Of a DNA stretch of 64,000 nucleotides, positions 1 through 64,000 are shown one piece after another. Source of the DNA: Sphingobacteriales bacterium JAD_PAG50586_3. GTDB lineage: Bacteria > Bacteroidota > Bacteroidia > CAMBQF01. Under the pieces are notes generated by a model, which saw nothing but the letters and a program-made list of their open reading frames with translations, searched no databases and was not told where the DNA came from. The stretch lies in assembly GCA_023213195.1 (NCBI GenBank), contig CP096135.1:1134616-1198615 (forward strand), written 5' to 3'. Each line of letters starts with the position of its first letter. Position 1 is the stretch's first letter. A program made the position numbers and the translations under genes.

Positions 1-712
1 CAGTCAGAGCACATGGCGGCTAATGATGCAAATGCAGTAAATTTTTTGCTGGTTCTAATACTGTCAGGTAATTTATCGCCTTGTTGGTTGCCAAAGCCAC
101 CATTTTCAAAAGGCTTAGGCGAAACATATATAGTTCTTATGTATTGAGCCAATGCTTTACTGATATTTTTTGGCGATATGACATTTTTATCTGAAGGAAA
201 AGCATTTTTAAAGAATTTAGGATAGTATTTGTGGGTATTTAACTCACGCACCAAAACGGCAATATCTTTAGCCATTTCGTTGTGTTTTTGTATAGGTTCT
301 ATAACCTGCTCTTCCAAAGATTTTGCTCTCCCGTCCCAAAAAACTCAGTTTGCCAAGCAAGGTTAGCAAGGGGCATGCTGTTAAAGTCGTCAGGTATTTT
401 TAAAGCCCCATTGCTTACATTTTTGCCAGCATCGGTAAAAAAATTATTTTGGTTGTGGCACGATGCGCATGATTGAGTTTTATTTACAGATAATAAAGAA
501 TCGTAAAACAATAACCTTCCTAGTGCAATGCCCTCGACTGTTAATGGATTATCTAAAGGAATATTAGGTTTGGGTAAATACGCAGTATCGTAAGGTAAGC
601 TATAAGGGGTTGGTTTATCATCCTGTATTTGATAGTAGGAAAATGATAAAAGGAAATATATTCCGGGTAATAGCAGCAGTGCCACTTTTTTGTTTTTTAA
701 CTTGCTAAGCAT
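1..712 (-). CDS. MauG-type dihaem cytochrome c peroxidase, copy 1 (3' end outside window)
   Basis: Periplasmic dihaem peroxidase of the CCP/MauG family, which uses haem iron to reduce peroxide or oxidise a partner. Start ATG at 710-712, followed by a hydrophobic N-terminal anchor/signal and the first haem site CASCH at about residue 82. The family motif WDGR after a conserved NLAWQTEFF lies in the next frame: adding one T to the six-base run at 338-343 restores it, and the reading continues to the left edge (ending KKFTAFASLAAMC). The second haem site lies beyond position 1. The N-terminal 240 bp are almost identical to the copy that starts at 1808, six bases upstream of which this gene begins, so both are probably one transcript. 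Confidence 0.82.
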
Positions 713-717
713 TGTTG

Positions 718-1808
718 TTATTTAAAGTTTGGAAAGGTTTTCCAATTAAAATTAGCCTTATTAAAAGGGTTAGATTTTTCTCTATCTTTAATAATTGACG
801 TGTCTTTTAGTGACAATAGATAGTCTACCATATCTTTTTTGTCAGATTCTTCAAACCTATTTACAATCTTTTCATCTATTACTCCCGGATTATGTAAATG
901 TAGTTCTTCAATATGCTCGTCATAATGGTCTATAACTTCATATAACGTTTTAAAACGCCCGTCGTGCATATAAGGTGCTGTATATGCCAGGTTTATTAAT
1001 GATGGAATTTTTAGTGCCTTAGGGATGTGTTCTTTACTAAGAAAAATGCCATTAAATGCCATAGAATTGTTTCTGCCACCATAAAGTTCCGATGCATGAC
1101 ATTTTGAACACATTTTCTCCAATTTTTTAAAAGATTTAAATTTTTTGACTCTTTTACACTATCAGGTAACATTTGGTTGTAATACACAAAGCCACCATCT
1201 TCAAAAGGTTTTGGCGACACATAAATTGTTCTGATAAATTGGGCAAGTGCTTTACTGATATTTTTTACCGAGACAGGCTTTTTGTCTTTCGGAAATGATT
1301 TTTTAAAATATTTTGGGTAGTATGTGTGGGCATTTAATTCTCTAATTAATACTGCTGTGTCTTTAGCCATTTCATTATGCTTTTGTATAGGCTCTAATAC
1401 TTGGTCTTCTAAAGATTTTGTGCGTCCGTCCCAAAAAACTCGGTTTGCCAAGCAAGGTTAGCAAGGGGCATGCTGTTAAAGTCGCCAAGGCATATTTAAA
1501 GCACCAATGCTAAAATCTTTGCCGCCGTCTGTAAAGTAAAACTCTTGTTTGTGGCACGATGCGCATGATTGGGTTTTATTTACAGATAACAAAGAATCGT
1601 AAAACAATAACCTTCCTAGTGCAATGCCCTCGACTGTTAATGGATTATCTAAAGGAATATTAGGTTTGGGTAAATACGCAGTATCATAAGGTAAGCTATA
1701 AGGGGTTGGTTTATCATCCTGTATTTGATAGTAGGAAAATGATAAAAGGAAATATATTCCGGGTAAAAGCAGCAGTGCCACTTTTTTGTTTTTTAACTTG
1801 CTAAGCAT
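718..1808 (-). CDS. MauG-type dihaem cytochrome c peroxidase, copy 2 (frameshifted)
   Basis: Full-length second copy. Start ATG at 1806-1808 (same N-terminal MLSKLKNKK as copy 1). First haem site [16 protein letters not shown] motif; second haem site CSKCH; conserved [17 protein letters not shown] near the C-terminus, all typical of MauG/CCP proteins. The reading frame is broken three times: near 1486 (one extra base relative to copy 1), in the A6 run 1433-1438 and in the T6 run 1141-1146, where one extra base each restores continuous homology. The same A6 tract is short in both copies, which favours a systematic sequencing error over two independent mutations. Predicted to be a periplasmic haem protein exported by Sec. 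Confidence 0.8.
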
Positions 1809-2092
1809 TGTTATAATACGATTTCTTTTTCTATTGAAGTAAACTAATAATGTCAATAGCTGTTTAGGTATTTCTTTTGTTAAAGAAGATTTTGTATTGG
1901 CTTGGGTAATGCGCGTGCCATAAATTTAATATTCAATTATTTACATAGAAAATAATATTAATTTAATGTTTCATATAGCATTATGAAATTAAGATAACAT
2001 TATTCGGCTAATAAAAAACTAATTTGATTGTTAAATATTTTCTAATGTAAGGTTTTAACTAAAATTTTACTTGCAATTTACCGTAAAAGTAC

Positions 2093-2100
2093 TATTTTTG
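2093..2100 (+). promoter_or_regulatory. Bacteroidota -7 box for giant surface protein
   Basis: TATTTTTG matches the Bacteroidota primary-sigma -7 consensus TAnnTTTG. A TTG at 2071-2073 sits 19 bases upstream, the expected -33 spacing. The start codon follows 27 bases later. Confidence 0.6.
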
Positions 2101-2127
2101 ATAATTATATAGTTAAAAGTTAGTTAG

Positions 2128-5100
2128 ATGAGAAACAAATACTTAGCGTTATTCGCAATGCTCTTAGTTGCAATAACCGGCTCTGCGCAAAATATTCAAT
2201 ATCAGGTTGATGGCGAAAACTTGTATTATGGCAATGGTTGCGATGATTGCTATTCTGGCCCCGACCCCCGTTGGCAAACAAGGGTTTCTCATGACAACGC
2301 CAACTGGAGCGATTGGAACGTATCTCAAGAAGATATAAGCTGCCCAAGCTGGAGGAATGTAACAAACTATAGTTGGAGAAATTATACTACAACCGGTTAC
2401 GGCTCAACACTTTATATGCAGTTTAATGGGTATGAAGATGATGACTGGACATGCGGTGGCGATGATTACGACTGTGGCGGGTACGGTTCTATTGGTACCA
2501 TAAACATAACAGGCTCTGGCAACCCCCATGCCAGTGGAATTACTATACATGGAGCAGAACTTGTGGAGCTCAATACCAGGTTGAATGGAGCAATTATTGG
2601 AAATACGATTATAGTCCAACCGTTACAACACATCCTGCGCCTAATACAGCTCTTTGTATCGGCAGTACAACTACACTTTCAGTAATAGTAAATTCAGATT
2701 TACAAGGACGTAGCTTAGGCCGTTTTTACCAATGGCAAATATCAAACAATACAGATTGTTCAGGTGCTGCAAACTGGCAAAATATTCCGGGTGCTACAAG
2801 TTCAACTTACACACCTTACGAAATTGCCGGTACACGCTTGTACCGTTGTTTAATAACATCTAATTGCAGTGCCGATTTTAGTACATTTACAGCTACATCA
2901 AACTGTGCCAGGGTAACCTACAACACCCAAAACGGTACTACAACAGCCCCAAGTTCTATACCTTATTACACAGGCGATAATGCCCCTAACGTGCAAGGAG
3001 CATGTGGTGCAACCGTTTTGCCTTGGTTCTGTTAATACATTTAGTGCATTGCTTCCACCAAGTGTTGGCGCTGTAGCTAATGTTACTTACAGTTGGTCTG
3101 TTAGTGCTGGTACCTTGTCAGCTTCAACAGGCAACTCAACAAACTGGACTGTACCTACAACAGCAGGTATATACACATTAACACTTACCTATGTTGATGG
3201 TTGTGGCACTACCGATATAACCCGTACCTGTAATCTTACCGTTGGCTCACCAACATGTAACTATACATACGTAGCCCCTGCAGTTAGCGGTGGTTCCGAT
3301 GCTTCTGGCTGCGGCGGTCCGGATAACCCTTGCGGAACATTAAGTTATGCAATAACAAATATTGGTTCGGCCAACCATATAAAAATGTTAACCGGCTCAT
3401 ATACCCAAAATTCTATAGTTGATATACCTAATAATATTATTATAGAGGGTGGTTATGAAAAATCTGCCGGTATCTGGTTAAAACGTACTAACCCCACCTC
3501 GCGCACAGCTATAAACTTTACTGCCGAAGCAACAGCTGGTGGCACCACTTTTATAATGGGCCTAAGGGGTGTAAGCAAAAGCGGTTTTAGAATACAGGAT
3601 TTAGACATTACAACATCATCAGCATCAGGTCAAGCCTCTGGTTTTGGCAAATCAAACTACGCTGTATATCTTAATGCGTGTTCAAACTACACATTTGAGC
3701 GTTGTAACATTACTTCGGGCAACGCAACTTCTGGTAATGGCGGCGCTACTGGTGACGTTGGCGATCCATGAAGCGCAGGTTCAGTTGGCGGCGGCGGCGG
3801 CTGTGGTGGAGGTAACTCAACTGGCGGCGGCGGCGGCAATGGCGGCGGTGGTGGTGCTGGTGGCTCTGGTGGCCCGGGTGGCGATGGGGCAACAGGCTCA
3901 ACCGGCGGATATGGCGGCGGCGGCGGCAATGATAATGGAGGTACTACTGCTAACACATCTGTTTGCCAATGTACAGGCAACTGGAATGGCAGAAGAGGTC
4001 AAGACGCATGTGCGTCTGCAGGAAATGGAGGTAGTAGATCAAGTGACGGTGGTTGTGGTGGTAGTGGTGTGGGTTCTTCTGGCTCTACATGTACTACTGC
4101 AGGAGCAGCGGGTACTTCTTATGGTGCTGCATCAGCAACCTATACAAGTGGTTACTTTGTCCCTGTGCAAGGAACACATGGCGGCGGCGGTGCTGGCGGC
4201 GGCGGCGGCGGCGGCGGTGGCGGCGGCGCTGGTGATGATGATTGGACAGACGTGGCAGGTGATGGTGGAAGTGGCGGCGGCGGCGGCGGCGGCGGCGGAG
4301 AAGGTGGTCAAGGAGGTTTTGGCGGCGGCGGTTCGTTTGGCGTTTTTTTATGGGCAAACAGCTCATCTACTAATTTTGTAAATTGTAATATAACCGGTGG
4401 TTCTAGCCTAGCATCTGGTGGTACTGGTGGAAATGGTGGAGCCGGTGGAGCCGGTGGCGGATCTACAGGAGGAGGATGCCAATGCGGCGATGGCAACAGA
4501 GGCGGTGCTGGTGGTGGAGGCTCACAAGGCGGTGCCGGTGGTAAAGGTGGAGATGGTTCTCCTGGCGTTCGCATAGCATTAGCTAGCCAAGGTTCAGGAA
4601 CAGCGCCTACTACATCAGGCATGACCGGGACAATTAATTCTACTGCTACATTCACAGCAACAATACCAACTACTCCGGCTGTAACAGTTGATGCCCAAAA
4701 TGGTAAGCTTTGTACATACTCTGTTATTGCTTTAACCAAAGCAAGCGGCAACTGGACATTGCCTAGTGGTATTACTTATATTGATGAAAACGGCCCTAAC
4801 GATGGTGCCGCTAGTTATAATTCAGCTAGCAGCCCTGCAAACGTATATGCAACAACCGCAAACTCATGGTACGGTGTTACAGGCCCATTAACATATGATA
4901 ATTTATTCCGTGTACTAGATTCACGTACTTTACCAACTATTAATACTATTGCTGCACCATGTATTGGTGGCAATATTACCCCAACACTTGGCGCAGGTTC
5001 TTATGGAACTGTTGTAGACCATAAATGGGAAGTTTTTAGCGGCACATCGGCTTCTGGAACGGCTGTATTTACTACCACAGGTAGTGCTACTCCAACCATA

Positions 5101-8100
5101 GGGCCTTTTACCTCGGCCGGTACTTATATTGTTAAATATTCGCAACGCGAATTATGCTGCGGTTGGTCAATCCCAATTTTCTCTGCTACTTTTACAGTAG
5201 TTGCAGATCCATCAGCACCCAATGCTTTAACAAAAACCTCAGGCTCTAATATACCTGATGTTTGTATTGGTGCTACCGGTTTAGGCGTAAACGCAACAAC
5301 CGTTACATCTGGCGGGTCAGGTACATGTAGTGTAGAGTATTCTTACTTTACACCTCAAGCCAACGCGTGGTCTGCTTGGAGCACATCAGTACCTTCTAGC
5401 ATTAGTGCAGGTACAGTAACAGGTCAGGTAAAAGTTAAAGCACGCACAAATTGTAACGGCTCTGGCTGCGATATATCTGTGGAAACAGCTGAGGTTGTTT
5501 GGAACGTTGTAGATGATCCTGCTGCAGGATCACTTTCTCGCGGTACTGTTCAACAATCTACCGTATGCGCTGGCACTACTTTAGATGTGTTAGTTACCGG
5601 CGGAACAGGTGGCGTTGCCCCGGTTACAGATGCTATACAATACAGGATAGGTACAACCGGCGGTTGGACAGCTTATTCAGGCGCTTTTACTGCCAATACT
5701 GCAGGCGATTATTATTTCCAAACCCAGCGTACATCGTCTGTTAATGGCTGTACATCTTCGGCTTGGTTGCCAAGCGGCAATGGCGAGTTATTATATACTG
5801 TAATTGCTGCGCCTGTACAAAAAACGGTATCTGTAACTACTTCGCCAATTTGTACAGGTAGCTCTACTACCATAATACTAAATAGCTCACAAAACGGTGT
5901 AGACTATAAATTATGGAATGTAACCGACAATACATTTAGTGCTGTACAAACAGGCGATGGTTCTAGCAACCTATCATTTACTACCAACGCTTTAACGGCT
6001 ACTAAAACTTTCAAAATTATTGCTACACTTAGCCCATGTGCTGATGTAAATATGAATAACGATGTGGCTGTTACTGTTACCGTAGTAACTGCAGCCCCAT
6101 CAGCCATAACGGCTTCTGCTAACTCGTTATCACTATGTGTGGGTGGTTCATTTAATTTAAATGCTACTGGTGGCTCGGGTGCAGCATCGTGGAGCTGGAC
6201 TGGCCCAAACAGCTACACCAATAACGTTCAAGACCCAGCTGCATTTACAACAGTTTCTGCATCAGCAGGTAACTATACAGCTAGTGCAACAAACGTTTGT
6301 GGTACTACTACAAGTAATACCTTAACATTAGCCTTGGCATCTGCAGTACCAACAGCGGTTACCGCGTCAGCTAACTCATTAGCGTTGTGTGTAGGCAACT
6401 CATTTGATTTGAGTGCTACAGGCGGCACAGGTGCTGCATCGTGGAGCTGGAGTGGCCCTAACAGCTACACCAACACCAACCAAGACCCAGCCGCGTTTAC
6501 AACAGTGGCCGGTTCTGCCGGAAACTATATAGCTACAGCAACTAACGCATGTGGCAGCACAAACAGTAATACATTAGCTTTGGCCCTTACATCTTCTGCG
6601 CCAACAGCAGTAACTGCTTCTGCTAACGCATTATCATTGTGCGAGGGTGCTTCTTTTGACCTAAATGCTACAGGCGGCACAGGAGCAACATCGTGGAGCT
6701 GGAGTGGGCCCAACAGCTACTCTAATACCAACCAAAACCCGGCTGCTTTTACTACATTATCAGCATCGGCAGGTAATTACATAGCCACAGCAACTAACGT
6801 TTGTGGTAGCACAAACAGTAATACATTGGCTTTAGCACTTACAGCTACAACGCCAAGTGCGGTTACCGCATCAGCTAACTCGTTAGCCATGTGTGCAGGT
6901 TCATCGTTTGATTTAAATGCTACAGGCGGCACAGGAGCAACATCGTGGAGCTGGAGCGGTCCTAACAGCTATAGCAATGCCAACCAAAACCCTGCTGCGT
7001 TTAACACCGTGGCAGCATCTGCTGGTAATTATATAGCTACAGCAACAAACGTCTGCGGCAATACTACAAGTAATACGCTAACTCTTGCGGTTACGCCAAG
7101 TGTTCCATCTGCGGTAACAGCATCTGCAACATCTGCTAATTTATGTGTAGGTGGTTCTTTAGACTTAAATGCTACAGGTGGTACAGGAGCAACATCGTGG
7201 AGCTGGACTGGGCCTAATAGCTACAGCAATAGCAGCCAAGATCCGGTTTCATTTGTTACTACAAGTGCATCGGCTGGTACTTATGTGGCTACAGCAACCA
7301 ATATTTGTGGTAGTACTGCAAGCAATAATTTGGCTGTTACAGTAGTAACAGGCCCAATACAACGCACTATACAGGTAGCCTCTAGTACTGTTTGTTCGGG
7401 TACTCCGGGTACTGTTCAGGTACTAAGCTCTGAAAGTGGAACTGTTTACCAACTATATAATACTACAACAAGTGCTAACGTGGGTGCTACCCAAACAGGC
7501 AATGGCTCTACCTTAAACTTTAGCACCGGTAACTTAACATCGGCTTCTACATTCAAAGTTATAGCCAGTCGCAACCCATGTACTGCGCTAGACATGAACA
7601 ATGGTATTGATGTTGATATATATGTTGTTGGTAATAACTACTGGAATGGCTCTGTAAGCACAGATTGGTTTACCGGTGGTAACTGGTGTTTAGGTGGCGC
7701 CATACCTACAAATGTTACAGATGTGTTTATACCTAACTCTGCCACTACCAACTTTGACCCTAATATTAACAACACAGGTGCTGTAACCCGCAGCATTAAT
7801 ATTGAAAGCAGCGGCGTGCTTAGCATTAGCGGTAACCGCAATCTTGATATATGGGGAGATTGGAACAACAGCGGCACATTTAACTATAATGCCAGCACTG
7901 TTACCTTTAAAGGAACAGGCAACGCTAACTTAACAGGCTTTACAGACCCTCAGGAGTTTAATAACCTAAGAGTTGACAAAGGCACTAATGCTACGCCTTT
8001 ATTAGATATGGGTGTCAATGTAACTGTATACGGCGCTTTACAACCAACCAATGGTTTAGCTAAAGTTAGCGGTGGCGATTTAACATTGTCTACCACAGCT

Positions 8101-10096
8101 ACAACAATAGCATCTACAGCAGCTGTAGAAATTAACGGTGGCAATTTAGTGGCAGGTTCTAATGCATTTACTAATAACGGTGCATTTAGGGTTGTAACAG
8201 GCAATGCTGATATTGCTAGTTTAACAAATGCCAGCGGTTCTACATATAATACTACCGGTGGTATAACTACTATTGGTGGCAACGTAGCCAACACGGGTGC
8301 AACTGTTAGTGCAACAGGCGGCTCTATAACTGCCAATGGCGATTGGAGCAACGCCTCGTCTACCACAACTACTTACAATGGTTCTACTATTGCGGTTGTA
8401 GGCAACTACAGCTCAACAGGCACGTCGGTTGTAAATGCAAACGGTGCAACAGTATCTGTGGGTGGCAACTATACCAATACATCATCTACACTTTCTCTTG
8501 GCGGTGCTATAGTTGTTGTGGGTGGTAACATGGTTAATACAACAGGTACAGTAAACCAAACAGGAGGCGCTATAACCTTTAATACTACCGGTGGTAGCTT
8601 TAACAGCAATGCAGTATTGCATTTAGATGGTGGTAGCAACCTTAACATTAGCACCGGCACAATGTATTTTGAGCGTGCTAATGGTGGCACTGGTAACGAC
8701 CTTGTAATTCTATCGGGTGCAGGTACCAAAGCCATAACCGGCGGTACATTCCAGTTTGGCAATGCTTCTACCCCTGCAAGCCATGTGTTTAAAGTAAACA
8801 ACAGCGTTGTAGACTTTAACAACTTTACCATTAATAACACTAATACACCAACAGTACAATTGCTAGCCAACGCTGCAACCCGCAGCACAGGTGTGTTAAC
8901 CGTAAGCGGTGTGTTAAACCTTAACGAGTATACCTTTACTGTTAAAAACAGCGCTACAAGTGCTATAACAGGTAACAGCTATGTGTTAAGCGAGGCTACT
9001 AGTGGCAACTCTAAACTGGCTTGGAACATTGGTAATAATACAGGCTCTTATGTATTCCCATTTGGTAATGCGGCAGGCACTGCTATTCCGTTTACATTTA
9101 ATGTAACCACAGGTGGTACACAAAACGGTACCGGCAATGTTACAGTAAGTACATACCCAAGTTCTGATGACAATACACCATGGGTATCTGGTGTTGCGCA
9201 CATGAACTTTGTAAACGGCCCAGAGCAATGGTACTGATGCTACACTAGACCGTTGGTGGGTTATTGATGCCAATAACTACACTACCAAACCGGTTTCAAG
9301 CATGACATTTATGTATGCTGATTCTGACCTGTCAGGCAATTCATCTATAACAGAAGGTTTCCTTAAAGCACAGCGTTGGAATGCTACAGGTGGCCCATTA
9401 AGCTCTGGTGGCTGGGACGACCCTGCAACATTTGGCTCTAACACCAATAACAGTGGTAACAATACAGTTACTGTAGCTGGCGTTTACAACTACTCTCCAT
9501 GGGTATTGCACGATGGTGAAAGTAGCGGAAACAGCCCACTACCTATTGAACTGGTAGACTTTAAAGCATCTTGTACTAATGATGTAGTTACTATTAACTG
9601 GACAACAGCCACAGAGGTTAATAACGATTACTTTACCGTTCAACGTTCTACAGATTTAACAAACTACACTAACGTAGCTGTGGTTGAAGGAGCGGGCAAC
9701 AGTAACACGTTGTTAAACTACTCTACTAAAGATCAGTACCCATTAACAGGTACATCTTACTACCGTTTAATGCAAACCGACTATGATGGCCAGTTTGAAA
9801 TGTTTAGTCCGGTAGCTGTAATGTGTGTTACTAAAGATGCTGACGTTATTAGCGTGTTCCCTAACCCTGCTAATGATAGGCTTAACGTTACCATGAACCT
9901 TACCGCTAACGATCGTGGCCGTATATTAATATACAATCACTTCGGTCAGTTAGTAGAATCGTTGTTTGTTGAACCTAAAGCAGGTGTTAATACCTATAGC
10001 TTTGACTTAAACAACCTTAGCCAAGGCCAATACATGGTTAGCTTTATGATGGAAGGTAAAGTGCTTCCAACACAAAAAGTAATAATATCAAGGTAA
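2128..10096 (+). CDS. Giant T9SS-secreted surface protein with Gly-rich beta-helix and Ig-like repeats
   Basis: One gene of about 2,650 codons interrupted by shifts at TT 2581-2582, TTTT 3016-3019 and near 9221-9230 and by an in-frame TGA at 3769-3771. Order of parts: signal peptide (MRNKYLALFAMLLVAITGSA), Cys/Trp-rich N-terminal region, PKD/Ig-like segments, a parallel beta-helix-like stretch (about 3250-4600) carrying long glycine-rich loops with GGC triplet runs, further Ig-like segments, five exact-period 84-aa repeats (6097-7356), a second beta-helix-like Asn/Thr-rich region opening with WNGSVSTDWFTGGNW (about 7630-9200), and a C-terminal T9SS type A sorting domain (VFPNPANDRLNV ... GQYMVSF). 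Expected to be exported through SprA-type T9SS and anchored or released at the cell surface as an adhesin. The exact ligand cannot be told. The TGA could be a TGG misread (D-P-W-S-A-G). Confidence 0.85.
3780..4580 (+). repeat. Glycine-codon (GGC/GGT) low-complexity region
   Basis: Dense GGC/GGT/GGA triplets encode runs of up to about ten consecutive glycines, for example around 4185-4230 and 4270-4300. They are spaced by short coils such as CNITGGSS that resemble beta-helix rungs, so the glycines probably form flexible loops inserted between rungs. Triplet slippage here would change loop length without breaking the frame. Confidence 0.75.
6097..7356 (+). repeat. Five tandem 252-bp Ig-like coding repeats
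   Basis: The unit starts (CCA-A/T-C-A...GT) fall at 6097, 6349, 6601, 6853 and 7105, exactly 252 bases apart. Each encodes 84 residues with the core TASANSL-LC-G-SF-LNATGG, then SWSWSGPNSY, an QDPAAFTT-like turn and AGNYIATATNVCG. Two conserved cysteines per unit suggest one disulfide per Ig-like fold. Nucleotide similarity between units is high, pointing to recent expansion by unequal exchange. Confidence 0.9.
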
Positions 10097-10117
10097 CCTG
10101 ATAGTAAATATTGAATC

Positions 10118-10156
10118 AAAAAAGGTCGGGCTAGTTTAACTAGCCCGACCTTTTTT
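10118..10156. terminator. Bidirectional intrinsic terminator
   Basis: A perfect GGTCGGGCTAGTT/AACTAGCCCGACC hairpin flanked by A6 and T6 lies between two convergent genes and can stop both the surface-protein and aminopeptidase transcripts. Confidence 0.9.
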
Positions 10157-10174
10157 ATTATAGGTAAAGAAAAA

Positions 10175-11470
10175 CTACTTAGCCATAAGGGCCTCAATTT
10201 CTTCTACCTCTATAGGTATGTTAGCCATTAAATCTACAGGGCCATTATCTGTTATTAGTATATTATTCTCAATACGTATACCTAGGCCTTCTTCAGGAAT
10301 GTAAATGCCGGGTTCGCAAGAAAAGCAGTTGCCCGCGCGGAAAGGAGCGTTATAATCGCCTACATCGTGCACATCAATACCCAAAAAGTGCGATGTGCCG
10401 TGCATAAAGTACTTTTTATAAAGCGGGGCGGCCGGGTCTTGCTTAGCAACCTCCTCAGCTTTTAAAAGGCCAAGGCCAATAAGCTCTTGTTCCATAATAG
10501 CACCTACGGCTTTGTTATACTCGGGAAATGCGTTGCCTACCACAAGCATAGCAGTAGCCTGCTTCATAACCCTTAGCACAGCATTGTATACATCTTTTTG
10601 GCGCGGGCTAAATTTGCCATTTACCGGTATGCAACGGGTTAAGTCTGATATATAGTTACCATACTCAGACCCAAAGTCCATAAGTATAAGCTCACCATCG
10701 GCACATGGGCCATTATTGGCTATATAATGTAATACACAGGCGTTTTTACCCGATGCTATAATAGGAGTATAGGCATGGCCTTGCGCACGGTTACGTATAA
10801 ACTCGTGAATTATTTCGGCCTCAATTTCATATTCTGTAACGCCGGGCTTTACAAAACCCAACACACGCCTAAAGGCTTTTTCTGTAATATCAATAGCCTG
10901 TTGCATCACTGCTACCTCGGGCTGGCTTTTTACTTCGCGCAGTTGGGTAAGCAAGGGCGCGGCCCTTTCATACTTATGCAGGGGGTAGCGGTTGCGCATA
11001 TCTGCCAGCAGTCTTAGGTCGCGGTACTGCACATCGCTGGCATATCGGGGGTTCTCGTTGCTGTTATAATATATAGTATCAGCAGCCAGCATTAGGCGGG
11101 CAATGGTGGTATAAAACTCATCATACCAAAAAATAGTTTGTATGCCAGATTGTGCCCGCGCTTCATCTTTAGTGTATTTATGGCCTTCCCAAACGGCTAT
11201 ATGCTCGTTAGTGCGGCGTATAAACAATATCTCGCGTTGTTCAGGCGTTGGTGCATCAGGAAATAAGAACAAGGCAGTATCTTCCTGGTCTATACCGGTA
11301 AGGTAAAAAAGGTCTGAGTTTTGACGGAAAACAAAGTTTTGGTCGGCACTGCGGGGCATTTCATCATTACTATTAATAATAGCAACAGATTTTTTAGCCA
11401 GCAAAGCAGCAAAACGCTTCCGGTTTTCTATAAATAAACCAGATTCAATGGTATTATATCTAATATTCAT
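10175..11470 (-). CDS. pepP: Xaa-Pro aminopeptidase (aminopeptidase P, M24B)
   Basis: Cytosolic metallopeptidase that removes an N-terminal residue preceding proline. The 431-aa product has an aminopeptidase P N-terminal domain (about residues 5-135) and a pita-bread catalytic domain (about 185-415). The five metal ligands are visible: Asp265 and Asp276 (MDFGSE and ISDLTR), His357 (MHGTSHFLG), Glu386 (SCEPGIYIPEEG) and Glu401 (RIENN). An in-frame start at 11491 exists, but a TAccTTTG -7 box covers it (11489-11496), so MNIRYNTIE at 11470 is preferred. The gene ends against a shared terminator with the surface protein. Confidence 0.95.
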   Translation of the reverse strand: MNIRYNTIESGLFIENRKRFAALLAKKSVAIINSNDEMPRSADQNFVFRQNSDLFYLTGIDQEDTALFLFPDAPTPEQREILFIRRTNEHIAVWEGHKYTKDEARAQSGIQTIFWYDEFYTTIARLMLAADTIYYNSNENPRYASDVQYRDLRLLADMRNRYPLHKYERAAPLLTQLREVKSQPEVAVMQQAIDITEKAFRRVLGFVKPGVTEYEIEAEIIHEFIRNRAQGHAYTPIIASGKNACVLHYIANNGPCADGELILMDFGSEYGNYISDLTRCIPVNGKFSPRQKDVYNAVLRVMKQATAMLVVGNAFPEYNKAVGAIMEQELIGLGLLKAEEVAKQDPAAPLYKKYFMHGTSHFLGIDVHDVGDYNAPFRAGNCFSCEPGIYIPEEGLGIRIENNILITDNGPVDLMANIPIEVEEIEALMAK

Positions 11471-11488
11471 ATTAAAAAATGCTTTATA

Positions 11489-11496
11489 CAAAGGTA
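11489..11496 (-). promoter_or_regulatory. -7 box deciding the pepP start
   Basis: Read on the minus strand the sequence is TACCTTTG, a match to TAnnTTTG. It lies 19 bases upstream of the ATG at 11470 and overlaps the alternative upstream start at 11491, which would then be outside the transcript. Confidence 0.6.
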
Positions 11497-11820
11497 TTTT
11501 ATTAAGGTATTTGATACTAATTTTTGTTGTAGTGCCCCGTTAGCTTGCCAATGCTTACATATTTTTATGTAGTAAGTAGGCATTTTTTAGCGGGCTGTTT
11601 ACACAATATTTATTTTCTTACCAACCCTGTATTAAATATCAAAAATATTTTTTGCTCTAAAAGGCTTAATTACAAGGCAGTTTGTAAATTTTTAAAGATC
11701 ATTTATTTTTAAAATCTTACGTGAGTACAGAAGCCTGTACACTTTGCAAACCTAAGAAATGTGGCTGTTGTAGTTTTGGAATGTCAATCAATTTAACATT
11801 AACCCTTAACCCAAATTATT
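11497..11820. other. Intergenic region between pepP and small T9SS protein
   Basis: AT-rich divergent promoter region. It holds a GTG-initiated reading (from 11721) with a compact Cys cluster (CTLCKPKKCGCC) that runs into the next gene in another frame. No recognisable gene or structured RNA was seen. Confidence 0.4.
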
Positions 11821-12195
11821 ATGAAAACAAAATTTTTTACGTTTGCAGCAGCCGCTTTGTTCGGTTTATTTTTAACTACTGATGCTAATGCGCAATTTTC
11901 TGGCAGCGCTAACGGAATTGTCGTTCCAACCAAGCAGTTTAGCATTAAGGTTTATCCTAACCCAGCCGTTGATGACTTAAACATTGAAATTAATATGCCT
12001 AAGCAGTTAACAGACATAGTGTATATTGAGATTATGACTCCGCAAGGCCAAAAAGTATACCAATACTCTTGCAGCGATTGCGTAGACAAAACTGTACACA
12101 CAGTAAATATTAAAGACTATGCTGCCGGTATGTACCATGCAAGGGTGTCTTACTTAAATACTGTTAGAACAACAAAATTCTTAAAAATTGACTAG
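11821..12195 (+). CDS. Small secreted protein made of a T9SS sorting domain
   Basis: The 124-aa product consists of a signal peptide (residues 1-24, cleavage after DANA) and, after a 15-residue linker, a complete T9SS type A C-terminal domain: IKVYPNPAVDDLNIEI, then a GQKVYQY strand and YAAGMYHARV. There is almost no passenger between signal and sorting domain, so this may be a minimal T9SS substrate, a decoy, or a scaffold. A Cys pair (CSDC) in the sorting domain is unusual. It is monocistronic and followed by a strong terminator. Confidence 0.85.
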   Translation: MKTKFFTFAAAALFGLFLTTDANAQFSGSANGIVVPTKQFSIKVYPNPAVDDLNIEINMPKQLTDIVYIEIMTPQGQKVYQYSCSDCVDKTVHTVNIKDYAAGMYHARVSYLNTVRTTKFLKID

Positions 12196-12212
12196 TTATT
12201 GCTAGCAACACC

Positions 12213-12249
12213 AAAAAGGCTGCTGGCAACCCTCCGGCAGCCTTTTTTT
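12213..12249 (+). terminator. Intrinsic terminator
   Basis: The AAGGCTGCTGG/CCGGCAGCCTT hairpin (one G-T pair) followed by T7, 18 bases after the preceding stop. Confidence 0.85.
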
Positions 12250-12291
12250 AGTTCTTTATGAAAAGTTATTGTTGAATTTAATCCTACAGTT

Positions 12292-12693
12292 ATGAAGGCG
12301 GCCCAACTAGTAAAGTGCACTACTACGGTAGCAGCACTGGTGTTTGTGGCCGGTAGTTTAAAAGCGCAAAGTCCTACTGCGCGGTTTATTCCCGATAAGG
12401 GTGTAGCTACTACCGACAACGCATCGTTTCATTTCAAAAATGTATCTGAAGGAGCACTAAAGTATTGCTGGATTACCGGCGATGGGGTTGTGGTAGATAA
12501 CACCAACGACCTTAGTTGGGAGTTTAGCGATATGGGTTTTTACCGTGTTGGTTTAATAGCCTATGGCAATTCATCAGCCGATACAACCTATATGCAAGTA
12601 GCTGTGCTACGCGGCCAAAATAGCGGCAACGCAATTATAGACCCCACAGCAAACATGCCTATACCCACCCTTTCGTATTCCGAAGAAAAGTAA
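12292..12693 (+). CDS. Small secreted PKD-like protein
   Basis: A 133-aa exported protein with a signal peptide ending near SLKAQS (residue 27). The rest resembles one PKD/Ig-like sandwich: the FHFKNVSEGALKYCWITGDG strand pair and the WEFSDMGFYRVGLIAYG turn follow the usual PKD pattern (Y.W.fGDG ... f.. G.Y.V.L). No sorting domain, lipobox or catalytic residues are seen. It stands alone between two terminators. Function unknown; a structural or binding role at the periplasm or surface is an inference from the fold. Confidence 0.75.
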   Translation: MKAAQLVKCTTTVAALVFVAGSLKAQSPTARFIPDKGVATTDNASFHFKNVSEGALKYCWITGDGVVVDNTNDLSWEFSDMGFYRVGLIAYGNSSADTTYMQVAVLRGQNSGNAIIDPTANMPIPTLSYSEEK

Positions 12694-12719
12694 TTACGCT
12701 TAATTGAGTACATAAATAA

Positions 12720-12754
12720 GAAAAGGCCGCTAATGTTGGGCGGCCTTTTCTTAT
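12720..12754. terminator. Bidirectional intrinsic terminator
   Basis: GAAAAGGCCGC and GCGGCCTTTTC flank a nine-base loop between convergent genes. Confidence 0.88.
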
Positions 12755-12773
12755 TATAACAAAACTAGTTTGC

Positions 12774-13244
12774 TTATTTAATAGGCTTTCCACCTGGCTT
12801 GTCTACCCTTTTCCAGGTATCGGTACGGCCAATAAGGCTAATGCCAACAAAGCCACGTACCTCTAGGGTGTTATTGTTAATCATGTTAATTTTACATTTA
12901 TAGTCTTCGCCTTTTTTAGGGTCGTAAATTAAACCTTCTTCCCATTTTTTATCGCCACTATAAGTAAAATCGCGCAATACGCGGTAGCCCAAAATAGGGG
13001 TGGTGTGCATTGCTGCGTTAGGGTTTTTCTTGTCTACCTTAGGTTTGCCGGTTTCTTTGTCTAAAGGCTCTTTAAGCCATACAATTTTACCGTAGTACTT
13101 ACTGCCTATCTTTTCAATTTTGATGTGGCCGGTGCCTTCGCCGTTTAGCCATACCCCTAAAAGGGCATCTGCTTCGCCTTGGGCACTAAGCTGTGCACCT
13201 GCAATAATGATGGCAAAAAATGCCAAAGCCAATTTTTTTATCAT
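12774..13244 (-). CDS. DUF2147 secreted protein
   Basis: A 156-aa product with a signal peptide (MIKKLALAFFAIIIAGAQLS). The mature part matches the DUF2147 pattern seen in many Bacteroidota and Proteobacteria: LLGVWLNGEGTGHIKIEK, KYYGKIVWLKEP, TPILGYRVLRDF, W..G.IYDPKKG..YKC and a C-terminal TDTWKRV. The family forms a small lipocalin-like barrel of unknown function. The upstream extension in the same frame (to 13427) lacks any conserved sequence and is rejected in favour of the signal-peptide start. Divergent from dprA. Confidence 0.88.
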   Translation of the reverse strand: MIKKLALAFFAIIIAGAQLSAQGEADALLGVWLNGEGTGHIKIEKIGSKYYGKIVWLKEPLDKETGKPKVDKKNPNAAMHTTPILGYRVLRDFTYSGDKKWEEGLIYDPKKGEDYKCKINMINNNTLEVRGFVGISLIGRTDTWKRVDKPGGKPIK

Positions 13245-13361
13245 GTTATTTACAATTTTTATGGTTTCTTGCCGATAAAAATACAATAAGCGTGCCTTAA
13301 TAAAATAATAACCGCAAAATTTTATTTTAACCCCGCATCTTATATTTTCGCAATCTGAAAA

Positions 13362-14463
13362 AATGGAAGCCACAAACGAACTCCTATACCGCATTGCACT
13401 TACCCTTATACCGGGGGTAGGAGACATTACCGCTAAAAAGCTAATTGCCTACTGCGGCGGGGTCGAACCTATATTTACCCACAAAAAGCCCACCTGCTAA
13501 CCATACCCGATGTGGGCCCTGTTTTAGCCAAGGCTATTAAAGAGCAAAACGTTTTAAAGCGTGCCGAAGAAGAAGTTAATTTTATTTCAAAGAACGATAT
13601 TACCCCCATATTTTACTTAGATAGCAACTACCCAAAGCGCTTAAAAGACTGCGAAGATGGCCCCATAATGCTTTATACGCAGGGCAATATTAAGTTTGAT
13701 AACCAACGTGTACTAAGTATTATAGGCACCCGTAAAAATACCGACTATGGTAAAAAAATTACCGAACAGGTGGTAGAACAGCTGGCCCCTTGGGTTGCCT
13801 TATTGTTAGTGGCCTTGCCTATGGTATAGATACTATATCGCACCGCGAAGCACTAAAAAACAAACTGCCAACCGTTGGTGTGGTAGCCCATGGGTTAGAT
13901 ATGGTATACCCCGCCCAAAACAGGACATGTTGCAGAAGATGAAAGACAACGGCGGCTGGTGTACCGATTTTATTAGCGGCACCATACCCGATAGGATGAA
14001 CTTTCCACGCCGCAACCGCATTATAGCAGGCCTTGCCGATGCTACCCTGGTTATAGAAGCTGCAGAAAAAAGTGGCACCCTTATTACTGCCGACCTTGCC
14101 CACGGCTATAACCGCGATGTTTTTGCTGTACCCGGAAACATTGGGCAGGAGTTCTCTGCCGGGTGTAACAAGCTGATACGCGAAAACAAAGCAGCGCTGG
14201 TTACAGGTGCCGAAGACCTGGTTACTATGCTTGGCTGGCAAACCGATGTTAAACATGCAAAAAACGTACAGCCCAAACTGTTTATAGACCTTAACCCCGA
14301 AGAGCAACTATTGGTAGATGTTTTAAAAGGCGGCCTAACCCCAATAGACGAGATTGGCTTTAAATCGGGCCTGCCACCATCAAAATGCTCTTCGCTGCTA
14401 TTTACCTTAGAGTTTAAAGGCGTAGTACGCGCCCTGCCCGGCAAAGTATACGAGTTGGTGTAA
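13362..14463 (+). CDS. dprA: DNA processing protein DprA (frameshifted three times)
   Basis: DprA/Smf loads RecA on incoming single-stranded DNA during natural transformation. Reading starts MEATNELLYRIALTLIPGVG (helix-hairpin-helix region), then the Rossmann-like core SIIGTRKNTDYGKK, VSGLAYGIDTISHREAL, VVAHGLDMVYPAQNR, MNFPRRNRIIAGLADATLV, EKSGTLITADLA and VFAVPGNI, and a C-terminal winged helix. The frame is broken at A5 13483-13487, C4 13786-13789 and G2 13923-13924; adding one base at each restores the complete family sequence. A real triple knock-out with otherwise perfect conservation is unlikely, so sequencing error is the better reading. It is divergent from the DUF2147 gene. Confidence 0.92.
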
Positions 14464-14580
14464 CCCATTCAGTAATCACAATTATTGTAGCCCCAATTAT
14501 AGTAGCCTCAACCTAAAGGTCGGGGCATGAATGTAACCCCCAAACGGCCTTTAGGCCAAATTTTATATGCGCCTAAACCC
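14464..14580. other. Gene-free spacer before repeat array
   Basis: Short unstructured stretch after dprA; no start or RNA signature seen. Confidence 0.4.
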
Positions 14581-15165
14581 CTTGCGGCTGTAAATAAAAG
14601 CGCACGTTTTGAACCCTGTTTTCAAGTCCCCTCCTTTTTAAGGAGGGGTGGTACAAAGTACCGGGGTGGTTACATTTTGCGGGCTTGTTTCGGCTATACT
14701 AAAAACCAACATTTCACAGAACTATTTTATCCCCCTCTCTCTTTAGGAGAGGGGGTTAGGGAGTGAGGTAAACCCTTGCGGCTGTAAATAAAAGAGCACG
14801 TTTTGAACCCTGTTTTTCAAGTCCCCTCCTTTTTAAGGAGGGGGTGGTACAAAGTACCGGGGTGGTTACATTTTACAGCCCTCTTTCTGCGCTACTAAAA
14901 ATCAACATTTCACAGAACTATTTTATCCCCCTCTCTCTTTAGGAGAGGGGGTTAGGGAGTGAGGTAAACCCCTTGCCGCTGCAAGCAAAAGCGCACGTTT
15001 TGAACCCTGTTTTTCAAGTCCCCTCCTTTTTAAGGAGGGGTGGTACAAAGTACCGGGTTGGTTACATTTTGTACCCTCTTTCTGCTATACTAAAAACCAA
15101 CATTTCACAGAACTATTTTATCCCCCTCTCTCTTTAGGAGAGGGGGTTAGGGGTAAGGTAACCCC
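14581..15165. repeat. Three tandem ~195-bp non-coding repeats
   Basis: Units begin at 14581, 14775 and 14972 (steps of 194 and 197). Each carries the same modules in the same order: a C-T-T-G-C-(G/C)-G lead, an imperfect CCCCTCCTTTTTAAGGAGGGG palindrome-like element, GGTACAAAGTACC, and a second CCCCCTCTCTCTTTAGGAGAGGGGG palindrome with a GTTAGGG tail. The palindromes also occur singly elsewhere in the window. No protein-coding potential is convincing across the units. Confidence 0.88.
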
Positions 15166-15654
15166 CTCGAGCCTGTCCCAATGGGATGCCTTAGGTATAA
15201 TAAATCCCCTCTCCCTTGGGAGAGGGGAAAGACAATACAATTTATTGGATTGTCGGGGGAGAGGTGCGTTAACACAAATAAAAACCCAAGCATCAACAAT
15301 AGGGAGAATCGTCAACGCCTGGGTAATTATTTTTGCCCTCTCCTTTAAGGGGAGGATAAGATTACTAAACTATTTTAATACTTCTTAATTCTAATCCCTA
15401 TTTGCCTACCCCATAATTTTTAATGGGATTCGGGATTTAATAATTCAATGTCTTTGCTACGTAGCTTTTTGGTTTTTCTTTCTACTGATAACCGACAGTA
15501 ATAACGGTGCCAAGATGTTATGCTCGAGTTAACGATACAAAGATACAAAAATCCAGCACCTAAAGTCAAGTAAAAAATATAAAATGTTTATAAATAACAC
15601 ATAGGGTCTTATGTGATTTTAACTAAACCACACGTTCCCTCAATCAATACATAG
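15166..15654. other. Gene-free region with further palindromic repeat modules
   Basis: Contains one CCCCTCTCCCTTGGGAGAGGGG palindrome (about 15206-15227), a CCCTCTCCTTTAAGGGGAGG module (about 15336-15356), then AT-rich sequence with no visible gene up to the end of the response-regulator gene. Confidence 0.55.
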
Positions 15655-17089
15655 CTATAAATATTGCAGCGGCGCGTCGGTAATAGGTAGCACCGTGTTG
15701 GCTTTCTCTGCTTTTTTCACAATATCCCTTATCACATTATCCAATTCTGCCGAAGCATCTTTTATATAGCCTAAAAATTTACCCATATCATCAGTATTAC
15801 AGTCTTCAGATAGCAGCTCTACAAAGCCCATAATGCGGGCCAAGGGTGCCCTAACCATGTGAGATTGGGTCCAGGCAATTTTTCTTAATTCTTTATTAGC
15901 CTCTGCAATTTCTTTTAGTCTTGTAAGTAGCTGTATATGTAAGCGCCTCAGCTCAAGTTCATTTTCTTTACGCTCGGTAATATTTCTTGCATAACAGGCA
16001 ATACCCGTAATTTTATCTTCATTGTAAATGGGGTTAAAGCTTATTTCAGACCAGTTAGCTTCTGTGTCTTTAAGCTTAGCTACGTAAATCTCTTCTTTAA
16101 AAGGGGTTCCCAACAATGCTTTTACGTACAAGGCCTTCCAGTTGTTTATAAATTCCTCCGGAAAGTATTCTGTGCCCAACAGGTAGTCGCCTTGGTTAAA
16201 ATCTACACCGCAGGCCCCTTTTAACGATTGTTTAAAAGCATCATTCCCCGCTATAAGTTTCATGTCGGTGTCTACACTCCATATTAAGTCGCCAACGCTA
16301 TTAATAAGGGCTTCCTTATCTCGCTGTTCAAAGTTTTTTTCCTGTTCAAATTTTCTCCGTTTCGATATATCAATAAGCACAGTACTTGTTTTATCCTCTC
16401 CGTTTATATCTTTAAATATGGCCGATGCAAATTCGCACGGAAAAGGTTCGCCGTTTTTACGTATGCCAATTATTTCGCCCATTACTTTGCCTTTTTTTCG
16501 CGTATGGCAATAAGTGGCGCTATGCGGGGGTCACTGTAGTCTATAATGCTATGGGTACCTTGCGCTTTCATTTCATCTACACTATACCCAAACATATCTA
16601 CAGCGGCCCTGTTGGCCTCTAGTATTGTTCCGTCTCGCTCCGAAAGTAAAAACGATACTAAAGAATTTTCTACTACAGATTTGTAGCGCAGTTCCATTAC
16701 CTCCATTTGTTTCCTGTACCGGCGTCGTTCCTGAGCAAAGCGTACGGTTTTTTCAAGCAGCATCCTGTCGTATTGGCTTTTCTTCAAATAATCGTCGGCC
16801 CCCATTTGCATGGCTTCAAATAATACTTCGCGGTCCTCAGTGTTCGATATTATTACAATAGGTGTATTCGGATACTGTTCTTGTACGGCTTTAAACGTAG
16901 CTAAACCAGTGCTATCTTCAATTTCTAAATCGCAAAAAACAAAGGTTGGCTTTAAGGGTAGTTGTTTTTTTAACTCGTTAAGAGAAGTAATATGTTCACA
17001 CTTATCTGCAATAAAGCCCAAGGCTTTTAACCCTTCATTAAGTATAAAATAGTCTGCCGGGTTATCCTCAATAATTAAAAAACATCCAT
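15655..17089 (-). CDS. Response regulator-PAS-PAS protein with HisKA-like end and no ATPase (frameshifted)
   Basis: Two-component signalling protein of about 478 aa. It starts at ATG 17089 if one base is added to A6 17077-17082 (MDVFLIIEDNPADYFILNEG). A receiver domain follows with acidic pair EDN, phosphoacceptor in VFCDLEIED and Lys in DYLKK; then PAS 1 (YKSVVENSLVSFLLSERDG), PAS 2 (SVGDLIWSVDTDMK) and a HisKA-like helix with QSHMVRAPLARIMGF. The T7 run 16492-16498 is one base short; restoring it gives KGKVMGEIIGIRKNGE. The protein stops soon after the dimerisation helix, with no HATPase motifs, so it cannot phosphorylate by itself and is presumably a phospho-relay or sensory partner. No sensor kinase is adjacent. 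Confidence 0.85.
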
Positions 17090-17273
17090 TGCAAAGCAGT
17101 ATTAATATTAATGAAAATGAATAGCGGTATTTGTTACCCTGCTTAGATAAGACCCATAGCAACCACAATGTTTAGTTTTTACTAATTATACCAGATGTAA
17201 ACCAACTTTAATAGGCACGCAAAAGCCTATGTGCATTTATAGTACACAATAAGGGGCATGTATTTTTAAAGCA

Positions 17274-18453
17274 TTACTGTATAGTATACTCCCAAATAGC
17301 CGATGGGTAAAATTGAGCGCCGCTGCCACCGCCATTTTCTACTTGTATAGATATAGAAAGCAAATCGCCTTGGCTAAAGCTAGCGTTGGCAGGTAATGTA
17401 AACACTGTGCCCACATTGGCTACCATAGTGCCACTTGCTGTAAATGCAGGCACAAGGTTTGGTTTAAATGCAAGCGTATAGTACAGTTGCCAAAATTGCG
17501 TGTGCCGCGCACAACTACCTTGGTGTAGGCGGCCGTTGTGTGGCGCTACCCAAGTACGTTTATAGTCTATAGAGCCGGGGTTTAGCTGGTCGTCTATACC
17601 ATCGCCGCCGGGGGCTGGAAAAAGCACTATAGCTCCTGCGCCGTAGTTAGCGCCTAAGTCAAAGGTATGGTTTGTCATGTGCCTAAAAACACCTGTTGGG
17701 GTTAAAGGGCCTGCCGGGCCGGTAGGGCCTACTGCACCTGTTTCGCCCGCGGGCCCTGTAGGGCCTGCAATGCCTTGTGCTCCGGTTGCTCCGTTTAATC
17801 CCGCAGGTCCTTGTATTCCCGTTGGGCCTTGTGGACCTACCGCACCTTGCGCACCTGTTGCTCCATCAGCACCGGTTGTTCCTGCGGGTCCTTGCGGGCC
17901 TGTTGCACCGTCAGCACCCGGCGTGCCAGCAATACCTTGTGGGCCTGTTGGTCCAACAGCACCAGTTGTGCCTTGGCAATCCTGTAGCTCCAGTAGCACC
18001 TTGTGCCCCTGCGGGGCCTGTTGGCCCTTGCGAACCGCCTTGTACACCGCCCGAAAACAATGCATACGGCACACTCCAAAATTTAAGCGTACCCATATTT
18101 ATGTAGCCACTACCTGTATTGGCTTCTATTTTAATAAATGTGTTGTTAGTGCCCCACGGTATGTTGGGAAATGTAACCAAACCCTGGCCTGTAGATGCGC
18201 CCTGGCCTATAACCAGCGTAAATAAACCAAACTGGTTGGTTTGCACGTTGCTATGCACTTCTTGGTATTGTATGGTGTTGTTTACGGTATCGCTAAGTAT
18301 GCTAAGGCGTGCATCTATGCTAACATTAGCTAAAATAGAGCCGCTATTATCGCGGGCTATGGCTTGGTAGTTAATGCCTTGCGGCGGAGCAACCTGCGCA
18401 TAGGCTGTTGTGGCAACTAAAACAGCAATAAATAGTGAGTATAGTTTTTTCAT
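17274..18453 (-). CDS. Secreted collagen-like protein (Gly-X-Y repeats; one frameshift)
   Basis: About 393 aa. Start ATG at 18451-18453 gives a signal peptide ([19 protein letters not shown]). Next comes a conserved Bacteroidota domain beginning [16 protein letters not shown] and ending [11 protein letters not shown] (about residues 22-135), then roughly 40 Gly-X-Y triplets rich in GPTGPAG, GATGPQG and GAVGPTG, and a C-terminal beta-rich domain of about 150 aa that would trimerise the collagen stalk. The frame breaks near GG 17975-17976; removing one base keeps the triplet register ([13 protein letters not shown]). Likely a surface fibre. Lacks a T9SS sorting domain, so its anchoring is unclear. 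Confidence 0.88.
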
Positions 18454-18953
18454 GTGTTGGGATTGTTTTACGCAAGCTATGAAAAATATAGAAACACAAA
18501 ACGATTTGGTAAGTGGTTTTGTTATTGCAATAACACCACAAAGATGCAACATTGCGCACCCATTTGTCAAGTAGAAAATAATAATTGTTAATAATTTATG
18601 TTTGAAATATTCTCAAATTCCGATAAAGCGGTAAATATGTTTTTGTGAAGCTTTTTAAGCTGGCCGATATTTACACCAAGCTTATTAAACAGTAAACAGC
18701 TATAATTAAATAAGCATTAGGGCCTCTGCATAGTTTGCAGGGGCCTTTTTGCGTTTAATATCATGCAATCAATCGAATATGTTAATGCGTTGATTTTGAT
18801 ATAGTTAACTGTTTATTCTTCAAAAACCTTTCGGTGGTTAGTAGCTATTGCCCGATGTTTGGTTTTGTAACGCATTGTGCTTATAGCATTTACAGCGCTA
18901 CTACTAAACAATACGGCCCCGGTTTGGGTTTCTATAGTGTAAACACAATAATC
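18454..18953. other. Divergent intergenic region with orphan hairpin
   Basis: Five hundred bases between the collagen-like gene and the first lipoprotein of the stress cluster. It contains an isolated intrinsic terminator (18721-18755) with no plus-strand gene ahead of it. No convincing reading frame. Confidence 0.5.
18721..18755 (+). terminator. Orphan intrinsic terminator
   Basis: GGCCTCTGCA/TGCAGGGGCC hairpin followed by T5. No plus-strand coding sequence precedes it for at least 250 bases, so it may end a small RNA transcript. Confidence 0.65.
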
Positions 18954-19412
18954 ATGAAGAATTTAGTCGTAATAGCAGTATCAGCATTAAGTGTAGTTGT
19001 AGTAGGTTTTGTAGCCTGTAGCAACCCTAAAATGAAAATGAAAGCGGTAGACACCAAAGTATTTAATGGCACTGTAGCTATTGAAAATCCAAACTCTGAA
19101 CTGAATATTGCAAAAAGGGATTCTATTGCCAACTATAAAAAATTCAGGGCCGATGCCATTGCTAAGCTAAGCCGCAACATCACCAAAATATCGCAATACC
19201 GCAGTGCTATAGACACCAGCCAGGCTTGTGTAGATAAAGCAGCATGCGAACAAGTGGCCGACTCTTTAACAGCTAAAAACAACGAGCTTATTGTTAAGCT
19301 TGATAATGGCAAAGCCGATAAAAACTGGAAAAAGTTTAAACGCGAATTAAGCAGCAATTTAGATAAGCTAAGCTTTACTATTGGCAGCGTAACCACCGGT
19401 AAACAAAACTAG
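18954..19412 (+). CDS. Coiled-coil lipoprotein with W..FKR C-terminal motif (stress-cluster member)
   Basis: A 152-aa lipoprotein: MKNLVVIAVSALSVVVVGFVAC ends in a lipobox with Cys22. The mature part is charged and helical (KRDSIANYKKFRADAIAKLS) with a central Cys pair (CVDKAAC) and finishes NWKKFKRELSSNLDKL. The ending matches those of two other proteins in this cluster. It belongs to the class of small stress-induced Bacteroidota lipoproteins; exact function is unknown. It forms a two-gene unit with the barrel gene at 19477, separated by 64 bases with a hairpin. The upstream in-frame extension to 18834 is not credible because the lipobox would be internal. Confidence 0.8.
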   Translation: MKNLVVIAVSALSVVVVGFVACSNPKMKMKAVDTKVFNGTVAIENPNSELNIAKRDSIANYKKFRADAIAKLSRNITKISQYRSAIDTSQACVDKAACEQVADSLTAKNNELIVKLDNGKADKNWKKFKRELSSNLDKLSFTIGSVTTGKQN

Positions 19413-19428
19413 AATATTTTCTAATAAA

Positions 19429-19448
19429 CCGGCTAAACTCTTAGCCGG
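19429..19448 (+). promoter_or_regulatory. Intercistronic hairpin
   Basis: Perfect 8-bp stem CCGGCTAA/TTAGCCGG with a four-base loop, no following T run. Probably an mRNA processing or stability element between lipoprotein and barrel genes. Confidence 0.55.
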
Positions 19449-19476
19449 GTAAATAATAAATCATAAAAAATAAATA

Positions 19477-20126
19477 ATGAAAAAGTTAATGGTTATTGCA
19501 AGCGCAATGCTTGTTTTTTTTAACACGGCTATAGGCCAAAATGCAGGAAGTGCAACAGATGGAGACGACCGCGAAAAAATTCAATTGGGCATTAAAGCAG
19601 GTATGAATATTTCTAATGTGTACGACTCTGACGATGATGAATTTGAAGCCGATGCTAAAGTAGGCTTTGCTGGCGGTGTTTTTGTTGCCATACCCATTGG
19701 TACATACTTTGGTATACAGCCAGAGGTTTTAGTATCGCAAAAAGGCTTTACCGCAAGTAGCTCTTTTTGGGTACAGAATATAGGTTTACCCGCACAACTA
19801 CATCTATAGATGTGCCTATTTATCTTCAGTTTAAACCATCAAAATATGTAACCCTATTGTTTGGCCCGCAATACTCGTTTTTACTTAAACAAAACGATAA
19901 GTTTGAGGCCGGTTCTCTTAGCTCTGAAAACGAAGAAGAGTTTGAAAACGATAACATACGTAAAAATATTTTTGGTGTAACTACGGGGCTTGATATTAAT
20001 ATTAACCGCTTTGTAATTGGCGGCCGTTTGGCTTGGGATTTACAGAATAACAAAGGCGATGGTTCATCTAACACCCCGCGTTATAAAAACGCTTGGGGCC
20101 AGGTTACTGTTGGTTTTAAATTCTAA
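19477..20126 (+). CDS. Outer-membrane beta-barrel protein, paralog A (frameshifted)
   Basis: About 216 aa. Signal peptide ends in TAIGQ; the mature part opens with acidic residues and the family line LGIKAGMNISNVYDSDDDEFE, then GGVFVAIPIGTYFGIQPEVL, a TTSIDVPIYLQFKP strand, YVTLLFGPQYSFLLKQ and terminal NAWGQVTVGFKF with the aromatic end residue needed for barrel assembly. This is the PorT/OMP_b-brl_2 type of short eight-strand barrel. T5 at 19764-19768 is one base short; repair gives SSSFLGTEYRFTRTT. Three paralogs lie downstream. Followed by a terminator. Confidence 0.9.
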
Positions 20127-20155
20127 CATATAAAGTAGCTGATAGATAGCACACT

Positions 20156-20190
20156 AAAAAGGCCCCTGCGTATTGCAGGGGCCTTTTTAT
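20156..20190 (+). terminator. Intrinsic terminator
   Basis: AAAAAGGCCCCTGC/GCAGGGGCCTTTTT hairpin after the paralog A barrel; closely similar in stem sequence to the orphan terminator at 18721. Confidence 0.9.
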
Positions 20191-20422
20191 TTTGTGTTTT
20201 CGATAACCTGCATAGTACATTAGCTGAAACCATCATTTATCTAGGCTAACAAGTGGTTTGCCTTTCTTACTTCATCGACAAATGGTTGTTTTTTATCGAT
20301 TGTTATACTGCAAAATACCCTGTTTTTAGGCTATAGGCCAATATTAGTTTGAACAAACACAATTTTAAACAGGTATTACTAGTGTTGTTAATTTATTTAC
20401 AAACCCACCTAAACTAATTATA

Positions 20423-20893
20423 ATGAACAAGTCAGTAAAAGCCATAGCGGCATTATTATTTGCATCGGGCACACTATTAGTTGCCTGTAACAACTCTCCC
20501 GAAAATAAGCAAGACAAAGTAGACAAAGCCTGGGAGAAATCGGAAGACGCTAAAGAAAACCTTAACGATGCCAAAGAAGACCTTGCAGAAGCTAAACAAG
20601 ACTCTATTGATGATTACTCTAAAACCCGTGCAATGTGGGTAGGCAAGTTTGCAGAGAATGAAGATCGTATTAAAGAATACCGCAAAACCATTGATAACAT
20701 GAACAGCAAAGAAGCAAAGGCTAAAGCCCGCCGCGATGCTGACGAGTTAGAGAGGAAAAACAAAGAGATGAAAGCTAAAATGGAAAAAGCGCAGAAAGAC
20801 GGCAACTGGGACAAGTTTAAACGTGAATTTAATAGCGATATGGACAACTTAGGAAAAGCCATTTCTGACTTGTTTAAAGACAATAAAAAATAA
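20423..20893 (+). CDS. Coiled-coil lipoprotein, first gene of the main stress operon
   Basis: A 156-aa lipoprotein: hydrophobic leader and lipobox at LLVAC (Cys22). The mature protein is an almost continuous charged helix with heptad-like AKEDLAEAKQD stretches, a SKTRAMWVGKFAENEDRIKEYRK segment and the C-terminal NWDKFKREFNSDMDNLGK motif. The ending resembles the small 'sll1863-type' stress lipoproteins of Bacteroidota. It leads a seven-gene unit with intergenic gaps of 17-59 bases ending at 23650. Proposed role: helical spacer or chaperone in the periplasm, by inference only. Confidence 0.83.
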   Translation: MNKSVKAIAALLFASGTLLVACNNSPENKQDKVDKAWEKSEDAKENLNDAKEDLAEAKQDSIDDYSKTRAMWVGKFAENEDRIKEYRKTIDNMNSKEAKAKARRDADELERKNKEMKAKMEKAQKDGNWDKFKREFNSDMDNLGKAISDLFKDNKK

Positions 20894-20913
20894 CCCTTAA
20901 AACCTTAGAAATT

Positions 20914-21489
20914 ATGAATAATAATATGAATAGCCTCGCAACATCATTAATCAACCTTGGTCAAGGACTTATAACCCTAAAACAATTAAGAACTATGAAA
21001 GTACCAGTTTTAGCCATAGCCTCAACAGCGTTGTTGGCCGGCCTAGCATACAGGGCAATTAAAGGCCCATCGGCAGCACAAGATAAAGATGGTGGCAAAA
21101 AAGCCCCTGTACGTAAGCCATCGGGCCAAGCATCAGCAGGCGCCCGCGCAGTTAAAAGTGCAGGTTCTGCAGCCGAAGAGCTAACTAAAGATGCGGCTAC
21201 CCGCATACACAAAGAGTTTGTTAAGTATAAAAAAGCATCGGGGGCTAAAATGCGTAGCTACGATAAAATGCTGGGCGACTTAAAACACAAACTGTCTGAA
21301 GCCGAAGCTGAGGTAAAAGATAAATACAAAGATGTTTTAGCCGATGCGGAAAAACGCAGCAAAGAATTAAAGAAAAGTATGATGTCTTTTAAAGTTGAAG
21401 GCAAAGAACAGTGGACCGGCTTTAAACGCGATTTTACTAAAGACTTAGAAAGCCTTGGCAAAGACCTTAAAGGTATTGCGCTTAGCTAG
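20914..21489 (+). CDS. YtxH-like membrane-anchored helical protein
   Basis: A 191-aa protein with one hydrophobic segment (VPVLAIASTALLAGLAYRAI, about residues 31-50), a low-complexity Ala/Lys linker, and a long charged helix ending QWTGFKRDFTKDLESLGKDL. The overall plan (single membrane helix near the N-terminus, then soluble coiled coil) resembles YtxH-type stress proteins. The C-terminal W..FKR[DE] motif is shared with the lipoproteins at 18954 and 20423. An internal ATG at 20995 would start just before the membrane segment, so the true start is uncertain. Gap to the upstream gene is 20 bases. Confidence 0.75.
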   Translation: MNNNMNSLATSLINLGQGLITLKQLRTMKVPVLAIASTALLAGLAYRAIKGPSAAQDKDGGKKAPVRKPSGQASAGARAVKSAGSAAEELTKDAATRIHKEFVKYKKASGAKMRSYDKMLGDLKHKLSEAEAEVKDKYKDVLADAEKRSKELKKSMMSFKVEGKEQWTGFKRDFTKDLESLGKDLKGIALS

Positions 21490-21521
21490 TAATATAAACC
21501 TATAAAATCCTTATTCCCGTT

Positions 21522-22147
21522 ATGAAAAAGGCACTTATAATAGCCGGTGCATTGGTAGCTTTTGCGCTGCCAATGCTGGCGCAAGACGATCGTCAACAAC
21601 TACACTTTGGTCTTAAAGCAGGGGTAAATATTTCTAATATTTACGATTCTGAAGACCAACAATTTGAAGCCGACTCTAAAGTAGGTTTTGCAGGGGGTGG
21701 TTACCTTTCAATACCCATTGGCACTTACTTAGGTATTCAGCCCGAGGTGTTATTCTCTCAAAAGGTTTTACCGGCAACGGTAGCTTTTTAGGGTTCGACT
21801 ATAGTTTTACCCGCACCTCTAACTTTTTAGATATACCGGTATTTGTGCAGTTTAAACCCGTACCCTACACCACCTTGTTGTTTGGCCCACAATACTCTTT
21901 TTTACTTAGGCAAACCGACCGTTTTGAAGCCGGTGGTTTAAGCGAAGAAGACCAGGATGATTTTAGTAACGATAACATCCGTAAAAACATCTTTGGCCTT
22001 TCAGCAGGTATAGACATTAACATTAACCGTTTTGTACTGGGCGGCCGCGTTGCATGGGATTTACAAAATAACCATGGAGATGGCACCTCAGACACCCCAC
22101 GCTACAAAAACGTTTGGGGACAAATAACCGGAGGCTTTAGGTTTTAA
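21522..22147 (+). CDS. Outer-membrane beta-barrel protein, paralog B (frameshifted)
   Basis: About 208 aa, closest to paralog A: HFGLKAGVNISNIYDSEDQQ, GGYLSIPIGTYLGIQPEVLFSQK, LDIPVFVQFKP, TTLLFGPQYSFLLRQ, IDININRFVLGGRVAWDLQN and terminal NVWGQITGGFRF. Signal peptide ends LPMLAQ. A4 at 21760-21763 is one base short, and repair gives SQKGFTGNGSFLGFDYSFTR. Sits in the middle of the stress operon, 32 bases after the YtxH-like gene. Confidence 0.9.
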
Positions 22148-22206
22148 TATAAAAACAATGGGGGCTTGGCTGTTATAAGCTATAGCCCCCATAAAACCCA
22201 ATTACT

Positions 22207-22551
22207 ATGAGCACTACAAACCAGGATAAAGACAACAAAGGCAGCGAGCAGGAAAAACAGTTTCCCGGCTACCCGCCATACCCCAAAAGCGAAGATATAT
22301 ACGCCCAAGGGGAAAGGGACGAAACCATTAATCCCGATGATAAATCGAAGATTGTGGAGCAGAAGGAAGAACAGCCTTACGAACGTGCCCCCGAAGGTGA
22401 ATATGATGGTGGTGATTTAGATGTACCTGGTGCCGAACTGGACGATGCTGACGAAGCCATAGGCCGCGAAGACGAAGAAAACAATTACTACAGCCTTGGC
22501 GGAGATAACCACAACGACCTTGAAGAAGACCAAGCTACCGGCCTTGATTAA
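22207..22551 (+). CDS. Acidic disordered cytoplasmic protein
   Basis: A 114-aa protein with no signal, membrane segment or cysteine. It is dominated by Asp/Glu/Gln/Pro (FPGYPPYPKSEDIYAQGER early; YDGGDLDVPGAELDDADEA late) and is predicted to be unfolded. The Y-P-x-Y-P-x-x-E-D-I-Y segment recurs in small proteins of stress loci in related bacteria as far as can be recalled. It could be a hydrophilin-like desiccation protector, but that is an inference. Between barrels B and C in the operon. Confidence 0.75.
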   Translation: MSTTNQDKDNKGSEQEKQFPGYPPYPKSEDIYAQGERDETINPDDKSKIVEQKEEQPYERAPEGEYDGGDLDVPGAELDDADEAIGREDEENNYYSLGGDNHNDLEEDQATGLD

Positions 22552-22568
22552 CTTAAACATCAATAGCT

Positions 22569-23207
22569 ATGAAAAGGATAAACATACTAGCGTTGCTGTT
22601 AATGTTATCGCAGATGGTAGCAGCACAAATCATTGGCGACGACCGCGACAATGTACACTTTGGTATTAAAGCAGGTGTAAACTTTACTAATGTTTATGAT
22701 GCATCGGGCGTTGATTTTAGTTCTGAAAACCGAAATGGTTTTGTAGGTGGTGGTTTTATCTCAGTACCTATTGGCAAATATTTGGGCATACAACCCGAGG
22801 TGCTTTTCTCGCAAAAAGGTGCTAATGCCAAAGGAACTTTAGACGGAGAAGCTTACACATTTAAAAGGACTACCAATAACCTTGATGTACCCATCTTTTT
22901 TCAGGTAAAACCCATACCACACCTGGCTATTGTTGCAGGGCCACAATTATCGTTTTTAATGTCACAAAAAGACGCTTATAGCGCTGATGGCGACAGGATA
23001 ATAATAGAACAGCAATTTAAAAACCAAACCCTGCGCAAAGCCAATGTAGGTATAGCAGGTGGTATAGATGTATGGATATTGAAAATACTACTGTCGGGCC
23101 GCGTTGGCTGCGACTTGCAAAAAAATACAACCACCAGCAGTGCCGGTACACAAGCCCCCAGCTACAAAAACTTTTGGGGACAAGTTACCCTTGGCCTGCG
23201 CTTTTAA
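22569..23207 (+). CDS. Outer-membrane beta-barrel protein, paralog C
   Basis: Intact 212-aa barrel: signal peptide ends MVAAQ, then VHFGIKAGVNFTNVYDASG, GGGFISVPIGKYLGIQPEVLFSQKG, RTTNNLDVPIFFQVKP, LAIVAGPQLSFLMSQKD and terminal FWGQVTLGLRF. The sequence between strands ('LRKANVGIAGGIDVWILKI') is nearer to paralog D at 24166 than to A and B, so the four fall into two pairs. Gap to the acidic gene is 17 bases. Confidence 0.93.
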   Translation: MKRINILALLLMLSQMVAAQIIGDDRDNVHFGIKAGVNFTNVYDASGVDFSSENRNGFVGGGFISVPIGKYLGIQPEVLFSQKGANAKGTLDGEAYTFKRTTNNLDVPIFFQVKPIPHLAIVAGPQLSFLMSQKDAYSADGDRIIIEQQFKNQTLRKANVGIAGGIDVWILKILLSGRVGCDLQKNTTTSSAGTQAPSYKNFWGQVTLGLRF

Positions 23208-23245
23208 AAACGTAATTAATCACTAACAAATAAAAACAAACAATC

Positions 23246-23428
23246 ATGGGAAATTTGCTTTATATCATAGCCGTAATACTAATAATAGCATGGGCTATAG
23301 GCTTTTTAGGTTACCACGCCGGTGGTTTAATCCACATATTACTGGTAATTGCAGTTGTAGCCGTATTGCTACGCATTATAAGGGAGGCGCCAAAAACGTT
23401 TAACCCATACAAATCAATTAAATATTAA
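23246..23428 (+). CDS. lmo0937-family small membrane protein
   Basis: A 60-aa, two-helix membrane protein: LLYIIAVILIIAWAIGFLGYH, a GGLIHILLVIAVVAVLLRII second helix and a short basic tail. The G-N-L-L-Y/W-x-I-A-x-I-L...W-A-I-G-F layout is that of the lmo0937/DUF5670 family, commonly found in stress loci. Its function is unknown. Located between barrel C and the CsbD-like gene with 38- and 19-base gaps. Confidence 0.87.
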   Translation: MGNLLYIIAVILIIAWAIGFLGYHAGGLIHILLVIAVVAVLLRIIREAPKTFNPYKSIKY

Positions 23429-23447
23429 CCATTAAAAAATAGAAATC

Positions 23448-23633
23448 ATGCCGACAACAAAAGCAGAAGGAAGCTGGAACGAGCTTAAAGGAAAACTAAA
23501 ACAAGCGTATGCCGATTTAACAGACGATGATTTGTTATACGAAGAAGGCCAAGCCGACGAAATGTGGGGTAAAATCCAACAAAAAATAGGCAAAAGCAAA
23601 GACGAGATTAAAAAGTTTATAGACAAAGTCTAA
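23448..23633 (+). CDS. CsbD-family general-stress protein
   Basis: A 61-aa soluble protein with the CsbD pattern: SWNELKGKLKQAYADLTDDDLLYEEG followed by a DEMWGKIQQKIGKSKDEIKKFI helix. In Bacillus CsbD is controlled by the general-stress sigma factor; its molecular role is not established. Here it is the last gene of the operon and the strongest hint that the whole cluster is a stress regulon. A hairpin terminator follows within 17 bases. Confidence 0.92.
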   Translation: MPTTKAEGSWNELKGKLKQAYADLTDDDLLYEEGQADEMWGKIQQKIGKSKDEIKKFIDKV

Positions 23634-23649
23634 ATCCTTTTTAATCAAT

Positions 23650-23685
23650 AAAAGCCACCTCGTAACAACCGGGGTGGCTTTTATA
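23650..23685 (+). terminator. Intrinsic terminator of stress operon
   Basis: AAAAGCCACCTCG/CGGGGTGGCTTTT stem (one G-T pair) followed by T-rich sequence, immediately after the CsbD-like stop. Confidence 0.87.
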
Positions 23686-24165
23686 TTTTGTAAAAATCCC
23701 TGTATGACGTTTACTGCATTCCGCCAGCAGCGGAAACAGTTGGGTCTAAAATAACTATCGTAAAAAACGCAGTGAAGCTTACTAAAAAGTGTGCGGGGTA
23801 GTCCACGCCCTGTGTGAACACAAAATTTTGCATGGCAACTAGTGCGGCATGGCATGTGCGAGAGCAAAATTGCAGTGTTTTTGGGCGTGGTGTCTTTTCT
23901 TTGGTTCGTTTCTTTGGACAAGCAAAGAAATGAACGCCGTCGGCAGACAAGCGCCGCAGGCAATGACAATTATTCTAAGGATAAAAACTGAGTGCCATCC
24001 GCACAGGACAATGAAAGATATTATCTCCCCATAACCACTTTTTTCTGATTCCTGACTACTGACCCCTAAAATAACATTTGGCATTGCCTTTGCGTATATC
24101 CCTTTTAAATAGAAAACCGGTTATGCATAAGTACCCCTACCAAACTTTTAAAACAACAAAAACAG
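23686..24165. other. Gene-free region with a hairpin repeat
   Basis: Between the CsbD-like gene and barrel D. It carries the inverted repeat GTTCGTTTCTTTG/CAAAGAAATGAAC at about 23907-23937, a sequence type that recurs in unrelated bacterial phyla. Minus-strand open frames here have no signal or homology signature. Confidence 0.5.
23905..23940. repeat. Palindromic repeat of the TTTCTTTG...CAAAGAAA type
   Basis: A 13-bp near-perfect inverted repeat around GACAAG. Only one copy is seen in this window; the resemblance to dispersed repeats elsewhere is from memory and not tested. Confidence 0.45.
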
Positions 24166-24813
24166 ATGAAGAGGGCACTTATTATTGCTATAGTAGCCGT
24201 GGTTGCTATTGGTGTGCAGGCACAGGCACAAAGAATTGACCAACCAAGGCCAAAAGACAGTCGCAGCCGTTTCCATATTGGGGCTAAGGCAGGGCTAAAC
24301 ATCAACAACGCGTACGATGTAGATACCCGCAACTTTAAATCGGCCAAAAAAAGCGGCTTTATGGGCGGCCTGTTTCTAAACATCCCCATGGGCAGGTTTT
24401 TAGGTTTGCAACTAGAGGGTCTATACTCACAAAAAGGCACCAACGGCACAGGTACTATTAACGGGGTAGAGTACACCCTAAAACGCACCACTAATAATAT
24501 AGATGTGCCGCTAATGCTGCAACTAAAACCGTTTAAGTTTATCAGCATAGTGGCAGGCCCACAATTCTCTTACCTACTATCGCAAAAAGATGTATACGAC
24601 GATGCTGGCAACACAACCGTGCGCGAGCAGTTTACCAACCAAGACATTCGCAAAGCCAACATAGGTGTAACTGCCGGTGCCGATATATACATGCTAGGCT
24701 TGGTCTTTTCTGGCCGCGTAGGGACTGATTTGCTTAAAAACAGTACCAACAGTTCCCTAGCTCCCAACTACAAAAACATTTGGGGCCAACTGGGCGTAGG
24801 TTTCAGGTTTTAA
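24166..24813 (+). CDS. Outer-membrane beta-barrel protein, paralog D
   Basis: Intact 215-aa barrel with a signal peptide ending VQAQAQ. Motifs: HIGAKAGLNINNAYDVDTRN, GGLFLNIPMGRFLGLQLEGL, YSQKGTNGTGTINGVEYTLK, RTTNNIDVPLMLQLKP, ISIVAGPQFSYLLSQKD and terminal NIWGQLGVGFRF. Pairs with paralog C. It is separated from the main operon by 530 bases and has its own terminator, so it is probably transcribed alone. Confidence 0.93.
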   Translation: MKRALIIAIVAVVAIGVQAQAQRIDQPRPKDSRSRFHIGAKAGLNINNAYDVDTRNFKSAKKSGFMGGLFLNIPMGRFLGLQLEGLYSQKGTNGTGTINGVEYTLKRTTNNIDVPLMLQLKPFKFISIVAGPQFSYLLSQKDVYDDAGNTTVREQFTNQDIRKANIGVTAGADIYMLGLVFSGRVGTDLLKNSTNSSLAPNYKNIWGQLGVGFRF

Positions 24814-24891
24814 CTAAAGTAGCAGGTTCCCCGCCCTGCCTTGGGCGTAATAACCCTACATGAGGAGGTCGTAGGGCAATAGGAGGGCAAT

Positions 24892-24925
24892 AAAAAACCC
24901 CCAACATTTATTGTTGGGGGTTTAT
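24892..24925 (+). terminator. Intrinsic terminator
   Basis: AAAACCCCCAACA/TGTTGGGGGTTT stem followed by a T-rich tail, 80 bases after barrel D. Confidence 0.82.
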
Positions 24926-24929
24926 ATTT

Positions 24930-24967
24930 TATTCCCCCTCTCTATCGGAGAGGGGGTTAGGGGGTGA
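24930..24967. repeat. Dispersed CCCTCTC...GAGAGGG palindromic element
   Basis: CCCCCTCTC/GAGAGGGGG palindrome with a GTTAGGGGGTGA tail; same family as modules in the 14581 array and at 48171, 55721, 56495 and 61359. Confidence 0.8.
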
Positions 24968-24972
24968 AGCTC

Positions 24973-27504
24973 TTAGAACTTTAACTGGTACTGTACAGCA
25001 AACGTACGTGGCGCTGCAATATCAAGCGGACGAAGGGTGTAAACACGGTTTAGGGCGTTGTTTACTACAAACGATACGCGAGAGTGGCGGGCAATATCCA
25101 TACCTACACGCAAATCGATAATATAATCGCCTTTGTTATGCTTGGCGCGGAAATCTTGTAAACCGTAGTTTAACAGCGGGTCAAGTTTTTCAAAGATAAT
25201 GTCGATGTTTTTCATGTAGCTATTGTAACGGCAGCTTGCGCCTACCATTAAGCGTTTGTAAACAAACTCAACATCGGCCTTAACAAGGTGGTTAAAACGG
25301 TATTTTAAGCCGCCCGATTTATCAGAGCTGGTGCCTTTGTAAGTTGGGTCTATACCAAATACGCCTTGGAATAATGGGTTGAAGGTAGCAATTTGCTTAT
25401 CAGGCTCAAGGGCTTGAGGGTCCATGTAGGTGTAGCCAAGTAATGTGTTAACGGTTACGTTACCAATTTTGCCGGTACCCATAAGCGATATGTCAACACC
25501 CTTGGTTTCGGTAGTGCCAATGTTTAAAGAGCGGAAACCGATGTCGGCTAACACATCACCGGTAGTACCCCATGGGCCAAAGGTAAACTCAATAGTGTTG
25601 AAAGAGCGTTGGTGGAAGTAGGCAATGTCTAAGTAACCAACAAAGCCTTTGCCAATTTTAATGCCTTGTTTGATACCAATCTCGGCATTCCAAGAGTTTT
25701 CAGGCTGTAGGTCAACATTAGGGTAAATGGCAATAGCGCCCAGGTTTGTGCGGATGTATTTCTCTGCAATGGTTGGGAAACGGTAGCCCTGGCCATAAGA
25801 ACCACGGATGTAGGTTTCGCGGAAAATACCTTTGCGGCTTAGCTTGTAGTTAAAACCGGCACGTACTACAGGCTTGTTGCCTGTTTGGTCGTTAATTTTG
25901 AAAAACTCGTAACGGGCGCCAAGTATAAAGGTTAGGCGGTCGCGGTAACGGTTTTCGTACTGAATGTATAAAGCGCCGTTAGATGAAGAGCTTTTACCGT
26001 CGCCGGCTTCGTTGCCTTCGTATAAGGCAGCTTCGCCTTTGGTAGATGTACCCATAAAGCCACCGGTAACCGATGCCTTCTCTGTAAAGAAACGGGCAAT
26101 TTCGCCGCCAAAACCGGTGCTGTTGCTATCGGCAGCGCTAAAGCGCTTGGTATACTGGTACTCGCCAAACAATAAGTCGAACTTGTTGGCACGGCCACCA
26201 TCGTTATTGTTGTTTTGGCCGTAAAAACGGGTACGTATGCGGTGGGTGCTACCCATATCGTTAGAGTAGTTAAGGAAAGGGTCTAACGCGTAAGTGGTTT
26301 GCTTGGTAAGGGTGTTAGAGCCCGGGTAAGAGTAGTAAAGGCCCGGTGTGGCACCATCTTCCTGGCTGTTTAACCATAGCAGGTTACCGGCGCTCTCGCT
26401 ATACTGTATAAGGCCGTTTACGCCGTAGTTTAGGCCAATTACTTTTTGGTTACGGTAGCGTAGGTTAAAGTTAGCACGGGCGCGTTGCTCAAAGCTTTGG
26501 CGTGGGTCGCGCAGTACAATTTCGCCGTTAGGGCCGGTGTCTTTTACTTTAGGTACATAAACGGTACCGCCAATGCCAGAGTTGTAGTTAAGTATGGTAT
26601 CGGCAACCTCGCGGCCTTTAAAGCCGGTGTCTTTAAAAAGGTTGGCAGCAACCACCATATCTAAGGCGCCAATTCGGCGAGAGTGAAGGAAGTTAACGTT
26701 GCTGGCAAAGAACATATCGTTACCGTTGTAAAAGGCAGTACGCTTGTTGGGGAAGTCGTAAAGCTGGGTCATTAAGGTAACTTTGGTAACAGGGGTATCG
26801 CGTGGGTAAGAGGTGCGAATGTTGATAGCACCACTTAAAGCGGCAGAACCGTATAGTACAGATGAAGCGCCTTTAACAACCTCTATCTGCTCTATATTCT
26901 CGATAGGGAAAAGGCCCCAGCTTGGGCGGCCTGCATCGCCCGATAGGATGGGCAGGTCGTCTATAAGAACCATAACACGGCTACCGGCACCAAAGCTGTA
27001 ACCGCTACCGCCGCGTATCTGGGCTTCGCCGTCTACAATGGCAACACCGGGTGCTTGTTGCATGGCTTGGTCCATACTGGTGGTGGCTTTGTTTTCTACT
27101 ATGGTAGGCCTGATAACATCAATAGTAGATACAATTTGCTCAACAGGCTTAGCGTATTTACTTTCAGATACTACCACAATGCCAATGTTTTGGGCCTCGT
27201 CTTCCATAATAAAGTTAACGTTTACAGTTTCGCCTGCAGTAACGTTAACGGTTTTGGTAATGGGGCGTTTGCTTATTGATTTTACAATAAGGCTGTACTT
27301 GCCTGCGGGCAGGCTTAGGGTAAACTCACCATCAATGTTAGATGCGGCACCTATACCGGGGTTTGCAACATCTTGAATGGTGGCGCCGGGAATACCCTCG
27401 TTGGTTTTGTTGTCGGCTACTTTGCCTTTAACGGTGCCGTTTTGTGCAAAAGCAACAATTGTAAACACTGCACTAAACAGTGTAGTAATAAACAGTTTCT
27501 TCAT
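24973..27504 (-). CDS. TonB-dependent outer-membrane receptor
   Basis: Intact 843-aa receptor. Signal peptide (MKKLFITTLFSAVFTIVAFA), carboxypeptidase-like regulatory domain (about 23-105; GTVKGKVADNKTNEGIPGAT), plug domain (about 110-235; PVEQIVSTIDVI as TonB-box-proximal segment, then QQAPGVAIVDGEAQIRGG, VMVLIDDLPI, IEQIEVVKGASSVLYGSAA), and a 22-strand barrel ending in AVQYQLKF. Imports a siderophore, vitamin or oligomer using TonB energy; the substrate cannot be inferred, as no SusD-like or utilisation gene is adjacent. A short regulatory region separates it from queA. Confidence 0.94.
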   Translation of the reverse strand: MKKLFITTLFSAVFTIVAFAQNGTVKGKVADNKTNEGIPGATIQDVANPGIGAASNIDGEFTLSLPAGKYSLIVKSISKRPITKTVNVTAGETVNVNFIMEDEAQNIGIVVVSESKYAKPVEQIVSTIDVIRPTIVENKATTSMDQAMQQAPGVAIVDGEAQIRGGSGYSFGAGSRVMVLIDDLPILSGDAGRPSWGLFPIENIEQIEVVKGASSVLYGSAALSGAINIRTSYPRDTPVTKVTLMTQLYDFPNKRTAFYNGNDMFFASNVNFLHSRRIGALDMVVAANLFKDTGFKGREVADTILNYNSGIGGTVYVPKVKDTGPNGEIVLRDPRQSFEQRARANFNLRYRNQKVIGLNYGVNGLIQYSESAGNLLWLNSQEDGATPGLYYSYPGSNTLTKQTTYALDPFLNYSNDMGSTHRIRTRFYGQNNNNDGGRANKFDLLFGEYQYTKRFSAADSNSTGFGGEIARFFTEKASVTGGFMGTSTKGEAALYEGNEAGDGKSSSSNGALYIQYENRYRDRLTFILGARYEFFKINDQTGNKPVVRAGFNYKLSRKGIFRETYIRGSYGQGYRFPTIAEKYIRTNLGAIAIYPNVDLQPENSWNAEIGIKQGIKIGKGFVGYLDIAYFHQRSFNTIEFTFGPWGTTGDVLADIGFRSLNIGTTETKGVDISLMGTGKIGNVTVNTLLGYTYMDPQALEPDKQIATFNPLFQGVFGIDPTYKGTSSDKSGGLKYRFNHLVKADVEFVYKRLMVGASCRYNSYMKNIDIIFEKLDPLLNYGLQDFRAKHNKGDYIIDLRVGMDIARHSRVSFVVNNALNRVYTLRPLDIAAPRTFAVQYQLKF

Positions 27505-27903
27505 TGTTAGGATTGGTTAGACTACAAAAAATCAGCGAGCAAGATAGGAATATTTTTATTAGCCTATGTTTACCTAAGCTTATGTTTTGCAGTTGGGTTG
27601 ACATTTTATGAAAAAATTAGTTTAGCAAACAGCTTGGTTTAGTGTGTTTTGGGCAGGATAATGGGTAGCGTTTTTCCATTTTTATACATGATATGTATAA
27701 ACAGATGCAGAAAAAAATGAATTCCATAAATATAATCCCTCCCCACGACCTATGGTCGCGGTACTCCCTTTACAAGGGAGAGTGGTTTCCTACACATGAG
27801 CACAAACTCCCCTTATAAAGGGGGTTGATAATCAGCACTTCGTTTAGCAGAAGCTAAACTCGCATTCTGCAAAGCAGAAGACGGGGGATTTTAGTGACGA
27901 AAC
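27505..27903. other. Gene-free region with palindromic repeats
   Basis: Leader of the TonB receptor, then a repeat block (about 27735-27900) with ACGACCTATGGTCG, CTCCCTTTACAAGGGAG and CCCCTTATAAAGGGG palindromes and CTTCGTTTAGCAGAAG-type small inverted repeats. No coding region seen. Confidence 0.6.
27735..27895. repeat. Composite palindromic repeat block
   Basis: Modules shared in part with 42838-42890 (GGGAGTACTCCC type) and with 58278-58305 (CCTCCCTT-AAGGGGAGG type), next to AGCAGAAG/TTCTGC inverted repeats. Confidence 0.65.
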
Positions 27904-29132
27904 CTATACCTTAAACAACAACGAGCTATCGCCGTAGCTTAAAAAGCGGAAATCGTTGGTAAGGGCATGGTCGTATACCTTGCGCCAATCGGGGCCAATA
28001 AGGGCGGCTATAAGCAACAGCAGCGTGCTTTGCGGCTGGTGGAAGTTAGTTACAATAGCATCGGCAAACTTAAAGGTATAGCCGGGGGCAATAAGCAGGC
28101 GGGTTTTGCCATGTAGCACATTTAGCTTATACTCTTTCATATAGGCTGCAATGCTTTCCAGGGCTTTGCGCGGCTCTACCAACAGGCTGGGGTTAATGTC
28201 GTAAGGCTCCCATTGCTCAATGCTAATATCGGCAGGCTCATCGCCCTCGTAATGGCGCAGCTTTAGGCCCAGCCAATACAGGCTTTCTAAGGTACGCAGG
28301 GCCGTGGTACCCACCGGAATAATAGGGCGGGTTCCTGTAGCGGCTATAAGGGTGTCTAACAGTTCTTTGGTAATATGGATTTGCTCGGCATGCATTTCAT
28401 GCTCGCGCAGGTAATCAACCTTAACGGGTTTAAATGTGCCCGCGCCAACATGCAGCGTAATATGGGCGGTAGTAATGTTTTTAGCAGCAAGGCTGTCTAT
28501 AACATCCTGCGTAAAGTGCAGGCCTGCCGTAGGTGCAGCTACCGAGCCGTGAGAACGTGCATACACCGTTTGGTAACGGTCTTTGTCTGTTTCGTCAGCC
28601 TCGCGTTTTATATAGGGGGCAGTGGTGTTTTACCGCCCACCTCTAGCACACGGGCAAAGCTAAGGTCGGCCGGTTCCCAGCTAAATTTTACAACAAAGGC
28701 ATCGTCTTCTTTACGCAGCTTTTCGGCAGTAAGCTTAACTGTGGTAGTACCATCGTTAAAGGTAGCCACCTGGGGCAGGTCTTTCCAGCGCTTATTGTTG
28801 CCAATAAGGCAGCGCCACACGCAAGAGTTAGATGTGCCCATGGCCAGCTCTATAACTTCCGATGGTTGTAGGGGCTCCAGGCAAAAAACCTCTATGGTGT
28901 CTTTTTCACCAATAAAGAGTATGCGGGCCTGTATAACCTTGGTATCGTTAAAAATTAAAAGGGCGTTATCGGGCAGTGCTGCCGTAAGGTCTTTAAAGAC
29001 AGAATTGCTGCAATTGCCATCTTTATAAACCAAAAGTTTGCTTTGGTCGCGCTCGGCTAATGGAAAATACGCAATGCGCTCGTCGGGCAAAGCATAAGTA
29101 AAATCGGCCATGCGAAGCGCTTGTGGATTCAT
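27904..29132 (-). CDS. queA: tRNA preQ1(34) S-adenosylmethionine ribosyltransferase-isomerase QueA (frameshifted)
   Basis: QueA transfers and rearranges the ribose of SAM onto 7-aminomethyl-7-deazaguanine in tRNA, making epoxyqueuosine. Visible: MADFTYALPDERIAYFPLAERDQSKLLVY start, DNALLIFNDTKVIQARI, and after the break READETDKDRYQTVYAR, GSVAAPTAGLHFT, HVGAGTFKPV, EMHAEQ, PVGTTALRTLES, LLIAPGYTFKFADAIVTNFHQPQSTLL and FRFLSYGDSSLL. The G5 run 28615-28619 is one base short; adding it joins PLPPYIKREADETD. Start is taken at 29132 (MNPQALRMADF). About 409 aa, normal family length. Confidence 0.95.
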
Positions 29133-29327
29133 GGTTAGAGACAACTTTAGGGGCTAAAATAGAAAAGGTTTTGAGTTAAATAGCAAAACACTGATAAAAA
29201 TGTTTTTAGGGCAATGAAAAATTTATTGTAGCATACATCAACAAACACAGCCTATTATAATTTGCAGTACCCGCTTGCGGCGGCAATTATAATTTATATT
29301 TTAGCAAGCAGAAACCGTAACAAGAAG

Positions 29328-29864
29328 ATGAAAAAATTAATCTACACCATTACTGTATTAGCAGCCTTTATGGCCGTATCGTGCAACAACCGCCCAAGCG
29401 AGGGTAACAAGCTGGAGCTTTCGGCATCATCTGCCGAAAAGGTTACCACGTCTGTAGACTATGTGGCTAACTCTAACATCACGTTAAACGATATGTCTAT
29501 CAACGCTAAGTTTGATAGCCTGTTGGCTGCCAACAAGTCTGACAGGGCCAATATCGTATCGGTTAAACTTGTTGAAGCGTCTTTAATTATTACAGACTCT
29601 GTAAACACCTTCGACCGTTTCTCTGACCTTAAACTGAGCATTTTTGGCGATGAAGGCGCTGTAGTAGCCAATAAAACAGGCATACAGGCCAATGGCGCTA
29701 AAGAAATTAAGCTTGATGTGCAGGATAAAGACCTGTACGAGTCTATTAAAAAAGGCGAGGTTATTTTATTGGCTGATGGCAATACCAAAGGCGACACGCT
29801 TGCTGCCGACCTTAAAACCAAGCTGGTATTTAAGCTTAAAATAGAGGCTGCGGCTAAAAAATAA
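29328..29864 (+). CDS. Lipoprotein of unknown function
   Basis: A 178-aa lipoprotein: leader MKKLIYTITVLAAFMAVSC with lipobox Cys19. The mature region reads as a beta-sandwich: EKVTTSVDYVANSNITLNDM, VSVKLVEASLIITDSVNTFDRF and KTKLVFKLKIE ends in lysines. No enzyme motif is visible. It lies eight bases ahead of the tail-anchored protein at 29873, so the pair is probably co-transcribed. A shared promoter region of about 195 bases separates it from divergent queA. Confidence 0.78.
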   Translation: MKKLIYTITVLAAFMAVSCNNRPSEGNKLELSASSAEKVTTSVDYVANSNITLNDMSINAKFDSLLAANKSDRANIVSVKLVEASLIITDSVNTFDRFSDLKLSIFGDEGAVVANKTGIQANGAKEIKLDVQDKDLYESIKKGEVILLADGNTKGDTLAADLKTKLVFKLKIEAAAKK

Positions 29865-29872
29865 ATAACCCC

Positions 29873-30499
29873 ATGGCACAAGACCAAAAGCTTATTGTGG
29901 TGCGCAACGCCACCGTTACCGATGTGGACGAACGTATAGCATCGTATGCTGAAATTACCAGCGGTGTAGACGGTAAGCCCTGCAAGGTAGAGCTTATGGA
30001 AGACACTGCCACGGGCGAGTTTTTAATCACCTTTCCTGATGATATACCCTACTACCATTTTACCCTGCTGCTAAGCGCGCTTAATATGCCGTGGATAAAC
30101 AACCCCGGCGCCAAAGCCGCTGGCTGGGCCATAGCGCGCGAGGGCGAAGGTGCCTACATGCACATTATTGCCAAAGACGAAAGTGATGTACTGGTAGCCG
30201 TTAATGATAAAAACGAAGGCATAATTATAGTGGGCGGAGAAACCAGCCCTATATCATCTGCCGAGAAAATGCCGGTGGAGTTTTTTGCCCCCAATGCCGA
30301 TAGTGGCCAACTTAAAGCCATAGCATCATACGGGCTTATTTTAGAAGATTTTGATGTTGAAGATGAAGACGACGATGATGAACTTGCCATTACCCCCGAA
30401 GCCCATGCCGAGGTAAAGAAAATGAGCATGGTAACGGTAGTTATTATCATTGCTGTAGTATCAGCAGGCCTAATAGCCTTGTTTTTGTTGGCAGAGTAG
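29873..30499 (+). CDS. Tail-anchored protein of unknown function
   Basis: A 208-aa protein with a soluble N-terminal domain (residues 1-165; LIVVRNATVTDVDERIASYAE and LLLSALNMPWINNPGAKAAGW are notable), an acidic linker rich in Asp/Glu (EDFDVEDEDDDDEL, about 160-173) and one C-terminal membrane helix (VTVVIIIAVVSAGLIALFLL). No signal peptide, so the bulk is cytoplasmic and held by the tail. It follows the lipoprotein gene by eight bases. The fold and role are not recognised. Confidence 0.72.
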   Translation: MAQDQKLIVVRNATVTDVDERIASYAEITSGVDGKPCKVELMEDTATGEFLITFPDDIPYYHFTLLLSALNMPWINNPGAKAAGWAIAREGEGAYMHIIAKDESDVLVAVNDKNEGIIIVGGETSPISSAEKMPVEFFAPNADSGQLKAIASYGLILEDFDVEDEDDDDELAITPEAHAEVKKMSMVTVVIIIAVVSAGLIALFLLAE

Positions 30500-30504
30500 T
30501 AAAG

Positions 30505-30670
30505 GGCCAGAGACCCGAATGTCAATAGAAATAAGTTTTGACAGACTATTATATGGCAAGCGTAACTTGGTCCGGAGGACCGAAATGTCAATAGAAATAT
30601 GTTTTGACAGAACATGATATGGCAAGTATAATTAGGTCCAGAGGACCGATATGTCAATAGATAAATTAGG
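30505..30670. repeat. Upstream REP array of 66-bp period
   Basis: The tail ATGTCAATAG occurs at 30519, 30585 and 30651, exactly 66 bases apart. Each is preceded by an inverted-repeat core such as GGTCCGGAGGACC, and units are joined by GTTTTGACAG...ATGGCAAG direct repeats. This is the REP field serving the adjacent Y1 transposase. Confidence 0.85.
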
Positions 30671-30712
30671 ATAACAAAGTTAAGCCCCATAGGGGCGATA
30701 CCATAATAGACC

Positions 30713-31168
30713 ATGCCCAATACCTATACCCTATTGTACGTTCATTATGTCTTTGCTGTGCAGTCCAGAGAAAATGTAATCTCTACTAATTGGGAAGAAG
30801 CGCTTTATAAATACGTAACAGGCATTGTAACTAATAAAGGACAAAAATTAATGACAATAAATGGTATGCCAAACCATGTCCATATTTTAATTAGCATGTC
30901 CGCATCTATTACTGTTGCTGATTTGGCTAGAGATATAAAGTCAAATTCGGCAAAGTATGTAAATGAAAACAATATGTTTTTGGGCAGGTTTAGCTGGCAG
31001 GAGGGGTACGGTGCATTTTCAGTTTCGCCTTCACAAGTAAGCAAAGTGGCAACATATATTGAGAATCAAAAAGAGCATCATAAAGCGATGACATTTAAGG
31101 ACGAGTATTTAGAGTTATTAAAACGTTCTGAGGTTGATTACAAGGAAGAATATTTATTTGAGTTTTAG
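30713..31168 (+). CDS. IS200-like / REP-associated tyrosine transposase (RAYT)
   Basis: A 151-aa single-domain Y1 HUH nuclease. Motifs: HYVFAVQSREN beta strand, HUH pair in PNHVHILI (about residues 61-68), ADLARDIKSNSAKYVNE, GRFSWQEGYGAFSVSPSQV and the catalytic Tyr in YIENQKEHH. Length and sequence match IS200/IS605-type transposases, but no tnpB is present and the gene lies inside REP palindromes on both sides, which fits RAYTs that mobilise or maintain REP sequences rather than a whole insertion sequence. Acts on single-stranded hairpin DNA. Confidence 0.9.
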   Translation: MPNTYTLLYVHYVFAVQSRENVISTNWEEALYKYVTGIVTNKGQKLMTINGMPNHVHILISMSASITVADLARDIKSNSAKYVNENNMFLGRFSWQEGYGAFSVSPSQVSKVATYIENQKEHHKAMTFKDEYLELLKRSEVDYKEEYLFEF

Positions 31169-31169
31169 T

Positions 31170-31444
31170 AATGTGCCACCCCTCCGGGGCTGTTGATTTT
31201 TGGAATGCTGTTTGCTATTGACATACCGCCCCTCCGGGGCTATCTTTACCGGCGTTATCGCTGGAATTTTTTAACAGCTAGTAGGCCGGCATGTCAATAG
31301 GAACAGAAGATAATATGCTAATTCCTATACCACCCCTATGGGGATTGTGTATGGGTATTATGGGTGTGTTTTTAAGGCCCGGAGGGCCGATATGTCAATA
31401 GAAAATAAATAGAAATAAATTAAACCCCGTAGGGGTGACACAAA
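31170..31444. repeat. Downstream REP field, mixed orientations
   Basis: Contains CCCCTCCGGGG palindromes near 31180 and 31232 and the tail ATGTCAATAG inverted at 31215-31224 and direct at 31291-31300 and 31392-31401, with ACCCCTATGGGG and CCCCGTAGGGG variants. Inverted and direct copies together make REPIN-like pairs. Confidence 0.82.
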
Positions 31445-32200
31445 ATGAAAATAGGAGTAACGATTTTATTTGTTTTAATATCAGTCGCATTCGGCTTTGC
31501 CCAAACCGCTTATGTAGCAGCCCCAAGTGGATTAAAGCTGCGTAAAACCGCGGCGGCAAATGGCGAGGTTGTTAAAACCCTGCCCTACGGTACTAAGTTG
31601 ATTTCTGTTGCCGATAAAAAACCTAAAGCAGCCCACAAAACCAAAGAGGCTGAAGGCTTGTATTTAAAAGGCTTTCGGCAAAAAGTTACTGTTGATAAAG
31701 ATACCGGCTATGTATTTGATGCCTTTTTAATGCCGGTTGAACCCATTGGTAAAAAGGAGGTTGAAACCTACTACGATGATACAACCCGCGGCTGTAAGCC
31801 TTTTGATATATACTTTCTAGAAAGCCGTTTCAAGGCCGTTGGTAAGCCGTACGACCTTAAAAGTTTTGCAAGTATAGATACCGCATACTGGGTAGTTACT
31901 GATAAAAACGACCCCTACTGCCAGCAGGGTTTCTCGCAGAAGTTTGCCAATAGTAATATTGTAGCATCCTATTCGCAGGGCGAGGGTGGTGCAAGTATGG
32001 ATGTAACACTAAAAGGCTACACCTTTAACCAGGTATATGCCATAGCCTTAAGCATGACTACCATGATGAATGAAGGTGTTAGTGTTTCTTACAATAGCGG
32101 TGTGGTAAGCATAGGCCCTAAAGACGATGGTGCAGGCTGCTATTCAACCATAGAGGTTAAAGGCAACACCATAATCTGGAACTTTGGGTGTGGGTGCTAA
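31445..32200 (+). CDS. Secreted SH3-like domain protein
   Basis: A 251-aa exported protein. Signal peptide ends GFAQ (residue 19). An SH3-like domain follows (YVAAPSGLKLRKTAAANGEVVKTLPYGTKL, about 20-100, typical of bacterial SH3_3 domains that bind peptidoglycan or metals) and then an uncharacterised alpha/beta domain with a Cys-rich end (FGCGC). Its ATG is just four bases after a REP-type palindrome. Function unknown. Confidence 0.85.
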   Translation: MKIGVTILFVLISVAFGFAQTAYVAAPSGLKLRKTAAANGEVVKTLPYGTKLISVADKKPKAAHKTKEAEGLYLKGFRQKVTVDKDTGYVFDAFLMPVEPIGKKEVETYYDDTTRGCKPFDIYFLESRFKAVGKPYDLKSFASIDTAYWVVTDKNDPYCQQGFSQKFANSNIVASYSQGEGGASMDVTLKGYTFNQVYAIALSMTTMMNEGVSVSYNSGVVSIGPKDDGAGCYSTIEVKGNTIIWNFGCGC

Positions 32201-32205
32201 ACAAA

Positions 32206-32240
32206 AATCCCCATCCATTTCTGAATAGGGATTCTGTTTA
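32206..32240 (+). terminator. Weak convergent hairpin
   Basis: AATCCCCAT and ATAGGGATT flank an imperfect loop between the SH3-like gene and sdhB. No long T tract, so termination is doubtful. Confidence 0.3.
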
Positions 32241-32276
32241 TCCTTTAATCTTTTAAATCATCATTAATCTGCGGTG

Positions 32277-33020
32277 CTACTTAGCCACCGTAGCGTAAAT
32301 ATATTCCCTGTTTAGGCGGGCAATGTTTTCTAATGATATTTCTTTGGGGCATTCAGCTTCACAAGCGCCAATGTTGGTGCAGCTACCAAAGCCTTCTTCG
32401 TCCATTTGGTTAATCATGGCAAGGGCGCGCTCTTTACGCTCTACCTGGCCTTGTGGCAATAACGATAAGTGGGCCACCTTAGCTGATACAAACAGCATAG
32501 CCGATGCGTTAGGACAAGCAGCAGCGCAAGCACCGCAACCTATACATGCCGCAGCATCCATAGCTTTGTCTGCATCTTCTTTTGGTACAGGCAAGTTGTT
32601 AGCATCTTGTGCCTTACCGGTACTTACCGATACAAAACCACCTTTGGCAATAATACGGTCAAAAGCACTGCGGGTAACGGCAAGGTCGCGTATTACGGGG
32701 AATGCCGCCGCACGGAATGGCTCTATGGTAATAGTCTCACCATCGGTAAAGTTGCGCATGTAAAGCTGGCACGTGGTGCTGGCTTTAACAGGGCCGTGGG
32801 CACGTCCGTTTATATACATGCTGCACATACCGCAAATGCCCTCGCGGCAGTCGTGGTCAAAAGCAACAGGCTCTTCGTTTTTACGTACCAGGTCTTCGTT
32901 AAGCACGTCCATCATTTCTAATAACGACATGTCTTCGCTAACGTTGTCAATTTTATAATCAACAAGTTTGCCCGGTGCGTTGGCATTTTTCTGCCTCCAA
33001 ATTTTTAGATTGAATTTCAT
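32277..33020 (-). CDS. sdhB: Succinate dehydrogenase/fumarate reductase iron-sulfur subunit
   Basis: A 247-aa subunit that passes electrons from FAD to quinone. The 2Fe-2S ligands lie in [19 protein letters not shown], the 4Fe-4S motif in [19 protein letters not shown] and the 3Fe-4S set in [15 protein letters not shown]. The longer N-terminus and spacing match the Bacteroidota-type (bacterial FrdB/SdhB class) enzyme. Third gene of sdhC-sdhA-sdhB, 12 bases after sdhA. Confidence 0.96.
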
Positions 33021-33032
33021 AACCTAAAACCC

Positions 33033-34945
33033 TTATTTATAGCTGCGAACAGCCAGTTTAATATTCTCAAATTTCAATTCTTCCTTGTGCAGTACAGGGT
33101 CGCCCTCTAAGCCGGTAAACTCCCATGCCGCTACGTAAGCGTAGTTTTCATCGTCGCGTTTAGCTTCACCTTCGTCTTGGTATTCAACACGGAAATGGCC
33201 GCCGCAGCTCTCGTTACGGTTTAGTGCGTCAACAATCATTAGTTCGCCAAGCTCAAGAAAATCGGCTACACGGTTAGCTTTGTCTAAGTCAACATTAAAC
33301 TCGTGCATACCGCCGGTTACTTTAACGTCTTTCCAAAACTCTTCGCGCAGCTCGCGAACCATTTGGCGGGCTTTTGTTAAGCCCTCGGCTGTGCGGGCCA
33401 TGCCGCAGTAGTCCCAAATAATGCGTCCAAGTACTTTATGGAAATCATCTACTGTGCGGGTGCCTTGTATGCTCAACAGTTTAGTGTAACGCTCCTCCGC
33501 TTTTTTCTCAGCCTCCACAAAAGCAGGGTGGTCTGTAGGTATAGCTTTGGTAAAAATCTCATCAGCCAGGTAATTACCAATAGTATATGGCAACACAAAG
33601 TAACCATCGGCAAGGCCCTGCATAAGTGCTGATGCACCTAAGCGGTTAGCGCCGTGGTCAGAGAAGTTACACTCGCCCGTAGCGTATAAGCCCGGTACGC
33701 TGGTCATTAAATTATAATCAACCCAAAGGCCACCCATAGTGTAGTGTACCGCGGGGTAAATACGCATTGGCACCTCATAAGGGTTTTCATTGGTAATGTG
33801 TTTGTACATATCAAACAAGTTGCCGTAGCGGGCCTCTACCACATCTTTGCCCAAACGGTTAATAGCATCGGCAAAATCTAAGTATACAGCAAGGCCTGAT
33901 GCGCCAACGCCACGTCCTTCATCACACACTTCTTTAGCAGCACGGCTGGCAATATCGCGCGGGGCAAGGTTACCGAATGATGGGTATTTACGCTCTAAGT
34001 AATAGTCGCGTTCCTCATCAGGTATATCTTGCGGGCGGCGGTTATCGCCTTTTGCTTTTGGCACCCACACACGCCCATCGTTACGCAAACTTTCAGACAT
34101 CAGCGTAAGCTTAGACTGGTAATCGCCGGTAACAGGTATGCACGTTGGGTGAATTTGTGTATAGCAGGGGTTTGCAAAGTAAGCCCCATTGCGGTGGGCT
34201 TTCCAGGCGGCTGTTACATTGCAGCCCATTGCGTTGGTAGAAAGGAAGAATACGTTGCCGTATCCGCCTGTTGCCAATACTACGGCATGGCCAAAAAGCG
34301 CTCTAGTTTACCGGTAACAAGGTTACGGCAAATAACACCACGGGCTTTACCATCAATAGTAACAACCTCTACCATTTCGTGGCGGGCATACATCTCTACA
34401 TTGCCTAAACCTATTTGGCGTTCTAAGGCTTGGTAAGCGCCAATAAGTAATTGTTGCCCTGTTTGGCCGCGGGCGTAGAACGTGCGCGACACCTGCGCGC
34501 CGCCAAATGAACGGTTATCTAACAGGCCACCATATTCACGTGCAAAAGGTACACCTTGTGCAACGCACTGGTCAATAATATCTACCGATACCTCGGCTAA
34601 GCGGTGTACGTTGGCCTCGCGGGCGCGGAAGTCGCCACCTTTAATGGTATCGTAAAACAAACGGTGAACGCTGTCACCATCGTTTTTATAGTTTTTAGCA
34701 GAGTTAATACCGCCTTGTGCAGCAATACTGTGGGCGCGGCGTGGGCTATCTTGAAAGCAGAAAGCCTTTACCTTATAGCCAAGTTCGGCAAGAGATGCCG
34801 CTGCCGATGCACCTGCTAAGCCTGTACCAACAACCAATACATCAAGCTTGCGCTTATTGGCAGGGTTTACCAGCTTTACAGACGATTTGTACTTGGTCCA
34901 CTTATCGGCCAAAGGGCCTTCGGGTATTTTAGAATCTAAAGCCAT
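33033..34945 (-). CDS. sdhA: Succinate dehydrogenase/fumarate reductase flavoprotein (frameshifted)
   Basis: A flavoprotein of about 637 aa oxidising succinate in the TCA cycle. N-terminal FAD fold [22 protein letters not shown], substrate and FAD motifs [23 protein letters not shown], then the break at A5 34293-34297. Adding one base joins [18 protein letters not shown]. Downstream: [61 protein letters not shown] and [18 protein letters not shown]. The frame shift cannot be a true loss in an aerobic heterotroph keeping all other subunits intact, so error is assumed. Confidence 0.95.
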
Positions 34946-34951
34946 GGTTGG

Positions 34952-35665
34952 TTATAGAGTGATGTTCAAATACATTAATACAGGAATAATAGCAAACAGG
35001 GCGCAAATGCCGTATGCAAACACAGTGCCTATTGTTCTAAGCGTTGGTGCAAATTCTTTGTTGTTTAAGCCCAGGGTTTGAAAGGCGCTTTGCACGCCGT
35101 GGCTTAAATGGAAAGCCAAGGCAAACATAGATGCCACGTAAAATATAACTATCCACAATTGCTCAAAGCCTATATCTACTACCGTTGCATAGTCTTTAAT
35201 GCGCGAAAACTCGCCCGTAACACCGTCGTGGTATTCAGCAAACGGTATATCACCATAATGGAAAACAAACCAAAACTTAGAAAGGTGAACTGCTATAAAC
35301 ACAAAGATGATTGTGCCTAGCAATGCCATGTTGCGGCTTGCCCAGCGGCTGTTGGCGCCCGGCTTGTTTACCGCATAGAGGGTAGGGCGGGCCGCCCTGT
35401 TTTTAAACGCTAAAAATATGCCCCAAAAGGCGTGGCCAAGAATAAACGCGAAGTTTATTTTTGAGACAAATTGAATTAACGGGTTGTGGCCCATAAATTC
35501 TGCATAGTGGTTAAAGGCTTCGCCCCCGTCGTTTTTTAGCAACTGTAGGTTACCCATTAAATGGATAATAAGAAACAGCGATAAAAACACACCCGTAAGG
35601 GCTACCACAATTTTTTTGCCTATTGATGACGTAAGACGTTTACTTAAAGAAATATCGGCTTGCAT
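34952..35665 (-). CDS. sdhC: Succinate dehydrogenase cytochrome b subunit
   Basis: A 237-aa membrane anchor with five helices of the single-subunit (type B) cytochrome b class. Helix I begins GKKIVVALTGVFLSLFLIIHLMGNL; further conserved His in LGHAFWGIFLA, VHLSKFWF, AFHLSHGVQSAFQ are candidate haem ligands. Start chosen at MQADISLSK (35665), which has a TAttTTTG -7 box 28 bases upstream; the upstream in-frame start at 35704 would lie before that box. First gene of the operon. Confidence 0.93.
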   Translation of the reverse strand: MQADISLSKRLTSSIGKKIVVALTGVFLSLFLIIHLMGNLQLLKNDGGEAFNHYAEFMGHNPLIQFVSKINFAFILGHAFWGIFLAFKNRAARPTLYAVNKPGANSRWASRNMALLGTIIFVFIAVHLSKFWFVFHYGDIPFAEYHDGVTGEFSRIKDYATVVDIGFEQLWIVIFYVASMFALAFHLSHGVQSAFQTLGLNNKEFAPTLRTIGTVFAYGICALFAIIPVLMYLNITL

Positions 35666-35692
35666 TGCGTAGTGAACTTTTTTGTTGCGGCG

Positions 35693-35700
35693 CAAAAATA
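35693..35700 (-). promoter_or_regulatory. -7 box of the sdhCAB operon
   Basis: Reads TATTTTTG on the minus strand, with a GTTG at 35720-35723 on the same strand about 20 bases upstream. It supports the downstream sdhC start. Confidence 0.58.
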
Positions 35701-35943
35701 ACATTCAATACCATAGCAGCCAACTTTTTCGCCACCTTTATTGGCTGCTGTTGTATAGACAAATAACTACTTATTTTGTTGATGCTCTAAGCTAAACTCT
35801 TACTTAAAACAAATCTAAATTATAGGGCCGTGTAATTATTTGCCGCCAAACACTACTTATCTCCCTGCAAAGCAATCAAATATTTATTTGTGGCCACATA
35901 CAATATTCTTGCTTTAAAAACGGTTTTACTTACAAAACAATGG

Positions 35944-35951
35944 TAATTTTG
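35944..35951 (+). promoter_or_regulatory. -7 box of the TolC-like operon
   Basis: TAATTTTG, a match to TAnnTTTG, 16 bases ahead of the ATG at 35967. It overlaps the alternative upstream start at 35940 and so favours 35967. Confidence 0.55.
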
Positions 35952-35966
35952 CACACATTTTTAACA

Positions 35967-37395
35967 ATGGCAAAGAGCAAATCAATAAGCGTAGTACTAT
36001 TTGCAATGCTGTTTCTAAACCTAAGCGCCAACGCGCAAAACGTTTGGGACCTTAAGCGTTGCATAGATTACGCCATTAGCAAAAACATAACAATACAGCA
36101 AAACGACCTTCAGGTAGATGTGGCCCATGCCAACATTAACCAAAGCTGGGCTACGCTGGCACCCACGGTAAATGGCTCTGCAAACTACAGGCATGGAACA
36201 TTGGTAGGCGTATTGACCCCTTTACCAATACCTTTGCCAACAGCTCTGTACGCTCAAACAACTTTAACGTAAGCGCTAACTTAAACCTGTTCTCTGGCTT
36301 AACAAGTGTTAATACAATAAAGCAAAACCAAACATTGCTGGCTGCCGCAAAGTTTGATAACGAGAAGCTGCGCAACGATGTATCGGTAAACGTGGCGCTG
36401 GCTTTTTTACAGGTAGTGTTTGCCGAAGAGCAGTTGAAGAACGTTGAAAACACCTTAGACCTTACCACCCAGCAGGTAAAACGTAACCAGATTTTGTTTG
36501 ATGCAGGTACTATTGCGCAGGGCGTGTTGCTCGATTTGCAAGCCCAGCAGGCGAATGATGAGGTAAATGTTATATCTGCCCAAAACACGTTTGACATTGC
36601 CAAATTGAATTTGGTGCAGTTGCTTAACCTGCCCGAAGACGAGAGCAAAGACCTTAAAGTAAGCGTGCCCGCTGCCGATACTTTGCCTACAGCCCTTGCA
36701 TCAGACATTGCGCCGGCATCTATTTTCGGCGAGGCTATTAAATTCCGCCCCGAGATGCGCGCCGCCGACATACGTATAAAAAGCAACCATTTGGGCGTTG
36801 CTATAGCACGCGGTAATTACTACCCACAGCTATCGGCCTTTGGCGCGTATGGTACAGGGTACTCTCAATTGCAACAAACTATTACCGGCTACCAAACACA
36901 AATAATACCTATTGGGGTTACCCAAGGCGGAGAGGTAGTATATACCCAAACAGAGGTGCCTTCTACGGCATTAACCCCTTTGGTACACAGCTTAACAACA
37001 ACGTTAACAAAACATTTGGCTTTTCTTTAAACGTGCCTATTTTTAATGGTTTACAGGTGCGCACCGCTGTATCTAAAGCAAAAATAAATTACGAAATTTC
37101 TAAGCTTAGCTACGACCAAACCGCGCTAAACCTGCGTAAAGACATTGAGCAGGCTTTTTACGATGCCCGTGCGGCATATAAAAAATTTATGGCCTCTAAA
37201 AAATCGGAAGAAGCGGCAACGCTGGCTTTTAAATTTTCTACTGATAGGTTTAATGCCGGTATGCTAAACGCAGTTGATTTTGCGGCAACAAAAAACACGC
37301 TTACCCTAGCACAAAGCAACCTGTTGCAGGCCAAATACGATTATATTTTTAAATCGAAATTATTAGATTTTTACCGCGGCAAACCGCTTTATTAA
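35967..37395 (+). CDS. TolC-family outer-membrane efflux channel (two frameshifts)
   Basis: About 477 aa, signal peptide ending SANAQ, then two OEP repeats: WDLKRCIDYAISKNITIQQN and ENTLDLTTQQVKRNQILFDAGT in repeat 1; RKDIEQAFYDARAAYKKF and FSTDRFNAGMLNAVDF in repeat 2. This is the trimeric channel used with membrane-fusion proteins. GG at 36195-36196 and TT at 36961-36962 each lack one base; repair gives HGNIGRRIDPFTN and PFYGINPFGTQLNNNVNKTFGF. The membrane-fusion gene follows after 13 bases. Confidence 0.92.
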
Positions 37396-37408
37396 TACAA
37401 CAGAAAAA

Positions 37409-38773
37409 ATGAACATTACACACTCGCTAAAAGTAATTGCCTTGGTGGCTTTAGTGCCCGCGCTTGTTTTAACATCGTGCGGCGGTAAAGAAGAAAAAAG
37501 CAAATATTTACTGAGAAAGCCCAAAAGCGCACTATTGTAGAGGTAGTGTCGGCCAACGGAAAAGTGCAGCCGGTAAACGAGGTTAAGATAAGCCCCGACG
37601 TATCTGGCGAAATTATAGAGATGAACGTAGTAGAAGGGCAAGAGGTTAAAAAAGGCCAAGGTGCTTTGCAAAATCAACCCCGATATTTACATATCTAACG
37701 TAAACCGTTTGCAGGCTGGGCTAGATGGACAACGCTCTAACCTGGCAACATCAAAATCAAACCTAACCCGCGTTAAGGCAACCTTTAAAAATATAGAGGC
37801 CAGCTACAAGCGTAATGAGAGCCTATTTAAAAGCAAAGCCATTTCGCAGTCAGAGTGGGATGCTATCCAGTCTCAATACGATGGTGCCAAGGCCGATGTT
37901 GACGCTGCCGAAGATAATGTATCGGGTGCAGAGTTTGCCATTAAAAGCGCCGAAGCATCTCTTAAAGAAGCAAGGGATAACTTAGGCCGTACCACCATTT
38001 TTGCCCCGGTAGATGGTACTGTATCTAAACTAAACAACAAGCGTGGCGAACGTGTTGTTGGTACCGCGCAAATGGCGGGTACTGAGATTATGCGCATTGC
38101 CGACTTAACAGAAATGGAAGTACAGGTTGATGTGAATGAGAATGATATTGTACGAGTACACTTAGGCGATACTACCGAAATTTCTATTGATGCCTATGGC
38201 GAGCGTAAGTTTAAAGGTGTGGTAACCGATATTGCCAACTCTGCCAACAACAGCACCACCCTTACTGCCGACCAGGTAACAAACTTCCCCGTAAAGGTGC
38301 GTATACTGCGTACATCGTACGAAGATTTATTGAAAAACCTGAAAACAAACGAGTCGCCATTCCGCCCGGGCATGACGGCAAGTGTTGACATTAAAACCAA
38401 GATTGTAACCAACGTAATATCTGTACCTATACAAGCGGTAACCACCGCCAGCGGCATGGACGATGCACCACAGGATAATCCGGAAGATGGTCCGCCACAA
38501 GATGAAAAACCGGCGGAAGAAACCAACAAAAAAGAGGTTAAGGCTGAAATAGAAGAGGTGGTTTACATTTTTGATAATGGCAAGGCCAAAAAAGTAGCCG
38601 TTAAAACCGGAGTGCAGGATAATACCTTTATAGAAATTTTAAGCGGTGTTAAAGACGGCGACGAGATTATCGCAGGCCCTTACAGGGTGGTATCGAAACA
38701 GCTTAAAGATGGTGCCGAGGTAGAGAAAAAGCCTAAAGACGACTTTACCAAAAACACCGGCGACCAAAAATAA
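37409..38773 (+). CDS. Membrane-fusion protein of efflux system, lipoprotein (two frameshifts)
   Basis: About 455 aa, HlyD/MacA type. Leader ends ALVLTSCGG (lipobox Cys24). After a frame break at A6 37494-37499 comes a lipoyl half (VVSANGKVQPVNEVKISPDVSGEI), then a break at GG 37660-37661, where removing one base gives KGQVLCKINPD. A coiled coil (about 37700-37970), second lipoyl half (ATIFAPVDGTVSKLNNKRGERVVGT), beta-barrel and Pro/Glu-rich linker follow, and a C-terminal PYRVVSKQLKDG. The matching permease/ATPase is not adjacent; an orphan MacB/LolD-type ATPase lies at 54504. Confidence 0.92.
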
Positions 38774-38774
38774 T

Positions 38775-39458
38775 ATGCTGCTTCATTTAGAAACAGCCGG
38801 GGCCGTTTGCTCGGCAGCGCTTAGCCTGGGCGGCAACCTTGTTGCTTACCGCGAGAGTGCCGAACCGCGCGCCCATGCGGCCCTGCTTACCGTTTTTATA
38901 GACGAGCTGCTTACCCAAGCAGGCATTGATGCCATGGGTATTGATGCGGTGTCGCTTAGTGCGGGTCCGGGTTCTTATACAGGCTTGCGCATAGCATCGT
39001 CAGTAGCCAAAGGGTTTTGCTACGCGGCGGGTAAACCGCTTATAGCCCTAAACACACTGCAACTAATGGCATCGGGCTTTATGCAGGATAATGAAATTGC
39101 AGGGAACTATTTAATTTGCCCTATGATTGATGCTCGCAGAGACGAGGTTTTTTCTGCCGTATACAATACCGACCTGTCTATAGTAAAAGCCCCCGCTCCT
39201 GAGCTATTAACGGGCGAATCGTATGCCGAAATGCTGGCAAAGCAAACCGTTTATTTTATTGGCGATGGGGCAGCAAAGTTTAGCGTTATGCTAGGTACTA
39301 AGCCCAACGCAAATTTTAATCCCGGCTTTTATCTTAAAGCAAAACACCAGGCGGCATTAGCCACTCAAAAATTTGAAAACCAGCAATTTGAAGATGTGGC
39401 CTACTTTGAACCCGATTACCTGAAAGAGTTCTATACTACAGCCGTAGTAAAAAAGTAG
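38775..39458 (+). CDS. tsaB: tRNA threonylcarbamoyladenosine synthesis protein TsaB
   Basis: TsaB is the partner that holds TsaD in the t6A complex for ANN-decoding tRNAs. The 227-aa product has the actin-like start LLHLETAGAVCSAALSLGG and the signature VSLSAGPGSYTGLRIASSVAKGF, then NTLQLMASG and MIDARRDEVFSAVY. It begins one base after the membrane-fusion stop, so it is likely in the same transcript. Confidence 0.93.
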   Translation: MLLHLETAGAVCSAALSLGGNLVAYRESAEPRAHAALLTVFIDELLTQAGIDAMGIDAVSLSAGPGSYTGLRIASSVAKGFCYAAGKPLIALNTLQLMASGFMQDNEIAGNYLICPMIDARRDEVFSAVYNTDLSIVKAPAPELLTGESYAEMLAKQTVYFIGDGAAKFSVMLGTKPNANFNPGFYLKAKHQAALATQKFENQQFEDVAYFEPDYLKEFYTTAVVKK

Positions 39459-39501
39459 CGTTATATTTTGTTATTACTGCAAATTACGGGCTATATGGCC
39501 T

Positions 39502-39509
39502 TATATTTG
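39502..39509 (+). promoter_or_regulatory. -7 box of the antiporter gene
   Basis: TATATTTG matches TAnnTTTG and sits 17 bases ahead of the ATG at 39527. No well-spaced TTTG -33 element is seen. Confidence 0.45.
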
Positions 39510-39526
39510 ATGTTGCCGACTACAAA

Positions 39527-40986
39527 ATGAGCAACAGAAGTTATATTACATACTACATAAGCGCAATTGTATTTTTTGCCATAATTATATGGGCAATACT
39601 TGATAGCGGCGTGTTTTTAGAGGGGCATAAGCAACTGTCTGAACCTGCAGGGCTTTTAGATTATTTTACCCACTTTAAGCAAACAGTAAAAGAAAACGCT
39701 ACCGCCCCGTTATCAAAGTTTTTAATACAGCTGGTAGTTATTGTAGGGGCTACCAAAATCTTCAGCTATCTGTTTAAAAAGATAGGCCAGCCGGGGGTTA
39801 TAGGCGAAATTTTGGCCGGTATAGTATTGGGCCCATCGTTAATTGGTATGTGGTTTCCGGGGTATTTAAATTTTGTGTTTCCTTCTACAAGTATGGAAGA
39901 CCTGCACCTTATCAGCCGTTTAGGGCTTATCCTTTTTATGTTTGTGGTGGGCATGGAGCTAAATATGGACCATAGGTAAAAACACAGGCACGCCAGGCTC
40001 TTTTAATTAGCCATGCCGGTATTTTATTCCCGTTTACGCTTGGTGTTGGCCTTGCGTATTTTATTTATGTTGATTTTGCACCTGATAACGTATATTTTTT
40101 ACCCTTTGCCTTGTTTATGGGTATAGCTATGGGCATTACGGCTTTCCCTGTTTTGGCAAGTATATTAAGAGAAAGGGGTATGATGAATACGCCCATTGGC
40201 AGCCTTGCCATAACCAGCGCCGCTATAGACGATATTACGGCATGGTGCTTATTTGCCGCTGTAATAGCCATAGCCAAAGCAGGCACAGTTGTAGGTTCGT
40301 TATTTACTATTGGGCTATCGGCTGTTTATATTATTGGTATGTTTAAAGTGGTGCGCCCGTTGCTTAAAAAGCTGTTTGCGCGCCTAAACCCCGATGGTAG
40401 TTATGCCATTAATACATTGGTATTAGCACTTGCCATATTGCTACTATCAGCGTTTACTACACGCATAATAGGCATACACTCATTATTTGGTGCGTTTATG
40501 GCAGGCGTGGTAATGCCGGGCAGCGCAAAGTTTCGCAAGTTTGTTACAGAGCGTACAGAGTATGTATCGGTAATTTTGTTGCTCCCGCTTTTCTTTGCAT
40601 ATAACGGTTTACGCACCCAAATAGGGTTATTAAACAGCCCCTACCTGTGGCTAATGTTTGGTGTTGTACTGTTGGTAGCCGTTTTGGGCAAGCTGGGCGG
40701 AACAGCCATTACAGCTAAATACTTAGGGCAAAGCACACCTAATAGTTTACGGCTTGGTGTGTTAATGAATACCCGCGGGCTTATGGAGCTTATTGTGCTT
40801 AACATTGGCTACGACCTGGGCATATTAAGTGCCGAAATTTTTACCATGATGGTGCTTATGGCCATTGCCACCACGTTTATGACAGGACCCTTGCTTAACA
40901 TTATAGACCGGGTTTGGAAGAAAGACAAAATACCAAGCACAGCAAGCGCAGATAATGCGCAACCCGCCGAAACGGTATCAACTTAG
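39527..40986 (+). CDS. Monovalent cation:proton antiporter, CPA2 type (frameshifted)
   Basis: About 487 aa with roughly 13 membrane helices. Conserved blocks: KKIGQPGVIGEILAGIVLGPS, LFMFVVGMELN, PFALFMGIAMGITAFPVLASIL, TSAAIDDITAWCLFA, GIHSLFGAFMAGVVMP and GVLMNTRGLMELIVLNIGYD. The pair AAIDD matches the DD transport site of electrogenic CPA2 antiporters. GG 39975-39976 is one base short; repair gives MDHRVKTQARQALLISHAG. No regulatory TrkA-C/RCK domain follows. Probably handles Na+ or K+ against H+. Confidence 0.92.
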
Positions 40987-41072
40987 TATTGCAAGGTTAA
41001 TAGTAATAAACACACGTAGCGTTTTTTGTGGAATACGTTAACTTTACTAATCTTACTAGTAAAATAATTAGC

Positions 41073-41638
41073 ATGAAAACAACACTACTTACCCTGCTTT
41101 TAGTAATTGGCTTTGGAAGTGCCTTTGCCCAAACAGCTAGCCTAAACGGCTTTGATTCTGCCAATAAAAAACATGGCCGATGGATTATGTACATGAATTA
41201 TCACGGAGGTAAAGAAAAAGACAGCACCAAAGCAGTTTATAAACGTTACACCACTTATCAGCATGGCAGAGATTTATATCCTTTAATAACCCTGTCAGAA
41301 ATAAAGGGAAGGATAGAAACAACAGGCGCAAAGGGGAGCCCGGCAAACCGGCTTTGCTTGATGGTGAATATATAACCTACGATGCAAAAGGTAGGCTTGC
41401 AATTTGCCATACTTTTAATAATGGCGAGTATGTTTCAAACCAGGTGTACTACGCACCCGGCAAAATGCGCGACCAGGTTAACTTTGCCAAACCTTGTGCC
41501 GGACAGGATAACTCTGCAACGGTTTATTATTTTGACGAGACTGGTAAGATGATAAAAGAAGATTGCGCGAAAAGAGCTGTAAATGGCAGGTTGGTAATGC
41601 TGAATAAAAACGGAGTAATACGCCCGGCAAAATCTTAA
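41073..41638 (+). CDS. Secreted MORN/YwqK-like protein 1 (frameshifted)
   Basis: About 188 aa. Signal peptide ends SAFAQ, followed by HGRWIMYMNYHGGKEKD, LDGEYITYDAKGRLAICHTFNNGEY and YYFDETGKMIKED, the tyrosine/glycine pattern of MORN and YwqK antitoxin-like repeats. G4 at 41333-41336 is one base short; repair gives KGEPGKPALLDGEY. Two tandem paralogs follow. Bacteroidota use such proteins in many periplasmic roles; none can be assigned here. Confidence 0.8.
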
Positions 41639-41662
41639 TTCCGGATACACTAAATATATACT

Positions 41663-42201
41663 ATGAAAACAACACTACTTACCCTGCTTTTAGTAATTGG
41701 CTTTGGAAGTGCCTTTGCCCAAACAGCTAGCCTAAACGGCTTTGATTCTGCCAATAAAAAAATGGCCGTTGGCTAGTGTATTTAGATGCCAACGGGGCTA
41801 AAGTAAAAGACAGCACAGCGGCTGTATATAAGCGTTATACGTGGTTCGACCATGGCGTTAACGTTTACCCAATGGGCGATTTTATTAATAAAGGCGGTAA
41901 GGTTGAAACCACAGGTTCGCCAGCTGAAAAAGGCAAAATTGTATTACTAAGCGGCGAATATAAATGCTACGACAAAGACGGCAAACTAAAGTTTATCCAT
42001 GTTTTTGATAATGGCAACTACGTATCGTACAAAGAGTACTTTTCGTCAGGCACCATGCAAACGTTCTTCGATTATACCAAGCATTGCGATGGGCAGGAAC
42101 ACTCATGGTACTCATACATGTACGACGAAACCGGCAAGCTGATAATGGAAGATTGCACCAAAAAAGGCACAGATGGCAACTGGCCACGGATGCGAGGTTA
42201 A
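41663..42201 (+). CDS. Secreted MORN/YwqK-like protein 2 (frameshifted)
   Basis: About 179 aa. The first 99 bases are identical to gene 1 (41073-41171), covering the entire signal peptide. The A7 run 41756-41762 replaces AAAAAAC of gene 1, shifting the frame; restoring the lost base gives NKKHGRWLVYLDANGAK. The rest has diverged: LLSGEYKCYDKDGKLKFIHVFDNGNY and YMYDETGKLIMEDC. Such an identical leader over divergent bodies suggests recent gene conversion or misassembly. Confidence 0.8.
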
Positions 42202-42219
42202 TAATCTAATACAAACAAC

Positions 42220-42762
42220 ATGAAAACAACACTATTAGCAGTGCTTATGCTTTTAGGGTTTGGAGCTTCGGCACAAAAGCCCCTAAACCAATACAATAGC
42301 GCTAAGCAGAAAGATGGCAAATGGATTACCTACTGGGACGCTAACTGGAAAACAGTAAAAGACAGCAGCAAGGCCAGGTATTTCCGCTACAATGTATTTG
42401 TTAATGGGAAAGAGGTTTACCCAATGGGCCCATGTGGCAAAAAGGGATGGAGATTAGAAGGCGATACTACCACTACATTCCTCGACGGCCGCTACAACTG
42501 GTATAACGAAAAAGGCGTTCTGGTGTCAACCCATATATTTAAAAAAGGGGAGTATGTTGATGTTAAAGAATATTATGCAAACGGCAAGCTAAACCAGCAT
42601 TTTGCTTACGGCCAAAAGTACCGCGACTGGCCCAATACATGGGTTTATTATTTCTACGATAAAGACGGCAAAGCTACTAGGTACGCCGCTTTTTACAACG
42701 ATAAAACCAACGGCTGGGGCTTACACGAAGTAACTGAAGCCGATACCAAGAGGGTGAATTAG
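42220..42762 (+). CDS. Secreted MORN/YwqK-like protein 3
   Basis: Intact 180-aa member. Signal peptide ends FGASAQ. Body: DGKWITYWDANWKTVKDSSK, FLDGRYNWYNEKGVLVSTHI, KKGEYVDVKEYYANGKLNQ and VYYFYDKDGKATRYAAF. Same architecture as genes 1 and 2 and 18 bases after gene 2, so the three are one operon. It is followed by a terminator. Confidence 0.85.
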   Translation: MKTTLLAVLMLLGFGASAQKPLNQYNSAKQKDGKWITYWDANWKTVKDSSKARYFRYNVFVNGKEVYPMGPCGKKGWRLEGDTTTTFLDGRYNWYNEKGVLVSTHIFKKGEYVDVKEYYANGKLNQHFAYGQKYRDWPNTWVYYFYDKDGKATRYAAFYNDKTNGWGLHEVTEADTKRVN

Positions 42763-42785
42763 CTTTTACTACTCATAACAAAACT

Positions 42786-42822
42786 AAAATCCCCGATAGG
42801 CTTACCTACCGGGGATTTTTTA
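42786..42822 (+). terminator. Intrinsic terminator
   Basis: AAATCCCCG...CGGGGATTT hairpin followed by T-rich DNA after the third YwqK-like gene. Confidence 0.85.
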
Positions 42823-42837
42823 TTTTCAATGTTTTAA

Positions 42838-42895
42838 TTCTCTCTTTTAAAGGGAGTACTCCCGCCATCGGCGGGAGGGAGGGATTTCAGCATGG
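42838..42895. repeat. Palindromic repeat element
   Basis: TCTCTTTTAAAGGGAGTACTCCC and CCCGCCATCGGCGGG inverted repeats followed by AGGGAGGG; similar module order to 61168-61225. Confidence 0.7.
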
Positions 42896-42922
42896 GCCAA
42901 ACTCGCCCCTTATCCCCTAAAA

Positions 42923-44131
42923 TTATACCCTCTCTATAATAGTAGCAATACCCATACCGCCACCAACGCAAAGGCTGGCAAGGCCAAGCTTTTTATCGGT
43001 ACGTTCTAATTCATCAAGCAAGGTGCCTAATATAATAGAGCCGGTAGCGCCTAGCGGGTGGCCCATAGCAATAGCGCCACCGTTTACGTTTACACGGTCG
43101 TGGCTAACGCCTGCACGCTCCATAAAGCGCATAGGCACTACGGCAAAGGCTTCGTTAATTTCAAACAAGTCAATGTCTTCCATTTTAAGGCCTGCTTTAT
43201 CCAAGGCTTTAACCGCCGCAGGGTATGGACCTTCCAGCATAATGGTAGGCTCAGAACCTACCACGGCAAACGAGCGTATTTTAGCTCGGGGTTTAAGGCC
43301 CAAACGCTCTCCGGCTTCTTTGCTGCCAATAAGTACTAGCGCTGCACCATCTACAATGCCCGATGAGTTACCTGCATGGTGTACGTGGTTTATCTTTTCT
43401 ATTTCAGGGTATTTTTGAATGGCTAAGGCATCAAAACCTGCCATGCTGCCCATCATTTCAAAAGCAGCACCTAATGATGCTAATTTATCAGCAGTAGTAT
43501 CAGGGCGAATGGTTTCGTCTTTATCTAATTCTACCTGTCCGTTAACATCAAGTACAGGCACAATAGAGTTTTTAAAACGGCCTTCGGCGCTGGCAGCCGC
43601 TGCACGGGCGTGCGATGTAGCTGCGTACTCGTCTAGCTGACGGCGCTCGTAGCCATATTTGGTAGCTATTAAATCGGCAGAAATACCTTGCGGAACAATA
43701 TGTATTTTAGAAACAATTTCGGGGTTGGTAAACAGCGCGCCACCATCGGTGCCCATTGCCACACGGCTCATAGACTCTACACCACCGGCAACAAGCAAAT
43801 CAACCTGCCCGCTCATAACATAAGCAGCAGCCTGGTTAACGGCCTCTAAGCCCGAAGCGCAAAAACGGTTAAGGGTAACACCGGCAGTAATGCTGTTGTA
43901 ACCTGCAGCCAATGCTGCGGTTTTGGCAATATCGGCACCTTGTTCGCCCACGGGGGTAACGCAGCCAATAATGGCATCTTCTACCTGGCTGGTATCAAGG
44001 TTGTTCCTGTCGCGTATTGCTTCAAAAACAGTAGTTAACAGTTTTACGGGTTGCACATCGTGCAGTTTACCGTCTTTTTTACCGCGACCGCGAGGGGTGC
44101 GCACAGCATCAAAAATATATGCTTCAGCCAT
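42923..44131 (-). CDS. Acetyl-CoA acyltransferase (thiolase)
   Basis: A 402-aa thiolase, intact. Nucleophilic Cys91 in NRFCASGLEAVN, His in NVNGGAIAMGHPLGATG and second Cys in ASLCVGGGMGIATI. The early VRTPRGRGKKDGKLHD segment is typical of degradative FadA/PcaF-like thiolases acting on 3-ketoacyl-CoA. No other beta-oxidation gene is in the window. A TATCTTTG -7 box lies 26 bases upstream of the start. Confidence 0.95.
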   Translation of the reverse strand: MAEAYIFDAVRTPRGRGKKDGKLHDVQPVKLLTTVFEAIRDRNNLDTSQVEDAIIGCVTPVGEQGADIAKTAALAAGYNSITAGVTLNRFCASGLEAVNQAAAYVMSGQVDLLVAGGVESMSRVAMGTDGGALFTNPEIVSKIHIVPQGISADLIATKYGYERRQLDEYAATSHARAAAASAEGRFKNSIVPVLDVNGQVELDKDETIRPDTTADKLASLGAAFEMMGSMAGFDALAIQKYPEIEKINHVHHAGNSSGIVDGAALVLIGSKEAGERLGLKPRAKIRSFAVVGSEPTIMLEGPYPAAVKALDKAGLKMEDIDLFEINEAFAVVPMRFMERAGVSHDRVNVNGGAIAMGHPLGATGSIILGTLLDELERTDKKLGLASLCVGGGMGIATIIERV

Positions 44132-44156
44132 TGTTATTTTTAAGTTGAAAGAGGAA

Positions 44157-44164
44157 CAAAGATA
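44157..44164 (-). promoter_or_regulatory. -7 box of the thiolase gene
   Basis: Reads TATCTTTG on the minus strand, 26 bases before the ATG at 44131. Confidence 0.55.
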
Positions 44165-44279
44165 ATTAGAATTAGTTGATAGTTAGCGGTTGGCAGTTGG
44201 CAGTTTTTTTATTGTGTTTGATATAGAAAAACCGTTATCAAATTATCTTATTCGCTTATTATCTAATTACCTTTATCAC

Positions 44280-44928
44280 ATGGCTTTGCGTGTAGATACC
44301 ATTCCTTTTTGGCTTAAACCGTTTTACCTGTTGTGGGCGTATGCTACCGCATCGCTAAGCTACGGGGTTATTATGCTGTGGAGGTTAACCATTCGTTTTA
44401 AGTGGGAAAACGCAGAGCGCATGAGCCAAAGCCCCAACAATATTTACTGCATTTGGCACGAGAGTTTATTAATGAGTTTTATGCTCAGCTTTAAAAACCC
44501 GCCTACGCGTAAAGATGTGTGGATGAACCACCCGGCCTGGTTTATGAAACCTATACACATTATACTATTTTGGAAAGGCGTAAAATGGCTTATGCTGGGC
44601 AGCAGCGGGCATGGTGGCAGGCAGGCCAAAGCCGATGTGGAAGACTTTTTGCGCTCAGGGCTACAGCACCTGCATGGCGGTAGATGGCCCAGCGGGGCCG
44701 CCACTAATAATGAAACACGGCGCTATGGAAATGGCACTTGAAACAGGCGTACCTATTATCTGCCTGCAATTTTTACCCAAGCGCAAACCGTTTATCTTAG
44801 GCTTTACGTGGGATAAAAAAGTACTACCTATGCCTTTTACAACAGTTATTGTACGCGTATCAGGCCCATACTATGTTACTAAAGATAACTACAAAGAGGT
44901 AAGTAGGGTAGTGGAGGAAGGTATGTAA
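44280..44928 (+). CDS. DUF374 lysophospholipid acyltransferase-like protein (frameshifted)
   Basis: About 216 aa. One N-terminal hydrophobic helix (FYLLWAYATASLSYGVIMLW), then CIWHESLLM (acyltransferase HxxxxD-like region), MLGSSGHGGRQAKADVEDF and, after the shift at GGG 44658-44660, GYSTCMAVDGPAGPP, the DUF374 signature. Removing one G joins LRSGYSTCMAVDGP. The family adds a late acyl chain or acts on lipid A-like substrates. Start is taken at 44280, as the earlier frame to 44190 is unconserved. Ends three bases from the convergent RemB gene. Confidence 0.88.
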
Positions 44929-44931
44929 CAA

Positions 44932-46533
44932 TTAAAAATCGTAATACTTAGCAGGCAGCCATGTTTTAATGCCAAAGTGTACCCACATGGTTTTAGTGTC
45001 GGCCACCCCTTCTGTTTTCAGCGTGCGGCTGGTAACACCTGCCTCTAGACGCAGCCCGTATACAGGGTTAATTATATAGCTGGCCATAAAATCTATGTAC
45101 GTAAGGTTGTTTTTAATGCCTTGCGTTACCCTGTTACCATACTCGCTATTGTAGGTAGTATAGGGCTTGTATATATCGCCACCATAATTATCGTTGGGGC
45201 CATCGGTACCGTAGGCTGCAAACAACAACTCTGTTTGAAACCACCACCGTTTGTACTTGTAGCGTAAAAAGCTAACACTCTCAGAAAAGTTAGCCCCCAA
45301 TGGGTGTGCCAACGCCTGGTTAAAGTGGGCGTAGTTCTGTATCTGCAAAAAGTGTGTATAGGTATACGGGCGCACCCAGTTATATTCCGTCTGAAAATTC
45401 AGGTTTTTTATGCCGAACAAATCAAAGCTTTTAAAACCCAGCTGTATGCCTTGTTTGTTGGCCCACCAGCCATCGCCAGACCGTACCTCCTTCAGCAAAA
45501 ACTCATCTAAAACAACCTGCCCATACAACACCTGGTTTTTTATAAAATTGTATTTTAGGTTGATGCCTATAATAACATTATCGGGCGAGCCCAACGTATA
45601 CTCTACCGGGCGGAAGAATATAAGTGGGTTTAGGTAGTTAACATCAAAACCACGGTAGTTACCACTGGCATCACGGTTTTCCCAAATAACACTCTCAAAC
45701 AAACCAATAGCAAGGCGTTTATGGGGAATGATGTCAAAATAATGCATCACCGCGTTTTTCTTGGCATACACCTGGTTTGGGCCACCTACGGTGCGTATAT
45801 CCTGAAACTGGGCAAACATTATAGAGTATTTAATACGCCAAATATTAGCCGTAAGCTTTAGGTAGGGGTAGTTAAACGCGTTGTCTGACAGCAGCAGCGA
45901 CCGGTATCCATCACCAATAAAGTTTTTACCATGCCCCGCTTGTATATTCAGGTAGCGTGTTGGGGTGTACGATACATACCCATTGGCAAAGCCATAATCC
46001 CAGCCGCCCACTTTAAAAGGCTTAGGCCTGCCCTGGCCGGGAATAACAGTGTTGGTGTTAATCCAGTTGCCCAGAGTAATCAGGAAAGCGTGCTTATGGT
46101 TCTCGTAATACGCCGTGTAGAACGAAAACTTTTTGCCTATGTTGCCCGAAAATGCTGCTCCTTTGGTGGTAGAGTAGGTGGTAATATCAGCCCGAGAATC
46201 TTTACCAAAATCAAGGTCTATAATAGGGTCTAGATACAGTTGCCATATACCCGAATCTAGCTTTACCAAATGGTCAGAAAACAAGGCCCTGCCTACCCTG
46301 CGGTGAGCAAAGGCCCAATCGTAGTCTTTTACCCCCATGGCAGAATCTATGCTGATTACCTGCTCTACATCGGCCTGTAAATAAGGGCGCATAGAAGTAT
46401 GGAACACCGCTTTTTTACGGTTAAGGTACTTATCAAACTGCGCGCCGTATAAATTATCGGGCTGTAAATTCAACTGCTGCGCCTGCGCCACAGTAGCAAT
46501 GCAAACCAGTAGTATCAGTAAATGTCTTTTCAT
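44932..46533 (-). CDS. RemB-like gliding motility outer-membrane protein
   Basis: Intact 533-aa protein with a signal peptide (MKRHLLILLVCIATVAQA) and a barrel-type mature sequence ending AKYYDF. The block GHGKNFIGDGYRSLLLSDNAF and the segment NLYGAQFDKYLNRKKAVFHTSMRP identify the RemB/Wzi-like group. In Flavobacterium RemB is a mobile surface adhesin of the gliding machinery. Here it gives indirect support for gliding or T9SS-linked surface movement; no other gld gene is in the window. Confidence 0.86.
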   Translation of the reverse strand: MKRHLLILLVCIATVAQAQQLNLQPDNLYGAQFDKYLNRKKAVFHTSMRPYLQADVEQVISIDSAMGVKDYDWAFAHRRVGRALFSDHLVKLDSGIWQLYLDPIIDLDFGKDSRADITTYSTTKGAAFSGNIGKKFSFYTAYYENHKHAFLITLGNWINTNTVIPGQGRPKPFKVGGWDYGFANGYVSYTPTRYLNIQAGHGKNFIGDGYRSLLLSDNAFNYPYLKLTANIWRIKYSIMFAQFQDIRTVGGPNQVYAKKNAVMHYFDIIPHKRLAIGLFESVIWENRDASGNYRGFDVNYLNPLIFFRPVEYTLGSPDNVIIGINLKYNFIKNQVLYGQVVLDEFLLKEVRSGDGWWANKQGIQLGFKSFDLFGIKNLNFQTEYNWVRPYTYTHFLQIQNYAHFNQALAHPLGANFSESVSFLRYKYKRWWFQTELLFAAYGTDGPNDNYGGDIYKPYTTYNSEYGNRVTQGIKNNLTYIDFMASYIINPVYGLRLEAGVTSRTLKTEGVADTKTMWVHFGIKTWLPAKYYDF

Positions 46534-46543
46534 ATAGAGTTAT

Positions 46544-46551
46544 CAAAAGTA
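46544..46551 (-). promoter_or_regulatory. -7 box of the RemB-like gene
   Basis: Reads TACTTTTG on the minus strand, 11 bases ahead of the ATG at 46533; the untranslated leader would be very short. Confidence 0.5.
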
Positions 46552-46613
46552 CGCAATAGTGGCGGAGTGGCAAAGGGCTTGTTTTTTAGGTTTTAAATAA
46601 CTAAACTTGTTGT

Positions 46614-47366
46614 ATGAAAAAGCTGCTGCCTATATTGTTTCTTACTCTTGCTACAATAGCTTTTAACAGCTCGTGCAAAAAGGAACCTGATGAGCCGCAG
46701 GATACTATACCTCCAACAGATACTACCAATATTAACGATACACTATTTACAGCATCAAGCAGGTATGTAGTATATATTGATAGTGCTAATAACATAACTC
46801 GCATGTATAGATACAGCTCAACTAATAACCTGTTTCAGTATATTATTTATTCCACTTTGAACGACTCTATAGAAACCATTAGCACATATAACGGTGACAA
46901 TGTTATGACCAAACAGCGTGTATACATAATGGACACTAATAACCTTGCTAAATACTGTATTGCATATGAGAATGGCGTTGAAGACTACACTTTGTATTTT
47001 TCTTATTCTAATGGCAGATTAGTGCAGCTTTATTATGGAGGAGATTTTGATGTTCAATGGAGCAATTCAAATATAGTTACATGCCTTAGCAGTTATGGTT
47101 ATGATACTAGTAGGGTAGCCAAAGTAGATTTGTTTTCACCTGCTGTTATTGAAAGTGACAATAAGTTAACTGGTCAAAGTCCGTTAAATAACATTTCGTA
47201 TTCGTATGTTCATTCAGGAATATCCGGACAAGGAAATGTATTTGGACACTCAAATACCTATTTAGCTGACTCTAGCGACTATGTAACCAAGATTTTTCGA
47301 CGTGTAAACTCAGGAACGCAACAAGTTAAAGGCTCTTTTAGCTATTACACCTATATAGTAGAATAA
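46614..47366 (+). CDS. Lipoprotein 1 of a pair, unknown function
   Basis: A 250-aa lipoprotein with leader MKKLLPILFLTLATIAF and lipobox Cys22 (NSSCKKE). An acidic/Thr/Pro linker (EPDEPQDTIPPTDT) is followed by repeated beta-strand pairs such as MYRYSSTNNLFQYIIY, TLYFSYSNGRLVQLYYGG, which resemble RHS/YD-like short strands. No catalytic residue is evident. Two bases separate it from the next lipoprotein. Confidence 0.75.
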   Translation: MKKLLPILFLTLATIAFNSSCKKEPDEPQDTIPPTDTTNINDTLFTASSRYVVYIDSANNITRMYRYSSTNNLFQYIIYSTLNDSIETISTYNGDNVMTKQRVYIMDTNNLAKYCIAYENGVEDYTLYFSYSNGRLVQLYYGGDFDVQWSNSNIVTCLSSYGYDTSRVAKVDLFSPAVIESDNKLTGQSPLNNISYSYVHSGISGQGNVFGHSNTYLADSSDYVTKIFRRVNSGTQQVKGSFSYYTYIVE

Positions 47367-47368
47367 CC

Positions 47369-47944
47369 ATGAAAAAGCTACTGCCTATATTATTCATCAT
47401 GCTAGCATTGAGCGCATGCAAAAAGGATAAATCAGAAGACGATATCAATCCCGGATATATAATTGCAGGAGACGCTAATACCGCTTCAAATAAAACTGTT
47501 CAGCTTTTAGACACTACTTATTATGAGCATGAAATACTCCTTTTTGATGAGTTTAAAATTAAGGTACATTATACTTATCATAGCTGGTTTGGTGGCGGGC
47601 AAAGTCAAATTATAATAAAACTAATACCCCCAACTAATATAGAGTATGCGTCAGCAGATGGGCTTAGTTTGGTAAAACGCATTATGCCCGACGATACTAT
47701 TTCTTCTAACCTAACCTGGAAAGCTTTTGAAGATAACAATTCAGCAATTATGCTTGATCGATTAAGTGGCCCACTTGCTAATGAAACCAATGGCGACTGG
47801 CCTACCCAAAACGAGGGCTATATTGGTATTAGGGTTTTTAAAAATAATCATTATTATTATGGCTGGGTAAAATTACGAATAGCCGGCGGGTGGTACCCAC
47901 CAACAGCCTTACAACTCCTCGGCTGGGCTATATACCACGATTAA
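47369..47944 (+). CDS. Lipoprotein 2 of a pair, unknown function
   Basis: A 191-aa lipoprotein. Its leader MKKLLPILFIMLALSAC (lipobox Cys17) is nearly identical to that of the preceding gene, while the body differs: FKIKVHYTYHSWFGGGQSQI, LVKRIMPDD and YIGIRVFKNNHYYYGWVKLRI. The last segment resembles a common C-terminal strand pair of Bacteroidota surface lipoproteins. Probably co-translated with the upstream gene. Confidence 0.75.
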   Translation: MKKLLPILFIMLALSACKKDKSEDDINPGYIIAGDANTASNKTVQLLDTTYYEHEILLFDEFKIKVHYTYHSWFGGGQSQIIIKLIPPTNIEYASADGLSLVKRIMPDDTISSNLTWKAFEDNNSAIMLDRLSGPLANETNGDWPTQNEGYIGIRVFKNNHYYYGWVKLRIAGGWYPPTALQLLGWAIYHD

Positions 47945-47950
47945 TTCTAA

Positions 47951-48190
47951 CTACTCGTTTCAATAAATCAAAGAACTTTCATATCAAGCCGGAAAGGGTT
48001 TTTAAGAACCATATATAGCACTGTACCTTTTAAGAAAAAGTACACGCCCGGCAAGTGGGTTCTTATTCTTGCCCTAACATTTATCGTCGGGACTATTTAT
48101 TTTAACTACCGCCGGTGGCCTATAACCCTTGAGGCGGTAGTAGATACTCCTGTTTTTATTCTTCTTCTAAAGTCCCCCTCACTCCTTTAG
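47951..48190 (+). other. Uncertain reading: possible small membrane-protein remnant
   Basis: A frame open from 47951 to a TAG at 48188-48190 encodes a basic stretch, one clear membrane helix (WVLILALTFIVGTIYF) and a VVDTPVFILLLK tail, but no ATG, GTG or TTG start is found in it. Its last codons enter the dispersed repeat at 48171. It may be a truncated gene or chance. Confidence 0.3.
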
Positions 48191-48214
48191 GAGAGGGGGA
48201 TTTAGGGGTGAGGG
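48171..48214. repeat. Dispersed 44-bp palindromic element (copy 1)
   Basis: Identical over 44 bases to 55721-55764: CCCCCTC/GAGAGGGGG palindrome plus ATTTAGGGGTGAGGG tail. Confidence 0.88.
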
Positions 48215-48219
48215 AAATC

Positions 48220-50540
48220 CTAAAACGTAAACGCCAAGCCTAGTGTTGGTAGTATAGGCAACTGGTTTATGCGTTTATAGTTTATACGGTCAAAGTAAAA
48301 AATGTTATCGCGGTTGTAAGCGTTGGTACAGCTAATAACAGCGTCCAGCGTCATTTTTTCGCTAAACATAAACTTGCGGCGTAGCGACACATCCAACCTG
48401 TGGTAGTAAGGCAAACGGCCTTGGTTAAGCCCGGCGTAGATAATACCCAAATCGCCATTGGCATTAGTGTAGTTAGAGTTTATGCCGTTGTTAAGCGGCG
48501 GTTTCTCAAAAAGCCTTGTGTTTGGGTAAACGGTAGCCCCGACCCAAAGTTCCAACGCACGTCGGCCTGCCATAGCTGCTCTTTACCAAAGTTATAAGAT
48601 ACTACTGCATTAACATTGTGGCGGCGGTCAAATATCGGCTTGTAGTTCATCAAACCATCGTAACGGTTGGTGTACATTAGCGAGTATACCAGCCACACAT
48701 ATAGGCGGCCTTTCTCATATTTCAGCGTAAAGTCAACACCTTTAGACGAGCCATTCTCTATTACAAAATCTTTCTTTAAATAATCAGGCTGGTCGGCGTT
48801 TTCCGGAATGTCATCAAATATCTTATTGCGGTTAATGTTGGTAAGCTGGTTAAACTTAATGTAGTAGCCCTCTACGTTTATGCGGATGTTTTTGCCGGCA
48901 TCAAACTCAAAGCCCAATATAGCATGCGATGAGCGTTGCAGGCCATTTTTAACATCTTTACCGTCAAATTGGTCGGGCAGGCTGGTGGGGCTGGAAAGGA
49001 AGCCGTAGAACAGGTTAACCACGTCGCGGTCAGAGTTTGCAGCCATTAAGTTTTGTGAGTATAAACCACCCGCCAGCTTCATACGGAACCAGTCGGTAAT
49101 GTTTACCTTGGCCGATAGGCGCGGCTCCGGGCTTAGTGCCCCAACCGATGCATAGAAATGTGCACGGAAGCTTGGCTCGAGCACCACACGGTCTCCTAAT
49201 ACCAGGCGGGTTTTTACATAAGCCGCCATTTCGGTAGTGTTGTCGTTTTGTTTTATAGAGCGGTTTACAGCGTTAAAAAAGTCAAAGTTGGTGGCAAAGC
49301 CAATAACCTCTAGCCCATATTTAATCTCGCTCTTTTTAAAGAATTGCTTAAAGCCAAGGCCTAGGTTAAAGCTGTTAATAGCGCTGCTGCGGGGTTTTTG
49401 GTCATTCTCACTAAGGGTAATTTTATATTGAGAGTAAGAGAAGTTACCCTCAAAAATTACCTGAGAGTTGCTAGGCACCAATACAAAGTTGCTACCACCA
49501 CCGGCAGTGTTCCAACGCAGCCTTGAGCCACTGGCGTAGTCTACCCCATCAGAAAAGTACATGCCAAACAGGTTAATTTTGCTGCCGTTGGCGCCGTTTA
49601 TAGAAAATTTGCCATACAAATCGTTAAAGCTAAAGGGAAGTCCGGCACTATCGGCATAGGTATAAAATATAGGGGCTGTTTTATTAAGGTAGGCCGATTT
49701 TGCCGAGAATATAAACGATGAGCTGCTGCCACCATCTTCGCTTTGGCGCTTTAACGGGGTTTCTAGCAGTATTTTAGAGGTAAACGGGTTGATTGATACC
49801 TTGCCCGAGAAGTTCTTTTTGTTACCATCGCGGGTGGTAATGTTCATTATTGATGATATACGGCCACCATACTCTGCGCCAAAGCCACCCGTATACACAT
49901 CGGCATTACGGATAATATCGGCATCAAAAACCGAGAAAAAGCCAATAGAGTGGAAAGGGTTGTACACAATCATACCATCAAGCAAGGTCTTATTCTGCAC
50001 CGGCGATCCGCCGCGAATATATAGCTGCCCACCTTGGTCGCCCGTAGAAACCACACCCGGCAACACCTGCATATACTGGGCAAGGTCGGCTTGGCCACCA
50101 ATGGTAGGTATCTTGTTCATCTCCTTAGGGGTGATGCTTATCTCAGAAATCTTAGGTCGCGTCTTGTCAGACTGACGGTCACCCACCACATCAACACCTT
50201 TAAGCGTTACGCTCTTCTTTTCGGCATATAGGTTTTGGGCCGTAATAGAGTTGGCTTTAACCGTTATGTTTACAAACGTACTATCGTAATCAAGACCCTT
50301 GGCTGCCAGCACATAAGCGCCCGGCGGAACATTGGTAATACTGTACAGGCCGTTAATATCGCTTGATATACCAAAGGTTGTGCCTTTTAAAAACACGCCC
50401 ACAAAAGGTGCAGGCTCGCCTGTTTTTTTATCGTAAATAAACCCACGCACAGTGCCTGTAGCACTAGGGGTTTGGGCGTTAGCGCTAAAAGAAACCAAAC
50501 CTAATACAGCGGCTACCAGAGCCAAAATTCTAAATTTCAT
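48220..50540 (-). CDS. TonB-dependent receptor with carboxypeptidase-like domain (frameshifted)
   Basis: About 774 aa. Signal peptide (ending SANAQ), carboxypeptidase-like domain TGTVRGFIYDKKTGEPAPFVGVFLKG (about 28-112), plug (QYMQVLPGVVSTGDQGGQLYIRGG, DADIIRNADVYTGGFGAEYGG) and barrel ending LGLAFTF. A5 at 48508-48512 is one base short; repair gives TQTQGFFEKPPLNNG. Start taken at MKFRILALV (50540). Substrate cannot be inferred. A CAAAAATA box (TATTTTTG on the coding strand) lies at 50566. Confidence 0.93.
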
Positions 50541-50565
50541 CCGTCTTACCAATAAGAATAGTTAG

Positions 50566-50573
50566 CAAAAATA
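50566..50573 (-). promoter_or_regulatory. -7 box of the second TonB receptor
   Basis: Reads TATTTTTG on the minus strand, 26 bases before the ATG at 50540. Confidence 0.55.
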
Positions 50574-50641
50574 GGGTTTTAAGCCAAATAGCAGCATACA
50601 AATTTCAGCGTTTATCGGAAGGGTGTTGATTAGCTGGTTGG

Positions 50642-50899
50642 CTAATTAGCTAATTGGCTGATTTTTTTGCTTTTTCTACGTTTGCTTTGCCGGTACAAAC
50701 CCTTTGACCCATGAAATACGGCTACCATGTATTGCTTTTTTATTTTGCGGGTCATTTTAACCGGTTTTATCTCCTGTATTGCATCCAATTGTATTGATGC
50801 TATTCTTTTATCATACACAAAGCCACGCACAATGTTGCCCGACTGTGCGTTAAGCCCTACAATAAATACACTAAAAATAACAGTACACGCCCATTTCAC
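50642..50899 (-). CDS. Small secreted basic protein, unknown
   Basis: An 85-aa product with a leader ending VGLNAQS, then RGFVYDKRIASIQLDAIQEIKPV, which resembles the start of carboxypeptidase-like receptor domains (RGFVYDKKTGE), and a strongly basic tail (SKRRKSKKIS). It could be a fragment of a receptor gene or a genuine small secreted peptide. It is adjacent to the full receptor, where the RGFIYDKK phrase also occurs. Confidence 0.45.
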   Translation of the reverse strand: MKWACTVIFSVFIVGLNAQSGNIVRGFVYDKRIASIQLDAIQEIKPVKMTRKIKKQYMVAVFHGSKGLYRQSKRRKSKKISQLAN

Positions 50900-50968
50900 A
50901 GCATAAACATAGCACGCTATTTTCTTTTGTCAAAGGGCAGATTTATGTCTGTATCGGAAAAATGGAGA

Positions 50969-52266
50969 CTAATACTTTCCTCTATTATCCAGATACTGTT
51001 GCCACATAAGCAGGAACTTTTCTGAAGCACGTTTTATAGTGCTTAAATCAACACCCTCGCTTTGCAGTAGTTGCCAGTTATCGTACAGCATACCGGGGTG
51101 TACCAGGCCTTTAACATCAATGGGGTTATAGATGCTATCTGGGTTTAGTTTATAGCAGCCTTTGCGCCCATAGCGTGGGCGGTGGTGACTGGTCCACCCG
51201 TTAAAATCGGTTTGAAAGCCTACTGAAATATTAATCAACTCCTGTGGGTTTAAGCTCTGGAGTGTTTTGGCAGAATCGCCAAAAACAGTAGGAAGATTAT
51301 TAGCAATATACTTGTTCAACGCCTTATAGGTAAATACATAGCTATCTATAGAACGCTCGCAATAGCAGGGCAGGCTATCTAGTTTTGCTCTATATTCAGC
51401 AGTAGGCTTATACATGCCCATAGATATAGGCAGGCTAACTAACCCTTTGCCTTTGTATATAGCTAAAACATCTTGCGGAGGTATGCCCCGAGGTTGGTTT
51501 TGCAGGGGTTTAAACCCATCGTGTGTAGATAATACAGGCAGTCCTTTGCTATTCATAAATGCAATGGCATCGGTACGGGTTTTATCATTCATGTGGGTAA
51601 CATCGGTCATAATCCCGGCGTTAGCCATCCATAAAATAGTCTGGCGGCCTACATCGGTTAAGCCCCTTTTGCTCTCTTTACGGAATACCCCTTTAAGGTT
51701 AAGGAGATGCTCGGCAAAGCCCGGCATAACAGCAGAAGAACCTACCTCGTAATCTTTTAAATGCACAAGGGTAATAAACGCTACTCCTTTAGCTGCCCAA
51801 AAATTGGCATCGTCCTGGCTGTGTATCAGGTTGCGACCACCCTCTATAGAATATACAATTATGGTTTTGGTGGTAGTATGCACCAGCGTGCGCACCTCTT
51901 GCGGGGAATGGGCAATGGCAAAATCGGCACTGTTATCAGCAACAAATGTATCAATGTAGGCAATCTGCCTAAGTATCATCTTGCGGGCTTTGGCAGGGCG
52001 TTTAGGCCCTCGCGCCCAATTAACCCAACAACAAAAATACGCGCACCTTTATTGGCTTTCCAGTAGTTGGCATAGTTTACATTTTTAAACATGTGCTTGT
52101 ACCTAAGCTTTGGCGGATGGGCCTCATCAAAAAACTTCAACCCCTTACCAAAAAAGCCATAAGGCTCGCTAATGGTAGGGTGTATTTGCAAATCCATATA
52201 CTCATTTACCACCTGGGCTTGGGCAGTAATAGTAAATAGAAGAAATAGAAAGACAAGGTGTTTCAT
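50969..52266 (-). CDS. Secreted M19 membrane-dipeptidase-family protein (frameshifted)
   Basis: About 433 aa; signal peptide ending ITAQAQ. DLQIHPTI is the metal-binding HxH/D-like start of the M19 fold; later blocks are VYSIEGGRNLI, FITLVHLKDYEVG, GIMTDVTHMND, LPVLSTHDGFK, GLVSLPISMG, NISVGFQTDFNGW and KGLVHPGMLYDN. GGG 51996-51998 is one base short (coding-strand C3 to C4); repair gives NAPAKARKMILRQIAYID. The family cleaves dipeptides or acts on beta-lactam-like substrates with two zinc ions. Several metal ligands deviate from the classic set, so catalytic status is uncertain. Confidence 0.86.
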
Positions 52267-52413
52267 TTGAGGTTGTAAACTTAATAGATGTTTAGATATG
52301 GTAATAGATTATTTTTGCAGTCTCAACTTTATAATCCCCATGGCAAAAAAATATCTAAGCAGAGCAAGGGTATTCTTATTTATGATTGTCATAACAGTAC
52401 AAAACGAAACTAT

Positions 52414-53102
52414 ATGACTGGAAAAAGCTTAATTATGGCGGTATTGCTATTAATGGCAGTACCGCTAAACGCGCAAGTAGCTAAAGACATACCTGCCGAT
52501 AACAGGTTGACCGGCTTTAAGCAAAAGGGGTACTTAACAATGGGCATCCGCAACACATTTAGTACCTTTAACGGTGGTGGTAATTATACCGGTTATGGCG
52601 TAGGCGGACATTTTCGTGTACCAATTATACCCCGCATTAACACCGAGTGGTATGCCGATTATATTACCAACAACATTGGCGGCATGGGCCACCGCACCGA
52701 TTATCACATTGGCTGGAGTGTTATGTACTACCTTATTAATCCATCGGTAGCGCAGGCAGCCAGCGGCGACCCTATTGTGCGCTTGCGCAAGTTTAACCCC
52801 TTTGTAGAGGCCGGCCATTGCTTTGACTATGGCGGCATTTACCGCAATGGCGATTTAAAACCCTCTGTTGAGCGTTGGAGCAGTGCCGTTCAATTTGGGG
52901 CAGGCACGCACTACAACATTACCCCCGCTTTGACCTTACCCTGAAAGCACAGTATATGATGCATTTGGGCAAAGAAGTGCACGGGGAAATTCGCGATGGG
53001 CAACTTGAGATAGAAGAGCATAGCCATGGCGGCCTTGAAGGTCATTTGCTAATTTCATTTAGTGTTAACTACAAACTAGTAAGGATATGGACAAAAAGTT
53101 AA
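52414..53102 (+). CDS. Outer-membrane beta-barrel protein (frameshifted)
   Basis: About 229 aa with a signal peptide ending PLNAQ. Strands: KGYLTMGIRNTFSTFNGGG, YGVGGHFRVPIIPRINTEWYADY, HIGWSVMYYLIN, FNPFVEAGHCFDY and AGTHYNITP. C5 52922-52926 is one base short; repair gives PRFDLTLKAQYMMHLG. Ends overlapping the next start by 16 bases, so translation is coupled. First of a three-gene operon. Confidence 0.84.
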
Positions 53103-53722
53103 TAGTACTGCTATTTGTCCTTATACAGGGCATAGCAGCCAATGCACAGGATGATAATACTTTTGTTAAGAAGCATATACTACGCACACAGGGCAACCTG
53201 TCGCTGGGGTATATGGTAAAGCAAAAAACAGTACCTGCCTATATTGGCGGCGATTTTGACTTCTTTTTTGACGAGAAGGTATCGTTCTATGGCGAGGGCT
53301 CTTTCTTTGTAACCAACACGTCAGACGAGGCATCGGTAGGGTATAAAATCAAACATAACCATGCCATACTATCAGGTATAAACATACACTTTACCAAACA
53401 AAAACGCTTCGACCCCTACATCGGAATAAACCCCGGTATTATGCTTTCGCAGTTTGGGCCCATGGGCGATATAAATATTGGTTTGTACAATCCTCCCTTT
53501 ACCCAAAACACCAAGCTGGGCGTGTCGCCGGTGTTTAGCACGGCCGTGGGTGCTAACTACTATGTGGGTTCTATATTCAACTTTTTTGTAAGGGTGCGTT
53601 ATATACAGGGCCAGTTTTTTGGCACATCTATGGAGCGTATCCCATTGTCTGAATTCCGCTTTAGCGCAGGCCTGGGCTGGAACTGGAATTTTATACAGAA
53701 GGCAGTGGCTAAGAGGAAGTAA
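53087..53722 (+). CDS. Outer-membrane beta-barrel protein
   Basis: Intact 211-aa barrel; signal peptide ending AANAQ. Alternating strands such as YIGGDFDFFFDEKVSFYGEGSF, HNHAILSGINIHF, YIGINPGIML, SPVFSTAVGANYYVG and LGWNWNFIQ. It is unlike the 19.5-24.8 kb paralogs in detail. Its start lies inside the preceding gene, and the lipoprotein gene follows three bases after its stop. Confidence 0.86.
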   Translation: MDKKLIVLLFVLIQGIAANAQDDNTFVKKHILRTQGNLSLGYMVKQKTVPAYIGGDFDFFFDEKVSFYGEGSFFVTNTSDEASVGYKIKHNHAILSGINIHFTKQKRFDPYIGINPGIMLSQFGPMGDINIGLYNPPFTQNTKLGVSPVFSTAVGANYYVGSIFNFFVRVRYIQGQFFGTSMERIPLSEFRFSAGLGWNWNFIQKAVAKRK

Positions 53723-53725
53723 ACT

Positions 53726-54403
53726 ATGAAGACCTGTTTGCATACGTTGTTGTTATTAATTTTGATGGGATGTAATAACGAGCCCTCCCAACTTCCTCAA
53801 TTAAATACCGATAGTGTAGCAGTAAAGCAACCGGTTAAGAATACTGCGATAGAAAAAATTGCTACTGCCGATACCATGGATTTACAATATGGTAGCGTAT
53901 TGCTAATAGGCGATAAAAGAGTTGAGAATTACCTGAATAGCCCTTTACTAAAGTTTGAACCTTATGTGGGCTTTAACACCTTTAAAACAAAGAACATATA
54001 TAAAGGCCCAAAAGCGAAAATCAACTATAAGAGCAATAAAATAGCCCGGGAGTATAAAACCATGATTACCCAGAGTTATATTGGTGCGGATGATGGCGCT
54101 AATTTTGCGGGGCATTATATAGTGGCAAGTTGGGGTTGTGGCATGCCTTGTCAGCAATGTGCATTGGTTGATATGCTTGATGGCAAAGTGTATGAAGGGC
54201 CTTTTGCAGAGCAGGGCTTTGAGTTTGTGCGCGAAAGTAGGTTGCTAATAGTAAACCCACCGCCCGACTCTACAGGTTACATAGAACTATATTGCAATTG
54301 GTGTAAACCCCGTATGTATGTTTGGGATGAGGAAAAAAAGCACTTTGAAGAGTTGATGCCCGGTGGCGATTTAAAACAGGTTGATTTATTCTATGGCCCA
54401 TAA
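53726..54403 (+). CDS. Lipoprotein with conserved NFAGHY-WGCG motif
   Basis: A 225-aa lipoprotein with a leader ending LILMGC (Cys16). The central segment GANFAGHYIVASWGCGMPCQQ followed by VDMLDGKVYEGPF is recalled from a widespread family of unknown function in which the Cys pair may bind metal. A further Cys pair is in YCNWCKPR. Last gene of the barrel operon. Confidence 0.78.
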   Translation: MKTCLHTLLLLILMGCNNEPSQLPQLNTDSVAVKQPVKNTAIEKIATADTMDLQYGSVLLIGDKRVENYLNSPLLKFEPYVGFNTFKTKNIYKGPKAKINYKSNKIAREYKTMITQSYIGADDGANFAGHYIVASWGCGMPCQQCALVDMLDGKVYEGPFAEQGFEFVRESRLLIVNPPPDSTGYIELYCNWCKPRMYVWDEEKKHFEELMPGGDLKQVDLFYGP

Positions 54404-54488
54404 ATATAATAATACCTGTAATAATCCGTCTACATAGGTAACTAACACATTTGTTAATTGACCATTGTCAATTGACCATTGAAATAAA

Positions 54489-54496
54489 TACCTTTG
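54489..54496 (+). promoter_or_regulatory. -7 box of the ABC ATPase gene
   Basis: TACCTTTG matches TAnnTTTG, only seven bases before the ATG at 54504, so the leader would be near-absent. TTG at 54465-54467 is 21 bases upstream. Confidence 0.45.
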
Positions 54497-54503
54497 CTGC
54501 AGT

Positions 54504-55214
54504 ATGCAAGAGCCCATTATTAAGCTAACAAACATAGTACGCAACTTTCAGTTGGGTAAAGAGGTAATACAGGTACTTAAGCGCGTATCGCTCGAGGTTA
54601 AAAAGAACGAGTATGTTGCCTTAATGGGTCCATCGGGTTCGGGTAAATCTACCCTTATGAACCTGCTGGGTTGCTTAGATACACCCACATCTGGCGACTA
54701 TCTGCTTAACGGCACCGATGTAAGTAAAATGACAGACAACTCACTTGCACAGGTGCGTAACAAAGAGATTGGCTTCATCTTTCAAACCTTTAACCTGTTG
54801 CCACGCAGCACAGCGTTAGAAAACGTTGCCCTGCCCCTTATTTATGCCGGTTACAGCAAAGCCGACCGCGAAAAACGCGCCATGCAGGTGTTGGAACAGG
54901 TAGGCCTTGGCGATAGGGTTAAACACAAGCCTAACGAGCTATCGGGCGGGCAGCGCCAGCGTGTGGCCATTGCCCGTGCCTTGGTTAACAGCCCCGCCAT
55001 ACTTCTTGCCGATGAGCCTACGGGTAACCTGGATACCAAAACATCGCACGAGATTATGGGCCTTTTGCACACCCTGCACCAAGAGGGTAACACCATTATT
55101 ATTGTAACCCACGAAGAGGATATTGCCCTGCATGCCCACCGTATTGTACGCCTCAGGGATGGTGTTATAGAGTCGGACTACATGAACGATAAGATAACCA
55201 CTTACGATATTTAG
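54504..55214 (+). CDS. ABC transporter ATP-binding protein, LolD/MacB type
   Basis: Intact 236-aa ATPase. Walker [10 protein letters not shown] (42-50), Q-loop [10 protein letters not shown], signature [15 protein letters not shown], Walker [13 protein letters not shown] and H-loop VTHEEDIA. The phrase [15 protein letters not shown] is typical of the LolD/MacB/FtsE-like group that works with mechanotransmission permeases. No permease lies beside it. The membrane-fusion and TolC-like genes at 36-38.8 kb lack an ATPase, so they are a candidate but unproven partner. Confidence 0.94.
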
Positions 55215-55699
55215 ATAGTAAGCAACTGCTCTTTTTCCTCCGGGTTTAAATACAGCTTTTCGGCCACAAAATCTTGTGTGGGCTTAGACATAAACATCAG
55301 CATTAAACACAATGCCGTTGCAGGTAAAAAATGCCAGCTACCGGTAAGCATATATATGCCAATGCTTACAAAGGCAGGCCCTTCAGCAAGTGCCATGCGT
55401 ATCATGTAGGCCGATTTAAACGTATCAATTTTAGGTTTTAGCATAGTAAACAGCTTGGCATTGCGCATGTTGCGTTCAAATATAATATTGCCGAAACCCG
55501 CAGTAGCAAGGGCTGCAAAGTATACAATGGCGTAGAATATATACATAAGGTCTTGGGTCACCTTGGCCATTAGCGCGCCACCATTTAGCTGCACTAATAC
55601 CACTGCCATTACCAAAAACATGCATACCCCCGCCAGCAAGGCAGAGTGTATAATACCCATGGCTTTTAAAAACTTATTTTGCTTTATATCAGTTTGCAT
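55211..55699 (-). CDS. Four-helix membrane protein, unknown
   Basis: A 162-aa integral membrane protein with four hydrophobic segments ([59 protein letters not shown]) and a short charged tail (LNPEEKEQ). No signature known to me. Its stop overlaps the ABC ATPase stop by four bases (convergent). It is preceded on its own strand by the dispersed palindromic element. Confidence 0.78.
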
Positions 55700-55720
55700 T
55701 TTTTTAAGATTAATTTATTA

Positions 55721-55764
55721 AGTCCCCCTCACTCCTTTAGGAGAGGGGGATTTAGGGGTGAGGG
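55721..55764. repeat. Dispersed 44-bp palindromic element (copy 2)
   Basis: Identical to the element at 48171-48214. Confidence 0.88.
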
Positions 55765-55772
55765 GAATAAAA

Positions 55773-56339
55773 TTATAACTTTATCTCTTCCAGTTCTATG
55801 GTTACACCCCAATCAATAAGTTTAATAATAAGCGGATTGGTTTCATCGTTCAACACCCAGTATTTATTGGGCTTTCCACTTTGCTCTTCAGCATAAATAA
55901 TGTTAAGGCCGGTAGCTTTTCCATCAACAGTAACCTTATACTCATCTTCGTAGTTGTTTAGCAGCGTATAGGTCTGCCCTTTGGTAGTCAGCTTCGATTG
56001 AAAATCGCGCTTTAGTCCATTGTACACCGTTTTGCTAAACCACAAGGTCGTTTCGGTACTCAGGCTAAGTATACCACCGGTAAGGTCGTTGTTTAGGGTA
56101 ATGGCATTGTCTAGTGCGTCTCTGCTAATGGTAACGCTGCCCAGGTCTATTTTGCCATCGCCCAGGGCGTAGGTAATAGATAGGTTAGGCTCCAGTTCTT
56201 TAATGGTAACCGTTAGGCGGTATTTATCGGCCCCATTGGTAACCCTGTAGGTAAGCACAGAGCCTGCTTTAAGCTTTACCGTTTGCGCATTTACCGCAAC
56301 CGTAAGCATTAGCAATAGTATAGTGTATAATTTTTTCAT
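55773..56339 (-). CDS. Small secreted protein, unknown
   Basis: A 188-aa exported protein with a leader ending VAVNAQ. The mature sequence is beta-rich and follows a Bacteroidota pattern: LKAGSVLTYRVTNGADKYRL, ISRDALDNAITLNN, TTLWFSKTVYNGLK and KYWVLNDETNPLIIKL, resembling proteins that test for a soluble value or bind sugar. No catalytic motif. It stands alone between two repeat elements. Confidence 0.76.
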   Translation of the reverse strand: MKKLYTILLLMLTVAVNAQTVKLKAGSVLTYRVTNGADKYRLTVTIKELEPNLSITYALGDGKIDLGSVTISRDALDNAITLNNDLTGGILSLSTETTLWFSKTVYNGLKRDFQSKLTTKGQTYTLLNNYEDEYKVTVDGKATGLNIIYAEEQSGKPNKYWVLNDETNPLIIKLIDWGVTIELEEIKL

Positions 56340-56377
56340 AGCAGTGTAATGTTTTATAAAGGTAAGCGTTTTTAGCT

Positions 56378-56540
56378 CTCCCCTTTTTACCTCATCCTAA
56401 ATCCTTTTCCTAAAGGAGAAGGACTTGCTACCCTTCGGGTTTATGTTAAATAAATTTTTGGCGTTCTATCCCTATACATTCTATCATTATTTTTTAGCTC
56501 CCCTCTGCCTTTAGGAGAGGGGCCGGGGGTGAGGTAAAAT
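56378..56540. repeat. Two palindromic repeat modules
   Basis: AATCCTTTTCCTAAAGGAGAAGGA at about 56400 and CTCCCCTCTGCCTTTAGGAGAGGGG with GGGGGTGAGG tail at about 56498-56535. Confidence 0.75.
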
Positions 56541-56557
56541 TGGTAGTAGTGAGACCC

Positions 56558-58102
56558 CTAAAACTCCGTCAGCACCCAATCACCCTGCTTATGCACCACC
56601 TTGCCCAGGTTGTCAATGTATTGGCATGTTTGCACATTGTCTATCCTGTAATTAATGGTAATGGGTATGGTAATATGCTCTTTGTAGTTCCGCTCTTTAT
56701 ACAGGCTGTTGGCCAGTTTCATAGCCTTATCTTTTTTGGGGATAACATCTTCCACCGTTATGCCATACACCTCTTTTACCATAGCGTACCATTTAAGCAT
56801 AAAACCGGGCTCGTGTATAATGGCTTTGAATGATACAGGCTGCGACCGTTTTGCTTCGCAGGCAAAGCTATCATCGGCAGGCGCGGTAAGCACTACGGTA
56901 TTTATATCGGTGTTTTTCTCAATCCACTCGTGCAGCAGTGTAAGGTCGCTTTTGGTGTAGTTGCCAATTTGGTATTTATCGCCCAATTGCGGCAGCATGG
57001 CAGAGTTTATTATGATGAAGAACACAGCCGCGCCCACTAACGGCAACGCCTTGCGGTATACCTTTATAAGTGCAGGCGTAAGCAGCGTTTTCTCCCACCA
57101 ACCTGCCAGTTTTATGCTTATTAATATGCTGCCGAAAATGCTAATCCACACCGTGGTTTTAAACCATTGCAGCTTGCCCAGGCTGTACATATAATGCAAC
57201 TCGGTAGCGGCGGTGTAAATGACCAACCCAAGCAGTATAAAAACGTATATCAAACGCACTGTTTGTGCTTCGCGAATGTTGGTTTTAACAAGCAGCGCAA
57301 TGCCCGCCAAGGTAATAAAACCAAACATAATATAATCGCCAATGGGGAACAGGTGAGGCAGGTAATGGTTAAAGTTGCGGAAGTTGTAGAGTAGCGTATA
57401 ATACAACGTTTCATCGCCTGTAACAGGTGTTAAAAATTGGCGTAGCACTAAGGGGAAAAGCATAAACACCGCAACACCAAAATAGGCAACTAAAGTATAC
57501 ACTATGTTGCCAAAAAATATCTGTCGGTTGCGTACTACCATTACACCCGCAATAACCATAAAAACCTGTATGCCAATTAGCGGCTGGTTAAGCGTAGCAA
57601 ACCCAGCGAAAGCCCCTGCTGCAATGTATTTCCCGTCTATCAACTTATAAAAAGCATACAGCGCCAAGGGTAGCGCGAGCGATGAGGTTACAAACTGCAC
57701 ATCCTGAATGGCATTACCACCTACCGTAAACTTTCTAAATACTATCAACGCCAGTATAGGGGCAATAAAAGGGGCTAGTTTATTTTCGCTCAAACGCTCT
57801 GTTATGCGAAACACCCCGTAGGCCATAAACGTAATGGCAAAAAGCTGTAAAATAAAGCACACCCACTCAATAGGTATAACGGCCGATAGTGTAGCCACTA
57901 CCGACACATAATAATCGCGAATGGTAAACTGTTTGGTATATTCCTGTATAAAAAAATCGTTGCTGTAGAGCAGCTTGTTTTGCAGGTGGTATACCTGCGG
58001 AAGGTGCTCGGCCTGGTCGCCATTGTTAAACATATAGCCAAACACCCCGGTAAAGAGTATGGCTACAAACAGGGAATAAAACCAAATGGTACTATTTTTC
58101 AT
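56558..58102 (-). CDS. Polytopic membrane protein, GT-C-like
   Basis: A 514-aa protein with about 12 membrane helices and a C-terminal soluble tail (from about residue 385). The early NNGDQAEHLPQVYHL, between the first helix and loop 1, has the acidic pattern of GT-C sugar transferases or DUF6798-type proteins. The tail contains NTVVLTAPADDSFACEAKR, which resembles the periplasmic domain of such enzymes. No polyprenyl-sugar gene is adjacent, so the role is uncertain. Divergent from uvrA. Confidence 0.75.
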   Translation of the reverse strand: MKNSTIWFYSLFVAILFTGVFGYMFNNGDQAEHLPQVYHLQNKLLYSNDFFIQEYTKQFTIRDYYVSVVATLSAVIPIEWVCFILQLFAITFMAYGVFRITERLSENKLAPFIAPILALIVFRKFTVGGNAIQDVQFVTSSLALPLALYAFYKLIDGKYIAAGAFAGFATLNQPLIGIQVFMVIAGVMVVRNRQIFFGNIVYTLVAYFGVAVFMLFPLVLRQFLTPVTGDETLYYTLLYNFRNFNHYLPHLFPIGDYIMFGFITLAGIALLVKTNIREAQTVRLIYVFILLGLVIYTAATELHYMYSLGKLQWFKTTVWISIFGSILISIKLAGWWEKTLLTPALIKVYRKALPLVGAAVFFIIINSAMLPQLGDKYQIGNYTKSDLTLLHEWIEKNTDINTVVLTAPADDSFACEAKRSQPVSFKAIIHEPGFMLKWYAMVKEVYGITVEDVIPKKDKAMKLANSLYKERNYKEHITIPITINYRIDNVQTCQYIDNLGKVVHKQGDWVLTEF

Positions 58103-58274
58103 TTTCTTAATTAGTTACAAATGTAGTGAATACGCTACGTTTTTTAGCAGCAACAAATACCTTCTACAGCCAACTGTAATAAACGTTGAAGCAATACTAT
58201 TACATCTCAACACCTTGCTAGCCCACCAACAACTTTCTGCCTTCTCTATTGTTATTTACTTTCGTCCTATTTAA

Positions 58275-58312
58275 AGCCCTCCCTTAAAGGGGAGGGTTTT
58301 GGGAGGGGTAAA
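58275..58312. repeat. Palindromic element overlapping the uvrA promoter region
   Basis: CCCTCCCTTAAAGGGGAGGG palindrome followed by TTTTGGGAGGGG, immediately upstream of the uvrA -7 box. Confidence 0.7.
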
Positions 58313-58318
58313 AATCAC

Positions 58319-58326
58319 TATCTTTG
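58319..58326 (+). promoter_or_regulatory. -7 box of uvrA
   Basis: TATCTTTG matches TAnnTTTG. TTTG at 58298-58301 is 17 bases upstream. The box ends 18 bases before the ATG at 58345; a TTG start at 58324 would fall inside it and is rejected. Confidence 0.62.
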
Positions 58327-58344
58327 CAACCCTTGAAAAATACC

Positions 58345-61157
58345 ATGCCCAAACAGGCTTTTGATACCTTAGACCCTCGCGATTTTATAATAATTAAAGG
58401 CGCCAAAGTACACAACCTTAAAAACGTTGATGTTGCTATTCCGCGTAATAAAATGGTGGTTATTACCGGGCTTTCGGGTTCGGGTAAATCGTCGTTAGCT
58501 TTTGATACTTTGTATGCCGAAGGCCAACGCCGCTATGTAGAAAGCCTTAGCGCCTACGCCCGCCAGTTTTTGGGCCGTATGAACAAGCCCGAGGTGGAGT
58601 ACATTAAAGGCATAGCCCCGGCTATTGCTATAGAGCAAAAAGTAAACTCTACCAATCCGCGCTCTACTGTGGGTACTTCTACCGAGATTTACGATTATCT
58701 GAAGTTGCTATATGCCCGTGTGGGCAAAACAATATCGCCCGTATCGGGCAAAGAGGTAAAGCGCGAAACGGCCGATGATGTGGCCCAATACATAAACGGT
58801 TTTGAAAACGGTGCCAAGGTGTTGATACTGTTTGCTGCCCGCCTGCGCGACCCTAAAAACCCCGCACAAACATTACAACTGCTTTTGCAGCAGGGCTTTT
58901 CTCGTATTTATGCCGATGGCGAAATTATCCGTATTGATGATGCTATTGCCAAGCCAGATAAGATTAAGAAACTAAAGGCCCTGTATGTTATTGCCGACCG
59001 TATGGTGGTAAACCACGACGATGAAGATAACTACAGCCGCATTATAGACTCTGCCGAAACTGCCTTTTCTGAAGGCGAAGGCGCTACCCTTGTGCAGGTT
59101 ACCGTTGGTGAAGATAAACCAATAGAAAAGGAATTCTCTAACCGTTTTGAAGCCGATGGTATAACCTTTGAAGAGCCTAATGTAAACCTGTTTACGTTCA
59201 ACAACCCTTATGGTGCCTGCAAAACCTGCGAAGGCTTTGGCTCTGTTATTGGCCTTGACCCCGATTTGGTTATTCCTGATAAAGGGTTGTCTATTTACGA
59301 AGGTGCTATTGCCCCCTGGAAGGGCGATAAAATGAGCGCTTACAAAGACAAGTTTTTAAAAGCTACCCTTAAGTTCGATTTTCCTGTACACCGCCCCTAT
59401 GCTGATTTAACTGAAGAGCAGCAAGCGCTGCTATGGGAGGGTAATCGCTACTTTACCGGCCTTAACGAATTTTTTAAAGAGCTGGAAGAGCAAGCCTATA
59501 AAATTCAGTACCGGGTAATGCTATCGCGCTACCGCGGTAAAACCGTTTGCCCCGATTGCCAAGGCACACGCCTTCGTAAAGATGCCGGCTATGTTAAGGT
59601 TGCAAAGCAATCTATACAACAAATAGTATTGTTACCGGTTGAAAAATGCCTTGCGCATTTTAAATCTATTAAATTGAATGAACACGAGCAGCAGGTGGCT
59701 AAACGGCTGTTGGTTGAAATTATAAACCGTCTACAGTTTTTATGCGATGTGGGGTTGGGCTATTTAACGCTTAACCGCTTATCGTCTACCCTGTCGGGTG
59801 GGGAGAGCCAGCGCATCAACCTGGCAAAATCGCTGGGCAGTAGTTTGGTGGGCTCTATGTATATTTTAGATGAGCCGAGTATTGGCCTGCACCCTCGCGA
59901 TACCGAGCGCCTGATAGGTGTTTTAAAAACCCTGCGCGATGTTGGCAACACCGTCATTATTGTAGAGCACGATAAAGAGATAATGCTGGCGGCTGATGAG
60001 ATTATAGATATTGGCCCCGAGGCTGGCACAAAAGGCGGCCACGTTATATTCCAAGGCACCCAAAAAGAACTGCAAAAGGCAGATACCATTACCACCAAAT
60101 ACCTTACCGGCCAGTTGGCTATAGAGCCTCCGGCATCGCGCCGAAAATGGCGCAACTACATAAGTGTAAAAGGCGCACGCGAGAATAACCTGAAAAATAT
60201 AGATGTAAAATTCCCTCTGGGGGTGTTTACCGTTGTTACAGGCGTTAGCGGCTCGGGCAAATCATCATTAATTAAAAAGTACTTTACCCCGCCCTTAAAA
60301 AGCTGCACGGCGGCTTTGGCGAGCTTACTGGCAAGTTTGATAAGCTGGAAGGTAACGTTAGTTCACTTTCGGCAATAGAGTTTGTAGACCAAAATCCCAT
60401 TGGCAAATCGTCTCGCTCTAATCCTGTTACCTACATAAAAGCGTATGATGATATACGCGAGCTGTTTGCAAGCCAGCAACTGGCCAAGCAACGTGCATAC
60501 AAAACATCTACATTCTCTTTTAACGTAGAGGGTGGGCGCTGCGAGGTATGCGAAGGCGATGGGGAGGTAAAAATTGAGATGCAGTTTATGGCCGACATTC
60601 GTTTAGAGTGCGAAGCCTGCAAAGGCAAACGCTTTAAAGATGAGGTGCTGGAGGTAAACTACAACGGCAAAAATATTTACGAAGTTTTAGAACTTACGGT
60701 TGATGAAGCCATAGAATTTTTTGGCAGTGCTAAAAAGCTAACCACGCCCGAAAACCGCTTGCTGGGCAAACTAAAATGCCTTGCCGATGTGGGCTTGGGT
60801 TACATTCACTTAGGCCAATCCAGCAGCACACTATCGGGTGGCGAGGCGCAGCGTATTAAGTTGGCATCGTTCCTTACTAAAGGGTCTACCGCGGGCAATA
60901 TATTATTCATATTTGATGAGCCTACCACAGGCCTTCACTTCCACGATATTAATAAGCTGTTAAAGTCGTTTGATGCGCTTATTGCACAAGGCCACTCTAT
61001 TATTGTTATTGAACATAATACCGATGTTATCCGCTGCGCTGATTGGGTTATAGACCTTGGTGCCGAGGGCGGCGACAAAGGCGGTCACCTTATCTTCGAA
61101 GGCACCCCCGAGGACTTGAAGAAGTGTAAAAACTCGTATACAGGAGAGTATATTTAA
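58345..61157 (+). CDS. uvrA: Excinuclease ABC subunit A UvrA (frameshifted)
   Basis: DNA damage sensor of nucleotide excision repair, about 937 aa. Two ABC modules: Walker [10 protein letters not shown] and GVSGSGKSS, signatures [15 protein letters not shown] and [15 protein letters not shown], Walker [12 protein letters not shown] and [11 protein letters not shown], plus zinc-finger Cys pairs ([29 protein letters not shown]). A5 60274-60278 is one base short; repair gives [19 protein letters not shown] and restores full length. Complete otherwise, so error is assumed. Confidence 0.96.
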
Positions 61158-61167
61158 CCTATTCACT

Positions 61168-61255
61168 TGGCTTTCCCCCTGCAAAGGGGAGTACTCATGC
61201 CCTAAGGCATGAGGGAGGGGGTGATGTCATTCCTGCGAAAGCAGGAATCTCCTAA
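61168..61255. repeat. Composite palindromic repeat after uvrA
   Basis: GGGGAGTACTC and CATGCCCTAAGGCATG palindromes with AGGGAGGGG tail, then ATTCCTGCGAAAGCAGGAAT at about 61229-61248, a motif that recalls repeats seen in other phyla. Confidence 0.7.
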
Positions 61256-61290
61256 GGTTTTATATTCACCTCAGGGTTCTTGAACTCCCT

Positions 61291-61320
61291 AAAAAAACAA
61301 TGGCGGGTTGCCCCGCCATC
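61291..61320 (-). terminator. Intrinsic terminator of the DUF4177-like gene
   Basis: On the minus strand an ATGGCGGGGCAACCCGCCAT hairpin runs into T7 (A7 at 61291-61297 plus strand). Confidence 0.7.
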
Positions 61321-61358
61321 ATTCCTCTCAACACAGTAAATAAATCCTCAATATTTAA

Positions 61359-61400
61359 AGTCCCCTCCTCCTTTAGGCGAGGGGATTTAGGGGTGAGGGG
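61359..61400. repeat. Dispersed palindromic element
   Basis: CCCCTCCTCCTTTAGGCGAGGGG with ATTTAGGGGTGAGGGG tail; same family as 48171 and 55721, diverged by a few bases. Confidence 0.8.
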
Positions 61401-61853
61401 TTACTTAGCTTTCTTAAATGTTAAACGGGTAATGTAAATACCATTACCATCTTCTTTACCGGCATCGCTTTCTACGCCGCTGGTCATAAATACAAGTTCC
61501 CAACCTTGAGAAGCAAGTAAGTTAATTTTAGAAGAAATTAAAGCGTCGTTTGATGCAATATTTTGGAAGTTAATACCTACACCGCTAAAAAAGTTAAGCA
61601 GTTTAGTTTCGTCAAAGGTGTCAATTTTCAAATCGCCACGGTCAACATCGCCCTGCTTAGAGTCTTTGCCCGATGTGCGAGATGTAGTAAACTTGTTAAC
61701 GTCAAGGTTCTCTTTGTTCTCAATCATTCTTGAGCGGCCCATACCCATAGGTACAATAGATTCTACAATGGTTACCACTTTGTACTCATACGTTTGCGCG
61801 TACATTGATACTGTTGCTACTAAAGCAAATAAGCTTAATGTAAATTTTTTCAT
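61401..61853 (-). CDS. Secreted DUF4177-like protein
   Basis: A 150-aa protein, start at ATG 61853 (MKKFTLSLFALVATVSMYAQ). The body has TYEYKVVTIVES early and KINLLASQGWELVFMTS late, which is the DUF4177 pattern (YeYKvv ... LN.lg.eGWELV). The central Ser/Asp/Lys region is an insertion. Function unknown; its upstream in-frame extension (61886) precedes the signal peptide and is rejected. Confidence 0.82.
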   Translation of the reverse strand: MKKFTLSLFALVATVSMYAQTYEYKVVTIVESIVPMGMGRSRMIENKENLDVNKFTTSRTSGKDSKQGDVDRGDLKIDTFDETKLLNFFSGVGINFQNIASNDALISSKINLLASQGWELVFMTSGVESDAGKEDGNGIYITRLTFKKAK

Positions 61854-62335
61854 TTTACTAATATGTTTTATAATTCCTACTCTCAACGATTTTCGGATTC
61901 CTCGGTTTTTTTATTCTGAAAATACAATTATTGTACCATTTTGTAAATTATCGCAACGTAAAAACAATCTATCGAACGTTTTTTGCAAGTAATCTAAAAG
62001 TCAAATCTTTTTTATGCTGTGGTGGTTAAACCTGTATATCAGAAATGATAAAACAAGCGGAAACGCTTTCTACATATAATATAAGTGCGCCTTAACTAAC
62101 CTACTTGCCGAAATTATTTCCAGAATAAAGGATGGAATAGCGTAAATTGCTGTAATACAAAACATTATTAAATAACGCATTTACCAATTATCGACACTTT
62201 GTTGCCAACTAACGACACTTTTATACCAACCATCTAAAAATTTCGCAATCCGTATTTTTCCGCTGTAAACTTGTAAAACAAAATTCAAGCAGAAATAAAA
62301 TAGTACACAGTAAATATCTCGATTAAGCAAGTAGG
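61854..62335. other. Gene-free AT-rich region
   Basis: About 480 bases without a credible frame. It contains a short direct repeat of CGACACTTT (near 62190 and 62213). A GAAAGCATCTCC hairpin lies at its right end. No tRNA-like fold was recognised. Confidence 0.5.
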
Positions 62336-62362
62336 AAAGCATCTCCCCGGAGATGCTTTCTT
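62336..62362. terminator. Hairpin at the end of the GNAT-like gene
   Basis: GAAAGCATCTC/GAGATGCTTTC stem with a two-base CC/GG turn. T-rich DNA follows on the plus side only, so it may serve a plus-strand transcript as well. Confidence 0.6.
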
Positions 62363-63139
62363 ATTTTATGCTCTTTCCTAGCATAGGTACTATATGAAAA
62401 ACAAAGTCAACCGTATCGTTCAGTATTTCGGCATTATCTAGTTTACCCTGCTTAATAAACACGTGTTGGCTTACTAAATTCTCGCTACGTATACCGGCTT
62501 CTATTTCTTTAATGCCTTTTTGCCATGCAAAGTGGCGGCTGTAACGTAAAATATCAAAAAATATACCGCTGCTTTGTGCTTCGGGAATAACAGCGCCTAG
62601 CGGGCAGCCCATAACGCCTTTATTAAACTGCAAGGCACATAAGCCAATATGCTTTCGCTCGCGCTTCATCAGCCATATATAATTATCAGGATGCAGCGTG
62701 TTGTTAAAGTATTTAGCAAAATACCGGTACATGGCTTCGGCCTCAAACTCTTTAGTTATAATTTGGTTTACTCCCGGTGTTTTATAGTAGCCAAGGGGTT
62801 AAACATATACGACGATTTAATAATATATTCAAGGCTTTCTGTTTGGGTGCCATCATACAGTTCAATTTCCAAGTCTTTGTTAGTGGGTTCAAAAACGTTG
62901 GCACATTCGGGTGTTTTCCACGATAGCATACGTACTCCACCGGCAAAATAAAATGGAAAGCCAGTTTCTACCAAGCGCATATTTATCTCATCAAAATAAG
63001 CAGGTATTTTTATTCTTACAAGATCGTATTTCTCTGCCAATATTTCTTCGCGCAAGGCTGCTGCATTAAAATCACCAGCATTAAAACGCCCTGTTTTTAA
63101 GCCAAATACTTCACTCTCAATTTCTGAATACTGTATCAT
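62361..63139 (-). CDS. GNAT-like acetyltransferase (frameshifted)
   Basis: About 259 aa. N-terminal half: MIQYSEIESEVFGLKTGRFN, LREEILAEKYDLVRIKIP, TGFPFYFAGGVRM; C-terminal half: TLHPDNYIWLMKRERKHIGLCAL, GAVIPEAQSSGIFFDILRYS and FIKQGKLDNAEI, which resemble WecD/dTDP-sugar N-acetyltransferases. TTTT 62780-62783 (minus A4) is one base short; repair gives IKTPGVNQIITKEFEAE. The start overlaps the glycosyltransferase stop by four bases (ATGA), so the two are coupled and probably belong to a sugar-lipid pathway. Confidence 0.82.
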
Positions 63140-64000
63140 ACCAATTCTTCGGTTATTACATATACCGGCTTGCCCTTTAGCAGCAGGTATATTTGTGCAA
63201 GATAAAAACCAACTACAACAAATGCTAAAATATACAGGTAAGGTATCAGCTTTTGCAGGTAAACCAGTGGTTGCCAGTAGTTATATAGTTTAATAAAATC
63301 AACACAGGCTATAACAGCAGTTAATGCTAATACCCACATAAGCGGCCTGACAAAATATTCGGGCCCAAAGCGGGCTACAAAAAGTAGTTTTTTTAATACT
63401 GAAAATCCCGACCGGCCCACTTGGCGCTGCTGGTAGCCTACATTTAAATAGCCAATATCTTTACGGTTTATGGCATGCTTAAAATACGCATCAATATAAA
63501 AACTGTTTATGGGCGCCTGGGGGTTGGGGTTGGTAACCAGGCTGCGCTTAAATATGCGGAAACTCTCGGTATTGCCCTGCCCGGCTATAGTGTTTTGTAA
63601 AAAGTTGCGCACGCCATAAAACAACTTATACGACAGGTTTTTCTTTCCCTTACCCATAGGCACCCCGTATACAAGGGCATAAGGGTTAGTTTCAAAAAAA
63701 TCAATCAGTTTCAAAATGTCGGTGCTGTTGTATTCGCGGTCATCGTCAATAGTAATAATAACATCACCCTGCGCTTTGTTAATGCCGCAGCTGGTGGCCA
63801 TCCATTGTCCGGCATTTTTTGCCAAGCGTATGGCATGCAGTTGTGGGTATTGTTGCTTCAGGTTGCTTAATACCTGCCAGCTGTTATCGGTACTATGGTC
63901 GTCAACAGCTATAATTTGATACTTATAGGCGCGGCTATCCATCAATCCTGTAATTTCAGGTATTAGCACCGGCAGTATAGCTGCGCTGTTATATATAGGT
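63136..64000 (-). CDS. GT2-family glycosyltransferase (5' end outside window)
   Basis: At least 288 codons, open to the right edge: the codons before the first ATG/GTG continue PIYNSAAILPVLIPEI. GT-A features: IIAVDDHSTDNSW nucleotide site, AIRLAKNAGQWMAT, DVIITIDDDREYN metal-binding DDD, ESFRIFKRSL and KRKDIGYLNVGYQQR. Two C-terminal membrane helices (VLALTAVIACVDFI and LYILAFVVVGFYLAQI) place it at the inner membrane, like DPM/GtrB-type enzymes that sugar-load a lipid carrier. Coupled to the GNAT gene downstream. Confidence 0.9.
   Translation of the reverse strand, partial: PIYNSAAILPVLIPEITGLMDSRAYKYQIIAVDDHSTDNSWQVLSNLKQQYPQLHAIRLAKNAGQWMATSCGINKAQGDVIITIDDDREYNSTDILKLIDFFETNPYALVYGVPMGKGKKNLSYKLFYGVRNFLQNTIAGQGNTESFRIFKRSLVTNPNPQAPINSFYIDAYFKHAINRKDIGYLNVGYQQRQVGRSGFSVLKKLLFVARFGPEYFVRPLMWVLALTAVIACVDFIKLYNYWQPLVYLQKLIPYLYILAFVVVGFYLAQIYLLLKGKPVYVITEELV

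Follow-up and report, generated by a model that had tools for sequence, protein, structure and literature searches.

A probable REPtron-like system of a TnpAY1 subclass 1.2 transposase and its own palindromic repeats

Does a lone Y1 transposase gene that sits among small palindromes own them, and, if so, what kind of system do the two make up? The question arose from a 64,000-nt stretch of the genome of Sphingobacteriales bacterium JAD_PAG50586_3 (contig CP096135.1, positions 1,134,616 to 1,198,615; hereafter the window). The original prediction was a REP-associated tyrosine transposase (RAYT) amid its own repeats. As argued below, the locus is probably a REPtron-like system, in which a low-copy, diverging TnpAY1 of subclass 1.2 goes with its own small palindromic repeat family.

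The gene and the repeats around it

All six copies of the 10-mer ATGTCAATAG that had been predicted around the gene are present, at 30519, 30585, 30651, 31215 (inverted), 31291 and 31392, and the three upstream copies are exactly 66 bp apart, as claimed. The window holds seven copies in all, with a shuffle expectation of 0.11 per window; none of 100 shuffles reached seven. The seventh, at 1850-1859, has no palindrome and fits chance. The further claim of a palindrome beside each flanking copy held for four of the six (30585, 30651, 31215 and 31392, each adjoined by an intact 5-bp palindrome), but not for 30519, where the stem is shifted and degenerate, nor for 31291, which is without an intact stem.

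The 66-bp array, on the plus strand, begins with the degenerate copy at 30504..30528 (stem GGGCCAGAGACCC, then GA and ATGTCAATAG; 28.3 bits). It continues with a GGTCC-GGA-GGACC hairpin at 30569..30594, which carries the tail GAAATGTCAATAG with RTAG 14 nt past the loop (49.6 bits), and with a GGTCC-AGA-GGACC hairpin at 30635..30660, tail GATATGTCAATAG (51.8 bits). An extra partner hairpin on the same strand, GCCCC-ATA-GGGGC at 30684..30709, lies 49 nt past copy 3, loop to loop; its variant tail, GATACCATAATAG, has ATAG at the 14-nt offset and ends 3 nt before the start codon of the transposase gene, tnpA (30713..31168, plus strand).

Downstream of tnpA comes an inverted unit on the minus strand, made up of a partner hairpin (H2) at 31178..31190 and, 50 nt away, the hairpin at 31228, which belongs to an inverted repeat at 31215..31240 (GCCCC-GGA-GGGGC, minus-strand tail GGTATGTCAATAG; 53.2 bits). 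A degenerate plus-strand repeat follows at 31270..31306, with its ATGTCAATAG tail at 31291-31300 and no intact palindrome (18.3 bits), and then a minus-strand hairpin of partner type with the arm pair CACCCCTATGGGG at 31331..31343. The last repeat, GGCCC-GGA-GGGCC at 31376..31401 on the plus strand, again has the tail GATATGTCAATAG (53.3 bits), and 48 nt past its loop stands the plus-strand H2 partner ACCCC-GTA-GGGGT (31424..31436), 8 nt 5' of the ATG of the next gene. Three of the partner hairpins (31178, about 31331, 31424) are, like the one before the start codon, additional to the six 10-mers.

The whole REP-tnpA-REP block (30500..31444) is missing at the orthologous junction of the congener G002. 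There only 14 nt separate the two flanking genes, which are direct neighbours with neither transposase nor repeats, as against 945 nt in the window. The difference looks like a single discrete event, either insertion or deletion, which these genomes do not polarise.

The 151-residue product of tnpA matches PF01797 (1e-26) and contains the motifs NHVH, WQ and YIENQKEHH; the pattern Y---Q--HH recurs in 71 of 73 relatives, and so does WQ. Its AF2 model (pLDDT 94.6) found the TnpA proteins of ISDra2 and IS608 as best Foldseek matches, with the TnpAREP structure 4er8 at rank 30, and a profile search of solved structures matched IS200/IS605-type transposases only. TnpAY1 proteins have been split into 12 subclasses, of which subclass 1.2, mostly confined to Cyanobacteria and Bacteroidetes, is characterized by Y---Q--HH, a median length of 148 residues and low copy number (Quentin et al. 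2018, PMC6006769). The focal protein fits this subclass: it has Y---Q--HH, a short core with WQ, a low copy number and divergent paralogues, and it comes from a Bacteroidota genome, while in sequence and fold it is nearest to IS200/IS605 TnpA, not TnpAREP. Its HuH motif is NHVH, as opposed to the DH[IV]H of the subclass (PMC6006769).

The only other Y1 protein of the focal genome is 36% identical to the focal one, and paralogues within one genome differ at 38-48% of sites. This second gene (506,454-506,816 of the genome; L032, L337) has an apparently disrupted N-terminal frame and is flanked by tandem CCCCGCACTTTAGTGTGGGG...GGGCTTTAGCCC hairpins, inverted again downstream; L034, L036 and L037 are alike. 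We do not count it or its related clades within the focal repeat family, their loops being TTTA, TTTC or TGAA.

Anatomy and dispersal of the repeats

A genome-wide count of the palindromes had been proposed as a check, their absence elsewhere being the outcome that would speak against the original prediction. Copies are present elsewhere: the 4.16-Mb focal genome has 35 exact ATGTCAATAG copies versus three for a reversed-pattern control, the rate in the window predicting about seven by chance. The palindrome is at the expected place in at least 21 of the 30 copies fetched, and the hairpins, where present, share one fixed register. A covariance model trained on 21 copies detects about 40 repeats, spread over roughly 25 places. 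Among 30 examined, 28 lie outside long ORFs and 14 between convergent genes, so the prediction that the Y1 transposase lies amid palindromes of its own stands, with related hairpins dispersed and mostly extragenic. About ten pairs are inverted doublets, with the hairpins inside and the tails outside. At 947 kb, a complete doublet with outer partner hairpins separates two convergent genes; a comparison with relatives for an empty site there found the neighbours not syntenic. Separately, a 209-bp tandem duplication at 2,509,724 and 2,509,933 (L024/L025) contains a single repeat in each of its copies, with CCCCTCCTTTTTAAGGAGGGG after it.

We then have the anatomy of 156 loci in two sets, one of 80 fetched regions plus the window and the other of 75 independent named loci from Flavobacterium, Hymenobacter, Pedobacter, Chryseobacterium, Ignavibacteria, Desulfonema and Verrucomicrobia. 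In set 1, the density of GC-rich hairpins was 5.35/kb up to 400 bp from the gene and 0.42/kb beyond 1.5 kb, and set 2 replicated this contrast (5.34 near versus 0.43/kb far). When every offset was scanned in set 1, [AG]TAG stood 14 nt past the loop in 99 hairpin sides, with a count of 9 at the next best offset; in set 2 the same offset had RTAG in 116 sides and any other at most 6. By strict criteria, this ruler repeat is found at 101 of the 156 loci, the remainder having degenerate or different hairpins.

The typical repeat has a 5-bp GC stem, usually a GNA-type triloop, and, on the 3' side, an AT-rich tail that ends in TAG. The stem varies from 5 to 10 bp while the loop-to-RTAG offset stays constant, so that the loop, rather than the stem foot, appears to set the ruler. 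A logo of RTAG-selected repeats is without a conserved tetranucleotide 5' of the stem, where no position exceeds 0.33 bits; RTAG is invariant in this logo by construction, and the offset counts are the unselected evidence for it. Stem covariation in alignment A4 was dropped as evidence, the rows having been selected for perfect pairing.

Which strand might be recognised? Weighted by locus (n = 92), the loops comprised 54.6 GNA and 73.6 (G/A)NA, and 2.6 of the T-N-Y pattern of the other strand. C(GNA)G triloops in DNA are unusually stable. With standard energy parameters, hairpin stability was nearly equal on the two strands, so folding energy does not decide the matter. Conservation of loop and tail favours the strand with the tail 3' over the complementary reading, a 5' CTA[TC] followed by the hairpin.

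In 156 of 165 cases a second hairpin of the same orientation, usually lacking RTAG, lies 47-55 nt on, as measured between the loops. Desulfonema magnum, with 132 model matches in its genome, has tandem arrays that repeat every 50-52 bp, including one of more than 20 units. Given these distances, a period of 66 bp, as in the window, is atypical for the family: the regular upstream array of the original prediction is real, but it is a local detail where the general period is about 50 bp. The Desulfonema magnum array of more than 20 hairpin-tail units (L268, chromosome 3,025,489-3,026,622) is CRISPR-like in its regularity and has a 52-bp period, with the transposase gene about 50 kb away. On contig 43 of G101 (L095 / L251), two subclass 1.2 genes about 2.7 kb apart are both surrounded by the same type of tailed hairpin.

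Repeats and transposase across genomes

Co-occurrence in related genomes, also proposed as a check, was assessed in 395 genomes of the class, the family and order levels having given only three. A homologue (E<=1e-20) was found in 179. With a generic model, 97 of these 179 were repeat-positive versus 15 of the 216 others (odds ratio 15.9, p 2e-26, host phylogeny uncorrected); when all genomes used for fetched regions were left out, the figures were 41/109 versus 15/216 (odds ratio 8.1, p 3e-11, likewise uncorrected for host phylogeny). The generic model, for which only 16 candidates were scored per genome, had no match in 82 of the 179 gene-bearing genomes. Among the 15 repeat-positive genomes outside the gene-bearing set, seven have weaker or partial homologues and eight no detectable gene.

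Four comparisons tie the kind of repeat to the kind of protein. At other-clade Y1 loci of the same genomes, used as a control, the ruler repeat was found once in 40; these loci are flanked by hairpins with TTTA, TTTC or TGAA loops, and CGTAGCG stems occur near some class 2 genes. Mapped on a 194-protein tree, the repeat trait changes 40 times, where shuffling gives 64.7 changes on average and never fewer than 54. Distances between proteins correlate with those between tails (Mantel r 0.45, 0/5000 permutations as high, host phylogeny uncorrected). Finally, in nine of 10 paralogue loci from five genomes, the tail is closer to that of the nearest homologue in another genome than to that of the paralogue in the same genome. 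Repeat type therefore follows the transposase, not the host.

Several of the class 2 (Y---NP) genes of these Bacteroidota genomes (the L311, L324-L335 set) have CGTAGCG-TCCC-GCTACG-like hairpins nearby. Other clades of subclass 1.2 from the same genomes (L301-L340) each have hairpin types of their own, namely CCACGACCTTTAGGTCGTGG, GCCCTTTCAGGGC with CGTCGGGCTTCACCCGACG, and CAACCCTGAAAGGGTTG, which suggests that the whole subclass is repeat-associated.

What kind of system

It is highly implausible that the hairpins are host elements, such as terminators or mRNA stabilisers, among which a transposase merely landed. The position of 14 of 30 repeats between convergent genes would suit such elements. 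However, the stem is not followed by a T-run, for which the terminator reading was rejected; from species to species the stems vary but the tail offset does not; the tails go with the transposase and not with the host; other-clade Y1 genes of the same genomes have different hairpins; and the repeats are associated with the gene across genomes.

The RAYT first proposed, read as an ordinary class 2 system (TnpAREP) with canonical 5'-GTAG REPs, has points in its favour. Like the REP/RAYT systems with their REPtrons and REPINs, the locus has a low-copy Y1 gene flanked by its own extragenic palindromes dispersed in the same genome, with arrays, co-variation of repeats with protein, and inverted doublets, whose arrangement is like that of a REPIN, two inverted REPs acting as a mobile unit. 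That much of the predicted role, a REPtron-like way of working, survives; both defining features do not. The protein is of class 1, with Y---Q--HH instead of the Y---NP of class 2, its structural matches lie with IS200/IS605, and canonical REPs have GT[AG]G 5' at the stem foot, whereas here the 5' flank has no conserved tetranucleotide and [A/G]TAG stands 3', 14 nt from the loop. We consider this reading very unlikely.

Also unlikely is a degenerate IS200/IS605-type element, with the hairpins as its left and right ends and the dispersed copies as MITE-like ends. The class 1 protein, with the fold and HUH/Y---Q motif of the IS608 and ISDra2 TnpA, agrees with it, as does the absence of the whole block from G002; a hairpin with a 3' site resembles a right end, and a tagged first hairpin followed by an untagged second one resembles a right end-left end junction. 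On the other hand, multiple near-identical gene-bearing copies are found neither in the focal genome nor among same-genome paralogues, given the divergence noted above. The dispersed copies are hairpin units, arrayed without the gene, not gene-bearing ends. No guide tetranucleotide is conserved 5' of the hairpin across loci, although a lineage-specific guide is possible. Inspection of the ORFs at 28-34 kb of the window found no tnpB-like frame, in agreement with the original prediction; we found no IS copies either, and no IS200-type element, whose excision junctions it had named as a sign against a RAYT.

Inverted, palindrome-bearing flanks around a Y1 gene are likewise known from TIRYTs (TIRtrons) and the GTAG/CGTC repeats, and some H2 arms here (GGGGTGAC) fit their GGGGWSAS motif (Di Nocera et al. 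2013, PMC3733652). The TIRYTs fell chiefly in subclass 2.1 and had HTH tails, and no 3' RTAG ruler was described for them (PMC3733652). Subclass 1.2 itself is listed as "REP: no" and as generally without IS200-type terminal structures (PMC6006769), unlike what we see, as most loci are embedded in hairpin repeats that are enriched 12-13x at the gene and dispersed genome-wide; the "no REP" entry records an absence in published work and does not define the subclass structurally. The most fitting description of the locus is a new REP variant of TnpAY1 subclass 1.2, in conflict with that entry. Among open-access papers, the literature covered by our search, we found no description of hairpin repeats paired with this transposase; RepRanger (PMC12306157) gives generic palindrome counts only, including Flavobacterium ginsenosidimutans.

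For the REPtron-like reading, the sequence evidence covers the anatomy, the ruler, the genome-wide copies, association and co-variation, and an intact catalytic motif and fold; from there we infer strand, binding, cleavage position and mobilisation. When replication or transcription makes the locus single-stranded, TnpA would bind the hairpin via loop and stem, measure a fixed distance into the 3' tail, and nick at or next to RTAG through Tyr115. Cleavage and rejoining between repeats could then yield arrays, inverted doublets and dispersed copies. Mobility of the repeats would be in keeping with their dispersal, the arrays and the one empty site.

The units could arise from IS200-type ends, because a right end-left end junction has the same order of hairpin, site, spacer and hairpin. 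Tentatively, then, subclass 1.2 might bridge IS200/IS605 and REP systems, the unit being a fossil or active junction of this type that the transposase now propagates, instead of itself, in the form of arrays and inverted doublets. It would do so independently of class 2 RAYTs, choosing its site 3' rather than 5'.

With REPs reported absent from subclass 1.2, its assignment there makes the locus more interesting than the original prediction supposed. Irrespective of how the units arose, the repeats offer a candidate cognate DNA substrate, with exact geometry, for a large uncharacterised transposase subclass, whose homologues occur in 179 of the 395 sampled genomes of the class, with relatives in Ignavibacteria, Verrucomicrobia and Desulfonema. 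They would account for a class of hairpin repeats that is common in Bacteroidota genomes but unannotated, and their natural co-variation with the protein provides data for decoding how hairpins are recognised. The system also points to more than one origin of REP-type systems from single-strand transposases, with site choice following a different rule.
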